From assembly GCF_021172045.1 (NCBI RefSeq), contig NZ_CP087164.1:3038001-3102000 (forward strand): a DNA stretch of 64,000 bases. Reading direction: 5' to 3'. Made by a program: the position numbers and the translations under genes. Shown in pieces: positions 1-64,000 of this stretch. Position 1 is the first letter of the stretch. Each line of letters opens with the position of its first letter. Origin of the DNA: Capillimicrobium parvum (GTDB lineage: Bacteria > Actinomycetota > Thermoleophilia > Solirubrobacterales > Solirubrobacteraceae). The notes beneath the pieces were generated by a model that saw only the letters and a program-made list of their open reading frames with translations, was not told the origin of the DNA and ran no database searches.

Positions 1-2605
1 CCCCCGCCCGCCAGTCGGCGACCTCCCCGCGCGGCTGGGTGATCTCGCCGGGCGAGTCGTGCAGCACCGGCGTGGCGACGATGTCGCGCCGCACGCCCAG
101 GTGCTCGGCGGCGAGCTTCGAGAACGCCCGCGCGATCGTGCCGAACGTGTCCCAGTCCGTCCGCGCCTCCCACGGTGGCGGGATCGCGGGGTTGAACGAG
201 TGCACGAACGGGTGCATGTCGGTCATCGACAGGTCGTGCTTCTCGTACCAGGTCGCCGCCGGCAGCACGACGTCGGAGTACAGGCCCGTCGTGGTCATCC
301 GGAAGTCGACGTTGACGAGCAGGTCGAGCTTGCCGCGGGGAATGTCGTCGCGCCAGTTGACCGTGGACGGGCGCTCGCCCTCAGGCAGAGGGTCGGCCAG
401 CGGCCCGTCGTGCGTCGCGCCGACGAGGTGGCTCAGGAAGTACTCCTGCCCCTTGCCCGACGAGCCGAGCAGGTTCGAGCGCCAGACGAAGAACACGCGC
501 GGCCAGTTCTGCGGCGCGCTCGGGTCGTCGACCGCGAAGCCCAGGCGCCCCGCCTTGAGCTCGGAGACGACATGCTCGGCCGCGTCCACCCCGGCCGCCT
601 GCGCCTCGTCGGCCACCTCGAGCGGATTGCGGTCGAAGGTCGGCAGGCCCGGCATCCACCCCATGCGCACCGCCTTGGCGTGGGCGTCCATCGCGGTCAT
701 CCCGGCGAACAGCCCCTCGCCCAGCGGGGTGGCGAAGTGGCCGGGCCTGAGCCGGTCGTAGCGCCACTGCTCGGTGTGCGTGTAGAACCACGACGTGCCC
801 TGCGCCTGGCGCGGGGGGCGCCGCCAGTCCAGCGCGAAGGCGAGCGTCTGCCAGCCGGCGAACGTGCGGATCTTCTCCTGACCGACGTAGTGCGCCCAGC
901 CGCCGCCGTTGATGCCGACGCAACCGCCGAGCAGCAGCAGCGCGATGAACGCGCGGTACGTCTCGTCGGAGTGAAACCAGTGATTGGTCCCCGCCCCCAT
1001 GCAGATCATCGAGCGCCCGCCGCTGACCTCGGCATTGCGGGCGAACTCCCGCGCGACCTTCACCGCGAGCCGGCGGTCGACCGACGTGATCGCCTCCTGC
1101 CAGGCCGGCGTGTACGGCACGCTCGCGTCGTCGTAGCTCTCGGGCCACTCGCCCGGAAGCCCGTCGCGGGCCACGCCGTACGTCGCGAGCATGAGGTCGA
1201 GGACCGTGGTGACAAGCCGGTCGCCGACGCGGATCGCGGGCACCCCGCGGCGCATGACGCCGCCGCCGGGGCCGTCGCCGACGTCGAAGCGCGGCAGCGC
1301 CACCTCGACGGCCTCCTCGTGGCGGCCATGGAGGGTGAGCGCGGGGTCGAGGTCGCCGAGGCCCAGGTTCCAGCGGCCCTTGCCCTCCTCGCCATAACGA
1401 AAGCCCACCGACCCGTTGGGCACGGCGGGCTGCCCCGTCGCGGCGTCGAAGAGGACGGGTTTCCAGTCCGCGTTCTCGCTGTCCTGGCCGAGGTCGGCGG
1501 CGGTCAGGAAGCGGCCGGGGACGTGGGCGCCGTCGGCGCCGGCATCCAGCGAGACGAGCAGCGGGAGGTCGGTGAAGCGCTTGCCGTAGTCCTCGAAGCG
1601 CGGCACGCGGCGGTCGACCCAGAACTCCTTGAGCATGACGTGGCCCATGGCCATCGCCAGGGCGCCGTCGGTGCCGGGCTGCGCGGGCAGCCAGTCGTCG
1701 GCGAACTTCACGTGGTCGGAGTAGTCGGGCGAGACGACGACCACCTTCTGGCCGCGGTAGCGGGCCTCGGTCATGAAGTGCGCGTCGGGCGTGCGGGTGA
1801 TCGGCAGGTTCGTCCCCCACACGATCAGGTAGCTCGAGTCCCACCAGTCGGCGGACTCGGGCACGTCGGTCTGGTCGCCGAAGACCTGCGGCGACGCGGG
1901 CGGCAGGTCCGCGTACCAGTCGTAGAACGTCGTCGTGTGGCCGCCGATGAGCGACAGGAAGCGCGTGCCGGCGGCGAACGACACCGGCGACATGGCGGGG
2001 ATCGGCGTGAAGCCGCCGACGCGGTCGGGGCCGTGCGCCTTGATCGTGTGCACGGTCGCGGCGGCGATGAGCTCCGACACCTCGTCCCAGTCCGCGCGGA
2101 CGAACCCGCCGCGCCCGCGCTCGGAGCGGTACGTGCCGTCGGCCGCCACCTCGGCGAACGCGGCGACCGGGTCGGAGGCGCGGGCCAGCGCGGCACGCCA
2201 GCGCTCGAGCAGGCTGCCGCGGATGTACGGGTAGCGCAGCCGGACCGGCGAGTACGTGTACCAGGAGAACGACGCGCCGCGCGGGCAGCCGCGCGGCTCG
2301 TGGTTCGGGCGGTCGGCGTCGGTGCGCGGGTAGTCGACCGCCTGGCTCTCCCACGTGATGAGGCCGTCCTTGACGTAGACGTTCCACGAGCAGGAGCCGG
2401 TGCAGTTGACGCCGTGCGTCGAGCGCACGACCTTGTCGTGGCGCCAGCGGTCGCGGTAGGCGTGCTCCCAGTCGCGACCGCGGCCGATGAGCAGCGACCA
2501 GCCCTCCTCGTTGGCCTCGCCTCGCCGGAAGAACTCGTGGGCCGCGACGGCGGCGGTCTGTCCTGACACGCTCGACACCCTCCCCCTGCTTGCCTGCTTC
2601 GACAT
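1..2605 (-). CDS. narG: Respiratory nitrate reductase alpha subunit, N-terminal part (partial)
   Basis: This is the catalytic molybdopterin (bis-MGD) subunit that reduces nitrate with electrons delivered through the beta and gamma subunits. The frame is open from ATG 2605 to the left edge, 868 codons of roughly 1,230-1,250 usual for the family. The N-terminal Fe-S cluster signature of NarG is visible: His64, Cys68 and Cys72 within HGVNCTGSCSW, and Cys107 within PRGCPRGA. The reading also contains IWSxG-type and TTFYDWYADLP-like stretches typical of NarG. A purine-rich ribosome site (AGGGGAG) lies 7 bases before the ATG. The C-terminus, and presumably narH, narJ and narI, lie beyond the window. 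The gene follows an ECF sigma/anti-sigma pair on the same strand after 60 bases that contain a strong hairpin. Confidence 0.95.
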   Translation of the reverse strand, partial: MSKQASRGRVSSVSGQTAAVAAHEFFRRGEANEEGWSLLIGRGRDWEHAYRDRWRHDKVVRSTHGVNCTGSCSWNVYVKDGLITWESQAVDYPRTDADRPNHEPRGCPRGASFSWYTYSPVRLRYPYIRGSLLERWRAALARASDPVAAFAEVAADGTYRSERGRGGFVRADWDEVSELIAAATVHTIKAHGPDRVGGFTPIPAMSPVSFAAGTRFLSLIGGHTTTFYDWYADLPPASPQVFGDQTDVPESADWWDSSYLIVWGTNLPITRTPDAHFMTEARYRGQKVVVVSPDYSDHVKFADDWLPAQPGTDGALAMAMGHVMLKEFWVDRRVPRFEDYGKRFTDLPLLVSLDAGADGAHVPGRFLTAADLGQDSENADWKPVLFDAATGQPAVPNGSVGFRYGEEGKGRWNLGLGDLDPALTLHGRHEEAVEVALPRFDVGDGPGGGVMRRGVPAIRVGDRLVTTVLDLMLATYGVARDGLPGEWPESYDDASVPYTPAWQEAITSVDRRLAVKVAREFARNAEVSGGRSMICMGAGTNHWFHSDETYRAFIALLLLGGCVGINGGGWAHYVGQEKIRTFAGWQTLAFALDWRRPPRQAQGTSWFYTHTEQWRYDRLRPGHFATPLGEGLFAGMTAMDAHAKAVRMGWMPGLPTFDRNPLEVADEAQAAGVDAAEHVVSELKAGRLGFAVDDPSAPQNWPRVFFVWRSNLLGSSGKGQEYFLSHLVGATHDGPLADPLPEGERPSTVNWRDDIPRGKLDLLVNVDFRMTTTGLYSDVVLPAATWYEKHDLSMTDMHPFVHSFNPAIPPPWEARTDWDTFGTIARAFSKLAAEHLGVRRDIVATPVLHDSPGEITQPRGEVADWRAG

Positions 2606-2621
2606 CCGGGGCTCCCCTGAA

Positions 2622-2648
2622 CGCCGGTGCGGTGAACCCGCACCGGCG
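2622..2648 (-). terminator. Perfect 11-bp-arm hairpin between the anti-sigma gene and narG
   Basis: Arms at 2622-2632 and 2638-2648 are exact reverse complements around a 5-base loop. The hairpin lies in the 60 bases separating the anti-sigma stop from the narG start. It could end the sigma operon, or act as a 5' leader structure of narG. No T-run follows on the transcribed strand, which is common in GC-rich actinobacteria, so the terminator reading is not certain. Confidence 0.55.
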
Positions 2649-2665
2649 GGACGCTACCGGGGCCG

Positions 2666-2902
2666 TCAGCGGGAGGACTGCTCGACGAGCGCGCGGAGGC
2701 TGTCGTGCTCCTCGGCGCAGGCCGGGCAGCCGTCCAGGTGCGCCCGCATGCCGGGCACCTGGACGTCGGCGTCGCCGCCCGCGACCTCGAGGTCGACGTA
2801 GCGGTCCAGCAGGTCGAAGCAGTCGTCGCAGCCGATCTCGGGGCCGGCCGGGCCGAGCAGCGCGTTCAGCTGGTTGCGGTTGCGGTCGCGGTCGGCGGTC
2901 AC
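2666..2902 (-). CDS. Zinc-finger anti-sigma factor (ZAS-type), 78 aa
   Basis: A short, acidic protein that probably binds and inhibits the ECF sigma factor encoded just upstream. It has a GCDDC motif near residue 25 and an AHLDGCPAC motif near residue 55, giving the H-x3-C-x2-C arrangement of zinc-containing anti-sigma (ZAS) domains. There is no membrane segment, so it would be a soluble, possibly redox-sensing, anti-sigma factor. The GTG start at 2902 overlaps the sigma stop by four bases (GTGA), implying translational coupling and near-equal production. The next gene downstream is narG. The specific signal is unknown. Confidence 0.8.
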   Translation of the reverse strand: MTADRDRNRNQLNALLGPAGPEIGCDDCFDLLDRYVDLEVAGGDADVQVPGMRAHLDGCPACAEEHDSLRALVEQSSR

Positions 2903-3579
2903 GGCGCGCTCCGGTCGAGGGCCTGGTCGATGGGGTGACCGTCGGCGGCGAGCCGCGTGCGCAGCTTGGCGCGGGCGTCGTGCAGCGTCTTGTAGAGCGC
3001 GCCGCGCGTCGTCGACAGCCGCTCGGCGAGGACGTCGATCGGCACGCCGTTGAGGGTCAGGGCGACGAGGACGGCGCGCTGGTGCGGGGTGAGCGTCTCG
3101 GCGATCGCCCGCCCGACGGCGCCGAGCAGGTCGGCCATCTCGGCGTCGGCGCCTGGCGAGGCGCGGCGGTCCGACAACCGCCGCCAGGCGTCGTCCTCCA
3201 GAGGGATCTCGCGTCCGTCCCATGCGCGGCGGCGCGCCTTCACGGACGCCTCGAGCATGGCGAACTTGTACGCCCACGTCGTGAAGCGGCTGTCGCCGCG
3301 GAAGGTGGACAGCTTGGCGAGCACGGCGACGAGGGCGTCGTCGGCCGCCTGGGTGGCGAGGTCGTCGATCTCGTCGAAGGTGGGCGCGCCGGTGGCCCGG
3401 CGCCGGCGGGCGAGCTCGAAGCGGGCCCCGCGCAGCAGGAGCTCGTGCAGCCGCGCGACCGCGTCGTCGCGGCCCGGGCCCGCCGCGGTCAGCGCGTCGA
3501 GCCACGCCGCCGTGTCGGCGTCCGGGCGGGCGGCGCCGGGGCGCGAGGCGGCGGGGGGCGGTGCGGTCACGTCGGCCAT
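2899..3579 (-). CDS. ECF-type RNA polymerase sigma factor, 226 aa
   Basis: Sigma-70 family protein with region 2 around residues 60-125 (FRGDSRFTTWAYKFAM is the region 2.4-like helix) and region 4 at about 140-205 (TPHQRAVLVAL, then a helix-turn-helix ending STTRGALYKTLHDARAKLR). It lacks regions 1 and 3, as ECF sigmas do. The N-terminal 30 residues are Ala/Pro-rich and unstructured. It overlaps the upstream 72-aa gene by 13 bases and the downstream anti-sigma gene by four, so the three genes form one operon. Because narG follows on the same strand, control of nitrate respiration by this sigma factor is plausible but not shown. Confidence 0.9.
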   Translation of the reverse strand: MADVTAPPPAASRPGAARPDADTAAWLDALTAAGPGRDDAVARLHELLLRGARFELARRRRATGAPTFDEIDDLATQAADDALVAVLAKLSTFRGDSRFTTWAYKFAMLEASVKARRRAWDGREIPLEDDAWRRLSDRRASPGADAEMADLLGAVGRAIAETLTPHQRAVLVALTLNGVPIDVLAERLSTTRGALYKTLHDARAKLRTRLAADGHPIDQALDRSAP

Positions 3580-3785
3580 GGGTCCGGCGCGTCGAGCGGG
3601 GCGAGGATGCGGACGGCGAGGGTGGGCGGGCAGCCGCGATCGACGAGCGCGAGCAGCGCGTGCAGGTCCATGTCGAGGTCGCGGGCCAGCCGCGCCGCCA
3701 GCGGCGCCGGGAACCCGGCCGCGTCCAGCTGCGCCAGGCGCCAGGCGGCGAGTGCGGCGGGGTCGGCGGTGCTCCGGCGGGTCAT
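3567..3785 (-). CDS. Small hypothetical protein, 72 aa, first gene of the ECF operon
   Basis: I do not recognise a named family. The product is helical and has no signal peptide or membrane segment. It ends with a GCPPTLAVRILAPLD motif that looks conserved in character (one Cys, two Pro). The ATG at 3785 begins the operon, and the stop overlaps the sigma start by 13 bases. Translational coupling to a sigma/anti-sigma pair suggests a role in the same signalling unit, but this is inference from position alone. Confidence 0.6.
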   Translation of the reverse strand: MTRRSTADPAALAAWRLAQLDAAGFPAPLAARLARDLDMDLHALLALVDRGCPPTLAVRILAPLDAPDPWPT

Positions 3786-3854
3786 GTGGACGTTGGCGAC
3801 GCGACGACGTCCGTTCTTACCCCGACCACCGTCGGCACGCGTACGCTCGTCGGC

Positions 3855-4250
3855 TCAGCTCGGCCAGCCGGCGTCGACGAGCTCGCCGCGATCGCCCTCG
3901 GTGTGCGTGCCGAACGCGAGGAACTCGAGCCCCGCCTCGCCCGCCTCGAACGAGCGGGCGCTGCCCGCCGGCACCCGCAGCGCGCTCCAGGGTCGCAGCG
4001 CGACCACCTCGCCCTCGATCACCGCGCGGCCGTCGCCCGCGACGACGACGTAGACCTCCTCGTCGCCGGAGTGGCGGTGGGCGAACGGGGCGCGCGCGCC
4101 GGGCTTGACGCGCTGCAGGCTCAGGCCGATGCGCTCGCAGCCCAGGGCGTCGCGCGCGAAGCGCGCCTCGAGCGTGTCCGAGAAGCCGCCGGCGACCGCG
4201 TCGTCGTCGAGCTCGCGCAGCTGGATGAGGTCGTACGTGTGCTGGGTCAT
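3855..4250 (-). CDS. Cupin-domain protein, 131 aa
   Basis: Single-domain beta-barrel cupin. The first cupin motif is visible as G(X)5HxH(X)nE: HRHSGDEEVYVVVAG near residues 66-80. The second motif near residue 105 (VPAGSARSFEAGEAG) lacks the usual metal-binding His, so metal binding may be partial or absent. Such proteins bind small molecules or act as isomerases or dioxygenases; the substrate cannot be told. I prefer the ATG at 4250 to an in-frame GTG six codons upstream at 4268. It stands alone, with 69 bases to the operon on its left. Confidence 0.8.
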   Translation of the reverse strand: MTQHTYDLIQLRELDDDAVAGGFSDTLEARFARDALGCERIGLSLQRVKPGARAPFAHRHSGDEEVYVVVAGDGRAVIEGEVVALRPWSALRVPAGSARSFEAGEAGLEFLAFGTHTEGDRGELVDAGWPS

Positions 4251-4552
4251 GCGGGAATGGTTGCGCACCCGCGGCGCGCGGGCTTGGAAAAATGCGACGG
4301 ATGTCCGACGGCCCGCTGATCACGCCGCGCTCGGCGGTGCGCATCGCCCGGCGGGTTCTCCGGGTTCGCCCCCGGCCCGGTCGCGGCGCTCACCGACCGC
4401 GTCCTGGTGCCGCGGGAGGTCTTCGGTGCCGATGGCGCAGCTCGAGGCCGTCGGCGGTCGCCGCAGGGTGAGGTAAGGCCGCGGCGGCGGACGACGCCCA
4501 TCCGGTGAACCATCGCTCGGGCCGTCGAGCGGACCTGCCGAGAGGAGCCACC
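4251..4552. other. Intergenic region between divergent cupin and DoxX-like genes
   Basis: About 300 bases that should carry both divergent promoters. A 57-codon plus-strand reading from ATG 4301 exists, but its composition (Arg/Pro/Gly-rich) changes to a more protein-like one when the frame is shifted, so it is either chance or a decayed fragment. A ribosome site GAGAGGAG near 4540-4547 belongs to the gene at 4553. No other structure was recognised. Confidence 0.4.
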
Positions 4553-5017
4553 ATGGCCACCACGACCCTGCCGCGCAAGCGCGGCGCCTCCCCAGTCGCG
4601 CGCCCCGCCGAGACGGCCGCCGACTGGCGCGACCCGCGCTACCAGGCCTTCGCGCTGCTGCGGATCGCCTTCACGGTCGCGCCGATCGCCTTCGGGCTCG
4701 ACAAGTTCTTCAACGTCCTCGTCGACTGGCCGCAGTACTTCGCACCGTGGATCAACGACATCGTCCCGGGCAGCGGGCAGGACGCGATGTACGCGGTCGG
4801 CGTCATCGAGATCGTCGCGGGCATCGCCGTCGCGCTGAAGCCGCGCTACGCCGCATACGTCGTCGTCGCCTGGCTGGCCGGCATCATCGTCAACCTCCTG
4901 ACGTACTCGGGCTACTACGACGTCGCCCTGCGCGACTTCGGCCTCATGCTCGGCGCGCTGACGCTGGCCCGCCTCGCCTCCGTCTACGACCCGCCGCTGC
5001 GCCTGCGCCGCCGCTGA
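4553..5017 (+). CDS. DoxX-like small integral membrane protein, 154 aa
   Basis: Four hydrophobic segments follow a charged N-terminal stretch: approximately residues 28-48, 78-98, 100-118 and 125-145. The first begins ALLRIAFTVAPIAFGLDKFF, with the Arg and Gly-x-x-K/R positions typical of DoxX/DoxD-like proteins. Members are linked to redox or thiosulfate-quinone chemistry, but many have no known role. The ATG at 4553 is chosen because GAGAGGAG sits at ideal distance. It is followed 58 bases later by the CASTOR-like gene on the same strand. Confidence 0.75.
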   Translation: MATTTLPRKRGASPVARPAETAADWRDPRYQAFALLRIAFTVAPIAFGLDKFFNVLVDWPQYFAPWINDIVPGSGQDAMYAVGVIEIVAGIAVALKPRYAAYVVVAWLAGIIVNLLTYSGYYDVALRDFGLMLGALTLARLASVYDPPLRLRRR

Positions 5018-5075
5018 ACGGCGCCCCCGCGCCGCGGGGTGGCGGCAGGGGCCACGCTTCTGGTTGGCTATCGCC

Positions 5076-6974
5076 ATGTCAGAAGCGCCGTCGCCGGCCA
5101 CGGAGGAGCGGGCGCGCCGGCCTCACTGGCGCGCCCGGCTGCGTCTCGGGCTCGCCGAAGCGGCACGCACCACGCCCGGCCGGCTCGGACTGCTGGGCGG
5201 GATGGTCGTCGCCGTATGGCTCGTCACGGCGGCGGTCGCGGCGCTCGCCGACGTGGAGTCGAGCTACGGCATGGCTCTCTGGAGCGGGCTGCGCCACCTG
5301 TTCGACCCGGGATCGCTCGGCGATGACAAGACGACGCCCCAGCGCATCGTTGGCGTCCTGCAGGTGTTCACCGGCCTGATCTTCCTGGCCGGCGTCGCGT
5401 TCACGGTCCTGGCCGAGACCGTCGACCAGGGTCTGCGCAAGCTGAGCGAGAGCGAGCCGCCCGTGACCGTGACCGGGCACCTGCTGGTCATCGGCGCGGG
5501 CGACGTGCGGGCGGCGCTGCTGACGAGGCTGGACGGCGACCGGGGCGATCCGCCGATCGAGACGGTCGTCGTGCTCGCGCCGTCCGCGGCCGACGCCGTG
5601 CCCCACGCCAAGCGCCCCTACCACCTCGTCACGCGAACGGGCGACGGGCGCGACGCGGCCGCGCTCGCGGACGCCGGGGCGACCGCCGCCCGGGCGATCG
5701 TCGTCCTCACCGGCGAGTCCTCCGACACCGAGGTGGCCGACCTGACGGCGCTCGAGTGCGTCGGCGCGCTGGTCGAGTGCCTGGACGGGACCGGCGACGG
5801 CTCCCCGCTCGTCGCCGTCCACATCGAGCACGCGCGCAACGTCGACGCCGTCTGGCCCCTGCTGCCCGAGGCCTTCGACGCGGTGCCCGGCGACCGCAAC
5901 GTCGGGGCGATCCTCGCGCTCGGCGTCACGCTTCCCGACTACCCGAGCCTGCTGGGCTCCGCGACCGGCAGCGAGGGGTCCGAGCCGTTCGTCGTCCCCG
6001 CCGGCGACCTGGCCGGCGCGGCGTTCGCCGAGGCGCTCGGCCGCTGCGCGGGCGGCCTGCCGCTCGGGCTGCTACGCGACGGCCGCGCCCGGTACGCCCC
6101 TGAGCCGGACGAGCGGATCACGGCGACCGACTCCCTCATCGTGCTCGCGCCCGACCGCGCGGCGGCGCAGGCGCGCCGCGCGGCGCCGGAGATCCGGGCC
6201 GCCCCCGGCTCGTTGCACGTCGAGGCCGATCCCCGGCGCCTCGGCCGCGTCCTCGTGCTCGGCTGGAGCGAGGCCGGCGACGACCTGCTCGCCGTGCTCG
6301 GGGGCGGCCCCGCCGACCTGACCGTGGTCGCCCAGCTCGACGCCGCCCCCGCCGGCCTGGCGCCCGACCGCCTGCGCGCCGGCGACCCGGGTGACCCCGC
6401 CGCGATCGGGTCGGCGCTCACCGCGGTCGACCCGGAGATCGTCATCATCCTCGCCGGCGCCAACGGGGGCACCGACCCGGCCGGAACCCATGCCCGCGCC
6501 GCCCTCGCCGCGTTGAAGGTGGTCACGATGACGGACCGGCCCGACCTGACGATCGCGGTCGAGCAGCACCTCAGCGGGCAGGCGCAGCGCCTGCGCCGCG
6601 CCGATCCCCGCATCCGCGTGATCAGCCGCGCCGAACTGGTCGCCTACACGCTGCTGCTGTCGGCCACCGACCGGCCCGCGCTGGTCGCGCGCGAGGCGTT
6701 CGGGATGGACTCCGCGCTGACCCTGGACGCGGTCCACGTCACGGGATCCGAGGCGCTGCCCTTCCCCGCCGTCTACACCGCGCTGCTCGCCCAGGGCTGC
6801 GTGCCGCTGACGATGTCGCGCGACGGCGACGAGGTCGACCTGCTCAGCGCCGGCGCATCGACCGTGCGCCCGGGCGACGGCCTGCTCGTCCTGCGCCGCG
6901 CCGGGCCCAACGGGGCGGACGCCGCCGCAGCGACCGCGCTGCAGGGCTCGGCGAGTCCGCCCGCAGTCGCGTAG
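5076..6974 (+). CDS. CASTOR/POLLUX-related ion-channel-like protein, 632 aa
   Basis: Two N-terminal hydrophobic segments (about residues 40-65 and 92-118) enclose a short extracytoplasmic loop. They are followed by a long cytoplasmic part with two Rossmann-like RCK/TrkA-N units: LLVIGAGDVRAALL near residue 138 and RVLVLGWSEAGDDLL near 390. This layout matches bacterial relatives of the plant nuclear channels CASTOR/POLLUX (DMI1), which gate cations through RCK domains. A canonical K+ selectivity filter (TVGYG) is not visible, so ion specificity is open. A start at ATG 5076 is preferred to the in-frame TTG 5064; neither has a strong ribosome site. Confidence 0.75.
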   Translation: MSEAPSPATEERARRPHWRARLRLGLAEAARTTPGRLGLLGGMVVAVWLVTAAVAALADVESSYGMALWSGLRHLFDPGSLGDDKTTPQRIVGVLQVFTGLIFLAGVAFTVLAETVDQGLRKLSESEPPVTVTGHLLVIGAGDVRAALLTRLDGDRGDPPIETVVVLAPSAADAVPHAKRPYHLVTRTGDGRDAAALADAGATAARAIVVLTGESSDTEVADLTALECVGALVECLDGTGDGSPLVAVHIEHARNVDAVWPLLPEAFDAVPGDRNVGAILALGVTLPDYPSLLGSATGSEGSEPFVVPAGDLAGAAFAEALGRCAGGLPLGLLRDGRARYAPEPDERITATDSLIVLAPDRAAAQARRAAPEIRAAPGSLHVEADPRRLGRVLVLGWSEAGDDLLAVLGGGPADLTVVAQLDAAPAGLAPDRLRAGDPGDPAAIGSALTAVDPEIVIILAGANGGTDPAGTHARAALAALKVVTMTDRPDLTIAVEQHLSGQAQRLRRADPRIRVISRAELVAYTLLLSATDRPALVAREAFGMDSALTLDAVHVTGSEALPFPAVYTALLAQGCVPLTMSRDGDEVDLLSAGASTVRPGDGLLVLRRAGPNGADAAAATALQGSASPPAVA

Positions 6975-7006
6975 CCCGCCCGCGGTCGCGTCGCTCGCCC
7001 GCGCGG

Positions 7007-7390
7007 TCAGGAGGCCCGGGCCGCCGCGCCGGCGGCGCCGAGCCGCTCGCGCAGGGATCCGGCCATCGCCTCACCGGCGGACAGGATGTCGACGAGCCCG
7101 GCGAACTGCCGCTCGGCCGCGACCGCCGAGGGCCACGCGTCGCCGGGCGCCCATGGGCCGTCCTCGAGCTGGCGGACCGCGTCCTCGCCCAGGTCCGCGA
7201 CGGCGGCCGCCAGGGCATCGAGCGTCGCCTCGAGGCAGCCGAGCGTCGCGGCGAGCGCCGGCGCGATCCCGTCCACGGGCGCCGCCGCCCTCAGGCCCTG
7301 CGCGGCGGCGAGCAGGTCGCACGCGTGGTCGAACAGGACGTGCGCCGGGTCGCGCACCCGTGCCGGCGGATCGTGCTGTCGAAGCGGCAT
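7007..7390 (-). CDS. Hypothetical helical protein, 127 aa
   Basis: No family recognised. The product is almost entirely alpha-helical, Ala/Leu-rich, with a DHACDLLAAAQGLRAAA segment near residue 20 that resembles a four-helix-bundle start, and a C-terminal Ser/Ala tail. There is no signal peptide. The ATG at 7390 is preferred to an in-frame upstream codon because the extra residues are Arg/Pro-rich and look untranslated. It lies 57 bases downstream of the CopD-like membrane gene on the same strand and could be co-transcribed with it. Confidence 0.5.
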   Translation of the reverse strand: MPLRQHDPPARVRDPAHVLFDHACDLLAAAQGLRAAAPVDGIAPALAATLGCLEATLDALAAAVADLGEDAVRQLEDGPWAPGDAWPSAVAAERQFAGLVDILSAGEAMAGSLRERLGAAGAAARAS

Positions 7391-7447
7391 ACGGCCATCG
7401 TGCGCCCCGCGAGCCGGCGGCGCCATGGGGGTTGATATGCAGCCTGG

Positions 7448-7828
7448 TCAGTGCGCGATGCTGAGGCCGAGCCAGACGATCACGAGCGAGACCACGAAGA
7501 CCGCCCCCTCGAGCCAGTGCTGCTGTGGACGGCGCAGGTGCCACAGGACCAGCACGCCGGCGAGGGCCACGAGCGCGAGCTTGACGTGCAGCGTGCCGTC
7601 GCCCCAGCGGTGGAAGTGCCCGGCCATCGCGGCGCCGGTGACGAGCAGCACGAGGAGCGCGACGAGCGAGCCCCAGCCGAACCGGCGGGCGATCGCACGC
7701 AGCCGGACCCGGTCTTCCTCGCCGCCGCGCAGCGACGGGACGACCGCGGCGACGAGGAACAGCTGGCCGCCGACGAAGAACGCCATCGCGAGGAGGTGCA
7801 GCCAGCGGACGATCTCCCAGGTGGTCAT
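7448..7828 (-). CDS. CopD/DUF2269-like integral membrane protein, 126 aa
   Basis: Four predicted membrane helices (roughly residues 8-28, 50-72, 80-100, 105-124). The opening WEIVRWLHLLAMAFFVGGQ has the His and Gly-Gly placement seen in CopD-like and DUF2269 membrane proteins, and a second His pair follows in MAGHFHRWG. Members are linked to copper tolerance or haem-type redox chemistry, but the assignment here is by pattern only. Start ATG 7828. The gene on the other side (7971, plus) is transcribed away from it. Confidence 0.65.
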   Translation of the reverse strand: MTTWEIVRWLHLLAMAFFVGGQLFLVAAVVPSLRGGEEDRVRLRAIARRFGWGSLVALLVLLVTGAAMAGHFHRWGDGTLHVKLALVALAGVLVLWHLRRPQQHWLEGAVFVVSLVIVWLGLSIAH

Positions 7829-7970
7829 CGCACCAGGGTCTAGCAGTTCGGCGGTGCGGGCGGCCTCGTGACCGATCGCACACGTCCTATGTCACCGCCT
7901 TGACAGACGCCGCGCCCGCCGCGGCGCAGCATGCGAGCCGTCCCCTCTCACTCCTCCAAGGACGGCTCCC

Positions 7971-8912
7971 ATGACCCGCCATCGCCTTCGCACCATCGCC
8001 GCCGTGACCGCCATCGCCGCCACCGGCACCGCCGCCGCGGCGGGCACCGCCTCGGCCCGCCCCGCGGTCCCGGTCGGCATCAGCGACCAGAGCGCCGCGA
8101 TGTTCGACAGCCCGCTGTTCCAGCAGACGGCCATCAAGCAGGTCCGCTACTTCGTTGCCTGGAACGCGGCACGTCATCGTGGCGAGCTGAACGCGGTGCG
8201 CGACTACGTCAGGAGCGCGCGCAGCCACGGCATCTCCGTCCTGGTGCACATCGGCACCGACGACTTCCGCCCCCGCCGCGCCCACCTGCCGACCGTGCGC
8301 GAGTACCGCCGCGACGTCGGCCGACTCGTGCGCACGCTGCGTCCGCTCGGCGTCAGGGACTGGGGCGCGTTCAACGAGGCCAACCATCCCAGCGAGCCGA
8401 CCTACCGCAGCCCGAAGCGCGCCGCGAGGCTGTTCGTCGCGCTGCGCTCGATGTGCGGCGGCTGCCGCGTCGTCGCCCTCGACGTCCTGGACACGCGCGG
8501 CGTCACCGGCTACATCGACCGCTTCTACGGCGCGATGACGCCGACGCAGCGCCGCCAGGCCTCGCTGGTCGGCATCCACAACTACTCCGACGTCAACCGC
8601 CGCACGACGGCCGGGACGAGCACGATCATGCGCGCCGTCCGCACGCACGTCCGCTCGCCGCACTTCTGGCTGACCGAGACCGGCGGCATCGTGGAGCTCG
8701 GCTCGGCCTTCCGCTGCAACGAGCGGCGGGCCGCGAACCGCACGACGTACCTGTTCAAGCTCCTGCACACCTACCGCCACGCGATCGACCGCGCCTACAT
8801 CTACAACTGGAAGGGCACGGACTGCCGGACGCGCATGGACACCGGCATGGTCAACGCCGACGGCACGCCGCGCCCCGCGTACACGGCGCTGCGCCGCGGA
8901 CTGCGCCGCTGA
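7971..8912 (+). CDS. Secreted clan GH-A-like glycoside hydrolase, 313 aa
   Basis: An N-terminal signal peptide (TIAAVTAIAATGTAAAAG core, cleavage near ASA-RP at about residue 30) precedes a TIM-barrel-like domain. The two catalytic acids of clan A glycosidases are visible: Glu136 in WGAFNEANHP (acid/base, after Asn) at the end of strand 4, and Glu236 in WLTETGG (nucleophile) at the end of strand 7. The substrate is unknown; GH39/GH5-like plant or cell-wall glycans are reasonable. Four Cys (MCGGC; RCN; DCR) may form disulfides. AAGGA sits 8 bases before the ATG. A TTGACA hexamer at 7900 lacks a good -10 partner. Confidence 0.75.
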   Translation: MTRHRLRTIAAVTAIAATGTAAAAGTASARPAVPVGISDQSAAMFDSPLFQQTAIKQVRYFVAWNAARHRGELNAVRDYVRSARSHGISVLVHIGTDDFRPRRAHLPTVREYRRDVGRLVRTLRPLGVRDWGAFNEANHPSEPTYRSPKRAARLFVALRSMCGGCRVVALDVLDTRGVTGYIDRFYGAMTPTQRRQASLVGIHNYSDVNRRTTAGTSTIMRAVRTHVRSPHFWLTETGGIVELGSAFRCNERRAANRTTYLFKLLHTYRHAIDRAYIYNWKGTDCRTRMDTGMVNADGTPRPAYTALRRGLRR

Positions 8913-8923
8913 GCGGCCGACGG

Positions 8924-10309
8924 TCAGACGTCGGGGGTCGCCTCGATCCGGCCTTCGGCCACCGCGTCCTGCAGGGCGCGGTGGTCGAGCTCGTTCTGGT
9001 CGGCGTACGCGCGGGCGAACGCGGCGATCGCGCGGTCGAAGCGGTCGCTGTGGCCGAGATAGGCGGCGATGGCGACCCGGTCGCCAGAGCGGGCGTGGGC
9101 GCGGGCCAGCGCCAGCCCGCACAGCTGCGCGTACTTCGTCATGCCGGGCGGCAGCGCGGTGCTGATGTCGACCGAGCCCTTGCCGTCCCAGAGCTGGCGG
9201 ACGTAGAAGTCGCGCTCCAGCCCGTCGATGCCGGTGACGCGCTCCCAGCCGAGGAAGATGTCGCTGGCCGCCTGCACCAGCCGCTGCCCGAGCACGACGC
9301 GCTTTCCGTGCGATCGGTGGGCGCTGCGGCGCAGGTGGGCCTCGAGGACCGACGCCTGCGCCTCCTTGGCCTGCAGGACGAGCGGATCGCCGGCGTCGCG
9401 CCCCTCGAGCAGGATCACCCAGGCCCGGGTGCCGACGCTGCCGACGCCGACGACCTTGTGCGCCATGTCGGCCACGCGATAGCCGTCGAGCAGATGCGCG
9501 TGCTCCGCCGTGAGGCTGCGCCGGTAGGACTCAAGCAGGCGGTGGAGCCGCGACTGGAGCAGCTCCGCGTCGCTCGCGTCGAGGAGGTCGCTCACCGGCA
9601 CGAGCACCGGGGGCTGGCGACGGAAGCGCAGGCGTCCGTCGACCTTCTCGGTCAGCCGCTCGACGGCGCGCAGGCTCGTCTTGCGCAGCGCCTTCTGCTG
9701 CACCTTGCGGACCGCCTTGACCTGCGCGTCGGTGCCGGTCTGCGCGAAGTAGTCGATGAGGGCGTCGACGTCCAGCCGCGTGTACCAGACGTCGAGGTTG
9801 CCGAGCGCGGCGAACCCGGCCGCGCCCTCGCGGTACTGACGCACCACCGCGAGCACCGCCTGCTCGGCGTCAGCGGGCGAGAAGCCCCGGTCGCGGCAGG
9901 CGATCTCGACGCTCGCCGCGAGGCGCTTGACGTCCCACTCCCACGGGCCCGGCAGGGTCTCGTCGAAGTCGTTGAGGTCGAAGACGAGGCGGCGGTCGGG
10001 GGCCGCGAAGATGCCGAAGTTCAGCAGGTGCGCGTCGCCGCACGCCTGGACCTCGATGCCCGACGCGGACGTGCCGGCGAGGTCGGCCGCCATGATCGCC
10101 GCGGCGCCGCGGTAGAACGCGAACGGCGACGCGAGCATCCGCCCGTAGCGCAGCGGCAGGAGCTGTTGGACCCGGGTCGTGCCCTGACGCTCGAGAACGG
10201 CGACCGGGTCCTCGCGGTCAGACGCGGGCGCCCAGTCGCCGTGGCTCGAGCGCCCGGCGGCCTTGCGGCCCTCGCGCCCGCGCTGCACCTGCTCGTCGAC
10301 CAGCGTCAT
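8924..10309 (-). CDS. DUF2252 family protein, 461 aa
   Basis: Full-length member of DUF2252, a bacterial family with kinase-like fold features. Visible hallmarks are FAFYRGAAAIMAADL near residue 62, the GDAHLLNFGIF motif near residue 92 and FDLNDFDETLPGPWEWDVKRL near 110, which resemble the phosphotransferase HxDxxxxN and DFD elements of aminoglycoside-kinase-like enzymes. The biological substrate is not established. The ATG at 10309 overlaps the gnd stop by four bases (ATGA), so the gene is translationally coupled to 6-phosphogluconate dehydrogenase. A sugar-phosphate or carbon-flux link is possible but only by position. Confidence 0.85.
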   Translation of the reverse strand: MTLVDEQVQRGREGRKAAGRSSHGDWAPASDREDPVAVLERQGTTRVQQLLPLRYGRMLASPFAFYRGAAAIMAADLAGTSASGIEVQACGDAHLLNFGIFAAPDRRLVFDLNDFDETLPGPWEWDVKRLAASVEIACRDRGFSPADAEQAVLAVVRQYREGAAGFAALGNLDVWYTRLDVDALIDYFAQTGTDAQVKAVRKVQQKALRKTSLRAVERLTEKVDGRLRFRRQPPVLVPVSDLLDASDAELLQSRLHRLLESYRRSLTAEHAHLLDGYRVADMAHKVVGVGSVGTRAWVILLEGRDAGDPLVLQAKEAQASVLEAHLRRSAHRSHGKRVVLGQRLVQAASDIFLGWERVTGIDGLERDFYVRQLWDGKGSVDISTALPPGMTKYAQLCGLALARAHARSGDRVAIAAYLGHSDRFDRAIAAFARAYADQNELDHRALQDAVAEGRIEATPDV

Positions 10310-11748
10310 GTGTCGGTGCGCACCTCCTTCCCGTCCTGCGCCCAGCGGGTGTGGAACGCGCCCTCGCGGTCGACGCGCCGGTACGTGTGCGCGCCGAAGA
10401 AGTCGCGCAGCCCCTGGATGAGGTTCGCCGGGCCGCGCTCCCGGCGATAGCCGTCGTAGTACGCCAGCGACGAGCTGAACGCCGGGATCGCCACGCCCTC
10501 CTCGGTCGCCCGCGAGACCACCCGGCGCCACGCGTCCTGCGCGTCGGCCACCGCATCGCGGAAGTACTCGACGAGCAGGAGGTTCTCCAGCTGCGGGTCC
10601 TCGACGTACGCGTCGCGGATCCGGTTGAGGAAGCGCGCGCGGATGATGCAGCCGCCGCGCCAGATCGTCGCCATGGCGCCGAGGTCGAGGTCCCAGCCGT
10701 GCGCCTGCGAGGCCGCCGTCATCTGCTGGAAGCCCTGCGCGTAGGCGACGACCTTGCTCGCGTACAGCGCCTTCTGGATGTCGTCGACGAGGCCGTCGGT
10801 GGAGCCCTTGGCGGCTCCCGGCACCGGGCCGGCGAGGCGCTGCGAGGCGACCTCGCGCTCCTCGCGCAGCGACGACAGCGTGCGGGCGAACACCGCCTCC
10901 GTGATGGCGGTCAGCGGCACCCCGAGCTCGAGCGCGTCCTGGCTCGTCCAGCGCCCGGTGCCCTTCTGCTCGGCCTGGTCGACGATCGCGTCGAGCAGCG
11001 GCCCGCCGGTCGACTCGTCGCGCTGGGCCAGCACCTTCGCCGTGATCTCGATGAGGAACGACTCGAGGTCGCCGGTGTTCCAGTCGTCGAAGATCCCGGC
11101 GATGTCCGCGACCTCGAGGCCCGCGACGTGGCGCAGGAGGTCGTAGGCCTCGGCGATCAGCTGGATGTCGGCGTACTCGATGCCGTTGTGGACCATCTTC
11201 ACGTAGTGGCCGGCGCCGTCGGGGCCGACGTACGTGCAGCACGGCGTGCCGTCGACCTGCGCGGCGATCGAGGTGAGCACCGCCTCGACCTCCGCGTACG
11301 CCTCGCGGGCGCCGCCCGGCATGATGCTCGGCCCCAGCAGCGCGCCCTCCTCGCCGCCCGACACGCCGATGCCCATGAACCGCAGCCCGTGCTCGGCGCA
11401 GGCCTGCGTCCGGCGCTTCGTGTCGGCGAAGTGCGAGTTGCCGGCGTCGATGAGGATGTCGCCCTCGTCGAGCAGCGGCGTGAGCTCTTCGATGACGCCG
11501 TCGACCGGGGCGCCGGCCTTGACCATGACGATGATCCGCCGCGGGCGCTCGAGCGCGGCGACGAACGTCTCGACGGTCTCGCCGGCGGTGAAGTCGCCTT
11601 CGCCGCCGTAGTGCTCCATGAACTCGGTCGTCCGCGCGGCCGTGCGGTTGTGCACGGCGACGGGCACCCCGTGCCGGGCGATGTTGCGCGCCAGGTTGGC
11701 GCCCATCACCGCCAGCCCTGTCACCCCGATCTGGCTCTCTTGGCTCAT
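10306..11748 (-). CDS. gnd: 6-phosphogluconate dehydrogenase, decarboxylating, 480 aa
   Basis: Oxidative pentose-phosphate pathway enzyme converting 6-phosphogluconate to ribulose 5-phosphate, CO2 and reduced nicotinamide cofactor. The N-terminal Rossmann motif GLAVMGANLARNIA with following HNRT (residues 33-36) predicts NADP preference. Substrate-binding GVSGGEEGALLGPSIMPGG (about 127-145) and the catalytic region HNGIEYADIQLIAEAYDLL (about 186) are intact, as is the C-terminal FFGAHTYRRVD tail. The length is that of the long dimeric family. Start ATG 11748. The downstream DUF2252 gene overlaps by four bases. Confidence 0.97.
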   Translation of the reverse strand: MSQESQIGVTGLAVMGANLARNIARHGVPVAVHNRTAARTTEFMEHYGGEGDFTAGETVETFVAALERPRRIIVMVKAGAPVDGVIEELTPLLDEGDILIDAGNSHFADTKRRTQACAEHGLRFMGIGVSGGEEGALLGPSIMPGGAREAYAEVEAVLTSIAAQVDGTPCCTYVGPDGAGHYVKMVHNGIEYADIQLIAEAYDLLRHVAGLEVADIAGIFDDWNTGDLESFLIEITAKVLAQRDESTGGPLLDAIVDQAEQKGTGRWTSQDALELGVPLTAITEAVFARTLSSLREEREVASQRLAGPVPGAAKGSTDGLVDDIQKALYASKVVAYAQGFQQMTAASQAHGWDLDLGAMATIWRGGCIIRARFLNRIRDAYVEDPQLENLLLVEYFRDAVADAQDAWRRVVSRATEEGVAIPAFSSSLAYYDGYRRERGPANLIQGLRDFFGAHTYRRVDREGAFHTRWAQDGKEVRTDT

Positions 11749-11792
11749 GCGGTGATCCTCTCAGGCGGGCGCGGCCGTCGCCTGCCTGCGGT

Positions 11793-11993
11793 TCAGATGA
11801 CCTGCATGAGCAGGAGGAAACCGACCACGACGGCTCCCACGACGAGGAGCACCACGAGCAGCGAGCCGTCGAGCACCACGCCGGTGACGACCGCCGCGAG
11901 GAACGCAAGCGCGACGGCGGCGACGACCATCTCGATCTCGTCGCCCTTGCGGGAGCGGACCGGCCGGCCATCCTGTCCGCGGCGGCGGCGCAT
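11793..11993 (-). CDS. Small membrane protein, 66 aa
   Basis: A basic N-terminus (MRRRRGQDGRPVRSRKGDE) is followed by two adjacent hydrophobic helices spanning residues 22-42 and 45-64. No family is recognised. The positive-inside rule would place the N-terminus in the cytoplasm. It lies 44 bases upstream of gnd on the same strand and 20 bases downstream of the SDR gene, so it could be a read-through product of the P450 operon or the head of the gnd unit. Confidence 0.5.
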   Translation of the reverse strand: MRRRRGQDGRPVRSRKGDEIEMVVAAVALAFLAAVVTGVVLDGSLLVVLLVVGAVVVGFLLLMQVI

Positions 11994-12013
11994 CGCGCGA
12001 GCCTATCCGTGCG

Positions 12014-12778
12014 TCACAGGAACTGGCGGCCGCCGTCGACCACGAACGTCTGGCCGGTGATCATCGCGCTGGCGTCCGAGGCGAGGAACACCGCGGTGCC
12101 GACGACGTCCTGCGGCTGCAGGCTGCGCTTGATGGCGCCCCGCGCGACGCCGTAGGAGTCGGCGTCGTCGACGAGCTCGCGGCTGGCGTCGGTGAGCGTG
12201 AAGCCGGGCGCGAGCGCGTTCACGCGCACGCCCGCCTCCCCCAGTTCGCGCGCCATCACCCGCGACAGCGCGATGAGCGCGCCCTTCGACGCGACGTAGT
12301 GCGCCCACAGCGGCGAGCCGCTGAGCACGGTCGCCGACGCGACGTTGACGATCGAGCCGCCGAACCCCGACGCGCGCAGCGCGGCCGCGCACGCCTTCGA
12401 GCACAGCCACGGGCCGCGCAGGTTGACCGCCATCACGCGGTCCCACTCGGCGACGTCGATCTCGTCGAACGGCCGGCGCTCGAGGCCGGCGTAGATCGCG
12501 GCGTTGTTGACGAGCACGTCGATCGCCCCGAACGCGTCGAGCGCGGCGGCGGCCATGGCGGCGGTGCTCGCCTCGCGGGCCACGTCGGCCGCCACCGCCA
12601 GCGCCGACCCGCCCGCGAGCGCGATCTCGCCGACCGTCGCCTGCGCGGCGGCGAGATCGACGTCGGCGGCCACGACGCGGGCGCCGGCCCGGGCGAACCC
12701 GAGCGAGAACGCCCGCCCCAGCCCGCCTCCGGCCCCGGTGACGACGGCGCAGCGGCCGGCCAGCTCGGCGGGCGTCAC
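12014..12778 (-). CDS. Short-chain dehydrogenase/reductase, last gene of the P450 operon, 254 aa
   Basis: Classical SDR: cofactor motif TGAGGGLGRAF at residues 14-24, an ADVD segment after the second strand (Asp suggests NAD+ rather than NADP+), NNAA near 90, catalytic Ser in NVASATVLSG near 140, Tyr-x-x-x-Lys as YVASK near 157, and the C-terminal FVVDGGRQF typical of 3-oxoacyl-ACP-reductase-like SDRs. It probably oxidises a secondary alcohol or 3-hydroxyacyl intermediate. The GTG start at 12778 overlaps the upstream HD gene by four bases (GTGA). It is the sixth and last member of the coupled operon 19549-12014. Confidence 0.9.
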   Translation of the reverse strand: MTPAELAGRCAVVTGAGGGLGRAFSLGFARAGARVVAADVDLAAAQATVGEIALAGGSALAVAADVAREASTAAMAAAALDAFGAIDVLVNNAAIYAGLERRPFDEIDVAEWDRVMAVNLRGPWLCSKACAAALRASGFGGSIVNVASATVLSGSPLWAHYVASKGALIALSRVMARELGEAGVRVNALAPGFTLTDASRELVDDADSYGVARGAIKRSLQPQDVVGTAVFLASDASAMITGQTFVVDGGRQFL

Positions 12779-13383
12779 CGCGCGGGCTCCACGGGCCGCG
12801 CGGCGAGCGCCGCGCGCGAGGCGGCGATCTCGCGGCGCGCGATCGCCCGCGCCGGCTCGGTGAACAGCCATGCGTCGATCTCGGACTCCACCCAGTCGAT
12901 GTAGTCGTCCGGCGTCAGCTTCATCCACTCGTGGCAGATCCGCACCGCGGACTCGGTGTAGCGCCACAGCTTGTCGGCGTCCTTGACCAGCTCGTCGTCG
13001 AGGCTGACGGCCTCGGCGCGGGAGTCGTGGCCGTCGACGATGTCCTGGATCGCGCGCGTGCGCCGCTCGTCCCAGCCCACATGCGCGAGGATCTCGCCGG
13101 CGAGGGCCGCGCCCTGGATCTCGTGGCGTCGCGTGATGTCGGGCTCCCACCCGCGGATCGCGCCGGCCAGGCCCTTGAGGTGGTCGTCGCTCGGCACCGC
13201 CATGTAGCCGACGTCGTGCAGCAACACGGCGGGCAGGACGACGTCGGGATCCGCGGCCGGGCAGGACTCGAGCAGCTCCTGCGCGAGCGCGTAGGACTCG
13301 GGGACGTGGATCTCGTTGGACCGCGTCTGCCAGTACGGCTCGGCCGCCGCGTAGATGCGCGCGTAGCGCCCGGTCGCCGTCAC
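12775..13383 (-). CDS. HD-domain phosphohydrolase-like protein A, 202 aa
   Basis: Metal-dependent HD superfamily protein. Ligands are visible in order: His in NEIHVPES (about residue 22), His56-Asp57 in LLHDVGY, His in RRHEIQGAALAGEIL (about 85), His in VDGHDSR (about 113) and Asp in LVKDADKLW (about 129), the H-HD-H-H-D set of dinuclear HD enzymes. The family includes phosphatases, phosphodiesterases and some lyase/oxygenase members. It is clearly paralogous to, and exactly as long as, the HD protein at 14831-15439, and the two flank the aldehyde dehydrogenase. The GTG start at 13383 overlaps the ALDH stop by four bases. The substrate is unknown; an organic phosphate made by the operon's dikinase is the obvious candidate. 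Confidence 0.85.
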   Translation of the reverse strand: MTATGRYARIYAAAEPYWQTRSNEIHVPESYALAQELLESCPAADPDVVLPAVLLHDVGYMAVPSDDHLKGLAGAIRGWEPDITRRHEIQGAALAGEILAHVGWDERRTRAIQDIVDGHDSRAEAVSLDDELVKDADKLWRYTESAVRICHEWMKLTPDDYIDWVESEIDAWLFTEPARAIARREIAASRAALAARPVEPAR

Positions 13384-14834
13384 AGCCCGAGGTACATCGT
13401 CTTGTGCTCGAGGTACTCGTCGAGCCCGTGGCGCGACTTCTCGCGGCCGAGGCCGCTCTGCTTGACGCCGCCGAAGGGCACCGAGTGCAGCGAGCGGTGG
13501 ATGTCGTTGACCCACACCGAGCCGGCCTCGAGCTCCTCCGCGATGCGCCAGGCCGTGCGCAGATTGCGGCTGAAGACGTACGCGGCCAGGCCGTAGCGCG
13601 AGTCGTTGGCGAGGGCGACGGCCTCCTCGCAGTCGCCGAACGGCGCTACGCCGACGACCGGCCCGAAGGTCTCCTCGCGCATGATCTTCATCGCCGGCGT
13701 GGCGTCGGCGATCAGCGTCGGCGCGAAGAAGCAGCCGCCGTCGAACGGCTCGCCGGTCAGCCGCTCCCCGCCGCAGGCGATCCGCGCGCCCCGAGCCCGG
13801 GCGTCGGCGACGTGCTCGGCGCTCGTGGCCATGATGCGCTCGCCCACGAGCGGGCCGAGGTCGACGCCCGGCTCCAACCCGTGGCCGGCCCGCAGCCCGC
13901 GCGCACCCTCGGCGAAGCGGTCCACCAGCTCGTCGTAGCGCTCACGGGCGACGTACATGCGGTTCACGCGGTAGCAGAACTGGCCCGAGTTGGCGTACGC
14001 GTGGCGCACGAGCGCGGGCACCGCGACGTCGAGGTCGGCGTCGGCGCAGACGATGGCCGGGCACTGCCCGCCGAGCTCGAGCGTGACCCGCTTGTTCGTC
14101 TCCGCCGCGAGCCGGCGGATCCGGATGCCCGCGGCCGTCGACCCCGTGAACGCGACCTTGGCGGGGACCGGATGGCCGACGAGCGCCTCGCCGAGCTCGG
14201 GGCCCGAGCCGGTGATCACGTTGAGCACCCCCGCGGGGTAGCCGGCCTCGCCGAACAGGCGCGCCAGGTGCAGCGTGGACAGCGGCGTGTCCTGCGCCGG
14301 CTTGGCGACCACCGTGTTGCCGGTGACCAGCGCCGCACCGACCTTCATCAGCAGCAGGGTGATCGGGTAGTTGAACGGGGCGATCGCCACCACCACGCCG
14401 AGCGGCTCCTGCACCACCAGCACGCGCTCGTCCGGCTCGCCGAGCAGCGGCATCTCGCCGCGCAGGCGCAGCCCCTCCTGCGCGAAGTAGTCGAGCAGGT
14501 CGGCGGAGCGGCGGACCTCCGCGACCGCCGCGCCCAGGGGGCGGCCGAGCTCGAGCGTCAGCGTGCGCCCGATCTCCTCGGCGTCGCGGCGCATGAGCGC
14601 GGCGACCGCCTGCTGGAGCTCGGCGCGACGGGCGACCGGCGTGCGCCGCCAGCCGCGATACGCGTCCGCCGCCGCGCGCACCGCGCGATCGGCATCGCGC
14701 TCGTCGCCCTCGGCGACGTGGGCCAGGAGCGCGCCCGTCGCCGGGTCGTGGACGGCGATCGCCCGGCCCGACGCCGCCGGCACCCACTCGCCGCCGATCC
14801 ACAGGTCGTGCGTGGCGGTGGCCGTCGCGGTCAC
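13380..14834 (-). CDS. Aldehyde dehydrogenase family protein, 484 aa
   Basis: NAD(P)+-dependent oxidation of an aldehyde to an acid or semialdehyde product. Full-length ALDH with the PFNYP segment near 150, cofactor motif FTGSTAAG near 230, catalytic Glu253 in TLELGG and nucleophile Cys287 in SGQFCYR, 34 residues apart as usual. The C-terminal motif PFGGVKQSGLGREKSRHGLDEY resembles succinate-semialdehyde/lactaldehyde-type ALDHs, though Cys is followed by Tyr-Arg-Val rather than the common Thr/Ile. It sits between the two HD paralogs and overlaps each by four bases, so it is made in step with them. Its substrate should be an aldehyde arising from the P450/dikinase reactions. Confidence 0.93.
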   Translation of the reverse strand: MTATATATHDLWIGGEWVPAASGRAIAVHDPATGALLAHVAEGDERDADRAVRAAADAYRGWRRTPVARRAELQQAVAALMRRDAEEIGRTLTLELGRPLGAAVAEVRRSADLLDYFAQEGLRLRGEMPLLGEPDERVLVVQEPLGVVVAIAPFNYPITLLLMKVGAALVTGNTVVAKPAQDTPLSTLHLARLFGEAGYPAGVLNVITGSGPELGEALVGHPVPAKVAFTGSTAAGIRIRRLAAETNKRVTLELGGQCPAIVCADADLDVAVPALVRHAYANSGQFCYRVNRMYVARERYDELVDRFAEGARGLRAGHGLEPGVDLGPLVGERIMATSAEHVADARARGARIACGGERLTGEPFDGGCFFAPTLIADATPAMKIMREETFGPVVGVAPFGDCEEAVALANDSRYGLAAYVFSRNLRTAWRIAEELEAGSVWVNDIHRSLHSVPFGGVKQSGLGREKSRHGLDEYLEHKTMYLGL

Positions 14835-15439
14835 GGCGCGGCGACCGGGTCGTCGAGCACGGCGGTGCGCAGCACGCGCCGAGTCCGGTCCAGCTCGGCC
14901 CGGGCGATCTCGCGCGCCGCCTCGGTGAACAGGCGGTGCTCGATCTGCGGCTCCGTGCGGTCGACGTACACGCTCGGCGTCATCCCCCACCAGTCGCACG
15001 CGATCGCCACCCCCGCGATGGAGAACCGCCACAGCGCGTCGGCGTCCTTGACGAGCTCGTCGTTGTGCGAGATCGCCTCGGACCGCGTGTCGTGGCCCGC
15101 GATGATCGCCACCACCTCGTCGCGCACGTCCGCCGGCCAGCCCGTCGCGCCCAGGATCTCCCCGGCCAGCCGCGCGCCCTCGCGCTCGTGGGCGATCCGC
15201 ACGTCGGACTCCATCATCCCCGGGCCGAAGCCGTCGCGGTAGATCGCCGTCTGGTCCACGACCGCCCACCCGATGTCGTGCAGCAGCACCGCGAGCAGGA
15301 CGACGTCGCGGTCGGCCCCGGGATGCTGCTCGAGCAGGCGCTCGGCGTAGTCGAACGCCATGGGGATGTGCACGTCGTTCTTGCGGACGCGCATGTACGG
15401 CCGCGCGGCGGCCCACACCGCGTCGTAGCGATCCCCCAT
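14831..15439 (-). CDS. HD-domain phosphohydrolase-like protein B, 202 aa
   Basis: Second HD-superfamily protein of the operon. Ligands: His in NDVHIPMA (about residue 22), His54-Asp55 in LLHDIGW, His in IAHEREGARLAGEIL, His in IAGHDTR and Asp in LVKDADALW. It shares with protein A the patterns LAVLLHD(I/V)G, H-E-x-x-G-A-x-LAGEIL, GHD(T/S)R(S/A)EA and (N/D)DELVKDAD-LWR(F/Y), and has the same length, so the two arose by duplication and may form a hetero-oligomer. The region after HD (residues 56-80) differs and is Gly/Met-rich here. The ATG shares one base with the upstream stop (TGATG). Confidence 0.85.
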   Translation of the reverse strand: MGDRYDAVWAAARPYMRVRKNDVHIPMAFDYAERLLEQHPGADRDVVLLAVLLHDIGWAVVDQTAIYRDGFGPGMMESDVRIAHEREGARLAGEILGATGWPADVRDEVVAIIAGHDTRSEAISHNDELVKDADALWRFSIAGVAIACDWWGMTPSVYVDRTEPQIEHRLFTEAAREIARAELDRTRRVLRTAVLDDPVAAP

Positions 15440-17259
15440 CAGTCGAGGACGGTCACGGTGCCGTTGTTGCCGTCGACGCGCACGCGCTGGCCGGTGCGGA
15501 TCGTCGTCGTCGCGGAGCCCGCGCCGGTCACCGCCGGCAGCCCGTACTCGCGGCAGACGATCGCGGCGTGGCTCATCATGCCGCCGATGTCGGTGACCGC
15601 CGCGCCGATGCGGGCGAACACCGGACCCCAGCTGGGCGCGGTGATGCGGGTGACGAGGATGTCGCCCTGCTGCACGTCGCCCAACTCGTCGGCGCCGCCG
15701 ATGACCCGCGCGACGCCCTCCACGACGCCTGGCGACGCGGCCATGCCGCCAAGGTGCCCGGTGCCGGCGCCGGCGTGCAGCCAGCCGGACACCGCCTCGC
15801 TGGTGATGCCGTAGAGCATGATCGTGAACGGCTCGGTGATGACCGCCGGCGGCTCGTTCATCGCCGGCACCGGCGCCTTGCGCTCGAGGGCCGCGAGGAT
15901 GCGCTTGCGCCGGGCGATCTCCTGCGGCCAGTAGTACGGGCCCATCGCCTCGACGCCGATGGCCCACGCGTTGCCGTAGTCGAAGATCACCTGCTGCAGC
16001 TCGTCGCGGCGCACGAGGAAGATGTCGTCGGCGTCGCGCCAGAAGCCCGCGTCGGCGAGCACCTGGCCCAGCTGGCGGATCTTGCGCCAGAACACCGACA
16101 GCGACCAGTGCTCGATGTAGAAGTTGTGGTCCTCGACGTATGGGAACACGAGCCGCGAGAGCCCGAGCTTCTCGTCGAACACCGCGCGTGCCTCGTCGTC
16201 GGGCAGCGCCTCGCGGTATTCGGCGGTGATGCGGTCGCGCTCGGCGCGGATCGCCTCGGTCGGCCGGTCGATGCTCTCGCCCGCCCGCACGCGCCCGGCG
16301 TAGTCGCGCACGAAGCCGAGCGGGATGTCGAGGTGGTCGAGCCACACCTTGTCGGTGCTGTACATCCCGTTGCCGGCCGAGAAGTTGAACCACGGGTCCT
16401 TCGCCGCCTCCCAGGCGGCGACCCACTCCTCGCCGCGCGGGCGGGCCGCGACGGCGGCGAGCGCCTCGTCCACGCTCCCGTCCGCCAGCGCGTCGTCCAC
16501 GCCGAGCTCGACCGCGAGCTTCGCCAGCTTCTTGAGCTCGTCGTCGGGCCGGAACAGCACCACGTCGATGCCCTGCACCATCTTCGCGATGCCCAGGTCC
16601 GCGACGCCGGGCAGGACCTCCTTGCAGAACTGGAAGAAGTCCAGGTACGCGACGTAGCCCAGGTTCAGGAACTCGAAGTGGTACTGGAAGGCCTCGTAGG
16701 CCAGCTCGATCGCGCGGTTGTAGCTCGTCTGCAGCGCGAACGTGTTGTCCAGGCCGCGGCCCTCGGTGATCCAGTCCAGCGGGACCATCTCGGGCAGCGG
16801 CTCGAACTCGAGCGCCTCGAGGTCGGCGATGACCCGGCGGATCTTGCGCTCCCAGTTCTCCAGCAGCTGCGGCCAGTTGGCGAAGTAGTGGCCGGCGCGC
16901 TCCATGAAGTGCGGCACGCGTCCCGGGATCTCCTCCTCCGGGACCGGCACGGGGCTCATGTAGACGTAGCCGTTGTGGACCCGGTAGTCGATCCCGTTGG
17001 CGGGCGGGATCAGCAGGTGGCGCGTGTTGTACTGGCCGAGGCACTTGATGGCGAACTCGACCGTGATCGTGTCGAACGGCTTGAAGACCGTGGGCCAGTG
17101 CTGGAGGTCGGCGAACCAGAAGCGCCCCTCCTCGAAGTCCCGGCGGTCCTCGCGGAAGCGCAGGTAGTACGGGTACAGCTCCTCCCAGCCCTCTGCCCCC
17201 TCCGGCGCCGGGTCGTCGTACGGGCTGACGAACCGGCTGCTCGCCTCAGTCGTTGACAT
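15439..17259 (-). CDS. PEP-utilising-type phosphohistidine (swivel) domain protein, 606 aa
   Basis: The C-terminal ~90 residues form the mobile phosphohistidine domain of PEP synthase/PPDK-like dikinases. The phosphorylatable His is His564 in GGMMSHAAIVCREYGLP, and a VDGNNGTVTVLD end follows. The N-terminal ~500 residues are rich in Trp, Phe and Tyr and resemble the substrate-binding part of phenylphosphate synthase protein 1 or the drug-binding part of rifampin phosphotransferase rather than a PEP barrel. Size (about 68 kDa) and His position fit phenylphosphate synthase protein 1. It has no ATP-grasp domain; that is supplied by the P450 fusion encoded just upstream, with a 14-base overlap. 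The start ATG 17259 is chosen over 17265 because GAGGAG is 8 bases away. Confidence 0.85.
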   Translation of the reverse strand: MSTTEASSRFVSPYDDPAPEGAEGWEELYPYYLRFREDRRDFEEGRFWFADLQHWPTVFKPFDTITVEFAIKCLGQYNTRHLLIPPANGIDYRVHNGYVYMSPVPVPEEEIPGRVPHFMERAGHYFANWPQLLENWERKIRRVIADLEALEFEPLPEMVPLDWITEGRGLDNTFALQTSYNRAIELAYEAFQYHFEFLNLGYVAYLDFFQFCKEVLPGVADLGIAKMVQGIDVVLFRPDDELKKLAKLAVELGVDDALADGSVDEALAAVAARPRGEEWVAAWEAAKDPWFNFSAGNGMYSTDKVWLDHLDIPLGFVRDYAGRVRAGESIDRPTEAIRAERDRITAEYREALPDDEARAVFDEKLGLSRLVFPYVEDHNFYIEHWSLSVFWRKIRQLGQVLADAGFWRDADDIFLVRRDELQQVIFDYGNAWAIGVEAMGPYYWPQEIARRKRILAALERKAPVPAMNEPPAVITEPFTIMLYGITSEAVSGWLHAGAGTGHLGGMAASPGVVEGVARVIGGADELGDVQQGDILVTRITAPSWGPVFARIGAAVTDIGGMMSHAAIVCREYGLPAVTGAGSATTTIRTGQRVRVDGNNGTVTVLD

Positions 17260-19549
17260 CCGCATCTCTCCTCGCGGCCAGGGGGTTGATCAGGGTGTGG
17301 GCGATGCTCGACAGGCCCGTCGCGTAGACGCTCGGCGCGCGCAGCGGCGGCGGCTTCCGGCTCCAGACGGTCTCCGGGCGGCTCTGCAGCAGCACGACGT
17401 CGTCGCCGTCGATCGCCCACTCGACGTCCTGCGGGCTGCCGTAGTGGCGCTCGGCGCGCTTGGCCAGTTCGGCCACGGCGCGCACCTGCGCCGGGTTCAG
17501 CGCGGGCGCGGTCCGGCGCGCGGGCTCCACCTCCCGGCGGACGACGCGGCGGCCCGGCACGTCCGCGACGAGCTCGACCGCCTTCGGGCCGATGCGCGAG
17601 TCCACCATCTCGAGCATGACCTTGTCGACGACGTAGTTGTCCGGCGTCACCTCGCCGCCGACGACCGTCTCGCCGAGGCCGAAGCTCGCGTCGATCACGA
17701 TCTTCGAGCGGTCGCCGGTCACCGGGTTCAGCGTCATCGCCACGCCGGCGGCGTCGGCGTCGACCATCCGCTGGACGACGACTGCCATGCGCACGTCGTC
17801 CTCTCCGATGGCGTGGTCGCGCCGGTAGGCGATCGAGCGCGCCGAGTACAGGCTGGCCCAGCAGCGGCGCACGTGCTCGACCACCGCGTCCGCGCCGACG
17901 ATCCACAGGTACGTGTCCTGCTGGCCGGCGAAGCTGGCCTCCGCCGAGTCCTCGGCGGTCGCGCTCGAGCGCACCGCGACCGCCGTGTCGTCGCCCAGCG
18001 CGGCATAGCCGACGCGGATCGCCCGCTCGACCGCGGGCGGCAGCGGCGCCTGCTCGAGCAGCGCACGCACCTCGCGCGCGCCGTCCTCGAGCGCCCTGAT
18101 GTCCTGGGCGTCGGTCGCGTCGAGCACGCCGGCGATGCGCTCGCGCACGCCGGCGCGCACGGCGTCGAACGCGCTCGTCGTGATCACGAAGCCGGGCGGC
18201 ACGGGCAGGCCGGCGGCGGTCAGCGTCGCGAGGCTCGCGCCCTTGCCGCCGGCGACCTCGCTGTCGCCGGGGCAGCGCTCGAACGGCACGACGTGCGCGG
18301 GCGCGGCGTCGAACTCGACGAGCACCCGTGACGGCCCGCGGAAGCTCGAGTTCGCGTTGAAGTCGAACGTCTGCCCGGCCGCGAGGCGCAGCGACGGCAG
18401 CCGGGCCGCGAGCTCCTCGAGCACGACCCGGCCCTCCAGGCGCGCCAGCGGCGCCCCGAGGCAGAAGTGGATGCCGAGGCCGAATGACAGGTGGCGGCTG
18501 GCGTTGTCGCGGTTCGGGTCGATGTGCTCGGGGTCGGGGAACACGGTCTGGTCGTGGTTGGCCGAGCCGAGCAGCAGCAGGACGTTCGTCTCCCCGGGCA
18601 GCTCGACGTCGCCGATGCGGGCCGGGCGCTTCGTGCGCCGCTTCCAGGTGAACACCGGCGCGCTGACGCGCAGCATCTCCTCGACGGCGCCCGGGATCAG
18701 CCGGGAGTCGGCGCAGATCGCATCCCACGCCTCGCGCTGGGCGAGCAGCTCCTTCAGGCCGTTGGACAGCAGCGCCGTCGTCGTCTCGTGGCCGGCGGTC
18801 AGCTGGCCGTAGACGAGCGCGGCGATCTCGTCGGGCTCGATCTCCTCCTCGCCTTCGAGGTAGATGCGGGCCAGCGCGCCGGGCAGGTCGTCGCGCGGCT
18901 CGCGCAGGCGCGACGCGACGAGCTCCTGGCAGTAGCGCCAGTAGCTCACGAGGTTCTCCGCGTGGTGGGCCTGCTCGGAGACGGGGCGGTCGCCGAAGTT
19001 CATGGCGACCCGGCTCTGCGCCCACTCCTTGACCTTGGGCACGTCGGCGTCGGGGATCCCGAGCATGCGGAAGATGACGAGCGCGGGCAGCTCGTAGGCG
19101 AGCTCGGCGACGAGGTCGGCCCGTCCGCGGCCGGCGAAGCCGTCGATCATCGCCGTGACGATGGCGCGGATGGCGGGCTCCATCCCGGCGATGCGCCGCG
19201 GCGTGAACGCCTTCTTGATGAAGCCGCGCAGGCGCGTGTGGTCGGGCGGCTGCTTGCCCGACAGGCCGGTGACGACCGAGAAGCCGCCGTCGGCGAGGAT
19301 CTGCTGCACCTCGGCCGGGCGCGGCTTGAACGGCGCCTGCGTGTTCTCCGAGGAGAAGGTCTGCGGGTCGCGGAAGATGTCGCGGATATCGTCGTAGCGC
19401 GTGACGACCCAGTAGTCGAGCTCGGGGCTGTAGAAGACCGGAGCCTCGGCGCGCGCCCGTGCATAGAAGGCGAACGGGTCGGTCAGCTCGAACGGCTCGA
19501 AGTCGCGCGCCAGGCCGGCGTGCGGACAAGCGGGGACAGGCACAGACAC
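17246..19549 (-). CDS. Cytochrome P450 fused to PEP-synthase-type ATP-binding domain, 767 aa
   Basis: Residues 1 to about 405 form a complete class I-type bacterial P450: I-helix LTAGHETTTALL (about 255), ExxR as EEMLR (about 290), and haem loop FGLGIHFCLGAPLAR with ligand Cys363. After RVLVEFDAAPAHVVPFERC the same frame continues as the N-terminal nucleotide-binding domain of PEP synthase/PPDK (about 425-767): GGKGASLATL with Lys436, VPPGFVIT, AVRSSATAEDS, SFAGQQDTYL, AGVAMTLNPVTGD and SFGLGETVVGG. No stop, frameshift or internal start is needed. The GTG at 19549 has GAGGAGAGG at good spacing. No ferredoxin or reductase is encoded nearby. The predicted action is substrate hydroxylation, then ATP-dependent phosphoryl transfer through the next gene's phosphohistidine domain. 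Confidence 0.9.
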   Translation of the reverse strand: MSVPVPACPHAGLARDFEPFELTDPFAFYARARAEAPVFYSPELDYWVVTRYDDIRDIFRDPQTFSSENTQAPFKPRPAEVQQILADGGFSVVTGLSGKQPPDHTRLRGFIKKAFTPRRIAGMEPAIRAIVTAMIDGFAGRGRADLVAELAYELPALVIFRMLGIPDADVPKVKEWAQSRVAMNFGDRPVSEQAHHAENLVSYWRYCQELVASRLREPRDDLPGALARIYLEGEEEIEPDEIAALVYGQLTAGHETTTALLSNGLKELLAQREAWDAICADSRLIPGAVEEMLRVSAPVFTWKRRTKRPARIGDVELPGETNVLLLLGSANHDQTVFPDPEHIDPNRDNASRHLSFGLGIHFCLGAPLARLEGRVVLEELAARLPSLRLAAGQTFDFNANSSFRGPSRVLVEFDAAPAHVVPFERCPGDSEVAGGKGASLATLTAAGLPVPPGFVITTSAFDAVRAGVRERIAGVLDATDAQDIRALEDGAREVRALLEQAPLPPAVERAIRVGYAALGDDTAVAVRSSATAEDSAEASFAGQQDTYLWIVGADAVVEHVRRCWASLYSARSIAYRRDHAIGEDDVRMAVVVQRMVDADAAGVAMTLNPVTGDRSKIVIDASFGLGETVVGGEVTPDNYVVDKVMLEMVDSRIGPKAVELVADVPGRRVVRREVEPARRTAPALNPAQVRAVAELAKRAERHYGSPQDVEWAIDGDDVVLLQSRPETVWSRKPPPLRAPSVYATGLSSIAHTLINPLAARRDADVND

Positions 19550-19594
19550 CCCAGGGCTCCTCTCCTCGGCGATGACGCGGACGCTACCGCCGGG

Positions 19595-19634
19595 TCGCCC
19601 GCGGGCGAAGCGGACCGTTCGCCTGTGGCGAACG
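19595..19634. promoter_or_regulatory. Two palindromes between the IclR gene and the P450 operon
   Basis: A perfect inverted repeat with 8-base arms and a 3-base spacer (CGTTCGCC-TGT-GGCGAACG) lies at 19616-19634, and a perfect 14-base palindrome (TCGCCCGCGGGCGA) at 19595-19608. Both share a TCGCC/GGCGA core and their centres are about 23 bases apart, near two helical turns. They lie in the 108-base gap between the divergent start codons and are the best candidates for IclR operator sites controlling both directions. Confidence 0.7.
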
Positions 19635-19657
19635 CCGGAGGTTAGGCTGTCGGGGCC

Positions 19658-20425
19658 GTGGCCTCCGACGACCCGCTGCGCTCGGTCTCGATCGCCCTGT
19701 CGATCCTGGACTGCTTCGCCGTGTCGGCCGAGCTCGGCCCGTCGGCGGTCGCGCGCGAGGTCGGGATCGCCAAGAGCACAGCGAGTCGGATGCTCGCGGT
19801 GCTGGCGGCGCGCGGCATGCTGGAGCGCCGCGAGGGCGGCCGCTACCGACTGGGCCTGCGCATGTTCGAGTACGGCCAGCTCGCGCTCAACCGGCTCAAC
19901 CTGTTCGAGGTGAGCGTGCCGATCCTCACCGTGCTGCGCGACCGGGTGCGCGACATGGTCCAGCTCGGCGTGCCGATCGGGGCCGAGATCCTGTTCCTCG
20001 AGCGCTTCGAATCCCAGAGCGTGGACCCGCGCTTCCACGGCCCGACGTGGCGGCGCGTGCCCGGGCACTCGTCGAGCTCGGGCCGCGCGATCGCCGCGTT
20101 CAACCCGTCCGTCGCCCGGGCGATCCTCGAAGCCGGGCTGACCCGCCGCACCCGCTACACCGTGGTCGACGCGCGCCGGCTGAGCGAGATCCTCGTCGAG
20201 GTGCGCCGGCGCGGCTGGGCCTCGACCGACGAGGAGCTCGAGGAGGGCATCTCGTCGGTGGCCGCGCCCGTGCTGGTCGAGACCGGCGGCGGCGTGCGCG
20301 CGGTCGCGGCGGTGTCGGTGGTCGGACCGAGCGCGCGGCTGCGGCGCGGCGGCAAGGCGACGATCGCGCGCCATGCCGGCGAGGCGGCGTCGCGCATCGG
20401 CGCCGCGCTGTCGGCGGCGGGCTGA
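19658..20425 (+). CDS. IclR-family transcriptional regulator, 255 aa
   Basis: N-terminal winged helix-turn-helix (residues 8-65; GPSAVAREVGIAKSTASRML is the HTH core) followed by the IclR effector-binding domain (about 80-250), which includes LGVPIGAEILFLERFES and VPGHSSSSGRAIAAF, the usual loop that contacts small organic acids. IclR proteins often control aromatic or short-chain-acid catabolic operons, frequently from a divergent position as here. It probably senses a substrate or intermediate of the P450 operon. The start is GTG 19658; a GGAGG at 19636-19640 is rather far upstream, so a slightly different start is possible. Confidence 0.92.
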   Translation: MASDDPLRSVSIALSILDCFAVSAELGPSAVAREVGIAKSTASRMLAVLAARGMLERREGGRYRLGLRMFEYGQLALNRLNLFEVSVPILTVLRDRVRDMVQLGVPIGAEILFLERFESQSVDPRFHGPTWRRVPGHSSSSGRAIAAFNPSVARAILEAGLTRRTRYTVVDARRLSEILVEVRRRGWASTDEELEEGISSVAAPVLVETGGGVRAVAAVSVVGPSARLRRGGKATIARHAGEAASRIGAALSAAG

Positions 20426-20427
20426 CC

Positions 20428-20571
20428 GCCGCGCACCCGGCCCGCGCCGCGCACCCGGCCCGTGCCGCGCACCCCGCCCGCGCCGCGCACCCCGCCCGCG
20501 CCGCGCACCCCGCCCGCGCCGCGCACCCCGCCCGCGCCGCGCACCCGGCCCGCGCCGCGCACCCGGCCCGC
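20428..20571. repeat. Tandem repeat, 8 units of 18 bp
   Basis: Exactly eight consecutive 18-base units (consensus GCCGCGCACCCSGCCCGC) begin three bases after the IclR stop codon. Units differ only at two or three positions. Because 18 is a multiple of three, one frame encodes a hexapeptide repeat (Ala-Ala-His-Pro-Ala-Arg), but no start or larger protein contains it. It fills about half of the 294-base gap to the next gene. It could form slipped structures, act as a transcription brake, or be a variable-number locus. Confidence 0.9.
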
Positions 20572-20719
20572 CGCACCGAGCGTCGAGTTCCTCAGCGCCA
20601 GGCCGAGGAAGTCGACGCTCGGCTTGCGTGCAACATGGCGTGCGGACCGCATCGCCGGGCATCCCCGGCGTGTTGCTGAAACCAGAACACCGTCCGCACA
20701 CGAACCACAGGAGTCCCTC

Positions 20720-21910
20720 TTGAGACCACTGCGCTCGTGCGTCGCCCTGGCCTGCCTGGCCGGAACTCTCGCGATGCCCGGCGGCGCCCTCGCCGCCGAC
20801 CAGATCGCCGGTGTCACGGAAGACAACCAGCTCGTCCTGTTCCGCTCCGACGCCCCCGGCAACGTCCAGTACAGCGTTCCCGTCAGCGGCCTGCCCGCGG
20901 GCGAGCGGATCGTCGGCCTGGACCGCCGCGTCGGCACCGGAGCGCTCTACGCGCTCGGCGTCAGCAGCCGCATCTACCGCGTCGACCTCGGCTCCGGCCA
21001 GGCGCTCGCGGTCGGCAACCCCTTCACCCCGGCGCTCAGCGGCGGCCTGTTCGGCTTCAGCGCCAACCCGGTCGCCGACAACCTGCGCAGCGTCTCCGAC
21101 GCGCGCCAGAACCTGCGCCTGAACCCGGACAACGGCCAGGTCTCGGCCGCGGAGGACAACCTGCAGTACGCAGCCGGCGACCCGGGCGCGGGCGCCGCGC
21201 CGGGCGTCGTCGCCTCGGCCTACACGAACCAGGCGCCGGGCGCGACGAGCACGACGCTCTACGACATCGACGCCGCGCGCGACGTGCTCGCCATCCAGGA
21301 CCCGCCGAACGCGGGGACGCTGCGCACCGTCGGCGCGCTCGGCGTCGACCTCAGCGGCCCCGGCGGCTTCACGATCACCCCGACGAACAACGCCTACGCC
21401 GCCCTGCGGCGCGCGGGCCAGGCCAACCCCGAGCTGTTCCGCGTGAACCTCGCCAACGGCGCGGCGACCGCGGTCGGCCCGATCGCCGCGCGGCCGTCCA
21501 ACACGCAGGGCACCGCGGCGCCGGTGACGGCGATCGTGGCGCTCGGCCCCGTGGCCGACGACCGCACTCCGCCGAACGTGGTCGTCGACCTGTCGAGCAC
21601 GCTGCTCGAGTCGACGATGCTCGACCGCGGCATCCCGATCAAGGTCGCCTGCGACGAGGCCTGCAGCGTCAAGGTCTCCGCCGTCGTCGACCACACCAAC
21701 CACCCGCTGGGCACGACGACCGGCGACGTCGTCGGCAGCGCCGGCAGCGTCGACGTGTCGATCCCGCTCGACGCCGCGAACAAGGCCCTCGTGCGGCGTC
21801 CGGGGACGCTGCGCATGAGCGTGCAGACCACCGTCCGCGACAGCGCCGGCAACGAGCGCACCACCGGCCGCGTGATCCGCAGCCAGACCCTGGCGCAGCG
21901 CGTCGGGTAG
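20720..21910 (+). CDS. Secreted DUF4394-type protein, 396 aa
   Basis: A signal peptide (CVALACLAGTLAMPGGALA, cleavage near ALA-AD at about residue 28) precedes a repeat-rich beta-propeller-like domain of DUF4394 type, seen as VTEDNQLVLFRSDAPG, IVGLDRRVGTGALYALG and FSANPVADNLRSVSD. The last ~120 residues (from about 275) differ and look like an Ig-like or adhesion module with two Cys in ACDEACS. Function is unknown; such proteins are extracellular. The start is taken as TTG 20720 because CAGGAG is well spaced and the signal peptide begins at once. It ends at a strong bidirectional hairpin. Confidence 0.8.
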   Translation: MRPLRSCVALACLAGTLAMPGGALAADQIAGVTEDNQLVLFRSDAPGNVQYSVPVSGLPAGERIVGLDRRVGTGALYALGVSSRIYRVDLGSGQALAVGNPFTPALSGGLFGFSANPVADNLRSVSDARQNLRLNPDNGQVSAAEDNLQYAAGDPGAGAAPGVVASAYTNQAPGATSTTLYDIDAARDVLAIQDPPNAGTLRTVGALGVDLSGPGGFTITPTNNAYAALRRAGQANPELFRVNLANGAATAVGPIAARPSNTQGTAAPVTAIVALGPVADDRTPPNVVVDLSSTLLESTMLDRGIPIKVACDEACSVKVSAVVDHTNHPLGTTTGDVVGSAGSVDVSIPLDAANKALVRRPGTLRMSVQTTVRDSAGNERTTGRVIRSQTLAQRVG

Positions 21911-21917
21911 CGAGCAC

Positions 21918-21948
21918 CCGCCGGCCGGGCCCTGCGTCCGGCCGGCGG
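21918..21948. terminator. Bidirectional terminator hairpin
   Basis: Perfect 11-base arms (21918-21928 and 21938-21948) with a 9-base loop fill the gap between the convergent DUF4394 and metalloprotease genes. It is well placed to end transcription from both sides. Confidence 0.8.
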
Positions 21949-21949
21949 C

Positions 21950-23560
21950 CTACCCGGGCAGCGGGCCCTGCAGGGCGCCGCAGACGTCCGGCGCGAGCAG
22001 GCACAGCGCGGGCAGCAGCGGGTCGAAGTGCGCCCGCTCGCCGTCCACGCGCACCGCGAAGCGGTCCCCGCTGCGCCCCGTCACGGCGATGCGCACGCCC
22101 GCGACGCTCACGGCGTCGCCCACGCCGAGGAGGCTGTCGAGGCTGTCCGGCGCGTTGGGCGCCGGCGACTGGCGGCGCACCTGGCCCCAGCATCCGACCG
22201 GTGCGTCGTCGAACGTCGTACACGACGCGGGCCGCTGGTCGACCGCCGACACGACGATGCCGTCGCCGGGCACCGCGTCGAAGGGCCGGTCGACGCGCGC
22301 CTCGAGCGTGAGGAACGCGCGCGGGTCGCCGGTCGGGATCGTGACGACCTGCAGCCCCGGCTCGTCGAGCGGGCCCAGCACGTACAGGGCGGCCGGCCGG
22401 TCGTGGACGGTCATCGCCGCGTCGGGCACCCAGCCGGCGGCGATGCGGTCGATCGCCTGCGTCGCCTTCAGCGCGAACACGCCGGCGGACGGGTCGGTCC
22501 ACCCGCCGGTGCCCCACAGGCGCTCGTAGCCCATGACGTCGAGCGGGTCGTCGTACTCGACGCCGACCTCGACGCCGCCGATCTCGATGCGCAGCCGGCC
22601 GGTGAAGGCGTGCGGCCACGTCAGCGCGTGGCCGAGCTCGTGGGCGACGGTCGAGATGTGCGCGCCGGCGCCGAAGAGCTCACCGGGGCCGATCCACGCG
22701 ATGCGGTCGTTTCCCGGCAGCGTGGTGGGCTCCCCGGCGCAGGGGTCGAGCGTCGAGCTGTCGTCGGCGCAGAGGTCGTTGCTCGCCGAGATGCGCTCGG
22801 TCTGCACGATCAGCGCGCCGTCGCGGCCGGCGCTGAGCCGCCGGGCCTCGGGCGCGCACCCGGAGGGGTCGCTGCCGTCCAGGGCGCCGCGTGCGCGGAA
22901 CTCCGGCCGGTAGCGCCCCCCGGACAGCCAGGCGAAGTACGGGACGATCCGCCCATCGAGGACCGCCGCCGCGTCCTGCGCGGTGGCGCCGCCGACGTCG
23001 CCGCAGGTCCAGACGTCCCACCGGTCGGCGCCGAGCGAGTGCAGGCGCTGCGCGTCCGCGACGACGACGAGCGGGCCGCCGGGCGTGAAGCCCGGCCACG
23101 TCGGCACTGCGGCCTGGGGCGCGGGCGGATCCGGGTCGGCGGGGACGGGCGCCTGGGCGGTGGAGGGATCCGCGGCCGGGGCCGGAGGCGGCGCCGGGTC
23201 GGCGGTCCGATGCACGACGCGCATGCGCCCGCGCGCCACGACGCGCCCGCGCCGGTCGACGAGGACGACGCGCACGACCACCGCCGCGCGGGCGCCCACG
23301 CCGCGCCAGCGCAGCGCGAACGTCCCGTCGCGCCGCACCCGGGCGCGCGCCCGCGCCGTCCACCGGCGTCCGCGGCGCTCCTGCAGGACGGCGCGCGCAC
23401 CACGGGGCGCCTGGCGCGCCGAGCCGTCGACCACGACCGGCTGTCCGGTCCGCAGCGTCTCGGGCACGGTGGCGGCGACCCTCGGTGCGGCAGCGGCCGG
23501 CGCGGCCGCGACGAGCATCGCGGCCAGCAGGACGACCGCGGGCGCCATACGTCGCGACAT
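21950..23560 (-). CDS. Secreted zincin-type metalloprotease-like protein, 536 aa
   Basis: Signal peptide (residues 1-25, ending AAAAP), a beta-rich N-terminal domain (about 27-115), a Pro-rich linker (about 117-150) and a large C-terminal domain. The zinc motif is HELGHALTWPH (about residue 300), i.e. HExxHxxxxxH, and DVMGY about 40 residues later can serve as a Met-turn. The position that is Gly in true metzincins is Thr here. Several paired Cys suggest disulfides. It probably cleaves extracellular protein or peptide; the family is not identified further. Neighbouring secreted genes suggest a general exoenzyme set. Confidence 0.75.
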   Translation of the reverse strand: MSRRMAPAVVLLAAMLVAAAPAAAAPRVAATVPETLRTGQPVVVDGSARQAPRGARAVLQERRGRRWTARARARVRRDGTFALRWRGVGARAAVVVRVVLVDRRGRVVARGRMRVVHRTADPAPPPAPAADPSTAQAPVPADPDPPAPQAAVPTWPGFTPGGPLVVVADAQRLHSLGADRWDVWTCGDVGGATAQDAAAVLDGRIVPYFAWLSGGRYRPEFRARGALDGSDPSGCAPEARRLSAGRDGALIVQTERISASNDLCADDSSTLDPCAGEPTTLPGNDRIAWIGPGELFGAGAHISTVAHELGHALTWPHAFTGRLRIEIGGVEVGVEYDDPLDVMGYERLWGTGGWTDPSAGVFALKATQAIDRIAAGWVPDAAMTVHDRPAALYVLGPLDEPGLQVVTIPTGDPRAFLTLEARVDRPFDAVPGDGIVVSAVDQRPASCTTFDDAPVGCWGQVRRQSPAPNAPDSLDSLLGVGDAVSVAGVRIAVTGRSGDRFAVRVDGERAHFDPLLPALCLLAPDVCGALQGPLPG

Positions 23561-23710
23561 CGGCGCGTGAACCTAGTACACCCGTCCGCAAGTTCTTCGG
23601 GTCTCGGCGGCGCTCGCACGCGTCTGACGGCGGTCGTCGACCGGGCAGCGCCGTGCGGCGGCAGGCGCGGCCCGGGTCGTCGCTGCGTGCGGGACGGGAC
23701 GGTGCGCGAC

Positions 23711-23743
23711 GATAATGAGCAGGGCGCGTCCGCGCCCCTGCTC
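23711..23743 (+). promoter_or_regulatory. GATAAT hexamer and leader hairpin before the gene at 23767
   Basis: A GATAAT (23711-23716) that resembles a -10 element is followed directly by a hairpin with near-perfect 12-base arms (23717-23728 and 23731-23743, one bulged G). The hairpin ends 9 bases before the AGGGAGG ribosome site. It may modulate translation or end a short transcript. No -35 match is clear. Confidence 0.4.
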
Positions 23744-23766
23744 TCGACGCACAGGGAGGTGCCGCC

Positions 23767-24261
23767 GTGCCCACCGCACTGTCCGCCCGGGCCCTCGCGG
23801 TGTGGGCCGCGATGGTCGTCGTCGGCCTGCTCGCCGTCGCGCTCGGCGCGGGATCGGCGAAGCTCGTCGCCGGCATCGCAGCGGCGGTCGCGGCGACGAA
23901 CGCGCTCGTGGAGGTCTGGCGGGCCGACCGGGCGATGCGCGGGCCGCCGCCCGAGGACCCCGGCTGGTGGCGCCACCGCGAGCTGCGCGCGAAGAGCCGT
24001 GCGCGGGTCTGGACGCTGCTCGCCGGCTCGCTGACCCTGGCCGCGCTCGCCCGCGACGACGGCGCGGGCCCGTGGCAGGGCGTCGCCATCGCCGCCGGGG
24101 TGATCGGCGCGGCGCTCGGCGCGGTGGTGCTCATCGCGGTCGCCGACGCCCGCGCGCAGCGCGAGCACATCCCGGGGATCCTCGACACCCGCGTGGCCCA
24201 GGCGCTCGGCGTGGTGCTGATCGCTGCCAGCGTGGCGGCGCTCGGCTTCGGCTCCTGGTAG
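23767..24261 (+). CDS. Membrane protein of unknown function, 164 aa
   Basis: Four hydrophobic segments (about residues 9-27, 30-48, 82-100 and 103-125, with a further one near 143-162). A charged loop with Trp-rich EDPGWWRHRELR lies between the second and third. No family is recognised. The GTG start at 23767 follows a clear GGGAGG ribosome site. The next gene, a flavin reductase, begins 15 bases later on the same strand, so they are probably co-transcribed. Confidence 0.65.
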   Translation: MPTALSARALAVWAAMVVVGLLAVALGAGSAKLVAGIAAAVAATNALVEVWRADRAMRGPPPEDPGWWRHRELRAKSRARVWTLLAGSLTLAALARDDGAGPWQGVAIAAGVIGAALGAVVLIAVADARAQREHIPGILDTRVAQALGVVLIAASVAALGFGSW

Positions 24262-24275
24262 GAGTGTGGGACCGC

Positions 24276-24842
24276 ATGCCCACTCTGGCCATCATCATCG
24301 GCAGCACCCGTCCCGGCCGCGGCGGGCTGCCCGTCGCCCAGTGGTTCGTCGAGCGCGCCCGCGCGCACGGAGCCTTCGAGCTCGACGTCGTCGACCTGCT
24401 CGAGCTCGGCCTCCCGTTCCTCGACGAGCCGAACCATCCGCGCCTGCGCCAGTACACGCAGCAGCACACGAAGGACTGGAGCGCGCGCGTGGACGCCGCC
24501 GACGCGTTCGTGATCGTCACGCCGGAGTACAACCACGGTATGAGCGCGCCCGTCAAGAACGCGCTCGACTTCCTGCACGAGGAGTGGCAGTACAAGCCGG
24601 TGGGATTCGTCGCGTACGGCGGCGTGTCCGCCGGGACGCGGGCGACGAACATGCTCAAGCAGGTCGTGACGGCGCTGCGGATGACCCCGGTGACCGAGGC
24701 GGTCACGCTCCCGTTCTTCCGTCAGTTCGTCGACGACGAGGACGGCGTGCAGACCAACGAGACGATGGAGACCAGCGCCGACGCGATGCTTGACGAGCTG
24801 GTCCGGATGGAGGCGGCGCTGCGGCGGCTGCGCCCCGGGTAG
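24276..24842 (+). CDS. NADPH-dependent FMN reductase family protein, 188 aa
   Basis: Flavodoxin-like fold enzyme that reduces FMN or quinone/azo-type acceptors with NAD(P)H. The phosphate-binding loop IGSTRPGR is at residues 8-15, the PEYNHGMSAPVKNALDFL flavin-binding motif near residue 86, and GYGG-like VAYGGVSAG near 110. Length is normal. The ATG at 24276 is preferred over GTG 24264 because TAGGAG lies about 11 bases upstream. It could be a general stress flavoprotein or supply reduced flavin. Confidence 0.88.
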   Translation: MPTLAIIIGSTRPGRGGLPVAQWFVERARAHGAFELDVVDLLELGLPFLDEPNHPRLRQYTQQHTKDWSARVDAADAFVIVTPEYNHGMSAPVKNALDFLHEEWQYKPVGFVAYGGVSAGTRATNMLKQVVTALRMTPVTEAVTLPFFRQFVDDEDGVQTNETMETSADAMLDELVRMEAALRRLRPG

Positions 24843-24882
24843 TGCACCGCGCCGGACAGGCCCACTAGGCTCGGAGACGTCG

Positions 24883-25215
24883 ATGCCGATCGTCGAGGGC
24901 CTCTCCTTCGCCTACGTGCTCCATGAGCTTCCGCCGGGCCGGCTGCCGTTCCGGCGCTGGCGCTGGGAGCTCTGGCACGGGCCCCGGCTCGAGGCCGCGG
25001 GCTGGCGGCTGAGCGAGCGCGATGCCCAGCGGGCGCTGCGCACGCACGCCTCGAGGGTCGGGCATCGCATCTTCGGGCTGGGCGAGGCGGCGCCGGACCC
25101 GGGCACGCCGGACTTCCGTCCCGGCGCCGCGGTCCGCGTGCGCGCCGGCGCCGTCGCGTTCGCGCTCGTGCCACGCCAGCTCGAGCGCCCCGATCCGCTG
25201 GCCACCCTGATCTGA
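24883..25215 (+). CDS. Hypothetical protein, 110 aa
   Basis: No family recognised. Composition is ordinary for a soluble protein. A run of aromatic and Arg residues (PFRRWRWELWHGPRL) near residue 22 and a predicted beta-rich C-terminus (AAVRVRAGAVAFALVPRQL) are the notable features. The ATG at 24883 starts 40 bases after the flavin reductase on the same strand; the stop is four bases from the convergent STAS gene. Confidence 0.5.
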   Translation: MPIVEGLSFAYVLHELPPGRLPFRRWRWELWHGPRLEAAGWRLSERDAQRALRTHASRVGHRIFGLGEAAPDPGTPDFRPGAAVRVRAGAVAFALVPRQLERPDPLATLI

Positions 25216-25219
25216 CGGC

Positions 25220-25600
25220 TCAGCCGCCGGCGGCCCGCCTCCGCGGGCGCAGCAGGTCGATGGCCTCCCGCCGGTCGGCGGCGACGCTCAGCAGCGAGTC
25301 GAGGCCCGTCACCTCCAGCAGCCGGGCGATCTCCCGGTCGCGGTTGACCACGACCAGGAGGCCGCCGTCGCGCCGGGCCCGGCGGTGCGCGGCGATGAGC
25401 GCCGCCAGGCCGCTGGAGTCCACGAACGTCGACTCGCTCAGGTCGAGGAGGACCGTGCCACGCGAGCGCGGCAGGGTGTCGTTGAGCAGACCGCGCAGCT
25501 CCCGGGCCGTGTAGAGGTCGACGGTGCCGTGCACGGCCACGACGGCGACGCCGTCGGCGTGCGACAGCGACAGGGAGAACGGCTCGGCGTCGGGGGGCAC
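25220..25600 (-). CDS. STAS-domain anti-sigma factor antagonist, 126 aa
   Basis: SpoIIAA/RsbV-like protein. The phosphorylatable Ser lies in the typical motif DLSESTFVDSSGLAAL (about residues 50-65), followed by the helix of the STAS fold and a VVNRDREIARLLEVTGLD segment near 85. In this family the protein binds an anti-sigma kinase when unphosphorylated and so frees a SigB/SigF-type sigma factor. A matching SigB/F-like sigma factor is encoded at 57414-58196, but no kinase (RsbW-like) is seen in the window. GTG start at 25600. Confidence 0.87.
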   Translation of the reverse strand: MPPDAEPFSLSLSHADGVAVVAVHGTVDLYTARELRGLLNDTLPRSRGTVLLDLSESTFVDSSGLAALIAAHRRARRDGGLLVVVNRDREIARLLEVTGLDSLLSVAADRREAIDLLRPRRRAAGG

Positions 25601-25653
25601 TCCCGTCCGACTACCCGGTGCGGACCTCGGGCATCGCCGTCTCGCTTTGCAAC

Positions 25654-25741
25654 TTCGCTGGCGAACGGGCGCCCGGCCTGCAGCTTTGGCGCACGATCGC
25701 TCGCCAAACCTCGCCGAACCTGTGCAGAAGCTGCAGGCCGG
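25654..25741. repeat. Cluster of nested inverted repeats in a divergent promoter region
   Basis: Three perfect inverted repeats are packed into 88 bases: TTCGC-TG-GCGAA (25654-25665); TTTGGCG/CGCCAAA (25685-25691 and 25702-25708); and 14-base arms CCGGCCTGCAGCTT/AAGCTGCAGGCCGG (25673-25686 and 25728-25741). The outer and inner arms nest. The cluster lies between the divergent STAS and NlpC/P60 genes, and could be regulator binding sites or an RNA leader of the latter. Confidence 0.7.
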
Positions 25742-25779
25742 TCCGGCCGGGCCGGATCGCGCCGAACCTTCCGGGCGAG

Positions 25780-26370
25780 ATGTCCCCGCGCCTGCCCACC
25801 GTCCTCGCCGCCGCGCTCGCCTGCGCCGCACTGGCCGCCCCGTCGGCGTTCGCCGACAGCCCGACCGGCGGTGCCGCGTACCGCGACGGCAAGGCCGCCC
25901 AGGCGCCCGTCACGACGGCCCCCGCGACACCCGTCGCGCCCGTCCCGCCCGTCGCGCCCGTCCCGGCGGCGACGCTGGTGGGCGACGGCACGGCGGTCGC
26001 TCCGGCCGGCGCCCCCGATGCGGTGGTCAAGGTCATCGCCGCGGCGAACCAGATCGCCATGCTGCCCTACCGCTACGGCGGCGGGCACCGGCGGTTCGCC
26101 GACACCGCCTACGACTGCTCGGGCTCGGTGTCCTTCGCCCTCAACGGCGCCGGCCTGATCCCCGCCCCGCTCGCGTCCACCGGCCTCATGTCGTGGGGCG
26201 ACCCCGACGCCGGCCGCTGGATCACGGTGTACTCGAACAAGGACCACGCCTTCATGGTGATCGCGGGCCTGCGGTTCGACACGAGCGGCCAGAGGACGAC
26301 CGGCTCACGCTGGCAGCCGATGGACCGCTCCACACGCGGGTTCGTCGCGCGTCACCCCGTCGGGCTGTAG
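25780..26370 (+). CDS. Secreted NlpC/P60-type peptidase-like protein, 196 aa
   Basis: Signal peptide (residues 1-25, cleavage near AFA-DS), a 40-residue Ala/Pro/Val-rich linker and a C-terminal NlpC/P60-like domain from about residue 80. The catalytic Cys113 is in YDCSGSVSFAL and the His156 in NKDHAFMVIA. The expected role is cleavage of stem peptides or other bonds in the cell wall. The third polar catalytic residue is not certain. ATG 25780 is chosen because the signal peptide starts there; upstream in-frame sequence belongs to the inverted-repeat region. Confidence 0.8.
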   Translation: MSPRLPTVLAAALACAALAAPSAFADSPTGGAAYRDGKAAQAPVTTAPATPVAPVPPVAPVPAATLVGDGTAVAPAGAPDAVVKVIAAANQIAMLPYRYGGGHRRFADTAYDCSGSVSFALNGAGLIPAPLASTGLMSWGDPDAGRWITVYSNKDHAFMVIAGLRFDTSGQRTTGSRWQPMDRSTRGFVARHPVGL

Positions 26371-26378
26371 CCGCACGC

Positions 26379-27551
26379 CTACGCGCCGTCGCGCGGCCCG
26401 ATCGCGCTCCAGTCGGCGGTCGCCTCGAGCCGAGCGAGCACGGCCACGAGCTGGGCGGCCATGCGGCCCAGCGCAAGATCGTCGGGCGTGGGTCGCCCCG
26501 CCTGCGCGAGCGCCGCCAGCTCGGGCGCGGCGCCTCGCGCGCGGCGCAGCAGCGACCCCAGCGCCGTGCCGTCCAACCGCTGTGGCCCGGTCGTCAGCAG
26601 CGGCCCGCCGATGCCACGCAGCAGCGCCAGCGCCGCCCGCGCGTCCGCCTCGTCGAGCAGCTCCTGCCCCGCGGCCACCGCGGCGAAGGCGTCCGCGTCG
26701 CCGCGCGCGAGCGCGTCCCAGCCGTCGAGCGCGCGGGCCGCGCGGGCGCGATCGACCGGCCGCGCCACTCCGAGCCCGAGCAGGGCGAGCTCGCCCGCGG
26801 GCGTCACGACGACGTGCGACGGACGCGGATCGACGGGCGCCAGGCCGGCGTCCAGGCACGCGGCCCGGAACGCCGCCACGAGCGCCCGCGCGGCCGCCGC
26901 CGGGTCGGCCGGCCGCCCGCCGTCCGCGAGCGTGGCCCCCTCGGCGAACGCGGTGACAAGGACCTCGGGCGCCGCCAGCTCGAGCACCGCGCGCGGCACG
27001 ACGACGCCGGGCACGGCTCGCAGCGCCCGGGCGACGCGCCGCTGCTGTGAGGCCTCGTGCTCGAAGTCCAGCTCGTCGAGCGCCTGCTCGCGCGCGCTGC
27101 TCAACGCCGCCTCCGCATCGAGCCGCGGGAAGGCCGCGTGCAGCGGTCCGGCCAGCGATCCGAGCAGCGCCAGGTCCGCGCGCATCGCCCGCTCCACCCC
27201 GGGCCGGCGCACCTTGACGGCCACCGCCTCCCCCGCGAACGTCGCGCGGTGCACCTGGGAAGCGGGCCGCACGGCGAGCGGCTCCGGATCGAGGTCGTCG
27301 AGCACGCGGGCCGCGGGCCGGCGCCACGCGGCGCGCAATTCGCGCTCGATCGCGCCGGGGTCGATCGGCACGCATGTCGCCTCGGCCGCCGCGGCCGCCT
27401 CCCCCGCGAGCGTGGGCCCGAGGACGTCCTCGCCAAGCACGCCGTCCAGCCGCGCGAGCGCGATCTGCGCCGTCGGCGCCTGGCCGAGCAGGGCCCGCCC
27501 GGTGGCGAGCAGGCTCGCCACCGTGCCGGGGATCGGGGACCGGGTCGCCAT
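26379..27551 (-). CDS. AarF/UbiB/ABC1-kinase-like protein with degenerate motifs, 390 aa
   Basis: The core of an atypical ABC1/ADCK-type kinase is visible: PASQVHRATFAGEAVAVKVRRP (first part near residue 97) matches the A-SIGQVHRA and AVKVQRP segments, and DELDFEHEASQ near 155 matches ELDYxxEA. However the N-terminal KxGQ motif is missing and the usual HADPHPGN catalytic loop appears as DPRPSHVVV (about residue 250). It may therefore have lost phosphotransfer or ATPase activity. Family members are linked to quinone synthesis or membrane lipid homeostasis. Start ATG 27551, 54 bases from the divergent rhomboid gene. Confidence 0.75.
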   Translation of the reverse strand: MATRSPIPGTVASLLATGRALLGQAPTAQIALARLDGVLGEDVLGPTLAGEAAAAAEATCVPIDPGAIERELRAAWRRPAARVLDDLDPEPLAVRPASQVHRATFAGEAVAVKVRRPGVERAMRADLALLGSLAGPLHAAFPRLDAEAALSSAREQALDELDFEHEASQQRRVARALRAVPGVVVPRAVLELAAPEVLVTAFAEGATLADGGRPADPAAAARALVAAFRAACLDAGLAPVDPRPSHVVVTPAGELALLGLGVARPVDRARAARALDGWDALARGDADAFAAVAAGQELLDEADARAALALLRGIGGPLLTTGPQRLDGTALGSLLRRARGAAPELAALAQAGRPTPDDLALGRMAAQLVAVLARLEATADWSAIGPRDGA

Positions 27552-27605
27552 CGCCGCCCCATCCTGCCCGCGACGCGTCGTCCGCACGCCGTCTACCTTG
27601 ACGAC

Positions 27606-28226
27606 ATGACGACGTCGACTCCGTCCGCGGGCGCGCAGCGCCGGCTCGACCGCGAGCACGGTCTCATGTTCGTCGCCGCGATGGCGGGGCTGATGTGGCT
27701 GGCCGAGATCGTCGACACGGCGCTCGGCGGCGACCTCGACCAGTACGGCATCGAGCCGCACGACGGTGACGGCCTGATCGGCATCGCCACGGCGCCGTTC
27801 CTGCACGCCGGCTTCGGCCACCTGATCGGCAACACGATCCCGTTCCTCATCCTGGGCGCGTCGATCGCGCTCTCGGGCCTGGCGCGGATCGTCTGGGCGA
27901 CGGTGATCATCGCCGTGGTCGCCGGCCTGGGGACCTGGCTCGTCGCGCCGGCGGGGACCGAGCACATCGGCGCCAGCGGCATCGTCTTCGGCTACGCGAC
28001 GTACCTCATGACCCGGGGCATCTTCAGCCGCAGCATGGTGCACCTGCTCGTCGGTGCGGTGGTGCTCGTCATCTACGGCTCGACGCTGCTGTTCAGCCTG
28101 GTCCCGCGCGACGGGATCTCGTGGCAGGGCCATCTCTTCGGCGGCATCGGCGGGGTGATCGCGGCCTGGGCGCTCGAGGCCCGCCGCACGTCGTCGCCGT
28201 CGCGCACCCCGTCGACCTTCGCGTAG
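27606..28226 (+). CDS. Rhomboid family intramembrane serine protease, 206 aa
   Basis: Six-helix membrane protein with the full rhomboid signature: HAGFGHLIGN (about residues 76-85) in helix 2, catalytic Ser124 in GASGIVFGY on helix 4, and catalytic His176 in WQGHLFGG on helix 6. It cleaves transmembrane substrates within the bilayer; the substrate is unknown. The N-terminus is cytoplasmic and short. It is followed 7 bases later by the S4-domain gene on the same strand. Confidence 0.93.
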   Translation: MTTSTPSAGAQRRLDREHGLMFVAAMAGLMWLAEIVDTALGGDLDQYGIEPHDGDGLIGIATAPFLHAGFGHLIGNTIPFLILGASIALSGLARIVWATVIIAVVAGLGTWLVAPAGTEHIGASGIVFGYATYLMTRGIFSRSMVHLLVGAVVLVIYGSTLLFSLVPRDGISWQGHLFGGIGGVIAAWALEARRTSSPSRTPSTFA

Positions 28227-28233
28227 CCGAGAC

Positions 28234-28443
28234 GTGGCGCGCGAGTTCCCCATCCGCGGCGAGGTCATCCGCCTCGGCCAGCTGCTGAAGGCCGCGGGGC
28301 TCGCCGACTCGGGCGTGGACGCCAAGGAGCTGCTACTCACCGGCGACGTGCGCGTCAACGGGGAGCCGGAGACCCGCCGGGGCCGCCAGCTGCGGCCGGG
28401 GGACGTCGTCGAGCTCGGCGACGAGACGGTCGAGATCCGGTAG
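28234..28443 (+). CDS. S4-domain RNA-binding protein, 69 aa
   Basis: Single S4 domain of the YbcJ/YaaA type. Visible pattern: IRLGQLLKAAGLADSGVDAKELL, then GDVRVNGEPETRRGRQLRPGD, in which the VNGE-x-E-x-RRGR-x-L turn is the RNA-contacting element (residue groups given in part). The usual job is binding structured RNA such as rRNA. GTG start at 28234, 7 bases after the rhomboid stop, so probably one transcript. Confidence 0.85.
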   Translation: MAREFPIRGEVIRLGQLLKAAGLADSGVDAKELLLTGDVRVNGEPETRRGRQLRPGDVVELGDETVEIR

Positions 28444-28531
28444 CCGAAGGCGAACCGGAGCAGCCGGTCCACTTGCTCGACAAACCACTCTCCAGTGAAT
28501 TGACTTCGCGCAATCGGGTAAGCGCCGGAGG

Positions 28532-29341
28532 GTGGAAGTCGCAACCGAGAAGCGCGCACGCACGGACCAGCTGCAGCGCCTGTGGAAGCAGTACCGCGTC
28601 CGTCCCGACCCGCGCGTGCGCGACCGCCTGGTGCTGTCGCTCGCGCCGATGGTCAAGTTCATCGTCTACCGCAAGGTCCGCAACGTGCCGGCCCACGTCG
28701 AGGTCGAGGACTACCTGTCCGTCGGCCTCGAGGCCCTGATCGTCTCGATCGACCGCTACGACCCGGAGAAGGGCGCGACGCTCGAGCAGTACGCGTGGAC
28801 CCGCGTCCACGGCGCCGTGCTCGACGAGCTGCGCCGTCAGGACTGGGCGCCGCGCTCGGTGCGCCGCTGGGAGCGCGACATCGAGAAGGGCGTCCAGGAC
28901 TTCACCGGCGTCCACGGCCGGCGCCCCACCCGCGCCGAGCTCGCCGACATGCTCGGCTGCCCGGTCGAGGAGCTCCTGCGCCGGCGCGGCGAGATCGCCC
29001 GCTCCGACGTCACCTCGCTCAACGCCGTGGTCATGTCCGAGGACGATGCCGAGGTCGAGCGGATGGAGACCATCGCCTCGGACGACGAGCGGGCGGACCC
29101 CGAGGCCGCGGTGCTGCGCGCCGACGCGAAGGGCCGCTTCCGCGCGGCGTTCGCGGAGCTGCCCGAGCGCGAGCGCGAGATCGCGGTCCTGCTCTACGTC
29201 AAGCACCTGACCATGGCGGAGATCGGCGAGGTGCTGGGCGTCTCCGAGAGCCGCATCTGCCAGATCCACGGCAAGACGAAGAAGAAGCTCCGCACGAGCC
29301 TCAAGGACGAGGACGCGGCGCTCTTCCATCTCGTGGCCTAG
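28532..29341 (+). CDS. FliA/WhiG-type RNA polymerase sigma factor, 269 aa
   Basis: Group 3 sigma-70 factor with regions 2, 3 and 4. Region 2 spans about residues 25-100 (VEDYLSVGLEALIVSIDRYD and FxQYAWTRVHGAVLDELRR), region 3 about 110-175 (HGRRPTRAELADMLG), and region 4 about 200-260 (ELPEREREIAVLLYV, then EIGEVLGVSESRICQIHGK). WhiG/FliA relatives drive flagellar, sporulation or developmental genes; no flagellar genes are in the window. The only available start is GTG 28532, and its purine-rich GGAGG abuts the codon directly, which is unusual. The upstream 88 bases after the S4 gene should hold its promoter. Confidence 0.9.
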   Translation: MEVATEKRARTDQLQRLWKQYRVRPDPRVRDRLVLSLAPMVKFIVYRKVRNVPAHVEVEDYLSVGLEALIVSIDRYDPEKGATLEQYAWTRVHGAVLDELRRQDWAPRSVRRWERDIEKGVQDFTGVHGRRPTRAELADMLGCPVEELLRRRGEIARSDVTSLNAVVMSEDDAEVERMETIASDDERADPEAAVLRADAKGRFRAAFAELPEREREIAVLLYVKHLTMAEIGEVLGVSESRICQIHGKTKKKLRTSLKDEDAALFHLVA

Positions 29342-29420
29342 GAGTCGGTTGAACCTTCCCCGCCGCGCGAGAGAAGGCGTCCGCGGCGGCCGATCTCGGC
29401 GATCCTGAAGCCCTGCTCGG

Positions 29421-30248
29421 TCACGTGCCGGCGCCGCGGCCGAGGACGACGCGCGGCATGTGGCGGGCGATGACCTGCCCGGTCCGGTGCGACATGCGCT
29501 TGGCCCACCACGCCGGAGAGACCTGGCTGCGGGGCACCGGCGCGATGACGCGGTTGCGCCGGACCGCGTCGACGACCGCGCCGGCGACCTGGTCGGCGCT
29601 CGCGCCGTACCTGCCGTAGAAGCCGGCGATCCCCTCGCGCCGCTCGCCGGGCGTGCCGCGCAGGACGGCGTTGCGGGTGATCGGCGTGTCGATGATGCCC
29701 GGGCACACCGCGCAGACGTGCAGGCCGCGCGGCGCGAGCTCGGCGTGCAGCGCCTCCGTCAGCCCGACCACGCCGAACTTCGACGCGCAGTACGGCGCCA
29801 TGCGCCCCATCGCGACGAGCCCGAGCGACGACGCGGTGTTGACGATCGACGCCGGCCGCCCCTGCTCGAGCATCCGCGGCGCGAACGCCTGGACGCCGTA
29901 GGCGACGCCGAGCAGGTTGACGCCGATCACGCGGTCCCAGTCCTCGATGGTCGTGTGCTCGATCTCGCCCGCGTGGCCGATGCCCGCGTTGTTGTGCAGG
30001 ACGTCGACGCCGCGGCCGCGGGCGAACACGTCCACGGCGAACGCCTCGACCGCGGCGGCGTCGCGGACGTCGAGCTCGTGGGCGGCCGCGCGCTCCTCGC
30101 CGAGCTCGGCGACCAGGGCCTCGACCGAGCCGCGGTCGACGTCCGCGCCGTGTACGTAGGCCCCGAGCCGGGAGAACAGCCGGGCCGTCGCCTGGCCGAT
30201 CCCGGACCCCGCGCCGGTGACCACGACGATCCGACCGGTGAAATCCAT
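29421..30248 (-). CDS. Short-chain dehydrogenase/reductase, 275 aa
   Basis: Classical SDR with TGAGSGIGQATA (residues 11-22), an ADVD after strand 2 pointing to NAD(H) use, HNNAG near 88, catalytic Ser in NTASSLG near 137 and YCASK near 150. The C-terminal extension after CPGIIDTP (about 185) is basic and contains a WWAKRMSHRTGQVIARH segment, seen in SDRs with acetoin- or fatty-alcohol-like substrates. The true substrate is unknown. The start at ATG 30248 is 25 bases from the divergent SGNH gene. Confidence 0.87.
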   Translation of the reverse strand: MDFTGRIVVVTGAGSGIGQATARLFSRLGAYVHGADVDRGSVEALVAELGEERAAAHELDVRDAAAVEAFAVDVFARGRGVDVLHNNAGIGHAGEIEHTTIEDWDRVIGVNLLGVAYGVQAFAPRMLEQGRPASIVNTASSLGLVAMGRMAPYCASKFGVVGLTEALHAELAPRGLHVCAVCPGIIDTPITRNAVLRGTPGERREGIAGFYGRYGASADQVAGAVVDAVRRNRVIAPVPRSQVSPAWWAKRMSHRTGQVIARHMPRVVLGRGAGT

Positions 30249-30273
30249 GTCAACGTCGCGGTAGCGTGCGCGC

Positions 30274-31161
30274 ATGATCCGACTGTCCCTCCTGATCGCC
30301 GTCGTCACCGGCGTGGCGCTGGCGGTGCCGGCCACCGGCATCGCCGCCAAGCGCCCGGCCAAGCAACTCTACGTCTCGCTGGGCGACTCCTACGCGACCG
30401 GCTACCAGGCCACGGGCGTCAAGCAGGGCCACAACACGACCGACGGCTACGCCAACCAGGTCCCGGGCCTCGCCCGCAAGCGCGGCTACCGCCTCCGGCT
30501 CGTGAACTTCGGCTGCGGCGGCGCGACGACGACCTCGATCCTCGAGCAGGTCGGCTGCCGGCCGGACGCGCGCGCGGTCGGCGGGCCGGACTACTCGAGC
30601 ACCACACAGATCGCCGCCGCCGAGCGCTACATCCGCAAGCACCGCAAGCGCGTCGGCCTGATCACGGTCTCGATCGGCGGCAACGACGTGACGAAGTGCG
30701 CGAGCGACCCTGATCCGATCGCCTGCGTCGGCGGCGCCGTCCAGGGCATCAAGGACAACGTGGGCGTGCTCGCGCAGCGCCTGCGCGCCGCCGCCGGACC
30801 GAAGGTGCCGATCGTCGGCATCACGTACCCCGACGTCATCCTCGGCGGCTGGGTCCTCTCCCCCGACCACACGCTCGCGACGCTGTCGGTCGTGGCGTTC
30901 CGGTCGCTGATCAACCCGGCGCTCACGGACGCCTACGCGAGCGTCAAGGGCGCGTTCGTCGACGTCACCGCGGCGACGGGCGCGTACGGCTCGCTGGACG
31001 AGACGACGACGCTCGACCCCTACGGCATGATCCCGGTGCCGGTGGCGAAGGTCTGCCAGCTCACCTACTACTGCCAGTTCCAGGACATCCACGCCCGGAC
31101 CGAGGGCTACTCGATCATCGCCCAACTCGCCGCGGGGACCCTGCGCGCGCGCAGGACGTGA
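30274..31161 (+). CDS. Secreted SGNH/GDSL-type esterase, 295 aa
   Basis: Signal peptide (residues 1-24) followed by an SGNH hydrolase fold. Block I is SLGDSYATGY (catalytic Ser near residue 39), block III is ISIGGNDVT-like (SIGGNDV near 130), and the Asp/His pair is in FQDIHARTEGYS near 273. Several Cys pairs (GCGG, VGCR, KCAS, ACVGG, VCQ, YCQ) suggest disulfides as in secreted actinobacterial lipases. Expected activity is hydrolysis of extracellular esters. It is followed at once by the persulfide dioxygenase-like gene. Confidence 0.9.
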   Translation: MIRLSLLIAVVTGVALAVPATGIAAKRPAKQLYVSLGDSYATGYQATGVKQGHNTTDGYANQVPGLARKRGYRLRLVNFGCGGATTTSILEQVGCRPDARAVGGPDYSSTTQIAAAERYIRKHRKRVGLITVSIGGNDVTKCASDPDPIACVGGAVQGIKDNVGVLAQRLRAAAGPKVPIVGITYPDVILGGWVLSPDHTLATLSVVAFRSLINPALTDAYASVKGAFVDVTAATGAYGSLDETTTLDPYGMIPVPVAKVCQLTYYCQFQDIHARTEGYSIIAQLAAGTLRARRT

Positions 31162-31165
31162 TCGC

Positions 31166-32554
31166 GTGCTCTTCCGGCAGATCATCCACGACGACCTCGG
31201 CTGTGCCTCCTACCTGATCGGCGACGGGCAGGCGGGCGTGGCCGCCGTCGTGGATCCGCGGCTGGCCATCGACGAGTACCTGCGCCTCGGCCGGTACCTC
31301 GGGGTGCGGATCGAGCACGTGCTCGAGACGCACAACCATGCCGACCACGTCTCCGGCCACGGCCGGCTGATCGCGGCGACCGGCGCGACGCTGCACATCC
31401 ACCGCGCCGCCGCGCCCGAGTACGACCACGATCCCGTCGACGACGGGTGGGAGCTCGAGCTCGGGCGGCTCGTGGTGCGGGCGCTCCACACGCCGGGCCA
31501 CCGGCCGGAGCACACGGCGTTCCTGCTGATCGACACGGCGCGCGGGCCGGAGCCGTGGGCGGTGCTCAGCGGCGACAGCCTGTTCGTCGGCGACGTCGCG
31601 CGGCCGGACCTGGCCGTCGACAAGGCCGAGGGCGCGCGCGGCCTGTTTCGCTCCCTGCACGAGGCGCTGCTCACGCTGCCCGACGACTGCGAGGTCTGGC
31701 CCGGGCATCTCGGCGGCTCGCTGTGCGGCGGGCCGGGGATGGACCTGAAGGTCTCCTCGACGATCGGCTACGAGCGGGCCCACAGCCCGCTGCTGAGCAT
31801 CGACGACGAGGATGCGTTCGTCGCGCGGTCGATCTCCGGGCTGGCGCCGCAGCCGCCGAACTTCCAGGCGATCGTCGCGCTCAACCGCGGGCCGCTGCGC
31901 GCCGATCGCCAGGTGCCGCAGCCGGTGGATCCGGGGCAGCTGGCCGCCGCGCGCGACGCCGGCGCGCTCGTCGTCGACGTGCGCACCGAGCTGCAGTTCG
32001 ACGAGGCGCACATCCCCGGCTCCGTCTCGGTCACCTCGCTGCGCGCCGGGTTCGGCTCGCGCCTGGCCTGGCTGGCGCGCCCGCAGCAGCCGATCGTCGT
32101 GGTCGGCCGCGACGACGAGGACGCGGAGCGCGCGTGCGAGCTGGCGGGCGCGGTCGGCGTGACCGGGCCGCTGGCGTACCTGCACGGCGGCATGACCGCG
32201 TGGCGCGAGGAGCGCCGGGACGTCGACCGCATCGCGCGCATCGACGTGGGCGCCCTGCACGAGCGGCTCGAGACGGACCGCGACGGCCTGCAGGTCCTCG
32301 ACGTGCGCGAGCGCAGCGAGTGGGACGCCGGCCACCTGGACGGCGCGGTCCACGTCCCCTACCACGACATCGCCGAGGTGCCGGACGGCATCGACCCGCA
32401 GCGGCCGGTGGCGGTGATGTGCGCGTCCGGTCAGCGCGCCGCCGTGGCGGCGAGCCTGCTGCAGCGTCACGGCGCACGCGACGTCCTGCACGTCGTCGAC
32501 GGCGGCGTCGGGACGTGGCGAGCCGCGGGCTGGCCCGTCGTCGAGGGGGCCTGA
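31166..32554 (+). CDS. Persulfide dioxygenase-like MBL protein fused to two rhodanese domains, 462 aa
   Basis: Residues 1 to about 235 form an ETHE1-like metallo-beta-lactamase domain: THNHADHVSGH near 52-62, TPGHRPEHTAF near 110, SGDSLFVGDVARPD near 133 and WPGHLGGSLC near 175 supply the Fe/Zn ligands. Two rhodanese domains follow (about 255-350 and 360-460). The second has the catalytic Cys in MCASGQRA; the first has VVVGRDDEDAER where the Cys loop should be and is probably inactive. The expected reaction is oxidation of glutathione- or low-molecular-weight-thiol persulfide to sulfite, with sulfur transfer by the rhodanese. GTG start at 31166. Confidence 0.9.
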   Translation: MLFRQIIHDDLGCASYLIGDGQAGVAAVVDPRLAIDEYLRLGRYLGVRIEHVLETHNHADHVSGHGRLIAATGATLHIHRAAAPEYDHDPVDDGWELELGRLVVRALHTPGHRPEHTAFLLIDTARGPEPWAVLSGDSLFVGDVARPDLAVDKAEGARGLFRSLHEALLTLPDDCEVWPGHLGGSLCGGPGMDLKVSSTIGYERAHSPLLSIDDEDAFVARSISGLAPQPPNFQAIVALNRGPLRADRQVPQPVDPGQLAAARDAGALVVDVRTELQFDEAHIPGSVSVTSLRAGFGSRLAWLARPQQPIVVVGRDDEDAERACELAGAVGVTGPLAYLHGGMTAWREERRDVDRIARIDVGALHERLETDRDGLQVLDVRERSEWDAGHLDGAVHVPYHDIAEVPDGIDPQRPVAVMCASGQRAAVAASLLQRHGARDVLHVVDGGVGTWRAAGWPVVEGA

Positions 32555-32562
32555 GGCGGCGT

Positions 32563-33093
32563 TCAGCCCGCGGCGGCCGCCGCCGCGACGGCGAGCTGGT
32601 CCGCGCGGTCGTTGAGCGCCTTGTGGGCGTGCGCGGCGCCGGTCTCGTGGCCGCGCACCCAGTGCCAGCGAACCTCCGCGTGCCGGGCCATCTCCGCGTC
32701 GAGCGCCTGGACGAGGTCCTGGTTCTTGACGGGATCGCCGCCGGCGGTCTTCCAGCCCTTGCGCTTCCAGCCGTCGATCCAGCGGGTCATCGAGTCGAGC
32801 ATCAGCCGCGAGTCGGTGACGATGCAGACGCGGCTGCCGTCGGGCAGGGAGCGCAGGCCCTCCAGCGCGGCGGTGTACTCCATGCGGTTGTTCGTCGTGT
32901 GCGCCTCGCCGCCGGACAGCTCGGCGGGCGCCCCGGCCTCGGCGTGCACGACGATCGCCGCCCAGCCGCCGGGGCCCGGGTTGCCGCGGCAGGCGCCGTC
33001 GGTCCAGATGGCGGCCTCACCGGGACGGGCTTCGAAGGGGGTCTCGGGCGGGTTCGGGCGGCGGCGGCGCCGCGGATACGTGGAGGCAGGCAC
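32563..33093 (-). CDS. rnhA: Ribonuclease HI, 176 aa
   Basis: Degrades the RNA strand of RNA-DNA hybrids (R-loops, primers). The carboxylate set is complete: Asp in [15 protein letters not shown] (about residue 31), Glu in [13 protein letters not shown], Asp in [11 protein letters not shown] and Asp in [10 protein letters not shown] near the C-terminus. The basic protrusion ([15 protein letters not shown]) is present. The N-terminal ~25 residues are Arg/Pro-rich. GTG 33093 is preferred to upstream in-frame codons, which would add low-complexity sequence. Convergent with the persulfide dioxygenase gene, 8 bases apart. Confidence 0.93.
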
Positions 33094-33162
33094 GGCGGGC
33101 GATGCTACGACGCCCGCCCGACGGCACGGCCGCCCCAAGCCTCAGGCCGCCACCGGGCCACC

Positions 33163-33206
33163 GCGCCGCCGGGCTGTGGGCGCGGCGCCGCCGGGCTGTG
33201 GGCGCG
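33163..33206. repeat. Two direct copies of a 22-bp unit
   Basis: Two exact tandem copies (33163-33184 and 33185-33206) of a GC-rich 22-base unit that begins GCGCCGCCGGGCTG and ends GGGCGCG, with a partial third copy. It lies between the divergent rnhA and thioesterase genes, 39 bases before the latter's start, so it overlaps the probable promoter area. Confidence 0.75.
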
Positions 33207-33244
33207 GCGCCGTCCCCGGCCCCCCATGCGCTAGAACCCGGGCC

Positions 33245-33670
33245 GTGGACTACCCCTACCGGCAGCAGATCCCCACGCGCTGGCACGACAACGACGTCTA
33301 CGGACACGTCAACAACGTCGACTACTACGCGTTCTTCGACACCGTCATCAACACGTACCTGATCGCCGAGGGCGGCCTCGACATCGCCGCCGGGCCGGTG
33401 ATCGGGCTGTGCGCGGAATCGCACTGCAGGTACCACGCCGCCTTCACGTTCCCGGAGACCGTCCATGCCGCGCTGCGCGTCGGCGAGCTGCGCACGCGCG
33501 GGGTGCGCTACGAGATCGCGCTCTTCGCCGCCGGCGCCGACAGCCCCGCCGCCGAGGGCTGGTTCGTCCACGTGTTCGTCGACCGCGACACGCGCCGGCC
33601 GGTCGAGATCCCGCCGCCGCTGCGCGCCGCCCTCGAGCGGCTGGTCGTCGACGACCCGGCCGTCAGCTGA
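33245..33670 (+). CDS. Hotdog-fold acyl-CoA thioesterase, 141 aa
   Basis: Single-domain 4-hydroxybenzoyl-CoA/YbgC-like thioesterase. The signature [20 protein letters not shown] (residues 12-31) carries the catalytic Asp (HDND) and the GHVNN helix start. Acts on short-chain or aromatic acyl-CoA thioesters in the cytoplasm. Start GTG 33245. Its last 8 bases overlap the end of the convergent secreted-protein gene. Confidence 0.92.
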
Positions 33671-34862
33671 GGATCGTCGACCCGCTCGACGCCAGGCGCA
33701 GCCACGCGGCAGGCGCCGCCGCCGGCCACGTGTGGTAGTCGCCGGCCGGATTGCCGACCAGCGTCCGGTCGGCCTGCGGCAGCAGCCCTCCGGTGCCCAG
33801 CGTGGCCCAGCGCGCCGCGTTCTCGTCGATCACGTCGGTCGACACGCCCGCCGCCGCCTTCGCCATGCGCATCTGCAGCGTGCCCTCCATCCAGAGGACG
33901 TCAGGACCCCACGCCTCGGCGTACGGCTTGTAGCCGGTGAAGCGGCCCGCCTCCGGGTGGCCCTCGAACCACCGCCGCGTGAGGAGCATCTCGGAGTCGG
34001 CCGCGGTGATCACGGAGGTCGCATCGGTCCTGCGGCCCTGGCCGATCAGCCACAGCGTGCCGAGCGCCTGCGCGTCGATCGGCCGCGCGCCGTCGCCGAC
34101 GCCCTGGTTGAGGTGGGCCCGGCGCGGACCCTCGCGGACGAAGAGCTCGCGCTGGATGGCCGCGTCGGCGGTGACCGTCGCCTGGTGCAGATCGGCGGCG
34201 AGCTGGGCCGCCTCGGCCTGCCCCACCCCGGCGAGGCCACCGGCGCAGGTGCCGACGGTGCCGTTGATGAGGGCGGCCGCCCGCGCGTAGAGGGCCCGCG
34301 CCTCGAAGTTGTGCTCCGCGGAGATCCAGCTCACGTCGGGCCCGCCCGGCACGAACCCGTATCCGCGCGAGGCGGGGTCGGTGATGCGGTGGGCCAGCAG
34401 CCAGTGCGCGACGCCCGCCATCAGGCCGTCGTAGCGAGGCGAGCACGTCGACGTGCGGTACTGCGCCGCGGCGATGCCCACCCAGGCGATCGCGCCCGAT
34501 CGGGCGAGCATGTCGGCGCTGCCGGTGCGCACGTCGTAGGAGAACCCGAGCGCCCCGTCCGGCTGCTGCAGCGCGGCGAGGTCGTCGAGGATGGGCTCGG
34601 CGGCGGCGGCCTGGCCGGTGGCGGCGTACGCGGCGGCCGTGACCGCGGAGTCGTATGTCCAACCCCGGTCGCCGATGGTGGCGGCTTCGGGCTCGGAGGC
34701 GGGGATCAGGTAGGAGCGCACGAGGTTCAGGGCGTCACCCGGCTCGGCGGCGCCGGCGCTCGCGGTGCCCGAGACGGGGACCGCGAGGAGGGCGAGGAGC
34801 AGCACGGCGGCGACACGGATCCACATGGTGCGCTGAATCGGCACGTCATCGCCCTGTTCCAT
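33663..34862 (-). CDS. Secreted helical-toroid-like protein of unknown function, 399 aa
   Basis: Signal peptide or N-terminal membrane anchor at about residues 14-38 ([20 protein letters not shown]), then a repeated helix-pair pattern such as [23 protein letters not shown] and [13 protein letters not shown], reminiscent of alpha/alpha toroids found in glycan-active or terpene-cyclase-like proteins. No catalytic motif could be named. The start at ATG 34862 is favoured by GGGGAGG 8 bases upstream, although an internal ATG would give a tighter signal peptide. It diverges from the receiver/PIG-L operon with 135 bases between, and may process or bind that operon's product. Confidence 0.65.
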
Positions 34863-34997
34863 CTCGCCGTCCTCCCCGGTGGACCGATGTGCGACACGTA
34901 CGGCGTTCGCGAGACGAGATCATGCCATGTCCGGGAAGAGCCGTATCGTTTGCCGGGCCGGGGGCGCGGGAACTCCGGGAAGATCGATCAATCGACG

Positions 34998-36062
34998 ATG
35001 GCCGACTACCCCCAGGGCTCCTCAACTCAGCCGAACATCCTCCTCGTCGAGGACGACGACGTCCTCGCCGCCGTGGTGATGGAGCTCCTCGCCGCGCACG
35101 GCACCGTGCGCTGGACGATGCACGGCGAGGAGGGCGCCGAGCTCGTGCGCGCCCAGCCGTGGGACCTCGTGGTCACGGACATCGAGCTGCCCGGCATCAG
35201 CGGGCTCGACCTCGTCGGCGAGATCAAGGCCGCGCAGTCCGACGTCGCGGTGCTCATCATCTCCGCGCGCGCCTCGTTCGACTACGCGGTCACCGCCCTG
35301 CGCGCCGGCGCCGACGACTACATGACCAAGCCGGTCGACCCGGTCGCGCTCGTCGAGAAGGCCGGCGAGCTCATCGTGCTCACGCGCGACCGGCGCGCCC
35401 GCAGCCGCCAGGTCGTCCTCGCCGTCGGCTCGCATCCCGACGACGTCGAGATCGGCGTCGGCGGCGTCCTCCTGCGCCACGCCGCCGAAGGCCACGAGGT
35501 GACCGTCCTCACGCTCAGCGGCGGCGAGCAGGGCGGCGTGGCCGCCGAGCGCGCGCTCGAGTCCCAGCGCGCGGCGGACCTGATGGGCGCCCGCCTCGTG
35601 CACGCGGACCTCGCCGACACGAGCCTCAGCGAGGGCGGCGCGACGATCGCCACGATCAAGGCCGTCATCGACGAGATCCACCCGACGCACGTCTACACCC
35701 ATACGTCGAAGGACGTCCACCAGGACCACCGCAACTGCCACAGCGCGACGCTCGTCGCGGCGCGCGGCATCCCGCGGATCTACTGCTACCAGGCGCCCTC
35801 CACGACCGTCGACTTCAAGCCCACGCGCTTCGTCGCCATCGACGAGTACCTCGAGCGCAAGCTCGAGGTCATCCGCGCCTACGGCTCGCAGACCGCCGTC
35901 CGCACCTATCTCGACGAGGAGCTCCTGCGCGCGACCGCGCGCTACTGGGCTCGTTACACGCAGGCGCGCTACGTCGAGCCGCTCGAGGTCGTGCGCGAGA
36001 GCGACGTCCTGATCCCGGCCGAGACCCCCATGGCCGCAATCCCGGAGGTAGCTGCCGGATGA
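34998..36062 (+). CDS. Response-regulator receiver fused to PIG-L (LmbE) deacetylase, 354 aa
   Basis: Residues 13-130 are a CheY-like receiver with acidic pocket EDDD (18-21), phospho-acceptor Asp61 in VVTDIELPG, and Lys111 in YMTKPVDP. From about residue 138 a PIG-L/LmbE zinc deacetylase follows: VGSHPDDVEIG (His146-Pro-Asp-Asp149) and the second metal site HQDHRNCHSA near 250. PIG-L enzymes remove N-acetyl groups from GlcNAc-containing glycolipids or thiol precursors. The fusion implies that a phosphorelay switches a sugar deacetylase directly, without transcription. It is the first gene of a four-gene operon; the next gene overlaps by four bases (ATGA). Confidence 0.9.
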   Translation: MADYPQGSSTQPNILLVEDDDVLAAVVMELLAAHGTVRWTMHGEEGAELVRAQPWDLVVTDIELPGISGLDLVGEIKAAQSDVAVLIISARASFDYAVTALRAGADDYMTKPVDPVALVEKAGELIVLTRDRRARSRQVVLAVGSHPDDVEIGVGGVLLRHAAEGHEVTVLTLSGGEQGGVAAERALESQRAADLMGARLVHADLADTSLSEGGATIATIKAVIDEIHPTHVYTHTSKDVHQDHRNCHSATLVAARGIPRIYCYQAPSTTVDFKPTRFVAIDEYLERKLEVIRAYGSQTAVRTYLDEELLRATARYWARYTQARYVEPLEVVRESDVLIPAETPMAAIPEVAAG

Positions 36063-37060
36063 CCGACCGACCCCGCGTGCTCGTGACCGGCACCGGCGGG
36101 CCGTCCGGGATCTCGATCCTGCGCGACCTCGCCGACGAGCCGCTCGACCTCATCGCCGCCGACATCGACCCGTTCGCCGCGGGCCTCTACCTCGTCGACG
36201 CCCCGCGCCGGGCGATCCTCCCGCGCGGCGACGACGCCGGCTTCTGCGACGCCCTGCTCGAGATCTGCCAGGCCGAGTCGGTCTCGATCGTCGTGCCCAC
36301 GGTCGACAGCGAGCTGCTGCCGCTGGCGCTCGACCGCGAGCGCTACGCCGGATCCGGCGTGCGCCTCGTGCTCGCCTCCGAGGAGACCCTGCGCACCTGC
36401 CTGGACAAGTGGGTTCTGGCCGAGCGCTGCCGCGACGCGGTGCGCGTGCCGGACACCTGGGTCGTCGACGACGGGTTCGACCCCGCCGCGCCCGACCTGC
36501 CGGTGATCGTCAAGCCGCGCTCGGGCAGCGGCTCGCGCGGCATCCGGCTCGTCGAGCGCCGCGAGGAGCTCGAGGCGCTGGAGCGCGACGGCACCCTGCT
36601 CGTCCAGGAGAACCTGCCGGGCACCGAGTACTCGCTCGACGTCATCGCCCGCGAGGACGGGCACGTCGCCGGCGTCGTGCCCCGCGCACGGCTGAAGGTC
36701 GACTCCGGCATCGCGGTCACCGGGCGCACGCTGCACGACGAGCGCCTCGACGCGTTCGCCCGCGAGGTGGCCCGGCTCATCGGCCTGACCACGGTCGCCA
36801 ACGTCCAGGTCAAGGAGGATGCCGGGGGCGTCCCGGCCCTGCTCGAGGTCAACGCGCGCTTCCCCGGCACGATGCCGCTGACGATCGCCGCGGGCGTCGA
36901 CATGCCGAAGCTGGCGATCGGCGAGGCGCTCGGCACGCCGGTGCCGGACGGTCCGCTGCCGTTCGAGGACATCGCGATGGTCCGCTTCTTCCAGGAGCGC
37001 TTCTTCTCGTTCGACGACATCACCGACCTGCAGCGCCACGCGGCGCGCGTCGCGAGCTGA
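36059..37060 (+). CDS. ATP-grasp ligase-like protein, 333 aa
   Basis: N-terminal Rossmann-like preATP-grasp domain (VLVTGTGGPSGISILRDL, residues 7-24) then an ATP-grasp fold with Lys-binding KPRSGSGSRGIR near 143, VQENLPGTEYSLDV near 180 and LLEVNARFPGTMPLT near 260 (metal-binding Glu and Asn). Resembles the carbamoyl-phosphate-synthase-like ATP-grasp enzymes often found in polysaccharide or cell-surface gene clusters, which join an amino group to a carboxylate. Substrates unknown. Coupled by ATGA to the receiver/PIG-L gene. Confidence 0.87.
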   Translation: MTDRPRVLVTGTGGPSGISILRDLADEPLDLIAADIDPFAAGLYLVDAPRRAILPRGDDAGFCDALLEICQAESVSIVVPTVDSELLPLALDRERYAGSGVRLVLASEETLRTCLDKWVLAERCRDAVRVPDTWVVDDGFDPAAPDLPVIVKPRSGSGSRGIRLVERREELEALERDGTLLVQENLPGTEYSLDVIAREDGHVAGVVPRARLKVDSGIAVTGRTLHDERLDAFAREVARLIGLTTVANVQVKEDAGGVPALLEVNARFPGTMPLTIAAGVDMPKLAIGEALGTPVPDGPLPFEDIAMVRFFQERFFSFDDITDLQRHAARVAS

Positions 37061-37069
37061 GCCGGCGCG

Positions 37070-37804
37070 ATGGCGAGCACGCCCGTCCACCAGGACATGC
37101 AGGTGCACTCGACGTTCTCCGACGGCGCCGACACGGTGGAGGCGAACGTCGCGGCGGCCGAGGCGGCGGGCCTGACCGAGATGACGTGCGTGGACCACGT
37201 CCGCGTCGGCACCGACTGGCTGCCGGAGTACGTGGCCGAGGTCCAGCGCGCGCGGACGCGGACGCACGTGCGCCTCGTGTGCGGCATCGAGGCCAAGCTG
37301 CTCGACACGACGGGCCGGCTCGACATGCCCGACGAGCTGCCGCCGGGCATCGAGGTGATCTACGCGGCAGACCACCAGGTCGCCATGGACGACGGGGTCA
37401 ACCATCCCGACGACGTGCGCGACCGCCTGGCCCGCGGCGAGCTCGACGGCGCCGAGGTGTTCCGCTGCCTCATCGAGTCGACGCGGCGCACGCTCGACCG
37501 CCCGCAGCCGGTCGTGATCGCGCACCTCTTCTCGATCGTCGGAAAGCTCGGGCTCGACGAGTCCGACGCGCCGCTGGACCAGATCGAGGCGCTCGCCGAC
37601 GAGACCGCCCGGACCGGCCAGCGCATCGAGGTCAACGAGCGCTACAAGACGCCGTCCGCGCGCACCCTGCGTCCGTTCGTCGACCGCGGCGTGCCGCTGC
37701 TGGTGAGCACCGACAGCCATCGGGCGGACACGATCGGCCGTTACGACCACTGCCTGACGGTCCTGCGCGAGCTCGACGCCGTGCCGGCCTACGGCGGCAC
37801 CTGA
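37070..37804 (+). CDS. PHP-domain metal-dependent hydrolase, 244 aa
   Basis: PHP fold with metal ligands in DMQVHSTFSDG (His13-equivalent and Asp), CVDHVR near 40, GIEAKLLD near 70, IAHLFSI near 145 and STDSHRAD near 218. PHP proteins are phosphoesterases (for example histidinol-phosphatase or PolC-type). The gene lies 9 bases after the ATP-grasp gene and 22 before the glycosyltransferase, so it is third in the operon. A phosphatase acting on a sugar phosphate or on a phosphorylated intermediate would fit. Confidence 0.87.
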   Translation: MASTPVHQDMQVHSTFSDGADTVEANVAAAEAAGLTEMTCVDHVRVGTDWLPEYVAEVQRARTRTHVRLVCGIEAKLLDTTGRLDMPDELPPGIEVIYAADHQVAMDDGVNHPDDVRDRLARGELDGAEVFRCLIESTRRTLDRPQPVVIAHLFSIVGKLGLDESDAPLDQIEALADETARTGQRIEVNERYKTPSARTLRPFVDRGVPLLVSTDSHRADTIGRYDHCLTVLRELDAVPAYGGT

Positions 37805-37826
37805 GCCGGGCCCCCGGCGGGCTGCC

Positions 37827-39281
37827 ATGGCCTGGTCGATCATCCACCCGATCCTCGTGGCGATCGTCATCGCCGGGGCGATGCCGCTCATCGCCGGCTG
37901 CTACCAGTTCCTGCTTGCCGGGTTCAACGGCTTCTTCGGCGTGTGGAAGCGCGAGGGTGTGCCGGGCGTGCCGCTGCCGCGCGTCGCGGTCATCGTGCCG
38001 GCGTGGAACGAGGCGGCGGTCATCGGGCGCACCCTCGACACGCTCATGGCGCTCGACTACCCGGCCGACCGCCTGCGCGTGTACGTCGTCGACGACGCCA
38101 GCACCGACGAGACGCCCGGCGTCATCCTCGGCAAGTCGGCCGAGTACCCGGGCCGCGTCTTCCACGTCCGCCGCGAACAGGGCGGCGAGGGCAAGGCACA
38201 CACGATCAACCACGGGCTGCGCACCATCCGCTCCGAGGACTGGTACGAGGCGATCCTCATCATCGACGCCGACGTGATCTTCACGCCGCGGTCGCTGCGC
38301 AAGATGGCCCGCCACCTGACGCGCTCGGAGGTCGGCGCGGTGACGGCGTACATCAAGGAGGGCAGCCGGCCCGAGAACTTCATGAACCGCTTCATCGCCT
38401 ACGAGTACGTCAACGCACAGGCGGGGGCGCGGCGCGCGCAGAACGTGCTCGGCGCACAGGCCTGCCTGGCGGGCGGCGCGCAACTGATCCGGCGCGACGC
38501 GTTCGAGGCGATCGGCGGGGTGATCGACACGTCCTCGCTGGCCGAGGACACGTTCACGACCCTGAACATCCAGCTCGCCGGCTGGCGGGTCGTCTTCGAG
38601 CCGCACGCGATCGTGTGGGCCGAGGAGCCGCGCGACATCGGGGGTCTGTGGAAGCAGCGGCTGCGCTGGGGGCGCGGCAACGTGCAGGTCACGCTGCGCT
38701 ACCGGCGCGTGTGGCTGCGGCGATGGACGGCGGGGCGACTGGGCAGCCTGAGCTTCGCGCTGATCTGGTTCTCGGTCTTCCTGATGCCGGCGTTCATGAT
38801 CTCCTCGTCGCTGGCGCTGATCGTGCTGTGGCTGCACGACCGCGACGTGTCGATCGAGGCGTTCCGGCTGCTGTGGTTCGTCAACCTCGCGACGTACCTG
38901 TTCATCACGCTGTCGAGCTTCTCGCTGGACTGGTCCGCGGCGCGGGTGGCGTGGCGGGAGGCGTTCCTGTTTCCCGGCCTGATCAGCCTCGCGATCATCG
39001 CCTACGCGATCGTCCCCGACCTCATCGGCGAGGTGGGCGGCGACGCGTTCCTGCTGTTCGCCTACGTGTGGCTGTCGGCGTCGATGCTCGCGGCGTGGCT
39101 CGTCAAGCGCATCGAGGCGACGCGCGTGCTCGGCTGGGCGGCGCGGCCGCTGCTGTACGTCGTGGGCTTCGGGCCGGTGCTCTGCGCGATCACCGCGAAC
39201 GCCTACGTCAAGGAGATCCGGGGCTCGGAGATGGTGTGGGAGAAGACCGAGAAGACCGGGACCGTCGGCGAGCTGGCGTGA
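37827..39281 (+). CDS. Membrane-bound processive GT2 glycosyltransferase, 484 aa
   Basis: One N-terminal membrane helix (about 8-28), a cytoplasmic GT-A domain and four or five C-terminal helices (from about 305). Catalytic motifs of processive family 2 enzymes are present: VPAWNEAAVI near 53, DDAST near 88, DADV (the DxD) near 148, LAEDT near 238 and QRLRWGRG (Q-x-x-R-W) near 275. This set is shared by PgaC/IcaA, hyaluronan and cellulose synthases, which polymerise and export a beta-linked glycan. With a PIG-L deacetylase in the same operon, a partly deacetylated amino-sugar polymer is a reasonable guess. Confidence 0.92.
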   Translation: MAWSIIHPILVAIVIAGAMPLIAGCYQFLLAGFNGFFGVWKREGVPGVPLPRVAVIVPAWNEAAVIGRTLDTLMALDYPADRLRVYVVDDASTDETPGVILGKSAEYPGRVFHVRREQGGEGKAHTINHGLRTIRSEDWYEAILIIDADVIFTPRSLRKMARHLTRSEVGAVTAYIKEGSRPENFMNRFIAYEYVNAQAGARRAQNVLGAQACLAGGAQLIRRDAFEAIGGVIDTSSLAEDTFTTLNIQLAGWRVVFEPHAIVWAEEPRDIGGLWKQRLRWGRGNVQVTLRYRRVWLRRWTAGRLGSLSFALIWFSVFLMPAFMISSSLALIVLWLHDRDVSIEAFRLLWFVNLATYLFITLSSFSLDWSAARVAWREAFLFPGLISLAIIAYAIVPDLIGEVGGDAFLLFAYVWLSASMLAAWLVKRIEATRVLGWAARPLLYVVGFGPVLCAITANAYVKEIRGSEMVWEKTEKTGTVGELA

Positions 39282-40280
39282 TCAGCCGGCGTCGCCTTCG
39301 CCGTCGGGGCGCTGGCGCTTGAGCCAGTCCGAGAGCTGCTGGCCGACGTCGGACACCGACGAGCCGGCCTGCGAGAACGCGTCGGTGACGCGCTTGGTGT
39401 AGTGGTCCTGGGCGGCGTCGACCTCGTCTCGCAGCGGCGGCTCCTGCCCGCGGCGGATGTACTCGCCGCCGGCGATCCGGTCGTACTCGCCCGAGCGCAC
39501 CCAGGCGAGCAGCTCGCGGACCCGCCGCACGGGCATCGGGTGCGTGAGGCGCAGGTCCTGCGTCAGGCGGGTCAGCCGGTCGAGTCCCCGGCCCTCGTCG
39601 TAGTCCATCGCCTGCTGGATGAACGCGTCGAGGTTGAGCTCGGCCGCCGCCTCCCCCGCCGTGATGATCATGAGCGAGCGGCAGACCGCGATCGGGTCGC
39701 GCGTGACGAGCGCCGCGGCACGGTCGCAGGAGAGCTCGGCGTTGCGAAACCACTCGAGCAGCGCGAGCTGGATCGCCGCGAGCGGCAGGCCGGCCAGCAG
39801 GGGCAGCCGCGCCGCGCCGCCGAGCCGGATGAGGATGATCAGCGCGGTCTGGTAGAGGACGTGGTCGGAGTGCACGTGCGCCGCCTCGTGCGCGAGGACC
39901 GCGCGCCGGCCCTCGTCGTCGAGCAGCCGCACGAGCTCCGAGTTCAGCAGCACGACCGGCTTGTCGACCCCGATCGTCGCGGCGTTGGCCAGCGGGAACT
40001 GCGTCATGTAGAGATCGGGCACCTGCTCGATGTCGAGCGCGTTGAACGCCTCGCGGTGCAGCACCCAGATGTGCGGCAGCTGGTGCTGGCCGAGGCGCAC
40101 CGCCGCGCCGAGCGACGCCGCGCGCAGCGCCCGCTCGTAGCCGAGCGCGATGAGCTTGCGCACCACGTCGTCGAGGTACGGGACCTTCCCCAGGGCGGCG
40201 GTCGCGGCGCGGTCGGCCGGGTGCTGGTAGGCCCGCGGCGAGATTTCCGGCAGCTTGTACGCGTGGACGGGGAGCGTCAT
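39282..40280 (-). CDS. M48-type zinc metallopeptidase, 332 aa
   Basis: HExxH motif as LAHEAAHVHSDH near residue 130, with the third ligand in NAELSCDRAAAL near 187. Two moderately hydrophobic stretches flank the active site (about 143-170). It lacks the four-helix layout of true HtpX, so it may be peripheral. The C-terminal ~70 residues are charged and probably cytoplasmic. The ATG overlaps the stop of the upstream M48 gene by four bases. Likely role: membrane or surface protein quality control. Confidence 0.85.
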   Translation of the reverse strand: MTLPVHAYKLPEISPRAYQHPADRAATAALGKVPYLDDVVRKLIALGYERALRAASLGAAVRLGQHQLPHIWVLHREAFNALDIEQVPDLYMTQFPLANAATIGVDKPVVLLNSELVRLLDDEGRRAVLAHEAAHVHSDHVLYQTALIILIRLGGAARLPLLAGLPLAAIQLALLEWFRNAELSCDRAAALVTRDPIAVCRSLMIITAGEAAAELNLDAFIQQAMDYDEGRGLDRLTRLTQDLRLTHPMPVRRVRELLAWVRSGEYDRIAGGEYIRRGQEPPLRDEVDAAQDHYTKRVTDAFSQAGSSVSDVGQQLSDWLKRQRPDGEGDAG

Positions 40281-41167
40281 GCCGGCGGCTCGTCCGCCGG
40301 GCGGTAGGCGAGTCCGCCGGCGTGCAGGTCGCGCTCCATGCGCTCGAGGCGCTCGAGGCGCCGCTTGAGCGCCGGGTGGGTGCGCAGCGGCGCGAAGTCG
40401 CTCTCGTCGGTGGGCAGCAGATGGAAGCTGTCGCGTCCGGCGACCGCGCGCAGGTCGCTGATGGGCACCCGGTCGATGCCGCCGCTGACCTTCACCAGTG
40501 CGGAGGCAAGGGTGGCGGGACGCCCGGTCAGGGCGACGGCACCCGCGTCGGCGGCCAGCTCGCGGTAGCGCGACAGCGCGCTCGTCCCGAACTGGGCCAC
40601 CCAGCCGATGGCGAGCGCAAGGCCGTTGCCGAACCACATCCACCAGGCGCCCCAGAACTGGCGTCCGCCCTCGAGCAGGACCGCCCCGGGCGTGCCGACG
40701 ACGGTCATGACCATCGCGTCGCGGTTGAGCAGGTGGGCCAGCTCGTGCGCCACGACGGCCTCGAGCTCCTCGGGCGTCAGGGCCGCGAGCAGGCCGCGCG
40801 TGACGTGCAGCTGCGGGCGCTTGCCGATCGGGGCGATGATCCACGAGTTCGGCTGGCGCTCCTCGTCGAGGACGAGGTCCGGCTTCGGCAGGTCGGCCAG
40901 CGCGCACAGCCGCTCGACGGCGTCGTGGAGCTCGGGCGCGCTCTCGCGCGCCAGCGAGCGGCCGCGGTCCATCTCGTTGCGCGCACGGACCGCCCGGGCG
41001 ATGCCGATCACGGCAGCGATGCCGACCGCGATGGCGAACTTCAGCGGCAGGAGCAGCACGACAGCGGCGACCGCCGCGAGCACGACGAGCGGCGTCAGGA
41101 CGGCAGCGACGACCATGCGGGCCTGCAGTCCGCGGTCCGCGGGAACGAGATCCCGAGTGCGCCGCAT
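40277..41167 (-). CDS. M48-type (HtpX-like) zinc metallopeptidase, 296 aa
   Basis: Two hydrophobic helices near residues 18-60, then the catalytic VVAHELAHLLNRDAM near 145 and the third zinc ligand Glu in SRYRELAADAGAV near 200. PNSWIIAP near 108 and HPALKRRLERL near 270 are further M48 hallmarks. Related to HtpX, which cleaves damaged membrane proteins. It is co-translated with the second M48 gene downstream (ATGA overlap), so the two paralogs may work as a pair. Confidence 0.9.
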   Translation of the reverse strand: MRRTRDLVPADRGLQARMVVAAVLTPLVVLAAVAAVVLLLPLKFAIAVGIAAVIGIARAVRARNEMDRGRSLARESAPELHDAVERLCALADLPKPDLVLDEERQPNSWIIAPIGKRPQLHVTRGLLAALTPEELEAVVAHELAHLLNRDAMVMTVVGTPGAVLLEGGRQFWGAWWMWFGNGLALAIGWVAQFGTSALSRYRELAADAGAVALTGRPATLASALVKVSGGIDRVPISDLRAVAGRDSFHLLPTDESDFAPLRTHPALKRRLERLERMERDLHAGGLAYRPADEPPA

Positions 41168-41198
41168 AGCCGAACGATACCGGCCCGCGTCCCCGGGC

Positions 41199-41534
41199 TC
41201 ACCCGCTTCCGGCAACCTGGTCGGCACACAGGCGCGCAACGGCCCGCATCGGGGCGGGTTCGCCGCCGGCGTCGGTCGCCCCGGTCCGGCGGCTGAGCGC
41301 CTCGAGCTTCTCGGGAGTGTCGTACTCGCCACGCCTCGACGCCTCGCGCACGATGCAGCGGCACAGCCGCCGGTCGAGCCTGCCCCGCGACCCCTGCAGG
41401 CACGCGAGGCGCAGCTTCGCCTTGGCCTCCTGGAGGGTCGGGCCGCCGGAGCCGGAGCGCGAGCCGGCCCCGGAGCTCCCGCCGCAGCCGGCCACGAGCG
41501 CGGCCACCAGCACGGCGCCGAGCAGGCTGCGCAC
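41199..41534 (-). CDS. Small lipoprotein, 111 aa
   Basis: A clear lipobox (ALVAGCGGSS, Cys near residue 17) follows a short hydrophobic signal, so the mature protein should be anchored to the outer face of the membrane. A Ser/Gly-rich spacer precedes a small helical domain with four Cys (LACLQG, LCRCIV, LCADQ). No family is recognised. GTG start at 41534, 6 bases after the CocE/NonD gene stop, so probably one transcript. Confidence 0.7.
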   Translation of the reverse strand: MRSLLGAVLVAALVAGCGGSSGAGSRSGSGGPTLQEAKAKLRLACLQGSRGRLDRRLCRCIVREASRRGEYDTPEKLEALSRRTGATDAGGEPAPMRAVARLCADQVAGSG

Positions 41535-41540
41535 CCGCGG

Positions 41541-43457
41541 CTACCCGAACCCGGCGATCGACCGCGCCACGACGACGGCGGCGACGAACAGGACGATGGC
41601 GATCTCACGCAGCAACAGCCGGTGCTCGAAGCGGGCGTCGTCGCGCAGCTCGGCGTCGAGCGGGTCCCCGGCGACGGCCACGGCGGACACGGCGGCGGCG
41701 GCGTCCTCGGCCGTCCTCGGGGTGGGTGGGTCGCCGGACACGGCGGATACGGCGGCGGCGGCGGCGTCGGCCTCGGCCGCCTCGGCGGCGGGTGGGTCGC
41801 CGGCGGGCTGGGCGTCCTTCGGCATGACCGACAGCATGACGGCCGACGGGTGCGCGGCGTCGTGGAAGACCTCCTGCTCGGCCGCGACGAGCGTTCGCGC
41901 GGTGGCCGGAGCCTCCCCCGTGCCCGGGTTGCGCGCATAGCGCGGATGAGCGCCGCTGGAGACCTGGACGCGGATCCGGTGCCCGGCGCGGAAGCGGTGC
42001 GCGGTGGGCCACAGGTCGAGCGCGACCGCGCGCACGCCGTCCGGCCCCGCCCCGGGCGAGCCGGGCGAGAGCCGCAGGAGCGCGTCGCAGACGTTCAGCG
42101 ACACGCCCTCGGGCAGCACGTCGCAGATGCGCACGAAGACGTCGGTGTTCTCGAGGCTCGAACGGAAGTGGATCTCGGCGCTCACCGGACCGATGGCCTC
42201 GAGATCGTCGGCGAGCGGCGCGGAGGTGAAGACGATGACGTCCTCGCGCGCCTCGAGCGGGCGGTTGTCGGTCACGGGCTGGCGCGCAAGCAGGACGGGC
42301 CCGCCGATCGCGGGCGTCGGGTGCGCCGGGTCGTAGCGGTAGTGGTCGGGCTCGCCGTCCGGCGGCGGCGGATCGGCCGCGAGCCCCCCGCCGGGCTGGA
42401 GGTGCAGGCGCAGCGTCCGCGCCTCGGGCGGGGGCCAGGTCTCCAGCGATCGCCACGCGCCCTCGCCGCCGACGAACAGCTGCACGGGCGCGTCGCGCAG
42501 CAGGCGGCGGTCGTCGAGCAGGTGCGCGCGCAGCCACGCGAGGCCTTGGCGCGTGCTGGTGGCCAGCACCCCCGGCGACGTGTGCGCCCACGGGCCGATG
42601 ATCAGCTGGGTCTCGTGCCCCGCACGCCGCAGCGCGACGTGGTCCTCGATCATCCAGGGCAGGAAGATGTCGTACCAGCCGCCGATGAGCTGGACGGGCG
42701 CCGTGACGCGCCCGACGTCCGGGGAGTAGTCGCGCAGCCGCCAGTAGGGCTCGTCAGGCGCGGTCCGCTCGAACCACTCGCGGTAGAACGGCAGCGACTC
42801 GCCGGCGACGAGCGCGTCGAGCTCGCCGAGAGGCAGCTCGTCGAGGATCTTCGGCAGCCGGCGGCTCAGCCCGAACATGAGCCGCAGCGGGAACAGCCGC
42901 CGCTCCTGGGCGGCGATGATGAACGTCCACGACAGCGCGGTGTCGAGCGCCAGGCTGCCGCCCGGGAAGGCCTGGCCGTGGAACTGCGACGCGGTGATCG
43001 AGGGCGCGAGGGCGCCGAGCTCGTCCCCCGCCTCCGCGGCGACCGCCCACTGCACCAACCCCATGTAGCTCGAGCCGATCATCCCCACCGGCCCTTCGCA
43101 CCACGGCTGCCCGCGCAGCCAGCGCAGGGTCGCCAGGCCGTCGGCGCGCTCGTCGAACGGCGCGAAGCGGCCGCCGGAGCCGAACGTCCCCCGCACGCTC
43201 TGCACGACGACCTGGAAGCCGCGCTCGGCGAGCAGGCGCCCGTAGACCACGCCGAAGAAGCCGCGGCGGCCGTACGGCGTGCGGACGAGGACCGTCGGCG
43301 GCTCGTGCCCGGCCGCGCCCGCCGGGACATAGCGGTCGGCGAGCAGCACCACCCCGTCGTCCATGGTCGCCGGCAGATCGCGCAGCACCTCGACGTCGCG
43401 CGTCTGCGGCGCGGGCAGGCGCAGCGACCGGCCGAGGATCTCGCTGAGCAGGCTCAC
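41541..43457 (-). CDS. CocE/NonD family hydrolase with C-terminal membrane tail, 638 aa
   Basis: X-Pro dipeptidyl-peptidase/cocaine-esterase family. The alpha/beta-hydrolase core has nucleophile Ser in IGSSYMGL (about residue 130), Asp in GGWYDIFLPW near 262 and His in GPWAHTSPG near 295. The C-terminal jelly-roll domain (about 350-545) is present. After residue 550 the protein departs from the family: about 60 residues of low-complexity AAAAVSAV...GDP repeats (three imperfect copies, 41655-41815), then a single hydrophobic helix (IAIVLFVAAVVVARSI) at the C-terminus that could anchor it to the membrane. Start GTG 43457. Substrate probably an ester or amide. Confidence 0.88.
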   Translation of the reverse strand: MSLLSEILGRSLRLPAPQTRDVEVLRDLPATMDDGVVLLADRYVPAGAAGHEPPTVLVRTPYGRRGFFGVVYGRLLAERGFQVVVQSVRGTFGSGGRFAPFDERADGLATLRWLRGQPWCEGPVGMIGSSYMGLVQWAVAAEAGDELGALAPSITASQFHGQAFPGGSLALDTALSWTFIIAAQERRLFPLRLMFGLSRRLPKILDELPLGELDALVAGESLPFYREWFERTAPDEPYWRLRDYSPDVGRVTAPVQLIGGWYDIFLPWMIEDHVALRRAGHETQLIIGPWAHTSPGVLATSTRQGLAWLRAHLLDDRRLLRDAPVQLFVGGEGAWRSLETWPPPEARTLRLHLQPGGGLAADPPPPDGEPDHYRYDPAHPTPAIGGPVLLARQPVTDNRPLEAREDVIVFTSAPLADDLEAIGPVSAEIHFRSSLENTDVFVRICDVLPEGVSLNVCDALLRLSPGSPGAGPDGVRAVALDLWPTAHRFRAGHRIRVQVSSGAHPRYARNPGTGEAPATARTLVAAEQEVFHDAAHPSAVMLSVMPKDAQPAGDPPAAEAAEADAAAAAVSAVSGDPPTPRTAEDAAAAVSAVAVAGDPLDAELRDDARFEHRLLLREIAIVLFVAAVVVARSIAGFG

Positions 43458-43549
43458 CGGCCTCCATCATGCCCACCCGCGGCCGCGGCGGCGCGAGGTC
43501 GCGCCACTCCGGCGGCCGCCGGGAACCCACGGCGCCCCTCCAGGCCGCC

Positions 43550-43598
43550 GACGTTCGGCCGTCCATGCCCGCTGAGCGGGCACAGACAGCCGAACGTC
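43550..43598 (-). terminator. Nested double hairpin downstream of the Clp ATPase gene
   Basis: Outer perfect arms GACGTTCGGC/GCCGAACGTC (43550-43559 and 43589-43598) enclose inner perfect arms TGCCCGC/GCGGGCA (43566-43572 and 43576-43582) with a 3-base loop. It lies 14 bases past the Clp ATPase stop and about 90 bases before the CocE/NonD start, so it most likely ends the Clp transcript; a leader role for the next gene is possible. Confidence 0.7.
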
Positions 43599-43612
43599 TC
43601 CAGGCCGGGCGA

Positions 43613-45738
<2,126 letters not shown>

Positions 45739-45751
<13 letters not shown>

Positions 45752-45815
45752 TCTCAGGCTCTTCCAATAGAAAAATCTCAGTGACTACGACTGAGATAAT
45801 AGCGAAGATCTGAGA
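45739..45815 (-). promoter_or_regulatory. HAIR-like operator of the Clp ATPase gene
   Basis: A perfect inverted repeat ATCTCAGT-N7-ACTGAGAT spans 45775-45797. It has the 7-base spacing and CTxxxxT-like arm layout of HspR-associated inverted repeats (CTTGAGT-N7-ACTCAAG), which repress clpB/dnaK in actinobacteria, although the arm sequence differs. Three further single TCTCAG/CTGAGA hexamers lie at 45739, 45752 and 45810. The stretch 45755-45805 is strikingly AT-rich for this genome, marking a promoter. Confidence 0.7.
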
Positions 45816-45844
45816 CCCTTCGACCCGCCTTGGGCGCCGCTCCC

Positions 45845-46147
45845 TCAGCCCATCCGAGCCGCCGGCGCCGCATCCGTGGCATGGTCGAACTGCGCGGCGA
45901 GCTTCTGCGCCGCCCCGCGGTCGTCCGTCAGGATGCGGTCGGCCAGCGCGACGGTCTCCTCGTCGGCCGCGCGCGCCGCCCCGCGCTCGTCCGTCAGGAT
46001 GGGGTCCGCCAGCGCGACGGTCTCCTCGTCGGCCGCCCGCGCCGCGACGCGCTTGAGCAGCTCGTAGCCCGCGATCTCCAGGTGCTCGAACGCGTAGGAG
46101 AACGCCGCGAGCTGCGCGGCTGGTCGTCGATCGTGTCTGCGGTCATG
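45845..46147 (-). pseudogene. Fragment of a DUF892/YciE-like ferritin-like gene, frameshifted near its start
   Basis: The minus strand reads AQLAAFSYAFEHLEIAGYEL, then LLKRVAARAADEETVALAD and KLAAQFDHA, the look of a ferritin-like DUF892 helix pair. There is no start codon in this frame; the only nearby ATG (46147, MTADTIDDQ) is in another frame, so a small indel near codon 9 would join them. The remainder is also much shorter than a normal DUF892 protein and contains an internal 66-bp duplication. I regard it as decayed, though a sequencing or assembly error near 46120 could mimic this. Confidence 0.55.
45905..46036. repeat. 66-bp tandem duplication inside the broken ferritin-like gene
   Basis: Two copies, 45905-45970 and 45971-46036, with only a few substitutions. 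The length is a multiple of three, so it duplicates 22 residues (RAADEETVALAD...LTDxRGA) in frame. The low divergence suggests a fairly recent event. Confidence 0.9.
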
Positions 46148-46179
46148 GGACGGGGATACCCGCCCCCGGCTTCGATGAC

Positions 46180-47754
46180 CTACAGACCCAGCAACGTCAG
46201 GTGCCTATCCAGCGCGGCGGCGTCGAACGGCTCGGCGCGAAGGCCGAGGTAGCCGTCGGGGCGGACCACCAGCAGCGTGGGCGCCACCGGCCCGAGCCGG
46301 CCATGGACGCGCAGCGTGGGATCGGACAGCACCGGCACCGGCGTCTGCGCCGCGGCCTCGCCGATCACGACGGTCCGCGCCGCGACGAACCCGCCGCCGC
46401 GGCGCTCGGCCGCGGCGAGCGCCTGCGCGTGCTGCGGGGCGGGCCCGCTCCCGGCGAGATCGAGGACGAGCAGCCCCGGCGCGCGCATCAGCTCCCGCAG
46501 CGACGTGCGCCGGCCCGCCGCGTCGACGAGCGGCCCGGCGTCAGGCACGCGGTCGCCCGGCCGCGGGCCGGCCGTGCCCGGTACGCCCTGCACGATCGGG
46601 CTGCCGTGGTAGGCGACCGCGAGCTCGTGGCCCGCCTCGACGGCCGCGAGCACCTCGGCGGGCGTCGCCAGCGCGGCTGCCAGCGCCCGGTCGCGCGCGG
46701 CCGCGGCCTCGCCCTCCAGCACGTTGGCCTCGTGGGTCGCCCGCGAGCCGCGCACCGTGGCGAGCGCGACCGGCCGGCGCTCGGCCTCGTAGGAGTCGAC
46801 GAGCGCATCCGGCGCCCCGGCGAGCGCGAGGCGCAGCTTCCACGCGAGATTGAAGGCGTCCTGGATGCCCGTGTTCATGCCCTGCCCGCTGACCGGGGTC
46901 ATCGCGTGCGCCGCGTCGCCGGCCAGGAGCAGGCGCCCGGCGCGGAAGCGGCGGGCGACGCGATGGTGGATCGTGAAGCACGCCGCGTCGCCGACCGCGC
47001 TGATCCGCGCGCCGCGGCCGACGTGGCGGTCCAGCATCGCCTGCGCTTCGGCGCCGGACGGCGGCGCGCCCACCGGGGCCGCATCGTCGCGGAAGAACAT
47101 CCGCACTGCGCCGCCGGGCAGCGGCATCGCCCAGAAGCCGTCGGCGTCGAGGAACACCGGCAAATCACCGGGCCCGTACGGCCACGCGTCGATCTCGGCG
47201 TCCAGCGCCGCCCACCGGCCCGGGAACTCGCCGCCGGCGAACGCGATGCCCGCGGCGGACCGCAATGCGCTGTGCACGCCGTCGCAGGCGACCACCCAGC
47301 CGGCGCGGCCGACCTCCCGCTCGCCGTCGCAGGCCACGACGCCGCCGCCGTCCGCCGCACGCAGGCCGTCCACGCCCACGCCCCACTCGACCGCGATCCC
47401 CGCCGCGCGGATCTCGTCCTCGAGGATCGCCTCGAGGTCGTGCTGGCGCAGGCTCACGGCGGCGGGCACGTCGCTGTCGATGCCGCGGAAGTCGAGGCGG
47501 GCGACCTCGCGGCCACCGGAGAAGAGCGGCACGCTCTCGATCGCGACGGCCCGCGCGAGGATCGCGCCCGCCACGCCCGTGTGCCCCCACAGCTCCAGCG
47601 AGCGGGCGTGCAGATCGGTCGCCCGCGACTGGGTCGAGCGGGCGGGCGCGCGGTCGACCACCCGGCAGGCGACGCCGTGGCGGGCGAGCTCGCAGGCCAG
47701 CGTCAGCCCGACCGGGCCGGCGCCGACGACCAGGACGTCCGTGGCGGCGATCAC
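46180..47754 (-). CDS. FAD-dependent aromatic monooxygenase (PheA/TfdB type), 524 aa
   Basis: Class A flavoprotein hydroxylase. FAD-binding GAGPVGLTLACELARHG lies at residues 10-26, the DG motif VACDGVHSALR near 160, and the second FAD motif LLAGDAAHAMTPVSGQGMN near 280. A thioredoxin-like C-terminal domain (about 390-524) is present, as in phenol hydroxylase and MhpA relatives. It uses NAD(P)H and O2 to hydroxylate a phenolic or polyketide ring. GTG 47754 is chosen because it is 10 residues before the FAD motif. It diverges from the MFS transporter, which may export its product. Confidence 0.88.
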   Translation of the reverse strand: MIAATDVLVVGAGPVGLTLACELARHGVACRVVDRAPARSTQSRATDLHARSLELWGHTGVAGAILARAVAIESVPLFSGGREVARLDFRGIDSDVPAAVSLRQHDLEAILEDEIRAAGIAVEWGVGVDGLRAADGGGVVACDGEREVGRAGWVVACDGVHSALRSAAGIAFAGGEFPGRWAALDAEIDAWPYGPGDLPVFLDADGFWAMPLPGGAVRMFFRDDAAPVGAPPSGAEAQAMLDRHVGRGARISAVGDAACFTIHHRVARRFRAGRLLLAGDAAHAMTPVSGQGMNTGIQDAFNLAWKLRLALAGAPDALVDSYEAERRPVALATVRGSRATHEANVLEGEAAAARDRALAAALATPAEVLAAVEAGHELAVAYHGSPIVQGVPGTAGPRPGDRVPDAGPLVDAAGRRTSLRELMRAPGLLVLDLAGSGPAPQHAQALAAAERRGGGFVAARTVVIGEAAAQTPVPVLSDPTLRVHGRLGPVAPTLLVVRPDGYLGLRAEPFDAAALDRHLTLLGL

Positions 47755-47816
47755 GGCGAGGCACTGTAATCGGGCGTGACGGAGGCCCGCCCAGCGAGGC
47801 TGCTTCACTGGATCCG

Positions 47817-49067
47817 GTGCCGCGCCTCGCCGTCGACCTCACCGCCCTGCGGCGCTCGCGCGACCTGCGGCTCATCACGATCGGCCAGGCGGCGGCGTCG
47901 CTCGGCACGCAGGCGGCACTCGTCGCCATCCCGTACCAGGTCTACGTCCTCACGAGGTCGCCGTTCCTCGTCGGCCTCGTGGGCGCCGTCGAGCTCGGCC
48001 CGCTCATCGCCGGCGCGCTCGTGGGCGGTGCCTGGGCGGACCGCTTCGACCGCCGCAAGGTGCTGCTGGCCGGCCAGGTGGTCGTGTCCATCGCCGGCGG
48101 GCTGCTGCTCGCGGCGTCGCTGGCCGGCGATCCGCACGTGGCGATCGTCTTCGCTCTGGCCGCCGTGCTCGCCGGCGCCACCGCGATCGTGCAGGTCGCG
48201 CGCGCGGCCGTCGTCCCGGCGCTCGCCGGCCCGGAGTACCTGCGTTCGGCGATCGCGGTGAACTTCGGGGTGGCCCAGCTGTCGTCGGTGATCGGGCCGG
48301 CGCTCGCCGGGCCGCTCATCGCGGTCGGCGGCGTGGAGGCGGTCTACGGGCTCGTCGCCGGCGGGTTCGCCGCGATGCTCGCGGTCACGCTGCCCCTGCC
48401 GCCGCTGAAGCCGACCGCGCGCGACGAGCCGCACGAGCCGATGGGCCGCTCGATCGCCGAGGGGCTGCGGTTCGTTGGGCGCAACCGGGCGCTCATGGGC
48501 TCGTTCGTGATCGACCTCACCGCGATGACGTTCGGGATGCCCCGGGCGCTGTTCGCCGTCCTGTCGCTGACCGTCTTCCACGCCGGCCCGGAGGGCACCG
48601 GGCTGCTGTACGCGGCGGTCGCCCTGGGCGCCCTCGTCGCCGCCATCCTGACCGGCTGGCTCGAGCACGCCCGCTGGCTCGGGCGCATCACGATCGTCGC
48701 CGTCGTCGTGTGGGGCCTGGCGATCGCCGCCGCCGGCATCGCGCCGAGCATCTGGATCTGCGCCGCGCTGCTCGCGCTCGCGGGCGCGGCCGACAGCGTC
48801 AGCGCGGTGTGCCGCAGCGTCATCAACCAGGCGGTGACGCCCGAGCACATGCGCGGGCGGATGTCGTCGGTGTTCATGCTCGTCGTGACGAGCGGCCCGC
48901 GCCTTGGCGACGTCGAGTCCGGCGTCGCCGCGACGCTGCTGTCGGTGACCGCCGCGGTCAGCACCGGCGGGCTGCTGTGCGTCATGGGCGTCGGGGCGGT
49001 GATGCTCGCGTTCCCGCAGCTCGCTGCCTACGACGGGCACCGCGAGGAGCGCACGCTCGCGGCGTAG
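47817..49067 (+). CDS. MFS exporter (EntS-like), 416 aa
   Basis: Ten to twelve membrane helices. The conserved MFS loop between helices 2 and 3 reads GGAWADRFDRRKVLL near residue 70. Overall pattern (RDLRLITIGQAAASLGTQ start; VQVARAAVVPALAG near 130) resembles the enterobactin exporter EntS and related DHA3 drug exporters. Likely substrate: a small organic compound, perhaps an aromatic handled by the divergent monooxygenase. GTG start at 47817, 62 bases from the monooxygenase start. Confidence 0.88.
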   Translation: MPRLAVDLTALRRSRDLRLITIGQAAASLGTQAALVAIPYQVYVLTRSPFLVGLVGAVELGPLIAGALVGGAWADRFDRRKVLLAGQVVVSIAGGLLLAASLAGDPHVAIVFALAAVLAGATAIVQVARAAVVPALAGPEYLRSAIAVNFGVAQLSSVIGPALAGPLIAVGGVEAVYGLVAGGFAAMLAVTLPLPPLKPTARDEPHEPMGRSIAEGLRFVGRNRALMGSFVIDLTAMTFGMPRALFAVLSLTVFHAGPEGTGLLYAAVALGALVAAILTGWLEHARWLGRITIVAVVVWGLAIAAAGIAPSIWICAALLALAGAADSVSAVCRSVINQAVTPEHMRGRMSSVFMLVVTSGPRLGDVESGVAATLLSVTAAVSTGGLLCVMGVGAVMLAFPQLAAYDGHREERTLAA

Positions 49068-49300
49068 TTGCGTCAGCCGCGCACGCGTACGTCGCGGGCC
49101 GGTCGTACGGCGTCCACTCGGTGGCGCTCGCGGGGGCCGGGACGCAGCAGGAGCTGAGGGCGAGGACCGGGACGGCTCGGCGGGCGGACCTGCGTTGACA
49201 AACGCCGGTGGACAGGAGAACTTGCGTCGCGTTGCACCGGGGTCCTCCCCGGGCACCGTTGACCAATGCGCTCCCTCCGACCACACGCCAAGGCGATGCC

Positions 49301-49903
49301 GTGACGCGCATCGGCCGCTACGACGAGCTGCCGTTCGGCTTCAGCTGGGTCATGGACGAGGCAATGGCGCGCACGTCGCACGCCATCGCCGACGACGGGC
49401 GGGTCTGGCTCATCGACCCCGTCGACGCGGGCGACGCGATCGAGCGCGCGCAGGGCCTCGGCGAGCCCGTGGCGGTCCTGCAGCTGCTCGATCGCCACAA
49501 CCGCGACTGCGAGCCGGTGGCGCGCCGGCTCGGGGTGCCGCACGTGGCGATCCCGGGCGCGCTGCCCGACACGCCGTTCGAGGTCGTCCCCGTCCTCGAT
49601 CACCGCTTCTGGCGCGAGCGGGCGCTGTGGTGGCCGGCGCGCAGGGCCCTGATCGTCGCCGAGGCGCTCGGCACGAGCCCGATGTTCACCGGCGGCGGAC
49701 CGGCGGTCGGCGTGCACATGATGCTGCGGCTCACCCCGCCGCGCGGACTGCGCGCGTGCGACGCGCAGCACCTGCTCGTCGGGCACGGCGCGGGCGTGCA
49801 CGGGCCGTCGACCGCGGCGGCGATCGACGAGGCGCTCGGCCGCTCGTACCGGGACCTGCCGAAGGTGCTGGTCAAGCTCCCGTTCGCCCTGCGCGGCCGG
49901 TAG
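49301..49903 (+). CDS. Metallo-beta-lactamase-like protein lacking the HxHxDH motif, 200 aa
   Basis: The first strands resemble an MBL fold (GFSWVMDEAMARTSHAIADDG near 16, then VWLIDPVD), and LLVGHGAGVHG near residue 165 resembles a C-terminal MBL His loop. The canonical THxHxDH is replaced by QLLDRHNRDCEPVARRLG, so only part of the metal site remains. It may have lost hydrolase activity. GTG start at 49301. The 233 bases before it hold no recognised gene; a TTGACA at 49195 has no good -10 partner. Confidence 0.55.
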   Translation: MTRIGRYDELPFGFSWVMDEAMARTSHAIADDGRVWLIDPVDAGDAIERAQGLGEPVAVLQLLDRHNRDCEPVARRLGVPHVAIPGALPDTPFEVVPVLDHRFWRERALWWPARRALIVAEALGTSPMFTGGGPAVGVHMMLRLTPPRGLRACDAQHLLVGHGAGVHGPSTAAAIDEALGRSYRDLPKVLVKLPFALRGR

Positions 49904-49913
49904 CGTCCGGGGC

Positions 49914-50318
49914 ATGCACGGACGCCGCCTCACCGCCGCCGCGCTCGGCGCGGCCGCCCTCATGGTCGCCGCCGCGCCCGCGGACGCCCGCCAGGTCGAC
50001 GTCACCGAGTCGATGTCGGGCACGACCGTCACCGTCCGCACCGGCGACACGATCCGCATCTCGCTGCCCGCGAACGAGACGACCGGATACCGCTGGGGAC
50101 TCGTGAAGCGCCCGGACCGCTCCGTCGCGCGGATCACGCGCCGGCACTACCGCCCGGACGGCGGCGGCATGCCGGGCGCGGGCGGCACGCAGATCTTCCG
50201 GCTGCGCTCCACGCGATCCGGGCGCACGCGGATCGCCGTCGCCTACGCACAGGTGGGCAGCGGGACGGTGGGCGACACGTTCTCGCTCAGGATCCGGGTG
50301 CGCCCGCGGCTATCTTGA
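49914..50318 (+). CDS. Secreted chagasin-like (I42) cysteine protease inhibitor, 134 aa
   Basis: Signal peptide (residues 1-26, ending ADA) then an Ig-like I42 domain. The loop LPANETTGYRWGL near residue 52 corresponds to the NPTTGY motif, and GGTQIFRLRSTRSG near 93 to the GxxG/F strand loop, the parts of chagasin that enter the active site of papain-like proteases. It may guard the cell against its own or foreign cysteine peptidases. It begins 10 bases after the MBL-like gene. Confidence 0.8.
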   Translation: MHGRRLTAAALGAAALMVAAAPADARQVDVTESMSGTTVTVRTGDTIRISLPANETTGYRWGLVKRPDRSVARITRRHYRPDGGGMPGAGGTQIFRLRSTRSGRTRIAVAYAQVGSGTVGDTFSLRIRVRPRLS

Positions 50319-50325
50319 TCCGCGC

Positions 50326-50655
50326 ATGCGCCACCAGCTGAAGCCGCTCTTCGACCGCGTCGTCATCAAGGAGCTCGAACCGGACCGCGTCCGCCACTCG
50401 GGTCTGGTCGTCCCCGCCGGGACGAACGAGCCGCCGCCCCAGCACGGGATCGTGCTCGCCGTCGGCCCGGGCATCGACTGGTGGCAGCCGGCCGGCGTCG
50501 AGATGCCGGTCAGGCCCGGCGACCACGTCGTCTTCCCGGCGAGCGCCGGTGCGTGGGTGGAGGTAGACGAGGAGCGCCTGCTGGTGTGCCGCGTCGCGGA
50601 GCTGCTCGGCGTGCTCGAGGAGATCCAGATCGGCACCACCGCCGACGCGGCGTAG
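50326..50655 (+). CDS. GroES-like co-chaperonin homologue, 109 aa
   Basis: Cpn10 fold: PLFDRVVIKELEP at residues 7-19, SGLVVPAG near 26, then GIVLAVGPG and RPGDHVVFP. It is a little longer than standard GroES (about 95-100 aa) and the mobile loop region is altered (GTNEPPPQHG, lacking the hydrophobic tripeptide that docks into GroEL). No groEL is adjacent. It is likely a second, specialised GroES paralog rather than the main co-chaperonin. Seven bases after the I42 inhibitor gene. Confidence 0.8.
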   Translation: MRHQLKPLFDRVVIKELEPDRVRHSGLVVPAGTNEPPPQHGIVLAVGPGIDWWQPAGVEMPVRPGDHVVFPASAGAWVEVDEERLLVCRVAELLGVLEEIQIGTTADAA

Positions 50656-50664
50656 CGGGGTCCT

Positions 50665-51453
50665 TCAGCCGAGCTCGTCGACGAGGTCGGCGACCGACTC
50701 GAGGGTCCGCGACGCCCGGTATGGGAAGCGCTCGGCCATCTCGCGCGTCGTGACGCCCGTGAGCACGAGGACCGTCTCCAGGCCGGCTTCGAGGCCCGCG
50801 ACGACGTCGGTGTCCATCCGGTCGCCGATCATCGCCGTGGTCTCCGAGTGGGCGTCGATCGCGTTCAGCGCTGAGCGCATCATCAGCGGGTTCGGCTTGC
50901 CGACGAAGTAGGGCTCGTGCCCGGTGGCCCGGCTGATCAGCGCGGCGACCGAGCCGGTCGCCGGGACCGGGCCGACCGTCGTGGGGCCGGTCGCGTCCGG
51001 GTTCGTGGCGATGAAGCGCGCGCCGCCCACGATGAGCCGGATCGCCTGCGTGATGCGCTCGAAGCTGTAGGTGCGCGTCTCCCCCAGCACGACGTAGTCC
51101 GGCGAGCGCTCGGTCATCGTGTAGCCGACCTCGTGCAGCGCCGTGGTCAGGCCGGACTCGCCGATGACGAACGCCGAGCCGTTCGGGCGCTGGTCGTCGA
51201 GGAACCGCGCCGTGGCGAGCGCCGACGTCCAGATCGCCTCCTCGGGCACCTCGAGACCGCTGCCGCGCAGCCGGGCGGCGAGGTCGCGGCGCGTGTAGAT
51301 CGAGTTGTTCGTCAGCACGAGGAACGGCGTGCCGCGCTCCCGCAGCCGGGAGAGGAAGCGCTCGGCGCCCGCGATGGCGACGTCCTCGTGGACGAGCACG
51401 CCGTCCATGTCCATGAGCCAGGAGCGGATCTCGCGGCGCGTCACCGGCGCCAT
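50665..51453 (-). CDS. HAD-superfamily IIA (NagD-like) phosphatase, 262 aa
   Basis: HAD motif I is [10 protein letters not shown] (nucleophile Asp15-equivalent and general acid Asp), motif II LVLTNNS near 48, motif III Lys in VGKPNPLM near 182, motif [12 protein letters not shown] near 205. The cap type and length fit NagD/PGP-like phosphatases acting on nucleotide or sugar phosphates. The start ATG 51453 follows the LigD-polymerase stop by one base, so the two are co-transcribed. Confidence 0.92.
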
Positions 51454-51454
51454 G

Positions 51455-52324
51455 CTACGCGGGCAGCGTCCGCGCCGCCCGGCGCAGGCCGGCCCACGGA
51501 TCGCCGCCCTCGTCGAGGCGCGCCGGCAGCGTCCGCAGCGTCCAGCGGTCGGCGCGCAGCTGCGGGTCCTCGAGCTCCTCCCACGCCAGCGGCGTGGCCA
51601 CCGGGGCTCCCGGGCGCGCTCGCACGGCGTACGGCGCGACCGTCGTCTGCGCGTATGTGTTGCGCGCGACGTCGACGAGGATGCGCCCCTCACGCCGCTC
51701 CTTGCGCCAGTGGGTGGTGAGCTCGCCCGGGGCCCGCTGCGCGATCTCCTCGGCGATGGCGCCGGCGGAGGCACGGACCCGGTCGTGGTCCGCGGTGCGC
51801 CGCAGCGGCGCCACGACGTGCACGCCCTTGGACCCGGTGACCATCGCGAACGGCTCGAGCCCCAGATCTCGGAGCGTGTCGCCGACCTGCAGCGCGGCGC
51901 GGCGCACGCCGGCGAAGTCCACGCCCTCGGGCGGATCGAGGTCGAAGATCATCCGGTCGGGCCGGTCGAGCCGGTCGGCCCGGCTGGTCCAGACATGCAA
52001 CGTGATCGCGTTCTGGTTCGCGAGCCAGACGAGCGTCGCCGCGTCGTTGGCCATCGCGTGGCAGACGCTCCCTCCCGCCCGCCGCCCCACCGTCACCCGG
52101 CGCACCCAGTCCGGCGCACCCTTCGGGATCTCCTGCTGGACGATCCGCGCGCCGCCGATCCCGGCGTTCCACCGCCACAGGTTCAGCGGCCGGTCGCGCG
52201 TGTGCGGCACCATCGCGCCGGCCACCGACTCGTAGTACGCGGCGAGATCGGCCTTCGTGATCCCGTCGCCGGGGAACAGCACCTTGTCGGCGTGGCTGAG
52301 GCGCACGGCGCTCGGTGAGGGCAC
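51455..52324 (-). CDS. Stand-alone LigD-type polymerase/primase domain, 289 aa
   Basis: Archaeo-eukaryotic primase-like polymerase domain of bacterial NHEJ. The opening [23 protein letters not shown] is typical, the catalytic Asp pair is in [10 protein letters not shown] near residue 125, and [11 protein letters not shown] near 165 and a [17 protein letters not shown] region near 208 complete the active site (residue groups given in part). No ligase or nuclease domain is attached. It can fill gaps and add ribonucleotides during end joining; no Ku gene is in the window. GTG start at 52324. Confidence 0.88.
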
Positions 52325-52394
52325 GCCCGCATGCCTACCCGAACCGGCCCGCCGAATCTCGGTATCCTGTACTCACCGGCGGATCGCCCACGCG

Positions 52395-52564
52395 ACCACG
52401 GGGCTCCTCGGAGCCCCAGCCGTGGCAACGCGCTCCTCGGAGCGGCCTGTCCAGGCGGTCGGGAGTGTCACGCCGCCCAGGCAATGACATTCAAGTCCTG
52501 GGACGTTGTAGTTCAGCGGCGATCTTTGTCCGGTGGGTTTCGGGCGGGCCTCAGGGCCCGCCCG
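52395..52564 (+). ncRNA. Candidate structured RNA or leader with serial hairpins
   Basis: In the 268-base gap between the divergent-facing ligD-type gene and the msrB stop, several hairpins follow one another: CCACG-[GGGCTC-CTCG-GAGCCC]-CGTGG (52396-52427), CGCTC-CTCG-GAGCG (52431-52444), a GCCTG/CAGGC pair (from 52445), and a perfect 10-base-arm hairpin CGGGCGGGCC/GGCCCGCCCG (52541-52564) that looks like a terminator. The first two share a CTCG loop. A TATCCT at 52363 could be a -10. This supports a short transcript, but no known RNA family was recognised; the last hairpin may simply end msrB transcription. Confidence 0.35.
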
Positions 52565-52592
52565 AGCCGTTTCCGGGGCCGGTCCGGCGCGT

Positions 52593-52982
52593 TCAGTCGC
52601 GTGCCTGCAGGTCCAGCGCCAGCGAGTTGATGCAGTAACGCTGGCCGCCGCGGTCCGGCGGGCCGTCCGGGAACACGTGGCCCAGGTGCGAGCCGCAGTT
52701 GCTGCAGCGGACCTCCGTACGGACCATCCCGTGGCTGTTGTCCTCGATGAGCTCGACGTTCGCCAGGTTCGCCGGCTCGGTGAAGCTCGGCCAGCCGGAG
52801 CCGGACTCGAACTTCGTCGCCGAGTCGAACAGCTCAGCGCCGCACGCCGCGCAGTGGTAGCTGCCGTCCGCCTTCGCGTCGACGTACTCCCCGCTCCACG
52901 GCCGCTCCGTCGCGCCCTCGCGCAGCACCGCGTACTGCTCCGGCGACAGCTTCGCGCGCAGCTCCTGCTCGTCGATCGTCAC
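52593..52982 (-). CDS. msrB: Peptide-methionine (R)-S-oxide reductase, 129 aa
   Basis: Repairs oxidised methionine (R-sulfoxide) in proteins. Zinc-binding CxxC pairs are CAAC near residue 41 and CSNC near 90. The catalytic selenium-free Cys is in RYCINSLAL near the C-terminus, and SGSGWPSF near 58 and GHVFPDGP near 97 are the substrate-binding motifs. GTG start at 52982 overlaps the greA stop by four bases. Confidence 0.95.
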
Positions 52983-53434
52983 GACACCGACACCACCTTC
53001 AGTCGTCGCTCGCCGCGCGGCGTCGAGACGACCCCGACGTCGCCGGCCCGTTTGCCGTCCAGCGCGGCGGCCACCGGCGACTCCGCCGACAGCAGCCCCT
53101 GGGCGGCATCCGCCTCGTTGGAGGACACCAGCCGGTAGGTCGTGCGCCGGCCGGACTCGTCCTCGACCTCCACGGTCGACCCGAACGCGACCACGTCGCC
53201 CCCGGCGACCTCGACCACGTCGGCGTTCTTGATGCGCTCGCGCAGCCGCAGGATCCGCGTCTCGAGATGAGCCTGGGCCTCCTTCGCCGCGTGGTACTCG
53301 GCGTTCTCCTTCAGATCGCCCCACTCCCGCGCCGTCTTGATCTGCCGGGCGATCTGCTGGCGCCCGGCGCCTTCGAGCTCGTCGAGCTCGGCCTGCAGCG
53401 CCGCCAGTCCGTCCGCCGTGATCGCATTCTCCAT
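52979..53434 (-). CDS. greA: Transcription elongation factor GreA, 151 aa
   Basis: Rescues backtracked RNA polymerase by stimulating transcript cleavage. The N-terminal coiled coil (residues 8-75) carries the acidic tip [16 protein letters not shown] near 40-55, with the Asp and Glu needed for cleavage. The C-terminal FKBP-like domain starts near 82 ([13 protein letters not shown]) and includes ISAxSPVGxAL-like [17 protein letters not shown] near 115. Start ATG 53434. Coupled to msrB by a GTGA overlap. Confidence 0.95.
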
Positions 53435-53520
53435 GCCGAGGATTGTGGCAGCGTCGATAATGAGGGTCTCACCCCGGGTAGACGAGGGCCACCATCGCCG
53501 CAGAAGGACCGCAACACGTC

Positions 53521-54489
53521 GTGGCCGTCGGCGCCTCCGCAGGCGGCGTCGAGGCGCTCGCGGATCTCGTCCGCGCCCTCCCCGAGGACCTCGCGGTGCC
53601 GATCGTCGTGGTCATGCACCTGCCGGCCTCCGGGACGAGCGTCCTGCCGGCCATCCTCGACCGCGCGTCGCCGCTGCCGGCGCTGCCGATCGCCGACGGC
53701 GAGGCGCTCGCCCCCGGCCGCATCTACGTCGGCCCGCCCGACCACCACGTCATCGTCGGGCGCGGCGAGCTCTCCCTCACCCACGGCCCGCGCGAGAACG
53801 GCTACCGGCCGGCGGTCGACGTCCTCTTTCGCACGGCGGCGCTCAGCTACGGCCCGGCCGCCATCGGCATCGTGCTCTCCGGGACGCTCGACGACGGCGC
53901 CGCCGGGCTCGGCGTCATCAAGGCCCACGGCGGCATCGCCATCGTCCAGTCCCCCGACGACGCGACCTATGCGGGGATGCCGCAGGCGGCCATCGACCGC
54001 GTCGACGTCGACCACGTCTGCCCCGTGCGTGAGATCGCGGCGCTCCTGCCGCTTCTGGCCGCAGGCGACCCGCTCCCCGCGATCGGCCCGGCGCTGCTGC
54101 CCGATCCGTTGCTCGACGTCCCGACCTCGGAGGAGCACGCGAGTGGCTTCATCTGCCCGGACTGCGGCGGGGCGCTGTGGACGGTCGACGAGGGCGGCGT
54201 GGCGCGCTACCGCTGCCGGATCGGGCACGCCTTCTCGGAGCACTCCCTGCTCACCGTGCAGGGCGCGGACGTCGAGGCGGCGCTCTGGGCGGCGCTGCGA
54301 TCGCTCGAGGAGCGCGCCGCGCTGCTGCGCCGGATCGCCGGCCGGGCGGAGGAAGCGGGCAACCGCAAGAGCGCCGCCTCGTTTCGCGCGAAGGCGGCCG
54401 ACGCCGACCGTCAGGCCGAGGTCATCCGCGCCGGCGTCCTGCCGGCGCCCCTCGACGTCGGCGCCGCAGGCGGGAATGTGACGTCGTGA
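53521..54489 (+). CDS. cheB: CheB-type protein-glutamate methylesterase without receiver, 322 aa
   Basis: Residues 1-185 form the CheB catalytic domain: nucleophile Ser in VGASAGGVEAL (near residue 5), His in VVMHLPASG near 37, and Asp in SGTLDDGAAGL near 122. No receiver domain precedes it. A zinc-ribbon-like segment with CPDCGG and RCRIGH follows near 210-235, then a helical C-terminus, as in CheB proteins paired with CheR-PAS hybrids. It would demethylate or deamidate a receptor-like target. GTG 53521 is the only reasonable start although its ribosome site (AGAAGGA) is about 14 bases away. The cheR-like gene overlaps by four bases. Confidence 0.88.
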   Translation: MAVGASAGGVEALADLVRALPEDLAVPIVVVMHLPASGTSVLPAILDRASPLPALPIADGEALAPGRIYVGPPDHHVIVGRGELSLTHGPRENGYRPAVDVLFRTAALSYGPAAIGIVLSGTLDDGAAGLGVIKAHGGIAIVQSPDDATYAGMPQAAIDRVDVDHVCPVREIAALLPLLAAGDPLPAIGPALLPDPLLDVPTSEEHASGFICPDCGGALWTVDEGGVARYRCRIGHAFSEHSLLTVQGADVEAALWAALRSLEERAALLRRIAGRAEEAGNRKSAASFRAKAADADRQAEVIRAGVLPAPLDVGAAGGNVTS

Positions 54490-56342
54490 CCGATCCCGAT
54501 GACGAGCTTCGCCCGCTGCTCGACTTCATCAAGCTCTCGCGCGGGTTCGACTTCAGCGGATACAAGCCGACGAGCCTCACGCGCCGCGTGCGCAAGCGCA
54601 TGGACGCGATCGGCAGCGACAGCTACGCCGATTACCTCAACCACCTCGAGGTGGAGCCGGACGAGTTCTCCGAGCTCTTCGACACGATCCTCATCAACGT
54701 CACGTCGTTCTTTCGCGACGCGCCCGCGTGGCGCTACGTCGACGAGCAGGTCCTGCCGGCGATCATCGGCCACGCGGGCAGCCGCGACATCCGCATCTGG
54801 TCGGCCGGATGCGCGTCCGGTGAGGAGGCCTACTCGATCTCGATGCTGCTCGTGCGCCATCTCGGCGAACGGGCCTTCCGCGAGCGCGTGAAGGTCTATG
54901 CCACAGACGTGGACGACGACGCGCTGGCCACGGCGCGCGCGGGTCAGTACACCTCCAAGCAGCTCGAGGCCGTCCCGGCGGACCTGCTCGAGCGGTGCTT
55001 CGAGCGCCTGCCGGCGGGCGCGGCGTTCCGCAAGGACCTGCGGCGGGCGCTGATCTTCGGGCGCAACGACCTGGTCCAGGACGCACCGATCTCCCGCATC
55101 GACCTCCTGCTGTGCCGCAACGTCCTCATGTACTTCAACGCCGAGACGCAAGGCAGCGTCCTGCGGCGCCTGAACTTCGCCCTGGCGAACACCGGCTATC
55201 TCTTCCTCGGCAAGTCGGAGATGCTGCTGACGCGCGGCGAGCTGTTCCGACCTGTCGACCTCAAGTGCCGCGTCTTCTCGAAGGTCCCGGTCCCGCGGCT
55301 CGGCGAACACCTCATGTTCACGCCCGACGGCGACGAGAACGCCGACCCGGCCCTGGGCGACAGCCAGGCCCTCGGCCTCCGCGACGGGGTGCTCGACCTC
55401 GCGCCGGTGGCCCAGCTCGCGGTGGACCTCACGGGGATGCTGGCGATGGCCAACCAGCAGGCGCGCACCTTGTTCGGGCTCGAGGATGCCGACATCGGCC
55501 GCCCTCTGCGCGACCTCGAGGTCTCCTACCGGCCCGTGGAGCTGCGCGCGGCGATCGACCGGGCGCTCGCGGAGGCCCGCCCGGTCAGCCTGGGGACGGT
55601 CCAGTGGGGCGCGGAGGACGGCCAGCCGCGCGAGCTGGAGGTCCAGGTCTCCGCGGTGGTCAGTGACGGCGGCGAGCTGCTCGGTGCCAGCGCCACCTTC
55701 GCCGACGTCACCCCTCACCTGCGGCTGCGCGACGAGCTCGAGCGCTCCAAGCGCGAGCTCGAGGTCGCCTATGAGGAGCTCCAGTCGACCGTCGAGGAGC
55801 TCGAGACGACCAACGAGGAGCTCCAGTCGACCAACGAGGAGCTCGAGACGACCAACGAGGAGCTCCAGTCGACCAACGAGGAGCTCGAGACGATGAACGA
55901 GGAGCTCCAGTCGACCAACGAGGAGCTCGAGGCGACCAACGACGAGCTGCGCGATCGCTCGCAGGAGCTCAACGAGTCCAACATCTTCCTCGAGGCGATC
56001 CTCGGCAGCGTCGGCGTGGCGGTCGTCGTCCTCGACGAGGCGCAGGCGATCCGCGTCTGGAACCGCGCCGCGCAGGCTCTGTGGGGCCTGCGCCCCGATC
56101 AGGTGCGCGGCGAGCACTTCCTGTCGCTCGACATCGGGCTGCCCGTCGAGCAGCTGCGGGCGGCGCTGCGGGCGGCGCTGGCCGGCGACCGGACGGAGAG
56201 GCCGCTCGCGCTCGAGGCCCGCGACCGCTGCGGTCGCGACCTGACGTGCTACGTGACCTGCGTGCCCCTTTCGGGTCTGGATGGCGAGGTTCGGGGCGCG
56301 GTGCTGCTCATGGACGACCGCACACCCGTCCGGGCCGCCTAG
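54486..56342 (+). CDS. CheR methyltransferase fused to coiled coil and PAS domains, 618 aa
   Basis: Residues 1-275 are a CheR MCP methyltransferase: TSFFRDAPAW near 78, SAM-binding IWSAGCASGEEAYS near 100, and LLCRNVLMYF near 210. A PAS-like domain (about 300-410) is followed by a long coiled coil built from repeated EELQSTNEELETTN units (about 425-490) and a second PAS domain (about 500-615, FLEAILGSVGVAVVVLD). There is no kinase domain. Such CheB/CheR-PAS systems act as sensors that signal to a partner kinase. GTG start overlaps cheB by four bases. No MCP, CheA or CheW is in the window. Confidence 0.88.
   Translation: MTDPDDELRPLLDFIKLSRGFDFSGYKPTSLTRRVRKRMDAIGSDSYADYLNHLEVEPDEFSELFDTILINVTSFFRDAPAWRYVDEQVLPAIIGHAGSRDIRIWSAGCASGEEAYSISMLLVRHLGERAFRERVKVYATDVDDDALATARAGQYTSKQLEAVPADLLERCFERLPAGAAFRKDLRRALIFGRNDLVQDAPISRIDLLLCRNVLMYFNAETQGSVLRRLNFALANTGYLFLGKSEMLLTRGELFRPVDLKCRVFSKVPVPRLGEHLMFTPDGDENADPALGDSQALGLRDGVLDLAPVAQLAVDLTGMLAMANQQARTLFGLEDADIGRPLRDLEVSYRPVELRAAIDRALAEARPVSLGTVQWGAEDGQPRELEVQVSAVVSDGGELLGASATFADVTPHLRLRDELERSKRELEVAYEELQSTVEELETTNEELQSTNEELETTNEELQSTNEELETMNEELQSTNEELEATNDELRDRSQELNESNIFLEAILGSVGVAVVVLDEAQAIRVWNRAAQALWGLRPDQVRGEHFLSLDIGLPVEQLRAALRAALAGDRTERPLALEARDRCGRDLTCYVTCVPLSGLDGEVRGAVLLMDDRTPVRAA
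55773..55940. repeat. Four in-frame 42-bp repeats encoding the coiled coil
   Basis: Four copies of a 42-base unit (GAGGAGCTCCAGTCGACC...), each encoding two heptads, lie end to end with very few changes. Near-identity at the DNA level, beyond what the protein would need, suggests recent expansion or conversion. Confidence 0.9.
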
Positions 56343-56351
56343 TCGGGCCGG

Positions 56352-57308
56352 TCACTGGTCGGTCAGGCGGGCGTCGCGCAGTCGGCGGGCGTTCTCGCGC
56401 GCCTCGCGAGAGCGCTCGGCGATCTCACGGGTGCGGTCGCGCTGCGCTTCGTAGGCGGCGGCGAGCCGCGGGACGTCGGCCGCCAACCGGCGGCGGACCT
56501 CCACGATCGCGGTGAGGCGCTCGGTCGGCGCCGGGTTCGTCGCCGACCGGGCGGCCTCGGTCTCGTCCTGCGGGGCCGCCCACGGGCGGGCTGGGAGCGG
56601 CTCGATGCCGACCCGGTCGAGCTCGGCCGGCGGCGCGCCGTGGACGACCCACGCCCCGTCGTCGCGGCGCGAGACCAGCCCGCGTTGCGTGAGCTGGGTG
56701 ATCGCCGTGGTGACCGAGGGCCGCCGCGCTCCGACGAGGCGGGCCAGCGTACGGTGCGTCAGTGGCAGGGGGATGACGAGCGCCTCGCGGGCCACGCGCC
56801 CCCAGCGGTCGGCCAGCAGCCACAGCATCATGAGCACGCGCGCGTCGACCCGCGTGAGGTGGCTGATGGACTGGGCCAGCGCCAGGCGGGAGGCGCGGCG
56901 CTCGCTGCGCTGCAGGAGGCAGCACGACAGCCGCGGCCAGCGGCGGACGGCGGCCTGCAGGTGCGCATCGAGCACGGCCACGCGTCCCGGGTCGATGACC
57001 GTCCAGGCGTCGGCCGTCGGCATCGCGATGGTCGTCGGACCGTTGCCGCCGACGAGGACCACGTCGCCGGGGCCGAGCAATTCGGCGGAGGTCGAGCCGG
57101 CGAATCCGACCTCGCGGACGAACACGCCGTCGACGATGAGGATGCCCCACTCCGGCTCGCCGACGGAGCTCGTGTCCCAGGCGCCGAGGGCGGCGCGCAC
57201 GGCGGGCACCGCGGTGGCGCGCAGCGCCAGGCCGCGCTCAGGCTCCGGGACCGCGTCGAGCAGGTCCGGGTCCGCTTCGAACAGTCGGATCGCGCCGATG
57301 GCAGCCAT
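56352..57308 (-). CDS. Crp/Fnr-family-like regulator, 318 aa
   Basis: N-terminal cyclic-nucleotide-binding-like barrel (about residues 8-120; GILIVDGVFVREVGF and LGPGDVVLVGGNGP) and a C-terminal winged helix (about 155-230; LTHRTLARLVGARRPSVTTAIT is the HTH_Crp core). The phosphate-binding cassette of true CRP is not recognisable, so the ligand may differ. A charged helical tail with RERSREARENARRLRDAR-like character ends the protein. It diverges from a SigB/F-type sigma gene. The ATG 57308 follows AGGAGG, which sits in a hairpin. Confidence 0.8.
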   Translation of the reverse strand: MAAIGAIRLFEADPDLLDAVPEPERGLALRATAVPAVRAALGAWDTSSVGEPEWGILIVDGVFVREVGFAGSTSAELLGPGDVVLVGGNGPTTIAMPTADAWTVIDPGRVAVLDAHLQAAVRRWPRLSCCLLQRSERRASRLALAQSISHLTRVDARVLMMLWLLADRWGRVAREALVIPLPLTHRTLARLVGARRPSVTTAITQLTQRGLVSRRDDGAWVVHGAPPAELDRVGIEPLPARPWAAPQDETEAARSATNPAPTERLTAIVEVRRRLAADVPRLAAAYEAQRDRTREIAERSREARENARRLRDARLTDQ

Positions 57309-57314
57309 GGGCCT

Positions 57315-57371
57315 CCTGGACGTTCCAGGGACGTGTCATGAGACAAACGCCCCTGGTTCTCATTCTGACAC
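57315..57371. promoter_or_regulatory. Inverted repeats between the Crp-like and sigma genes
   Basis: CCTGGA-CGT-TCCAGG (57315-57329) is a perfect hairpin that overlaps the AGGAGG ribosome site of the Crp-like gene. A separate interrupted inverted repeat GTGTCATGAGA...TCTCATTCTGACAC (57333-57371, arms GTGTCA/TGACAC and TGAGA/TCTCA) lies farther upstream and has the look of a regulator binding site shared by both divergent genes. The Crp-like protein itself is a candidate binder. Confidence 0.5.
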
Positions 57372-57413
57372 CACGGGATCCCCGGAAACAGCTCCTCGTC
57401 TAGACCTGACCCG

Positions 57414-58196
57414 GTGACGACTTCGGCCCCGGTCTCGGAACGCTGGCTCCTACTGCGCTACCGGACGACGAACGACCCCGTGGCGCGCGAGCGCCTCGTC
57501 GAGGCGATGATGCCACTCGTGCGCCGGCTCGTCTCGGGCTACGGCCATCCGCGTCACCGAGAGGACCTCCTGCAGGCGGCGTGCCTCGGCCTGACGAAGG
57601 CGATCGACCGCTGGGACCCCCTCCGCGGGCCCGAGCTGCGTACGTACGCGATCCCGACGATGCACGGCGAGGTGCGCCGCTGGCTGCGCGACCACTCGTG
57701 GGCCATCCACGTGCCGCGGCCCTTGCAGGAGCGCGTCCTGACCGTAACCCGCGCGACGAGCGGGCTGCGCGCGCGCGATGGCCGGTCGCCCACGGCGGGC
57801 CAGATCGCCGAGCACCTGACGATGCCCCTCGAGGACGTGCTCGGGGCGCTCCAGGCCGGGCGCGCCTACGGGGCCGCGTCGCTGGAGGCGCCGCTGGGCG
57901 GCGACCCGGAGGCGGGCACGCTCGGCGACGTGATCGGCGACGAGGACGAGCGCCTCGACCGCGCCGAGCAGGTGGCGTCGCTGAGCAGCCTGCGCGATCT
58001 GCTCGACGACCGCGACCGCGAGGTGCTGCGCCTGCGCTTCGTCGAAGACCTCACCCAGAGCGAGATCGCCGACCGGATCGGCTGCTCGCAGATGCAGGTG
58101 TCACGCCTGCTGCGACGGTCGATCGACCGGTTGAGCGCCCGGGTGACCGCGACGGGAACAGAAGAGGTGGGCGCGGTGGCTGCCCCCGGGTCCTGA
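57414..58196 (+). CDS. SigB/SigF-type stress sigma factor, 260 aa
   Basis: Group 3 sigma-70 factor of the SigB/F/G branch. Region 2 spans about residues 20-95 (HREDLLQAACLGLTKAIDRWDP), region 3 about 100-160 (VPRPLQERVLTVTRA; SPTAGQIAEHLTM) and region 4 about 185-250 (LDDRDREVLRLRFVEDLTQSE, then IADRIGCSQMQVSRLLRRS; shown in part). These sigmas are normally held by an RsbW/SpoIIAB anti-sigma kinase and freed by an STAS antagonist like the one at 25220-25600. No cognate anti-sigma is adjacent. GTG start at 57414; divergent from the Crp-like gene. Confidence 0.9.
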   Translation: MTTSAPVSERWLLLRYRTTNDPVARERLVEAMMPLVRRLVSGYGHPRHREDLLQAACLGLTKAIDRWDPLRGPELRTYAIPTMHGEVRRWLRDHSWAIHVPRPLQERVLTVTRATSGLRARDGRSPTAGQIAEHLTMPLEDVLGALQAGRAYGAASLEAPLGGDPEAGTLGDVIGDEDERLDRAEQVASLSSLRDLLDDRDREVLRLRFVEDLTQSEIADRIGCSQMQVSRLLRRSIDRLSARVTATGTEEVGAVAAPGS

Positions 58197-58288
58197 TGGT
58201 TGGAGCCCCAGTCCGACGGTGACATCCTCCGCACCCATACCGCCGACTACCCAGAACCTGGAGTCTCACCCGAGCTGACCGATTCCTG

Positions 58289-59317
58289 TCACTGGTCGGA
58301 CACGAGCGCGAAGCAGTCCCAGTTGCGCGCGCCGGCCCCGCCCGCCCAGAGCTTCGCGGCGAGGCGGTCCTGCTCGGCCTTCGATGCCTGATAGGCGTGC
58401 GGGGTCGAGCCGCCCATGAGCTTCCAGGTGGCCGGCATGAACTGGTAGTAGCCCGACGCCCCCGCCCAGTTCGGCGGCAGGTTCTGCCCGCCCGACTCGC
58501 ACTGGACGATCGGCCACGGGATCGCCCACGGCCCACCGGGACCGACGGACATCGCCGCGCGCGCCCGCTCGGCGAGCAGGCGGTTGAGCTGGCGCTCGGC
58601 CTCCTGGCGGCCGGCCCGCGTGTTGCGCAGCGCGGCCTCGCGGGCCGCGCGCGCCGAGGCGAGGCTCTGGCGCCGCGCCTGGAGGATCGCGTTCATGCGC
58701 GACAATGCGGCCTCGCGGCGCTGGACGGCGATCACGGCGTCGCGCTGGCGCTTCTCGAGCGACGCGAGCCGGCGGGCCGCGTCCTGCGCCTCCGCACGCG
58801 CGTCGCGCACGTTGCCGACGATGCGCTCGTCGTTGCGCTGCAGCCGGCGCAGGAACTCGCCCTGCTCGAGCAGGTCCGACAGGCTGCGGGCGCTCAGCAG
58901 CAGTGAGACCAGGTCGGCGTTCGACGCGGTGTACTGCTCGCGCAGGCGACGGGCCAGGAGGGTGCGGCTCAGCGCGAGCTTGCGGCGCAGACGCTGGACG
59001 CGCGCCCGCTCCGTGCGCAGGTCGGCCTGGGTGCCGGCCAGCTGCGCCTCGCCGCGGGCGAGGTCGTCGCGCACCTCGCCGAGCCGGCGCTCGAGCACCG
59101 CGATGTCCGCGCTGAGGGCCTGCTCGAGCCGGGCGAGGCGCTCGGCGGCGGACGCCAGCGACTGCTCGCGGGCCTTCTGGCCGCTGATCTGCGACTGCAG
59201 CTGCTCCGCGGTCGGCTCGCCTCCGGCCACGAGCGGGCTCGCCGCCCACAGGGTGAGCGGCGCGAGGACGGCGGCCGCGAGGGTGGCGGCAAGACGTGGC
59301 GGCGGCAGGCGGAACAT
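58289..59317 (-). CDS. Secreted coiled-coil protein with Rpf/transglycosylase-like domain, 342 aa
   Basis: Signal peptide (residues 1-30), a long coiled coil (about 35-230, rich in RLARLEQAL-like heptads) as in PcsB/CwlO-type envelope proteins, and a C-terminal resuscitation-promoting-factor-like lysozyme fold. In the last domain the catalytic Glu is in WPIVQCESGGQNLPPNW near residue 265 and ASGYYQFMPATWKLMGG follows near 285. It would cleave peptidoglycan glycan strands during growth or division; the coiled coil may mediate control by an FtsEX-like partner, which is not in the window. Start ATG 59317 because the signal peptide begins there. Confidence 0.85.
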   Translation of the reverse strand: MFRLPPPRLAATLAAAVLAPLTLWAASPLVAGGEPTAEQLQSQISGQKAREQSLASAAERLARLEQALSADIAVLERRLGEVRDDLARGEAQLAGTQADLRTERARVQRLRRKLALSRTLLARRLREQYTASNADLVSLLLSARSLSDLLEQGEFLRRLQRNDERIVGNVRDARAEAQDAARRLASLEKRQRDAVIAVQRREAALSRMNAILQARRQSLASARAAREAALRNTRAGRQEAERQLNRLLAERARAAMSVGPGGPWAIPWPIVQCESGGQNLPPNWAGASGYYQFMPATWKLMGGSTPHAYQASKAEQDRLAAKLWAGGAGARNWDCFALVSDQ

Positions 59318-59371
59318 CCGGCTCGGGAACGGCAGCGATCGACCGTAGCAACGGGGCCCGCACCCGCTGCA

Positions 59372-59561
59372 CGATCTCATGCGCGGGCAGGTCAGGGCAC
59401 GACGGGCAGGACGAGCGTGGCGAACAGGTGCTCAGCATCCCCGTGGCGTCCTGCACAGGCCCGTGCGATCTCATGCGCGGGCAGGTCAGGGCGCGACGGG
59501 CAGGACGAGCGTGGCGAACAGGTGCTCGAGCATCGCCGCGGGGTCCTCGCACAGGCCCGTG
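59372..59561. repeat. Tandem duplication of about 95 bp copied from the DUF3037 gene end
   Basis: Copy 1 (59372-59465) and copy 2 (59466-59561) match almost base for base; copy 1 lacks two bases. Copy 2 contains the last 25 codons and stop of the DUF3037 gene; copy 1 is an extra piece of that gene in the gap before the Rpf-like gene. The duplicated piece includes the stop codon, so the protein is not lengthened. Confidence 0.92.
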
Positions 59562-59884
59562 TGCACGTGCGACGGCTGGATGATCGTACTTGACGGGGCG
59601 ACGAGCCAGCCGAAGCGCTCCGACTGGTCGGCGGCCGCGATCGGCCCGGCCTCGGGGTCGCCGGCGGCGATACGCACGATCGCGTCGAGGTGCGGCTGGA
59701 CGGTCGCGGGGTCGAGGCCGGGCGCGAGGGGGCGCAGCCGGTGCTCGTCGAGCGCGACGCGGGCGCCGAGAAACCGGCGCGGGCGGCTGAAGAGCACGAC
59801 GCCGGCGTTGAAGCGCTCGCCGCGCTCCACGCGCGGGACGACGCGGACGATCGCGTACGAGAAGGGGCTACGCGCGGCGGACAC
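59486..59884 (-). CDS. DUF3037 family protein, 132 aa
   Basis: Matches the DUF3037 pattern: FSYAIVRVVPRVERGERFNAGVVLF at the N-terminus (written in part) and an acidic C-terminal helix. Function unknown. Genes for DUF3037 often sit next to a HipA-like kinase, as here, suggesting a functional pair. The GTG start at 59884 overlaps the HipA-like gene by 17 bases. Its last 25 codons are duplicated downstream. Confidence 0.8.
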   Translation of the reverse strand: MSAARSPFSYAIVRVVPRVERGERFNAGVVLFSRPRRFLGARVALDEHRLRPLAPGLDPATVQPHLDAIVRIAAGDPEAGPIAAADQSERFGWLVAPSSTIIQPSHVHTGLCEDPAAMLEHLFATLVLPVAP

Positions 59885-60647
59885 GCTCGGCCTCCTCGGC
59901 GAAGGTGCGCGGGGCGGCGAGGCGCCGCGCGAGGTAGTCGGCGTAGGTCGCGCGCGGCGGACCCGTGAGCCATCCCTCGGGCAAGAGCGCCGCGATGCGC
60001 TCGAGCAGGGCGCGATCGGCGACCGGCGCCAGGCGCGCGTCGGCGTCGAGGATCGAGCCGGCGCTCGGCAGCAGCACGTGGTCGGCGATCGCCGGGAAGG
60101 GCCGCTCGGCGTCACCGACGGGATCGAGGCCGTCGGGGCCGTGCTGGCGGTAGAGCGCCGCGCCGTGGTCGATGAGCCACAGCCGCCCGTGCCAGAGCAG
60201 CAGGTTCGGGTTGCGCGGCGTGCGGTCGACGTTCATCGTCAGCGCGTCGAGCCACACGATCGCGGCGGCGAGCTCGGGGTCGGGCGCCCACCCCGCCGCG
60301 GGGGAGTACGGCAGCGCCCCCGGCAGGAAGTCGACGCCGAGGTTCGTCCCGGCGCTCGCGTCGATCAGCTCCTGGATCTCGGGATCGGGCTCGGCGCGGC
60401 CGAGGGCCGGATCGATCTCGGCGAGGACGAGCTCGGGCACGGGCAGCCCGAGAGCGCGGGCCAGTTCGCCGACCACGATCTCGGCGACCAGCGCGAGCGG
60501 CCCCTGGCCCGCGCCGCGGAACTTGACGACGTAGAGGCCGTCGTCGTCGGCCTCCACGAGCCCGGGCAGCGACCCGCCCTCGCGCAACGGCGTGACGTAG
60601 CGCGTGGCGGTGACGCTGCGCAGGGCGGGCGCGGTGGCGGTGAGCAC
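59868..60647 (-). CDS. HipA-like protein kinase-fold protein, 259 aa
   Basis: Shortened HipA-type fold. Lys in LYVVKFRGAGQG near residue 42 corresponds to the ATP-binding Lys, NVDRTPRNPNLLL near 138 to the catalytic loop (D-x-x-x-x-N), and LIDHGAAL near 160 to the metal-binding D-x-G. It lacks the N-terminal subdomain of toxin HipA and no HipB antitoxin is adjacent; instead the DUF3037 gene follows with overlap. GTG start at 60647. Function may be a small-molecule or protein kinase. Confidence 0.8.
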   Translation of the reverse strand: MLTATAPALRSVTATRYVTPLREGGSLPGLVEADDDGLYVVKFRGAGQGPLALVAEIVVGELARALGLPVPELVLAEIDPALGRAEPDPEIQELIDASAGTNLGVDFLPGALPYSPAAGWAPDPELAAAIVWLDALTMNVDRTPRNPNLLLWHGRLWLIDHGAALYRQHGPDGLDPVGDAERPFPAIADHVLLPSAGSILDADARLAPVADRALLERIAALLPEGWLTGPPRATYADYLARRLAAPRTFAEEAERVRRA

Positions 60648-60675
60648 GCGCGGACGGTAACGCCCGCGCGTGCGG

Positions 60676-60894
60676 TCAGCCGCCGAGGCCGGTCAGGCGC
60701 TGCTCGAGCGGGACCCGCGGCATGCGGGCCGCACCCGGGATGAAGCGTCCCCTGGGGGGCTGGCCGGTGAGCCGGCGCGTGGCTGGTCGGTTCAGCAGTT
60801 CCCCGCCACACCCGGGGCAGGAAGCCGTGCTGAGCGACAGCGGATCGAGGACGCGCGCATTGAACGCGCGCCCGCAGGAGGAACAGGCGAGCAT
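60676..60894 (-). CDS. Small zinc-ribbon protein, 72 aa
   Basis: Two CxxC knuckles, CSSCGRAF (residues 4-11) and CPGCGGELL (about 27-35), form a zinc ribbon. The rest is basic and Pro/Arg-rich. No family is recognised. The ATG at 60894 is chosen because the first knuckle follows directly; a longer in-frame TTG start exists upstream. It precedes the HipA-like gene on the same strand by 28 bases and may be co-transcribed. Confidence 0.55.
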   Translation of the reverse strand: MLACSSCGRAFNARVLDPLSLSTASCPGCGGELLNRPATRRLTGQPPRGRFIPGAARMPRVPLEQRLTGLGG

Positions 60895-60988
60895 GTGACG
60901 AAACGTACAACCCGGCGCCGTCCTCGACAAGCAATATCAGGGGTCCGGAGTTCGATTGCGGACCCATGCGAGGCATTCGCAGGCGCCG

Positions 60989-61729
60989 CTAGCCGCCGAG
61001 TTCGGCGCGCAGCGCGGCCACCTCCGCGCGCAGATCGGCCACCTCGCGCTCGAGCGCCGCGAGCCGGCCGTCGTCGGCGGGCGGGCTGACGGGCGCGGCC
61101 GGAGCGGGCGCGGCGGCAGCGGGTGCGGGCCCGGCCGGAGCGGGTGCGGGCCCGGCCGGAGCGAGCGCGGCCGGAGCGGGCGCGGGCGTGGCCGCAGCGG
61201 GCGCGGGCACGACGGCCGCAGCCGGCGGATCCGGGACAGCCTCGCCGGTCGCCCCCAGCCGCTGCACGTAGCGCTCCTCCTTCTGCCCCGGCCGGCGCGG
61301 CAGGCGCTCGGCCATCCCGCGTGCGATGAGCCGCTCGAGCGTCTCGTCGATGGCCGTCAGCCCGGCGAACGGATGCAGCCGCGCCGCGCGCTGGTTGAGC
61401 TCACCCGGCGTCTGCGGCCCGCGCAGCAGCAGCACGGCCAGCAGCGAGAGCTCGGCGTCGTCGAGCCCGAGCTCCTCCCTGAGCAGGTGACGGTACTTCG
61501 CCGCCCGGCTGCCCTGCCCGCTCGTCAGCCGCGTCCACCGCCGTCGGTACAGGCGGTTGAGGGCATCGCGGATCGTCGCCTCGTCGTAGTCGACGACCGG
61601 GTCGCGGTTCGTCGACTGATTGCAGGCCAGCCGGAGCGAGTTGAGGCTCAGCGGATACGCGTCGGGGGTCGTGCGCTGCTTCTCGATGAGGCAGCCGAGG
61701 ATGCGCAGCTCGACGGCGTCGGGTTCCAT
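60989..61729 (-). CDS. DUF480/YceH-like protein, 246 aa
   Basis: Two winged-helix domains typical of the family: ELRILGCLIEKQRTTPDAYPL with CNQSTNRDPVVDYDE at residues 7-50, and LLLRGPQTPGELNQRAARLH near 97-118. After residue 160 a 45-residue Ala/Pro low-complexity linker leads to a C-terminal leucine zipper (LAALEREVADLRAEVAAL) that should dimerise. Molecular function is unknown; a nucleic-acid role is suggested by the fold. The ATG shares one base with the stop of the upstream PNPOx-like gene. Confidence 0.88.
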   Translation of the reverse strand: MEPDAVELRILGCLIEKQRTTPDAYPLSLNSLRLACNQSTNRDPVVDYDEATIRDALNRLYRRRWTRLTSGQGSRAAKYRHLLREELGLDDAELSLLAVLLLRGPQTPGELNQRAARLHPFAGLTAIDETLERLIARGMAERLPRRPGQKEERYVQRLGATGEAVPDPPAAAVVPAPAAATPAPAPAALAPAGPAPAPAGPAPAAAAPAPAAPVSPPADDGRLAALEREVADLRAEVAALRAELGG

Positions 61730-62295
61730 CAGGCGAGGGCCGGCAGGCCGTCGATGCTCGTCTCGTTCTTGTCGGCCCGGTACGCGTCGAGCGCCCCGGA
61801 GCCGCCGCTGCGCAGCTTCTTGTCGGTCCACGCCGCCATGTGGTCGCGCTCGCCCTCGTGGCGCATGAGCGGGACCGTGTAGCCGCACGACCGGGCGATG
61901 CGCTGCACGTCGACACGGACGATCGCGCGGACCGCCGCCTCGGGGAGCTCCGTCGTGAAGCGCGCCCGCAGCTCCTCGAAGCGCTCGTCGGACGGCAGGA
62001 TCGCCTCGCCGCGGCCGTGCAGGCGGACCACCTGCGGCGGCCCGTCGAACGCGCACAGCATCACGACGATCCGGCCGTTCTCGCGTAGGTGCGCGATCGT
62101 CTCCGCCCCGCTGCCGGTGACGTCGAGGTAGGCGACCGCCCGCGGGCCGAGGATCTCGAAGGTCGAGATCGGGCCCTTCGGCGACACGTTGACGTGGCCG
62201 GTGTCCGCACGCGGGGCCGTGGCCACGAAGAACATCGGCTGACGCCCGATCCAGGCCGTCAGGGGTGCGTCGATCTCGTCGAACGTCCGGGCCAT
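61729..62295 (-). CDS. Pyridoxamine 5'-phosphate oxidase-like FMN/F420-binding protein, 188 aa
   Basis: Split-barrel flavoprotein of the PNPOx-like superfamily. HVNVSPKGPISTFEILGPR near residues 35-53 and VAYLDVTGSGAETIAHLRENGRI-like strand-loop near 55 (first part quoted) match the family; REN-GRI-V-LCAF follows. Mycobacterial relatives bind FMN, haem or F420. Acceptors unknown. ATG start at 62295, 10 bases after the methyltransferase stop, so probably in one operon with it and DUF480. Confidence 0.85.
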   Translation of the reverse strand: MARTFDEIDAPLTAWIGRQPMFFVATAPRADTGHVNVSPKGPISTFEILGPRAVAYLDVTGSGAETIAHLRENGRIVVMLCAFDGPPQVVRLHGRGEAILPSDERFEELRARFTTELPEAAVRAIVRVDVQRIARSCGYTVPLMRHEGERDHMAAWTDKKLRSGGSGALDAYRADKNETSIDGLPALA

Positions 62296-62305
62296 GGGCG
62301 GCAGG

Positions 62306-62938
62306 CTACCGCGGGTGCAGCCGGTGCACCTGGACCCGCGGGCCGGCGGGGTCCGGCGTCGAGCGGACGTCGAACCGCTCGGCCGCGCGCTCGAGGAAGT
62401 CCGCCGCCGAGGCGCGGCCCGGATCGGCGATCCAGACCGCTCCCCGTTCACCCACCAGGCGCGGCAGCAGGTCGAGCAGGAGCGGGACGTTGCGCCGCTC
62501 GTACAGCAGATCCGAGCCGAGCACGAGATCCCACGGCGCCTGCGCGAGCAGCGGGTCCGCCTCCGCCCATGAGACCACGGCGGTCCGCACGGCCGCGCCG
62601 TTGCGGGCCGCGTTGCGCGCCGTGAACGCGATCGCGTCGGCCGACCAGTCCGTGGCGGTCACGCGCCCGCCCGCCAGCGCGGCGGCGATCGCCGGCAGGC
62701 CGAGGCCGCAGCCGAGCTCGAGCACCCGCGCGCGGTGCAGCGCCCGTCCGCCGACGGCCCGCGCGAGCGCCAGCGCGCTCGGCCACAGCTCCGCCCAGTA
62801 CGGCAGGAGCTCCTCCTGCTCGAAGGCCTCCTCGTCGAGCAGCGCCTCGCTGTCGCGCGGGCGGACGATGAGCAGCTCACGCCCGTCGAGTCCGACGACC
62901 TCCTCGACCTCGTCGGGGCCGGGATCGGCGCCGCTCAC
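62306..62938 (-). CDS. Class I SAM-dependent methyltransferase (METTL21/Nnmt-like), 210 aa
   Basis: SAM-binding motif VLELGCGLGLPAIAAALAG near residue 68, then TATDWSADAI (motif II with Asp) near 90 and WDLVLGSDLLYERRN near 128 (post-I/IV). The PYWAELWPSALALAR segment before motif I is typical of the METTL21/DUF43-type lysine or small-molecule methyltransferases. Target unknown. GTG start at 62938 overlaps the J-domain gene by four bases. Confidence 0.87.
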   Translation of the reverse strand: MSGADPGPDEVEEVVGLDGRELLIVRPRDSEALLDEEAFEQEELLPYWAELWPSALALARAVGGRALHRARVLELGCGLGLPAIAAALAGGRVTATDWSADAIAFTARNAARNGAAVRTAVVSWAEADPLLAQAPWDLVLGSDLLYERRNVPLLLDLLPRLVGERGAVWIADPGRASAADFLERAAERFDVRSTPDPAGPRVQVHRLHPR

Positions 62939-63531
62939 GCCGCGCGGCGCCGGCGCGTGACGTGGCCGACGATCTCGGCGGCGGTGGCCGGGGCCAGCTC
63001 GGCGAACGAGGTCCGCCGCCCGTGGTGGTCGCGCACGCGCAGGGTGGCCGTGCGCCGCCGCGGCCAGGACAGCCGGTGGTCGGCCTCGGAGATCGCGTCG
63101 AAGCGCAGCGAGCGCACCCGGTCGGAGATCGCATCCTCGCGCAGCCACAGAAGCCGGCGGTCGGTGACGGCCAGGCGCGCCTGCGGGCTGGCCCACGTGG
63201 ACGCCGGCGCGACGAGGAGGACCTGCTCGCCCTCGTGCAGCGCGCGGCCGAGCTCGGCGCCCAGCGCGCGGCGCAGCCGCGGCTCGACCCACGCCGCGAC
63301 GGGCGGACGGCCGGCGCGGGGGCGCTCGGCGGCGAGGGGCCGCTTCGCCGCCTGCTCGCCGATGGCCGCGCGCGCCGCGTCGTAGGCGGCGTTGATCTGC
63401 GCCATGCGCCACGTCGCCTCGGCCGTCATCTGGCGGTCCGGGTGCCACTCCTTCGCCAGCCGCCGGTACGCGGCGCTCAGCTCGTCCGGGGTGGCGTCCG
63501 GGGAGACGCCGAGGAGGGCGAACGGGTCCAC
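62935..63531 (-). CDS. J-domain protein with PH-like C-terminal domain, 198 aa
   Basis: N-terminal J domain (residues 2-65): FALLGVSPDATPDELSAAYRRL and the HPD tripeptide in KEWHPDRQ, which activates Hsp70 ATPase. No Gly/Phe or zinc-finger region follows. Instead the C-terminal part (about 105-198) has LAVTDRRLLWLREDA and IRSLRFDAISE-like strands that resemble bacterial PH domains (bPH). It could recruit DnaK to a membrane or specific client. GTG 63531; coupled to the methyltransferase gene. Confidence 0.8.
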   Translation of the reverse strand: MDPFALLGVSPDATPDELSAAYRRLAKEWHPDRQMTAEATWRMAQINAAYDAARAAIGEQAAKRPLAAERPRAGRPPVAAWVEPRLRRALGAELGRALHEGEQVLLVAPASTWASPQARLAVTDRRLLWLREDAISDRVRSLRFDAISEADHRLSWPRRRTATLRVRDHHGRRTSFAELAPATAAEIVGHVTRRRRAA

Positions 63532-63554
63532 GCCCCCATTGTGGCGCGCTCGGC

Positions 63555-64000
63555 TCAGCCGGTCGGCGCGGGGGCGGCGATCCCGTCGACGAACGTGCTG
63601 ACCACGAGGCGGCAGGCGTCGCGCTCGCGGACCTCGCCGTCGATGAGGGCCACGGTCACGGCCTGGATGAGCGCGCCGAGCGCGGACGCGCACCAGCGCG
63701 GCTGCAGATCCGAGCGGAAGTCGCCGGAGCGCTGCCCGCGCCCGACGATCGCGGTGAGCGGTGCGCCGACCTCCTCGGCGCGCTGGCGCAGCTCGACGTC
63801 GTCGCGCGGGATCTGGCGGACCAGCCGGTAGCGGTCGGCGACCTTGAGGATCGCCTGCACCGCCCGCTTGAGCGCTTCGACGGGCGTGCCGTCGTCCGGC
63901 CGGCTGCCGATCACCGCGTCGCGCGCGTCCTGCAGGGCCTGGTCGAGGATGGCCCGGACGAGGTGCTCCCGGCTCGCGAAGTGCCGGTAGACGGTCGCGC
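63555..64000 (-). CDS. TetR/AcrR-family regulator (partial, N-terminus outside window)
   Basis: The visible 147 codons begin within the HTH: ATVYRHFASREHLVRAIL is the end of the recognition helix and the following helix of TetR proteins. A helical ligand-binding domain follows (AVQAILKVADRYRLVRQ; ALIQAVTVALIDGEV). The start codon lies beyond the right edge. It is 24 bases from the J-domain gene and could regulate itself or genes farther right. Confidence 0.88.
   Translation of the reverse strand, partial: ATVYRHFASREHLVRAILDQALQDARDAVIGSRPDDGTPVEALKRAVQAILKVADRYRLVRQIPRDDVELRQRAEEVGAPLTAIVGRGQRSGDFRSDLQPRWCASALGALIQAVTVALIDGEVRERDACRLVVSTFVDGIAAPAPTG

What the first reader, a model, noticed from the sequence alone, without database searches (positions are those of the whole stretch)
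34998..36062. Receiver domain fused to a PIG-L deacetylase
The phospho-acceptor Asp61, acidic pocket and Lys111 are all present, and both PIG-L metal motifs (HPDD; HxDHxxxH) are intact. This predicts phosphorylation control of a sugar N-deacetylase, a direct enzymatic output rarely reported for two-component signalling.
Basis: partly seen in the sequence, partly recalled or inferred. Interest (0 to 1): 0.72.

Follow-up and report, generated by a model that had tools for sequence, protein, structure and literature searches.

The report
Kinase-switchable sugar deacetylase in glycan operon
This gene fuses the on/off receiver switch of a bacterial signalling system directly to a sugar-deacetylating enzyme, and the same fusion recurs in distantly related bacteria beside sensor kinases and surface-glycan genes, which suggests that a sensor may directly switch an enzyme that probably tailors a cell-surface sugar.

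Summary
The ORF at 34998-36062 (+) is a 354-residue protein with a canonical receiver (PF00072, E 4.5e-24) followed by an intact PIG-L domain (PF02585, E 1.4e-23). It heads a tight four-gene module: Rec-PIG-L, CarB/PylC-like ATP-grasp, PHP phosphoesterase, processive-type GT2.

The fusion is not a local oddity. All eight strong homologues in the order are fused, and it recurs in at least five phyla by record title, mostly beside the same genes. It is a discrete, sporadic subfamily; unfused sisters sit beside GT2 and ATP-grasp genes. Histidine kinases lie within 6.5 kb of 57 of 66 intact-receiver loci but only 2 of 14 degenerate-receiver loci (suggestive: about four independent degenerations), and several kinase starts overlap the Rec-PIG-L stop. 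Some Gammaproteobacteria add an H-NOX gene.

The window's own locus has no linked kinase (nearest HisKA about 98 kb away). Phospho-control of a deacetylase tailoring an exported glycan is the best explanation; substrate, sign of regulation and partner kinase are not shown. I found no paper describing it, but the key response-regulator censuses were not readable here. New variant of a known kind (response regulator with enzymatic output).

The parts
34998..36062 (+). Rec-PIG-L fusion protein, 354 aa (Rec aa 13-122, alpha5/linker helix aa 115-136, PIG-L aa 139-335, variable tail)
35034..35363 (+). receiver domain (aa 13-122), acceptor D61, pocket E18/D19/D20, S89, K111
   Evidence: Pfam PF00072; Foldseek to BfmR receiver 5hm6 TM 0.92
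35412..36002 (+). PIG-L/LmbE deacetylase domain (aa 139-335), HPDD 146-149, H241/H244, R185
   Evidence: Pfam PF02585; Foldseek 2ixd E 1e-14; residue mapping
36059..37060 (+). ATP-grasp ligase (PRK12767/CarB-like, ATPgrasp_Ter/PylC-like); its ATG overlaps the Rec-PIG-L TGA (ATGA)
37070..37804 (+). PHP-domain phosphoesterase-like protein
   Evidence: PF02811 E 4.9e-8
37827..39281 (+). membrane GT2 glycosyltransferase of the PgaC/cellulose-synthase type, with a Q-x-x-R-W motif (QRLRW)
   Evidence: below the PgaC equivalog cut-off (136.6 vs 422.3 bits)
33663..34862 (-). divergent secreted-looking protein without a Pfam family; homologues sit at the same place in two relatives and, weakly, beside an alphaproteobacterial Rec-PIG-L (L121). 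Membership of the module is tentative

Best explanation
The protein is a response regulator whose output is an intracellular LmbE/PIG-L-type N-deacetylase. A histidine kinase (or a phosphorelay through stand-alone receivers) phosphorylates D61. The receiver, joined to the enzyme by one continuous alpha5 helix, then changes the activity or assembly of the PIG-L domain. The deacetylase works in a short cytosolic pathway with an ATP-grasp ligase (which could acylate the freed amine) and a PHP phosphoesterase, feeding a membrane GT2 synthase that makes or exports an amino-sugar glycan. Shown here: the domains, intact catalytic residues, conserved fusion, conserved module and statistical linkage to kinases. 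Inferred: phosphorylation, direction of control, substrate and the glycan product.
For: Intact residues in both domains. Confident whole-chain model: pLDDT 93.3, pTM 0.85, helix 115-136 running up to the PIG-L domain. Fusion plus ATP-grasp/PHP/GT2 conserved in six genomes of the order (the window included) and in many Actinobacteria, with parts of the module in other phyla. Kinase linkage: 57/66 intact vs 2/14 degenerate receivers, against a background of 23 HisKA genes in 5.95 Mb, i.e. roughly one in 20 stretches of 13 kb. A possible kinase start overlaps or abuts the Rec-PIG-L stop in L094, L103, L114, L079, L232, L237, L238, L246, L241. A receiver-free version of the module exists: unfused PIG-L with GT2 and ATP-grasp, plus UDP-GlcNAc 2-epimerase (L158) or exosortase (L159). 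Export-type TPR outer-membrane-like proteins and LMW tyrosine phosphatase beside Gram-negative versions.
Against: No kinase is linked in the window's own locus; the nearest HisKA gene is about 98 kb away. Relatives L033, L034/L043, L035 and L037/L044 also show none. The receiver is degenerate in 11 of 78 scored family members, so the enzyme can evidently persist without phosphorylation there. The kinase/receiver correlation involves only about four degenerations and is not significant on independent pairs. The substrate is unknown; PIG-L folds include a hydratase (GalB 5cgz).
Confidence: 0.6

Rival explanations
1. The receiver works mainly as a dimerisation or docking module (to a kinase, to the stand-alone receivers or to the GT2 complex); phosphorylation controls assembly or location of the biosynthetic complex, not catalysis.
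For: A receiver-like fold is kept even where the phosphorylation site is lost: a degenerate receiver is modelled with the same alternating beta/alpha layout at high confidence. One or two stand-alone receivers lie between GT2 and kinase in many Actinobacteria.
Against: Most receivers (67 of 78 loci) keep the whole phosphorylation site, and site integrity goes with a linked kinase. A pure scaffold would not need this.
Confidence: 0.2
2. In this organism the receiver is an orphan or relic: the enzyme is constitutive, or is modulated only by small phosphodonors.
For: No kinase within the 64-kb window, nearest HisKA about 98 kb away; several lineages have degenerate receivers and no linked kinase; the receiver is less conserved than the enzyme (53-66% vs 72-83% identity).
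Against: E18, D19, D20, D61 and K111 are invariant in all nine orthologues of the order, where relic receivers elsewhere have lost them. Relatives L036 and L038-L040 do have a hybrid kinase next door. Orphan regulators are often phosphorylated by unlinked kinases (general knowledge).
Confidence: 0.15
3. The PIG-L domain acts on something other than a GlcNAc sugar (another amide, or a hydratase reaction like GalB), and the module makes a small modified metabolite, not a polysaccharide.
For: The ATP-grasp resembles the family named for Ter-operon metabolite pathways (PF15632). Foldseek also finds GalB 5cgz. NCBIfam has no model that claims it; BshB1 84 vs 182.5 bits.
Against: GT2 of processive type in the module, UDP-GlcNAc 2-epimerase and exosortase beside unfused sisters, TPR outer-membrane-like and phosphatase genes in Gram-negatives. 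The best structural matches are mostly GlcNAc-type deacetylases.
Confidence: 0.2

Closest known systems
Response regulators with enzymatic output domains, including Rec-BcsA-like GT2 fusions of methanogens such as MTH_548 (PMC5847659)
   Same: Receiver fused directly to a metabolic enzyme, with a link to a cellulose-synthase-like GT2
   Different: Output is a PIG-L deacetylase, not the GT2; those archaeal fusions are described as phyletically narrow, whereas this one recurs in at least five bacterial phyla by record title
BshB1/BcZBP and MshB (LmbE/PIG-L superfamily deacetylases)
   Same: Fold, metal ligands, catalytic Asp and substrate-site Arg/His
   Different: Those have no receiver; this one is below the BshB1 equivalog cut-off and sits in a GT2/ATP-grasp/PHP operon, not a thiol pathway
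PgaABCD/IcaADBC poly-GlcNAc systems
   Same: Works-like resemblance: GT2 synthase plus N-deacetylase, TPR outer-membrane-like protein in Gram-negatives
   Different: The deacetylase here is a predicted cytosolic PIG-L enzyme under a receiver, not an extracytoplasmic polysaccharide deacetylase (general knowledge); extra ATP-grasp and PHP; GT2 far below the PgaC cut-off
H-NOX/histidine kinase NO-sensing systems
   Same: In Kangiella, two Marinicella and an Acidiferrobacterales MAG an HNOB-domain gene lies beside Rec-PIG-L; in Kangiella and Marinicella L071 with a hybrid kinase and a LuxR regulator
   Different: Nothing of this in the window's organism; regulation by NO is only inferred from position

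Membership tests
Response regulator (receiver domain) | (beta/alpha)5 receiver fold matching PF00072 | tested here: met
   (E 4.5e-24); model, Foldseek
Response regulator (receiver domain) | Phospho-acceptor Asp, acidic pair, Lys and Thr/Ser switch residue | tested here: met
   E18 D19 D20 D61 S89 K111
Response regulator (receiver domain) | Phosphorylated by a cognate histidine kinase | not testable with these tools
   Only genetic linkage in relatives; no linked kinase in the window
PIG-L/LmbE superfamily | PF02585 match and His-Asp-His metal site with Asp base | tested here: met
   H146, D149, H244, base D148
PIG-L/LmbE superfamily | N-deacetylase activity on an amino sugar | not testable with these tools
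   Bench assay needed
BshB1 bacillithiol deacetylase (TIGR04001) | Score over the equivalog cut-off of 182.5 bits | tested here: not met
   83.9 bits
PgaC/IcaA poly-GlcNAc synthase (TIGR03937), for the GT2 of the module | Score over the equivalog cut-off of 422.3 bits | tested here: not met
   136.6 bits
H-NOX-controlled system | HNOB gene next to the regulator | tested here: not met
   Found only at L112, L071, L063, L092, not in the window

The most novel reading that the evidence does not exclude
A multi-phylum family of two-component systems in which the sensor kinase (in some bacteria probably with an NO-sensing H-NOX partner) does not change transcription but directly switches an intracellular sugar deacetylase, so that environmental signals set the free-amine content, and hence charge or further acylation, of an exported glycan without new protein synthesis.
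Probability: 0.35. Interest if true: 0.78.

Novelty: new variant of a known kind. Interest (0 to 1): 0.55.

Why it matters
Most studied two-component outputs are transcription factors or c-di-GMP enzymes. If this is right, a widespread but sporadic response-regulator class controls glycan chemistry directly at the enzyme, and the natural experiment is already present: sister enzymes without a receiver, enzymes with a dead receiver and no kinase, and enzymes whose stop codon overlaps a kinase start. It also gives a handle on an uncharacterised glycan module (Rec-PIG-L, ATP-grasp, PHP, GT2).

Tried and rejected
Literature: nine searches of the open PMC set for receiver/response regulator with PIG-L, LmbE, GlcNAc-PI de-N-acetylase, ATP-grasp/PHP or H-NOX terms gave no paper on this fusion; Galperin's 2006 and 2010 output-domain censuses are not held, so prior listing there cannot be excluded. 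Filing it as BshB1, or its GT2 as PgaC: rejected on cut-offs. Phylogenetically controlled test of receiver integrity against kinase linkage: tried twice, too few independent events. A tree with unfused PIG-L outgroups was useless because those rows sat on very long branches. dN/dS is unreliable at about 97% GC3 and is not used as evidence. Search for a partner kinase in the own genome by similarity to relatives' linked kinases: no clear orthologue (best 37-45% over the kinase core). Plasmid records: no match. L078 was left out of the counts (receiver lies in another frame) and so was L120 (its matched stretch holds a stop; no full receiver upstream). A Pfam scan of the L231 kinase used coordinates of the wrong orientation and says nothing.

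Full report
Observation. The frame at 34998-36062 (+) encodes 354 aa. Pfam finds one receiver (aa 14-121, E 4.5e-24) and one PIG-L domain (aa 141-254, E 1.4e-23). Mapping to BcZBP/BshB (PDB 2ixd) and the LmbE review PMC4101496 puts the metal ligands at H146, D149 and H244, the general base at D148, and substrate-site residues at R185 and H241. The last His of the quoted motif (H248) is not a ligand and varies in the wider family. The AlphaFold2 model has pLDDT 93.3 and pTM 0.85; alpha5 of the receiver (115-136) is one continuous helix up to the first PIG-L strand. Foldseek matches the C-terminal part to BC1534/BshB (E 1e-14) and the N-terminal part to receivers such as BfmR.

Local setting. 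The gene heads a compact run on the + strand: ATP-grasp (36059-37060, start overlapping the Rec-PIG-L stop as ATGA), PHP (37070-37804) and a GT2 of the PgaC/cellulose synthase type (37827-39281). Upstream and divergent lies an unclassified secreted-looking protein (33663-34862), also present at that place in two relatives and weakly similar to one beside an alphaproteobacterial copy. No histidine kinase was found in the 64-kb window; this genome has 23 HisKA matches, the nearest about 98 kb away. Its other PIG-L gene is unfused and far off.

Conservation of the fusion. In 200 sampled genomes of the order, eight other genomes have a strong match, and all eight are fused, with invariant phosphorylation and catalytic residues except that H241 is Asn in one genus. 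A scan of 84,980 species genomes returned more than 500 relatives of the PIG-L part; of the best 80, 78 could be scored, and 67 have an intact receiver and 11 a degenerate one. Record titles name Actinobacteria, Proteobacteria, Bacteroidetes/Rhodothermales, Gemmatimonadota and Myxococcota; several are MAGs whose labels I did not check. Profile scores separate the fused subfamily (about 250-295 bits) from unfused PIG-L (about 211 bits or less). It is sporadic: 3 of 396 genomes of the phylum (the window's own included) and 1 of 398 in the phylum of Kangiella (the centre of that sample).

The module. ATP-grasp, PHP and GT2 follow Rec-PIG-L in that order in most Actinobacteria. In Kangiella and Marinicella the order is Rec-PIG-L, ATP-grasp, GT2, TPR outer-membrane-type protein, with a low-molecular-weight phosphatase gene next to it, and a divergent H-NOX gene, hybrid kinase and LuxR regulator; H-NOX is also beside the second Marinicella and the Acidiferrobacterales copies. 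Several alphaproteobacterial copies lie by GT2 and a TPR protein. Unfused sister enzymes sit with GT2 and ATP-grasp, plus a UDP-GlcNAc 2-epimerase (L158) or an exosortase (L159). This points to an amino-sugar-containing exported glycan; the point is inference from gene content.

Link to kinases. With an HMM made from the kinases of this genome, a kinase lies within 6.5 kb in 57 of 66 loci with intact receivers and in 2 of 14 with degenerate ones (Fisher 3e-7, sequences not independent; the Kangiella kinase was added by hand from its Pfam match). The loci added in a second round alone give 16/18 against 1/4 (p 0.02), but they come from orders chosen around known carriers. Mapped on the tree there are only about four changes of receiver state, and the independent-pairs test has no power, so I treat this as suggestive. 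More direct: in nine of the ten pairs examined, a possible kinase start codon overlaps or abuts the Rec-PIG-L stop, the usual layout of a cognate regulator-kinase pair; kinase starts were not verified. The criteria for 'intact' (D61, K111, at least two of three acidic residues) were set by me. A degenerate example (Serinicoccus, L122) still models with a receiver-like layout, although its Foldseek list reports only the PIG-L part.

Mechanism. Best reading (0.6): phosphorylation of D61 modulates the attached deacetylase, which supplies a free amine for the ATP-grasp ligase or for the glycan itself. Rivals: scaffold/assembly control, an orphan or relic receiver in this organism, or a non-sugar substrate. 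The sign of regulation is unknown, and nothing here demonstrates enzymatic activity.

Known or new. Receivers fused to metabolic enzymes are an accepted class; PMC5847659 describes such archaeal fusions, including Rec-BcsA-like GT2, and notes their narrow distribution. I found no paper on Rec-PIG-L in the open library, but the two main bacterial censuses are not held. Hence: new variant of a known kind, with the caveat that the architecture may already be listed in a database or census.

Noticed in passing
L112:6892-7437 (-), L071:6849-7460 (-), L063:1676-2230 (-), L092:6836-7411 (-): H-NOX (HNOB) genes next to Rec-PIG-L in Kangiella, two Marinicella and an Acidiferrobacterales MAG, with a hybrid kinase and LuxR regulator at L112 and L071: possible NO control of a glycan operon.
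   Followed up: partly
L093, L102, L110, L117, L118, L122, L230, L231, L234, L248: Degenerate receivers (acceptor and/or Lys lost) still fused to an intact PIG-L domain in Streptomyces, Nocardioides-order, Occultella, Serinicoccus and Nakamurella copies.
   Followed up: partly
L038-L040, L045, L070: One Solirubrobacterales genus has Asn in place of the conserved His241 (His110 of BshB, His144 of MshB), though the metal ligands are kept; activity or specificity may differ. These copies have no ATP-grasp/PHP/GT2 neighbours found but a divergent hybrid kinase.
   Followed up: no
window 33663-34862 (-): Secreted-looking 399-aa protein with no Pfam match, conserved divergently from Rec-PIG-L in L033 and L036, and weakly similar to a protein beside the L121 copy.
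   Followed up: partly
L158:9601-10356 (-), L159:3503-4162 (-): Unfused sister PIG-L enzymes beside GT2 and ATP-grasp, with UDP-GlcNAc 2-epimerase or exosortase: the same kind of module without a receiver.
   Followed up: partly
L078:7600-8549: In Leucobacter sp. Ag1 the receiver part appears to lie in another reading frame than PIG-L (frameshift or sequencing error).
   Followed up: no
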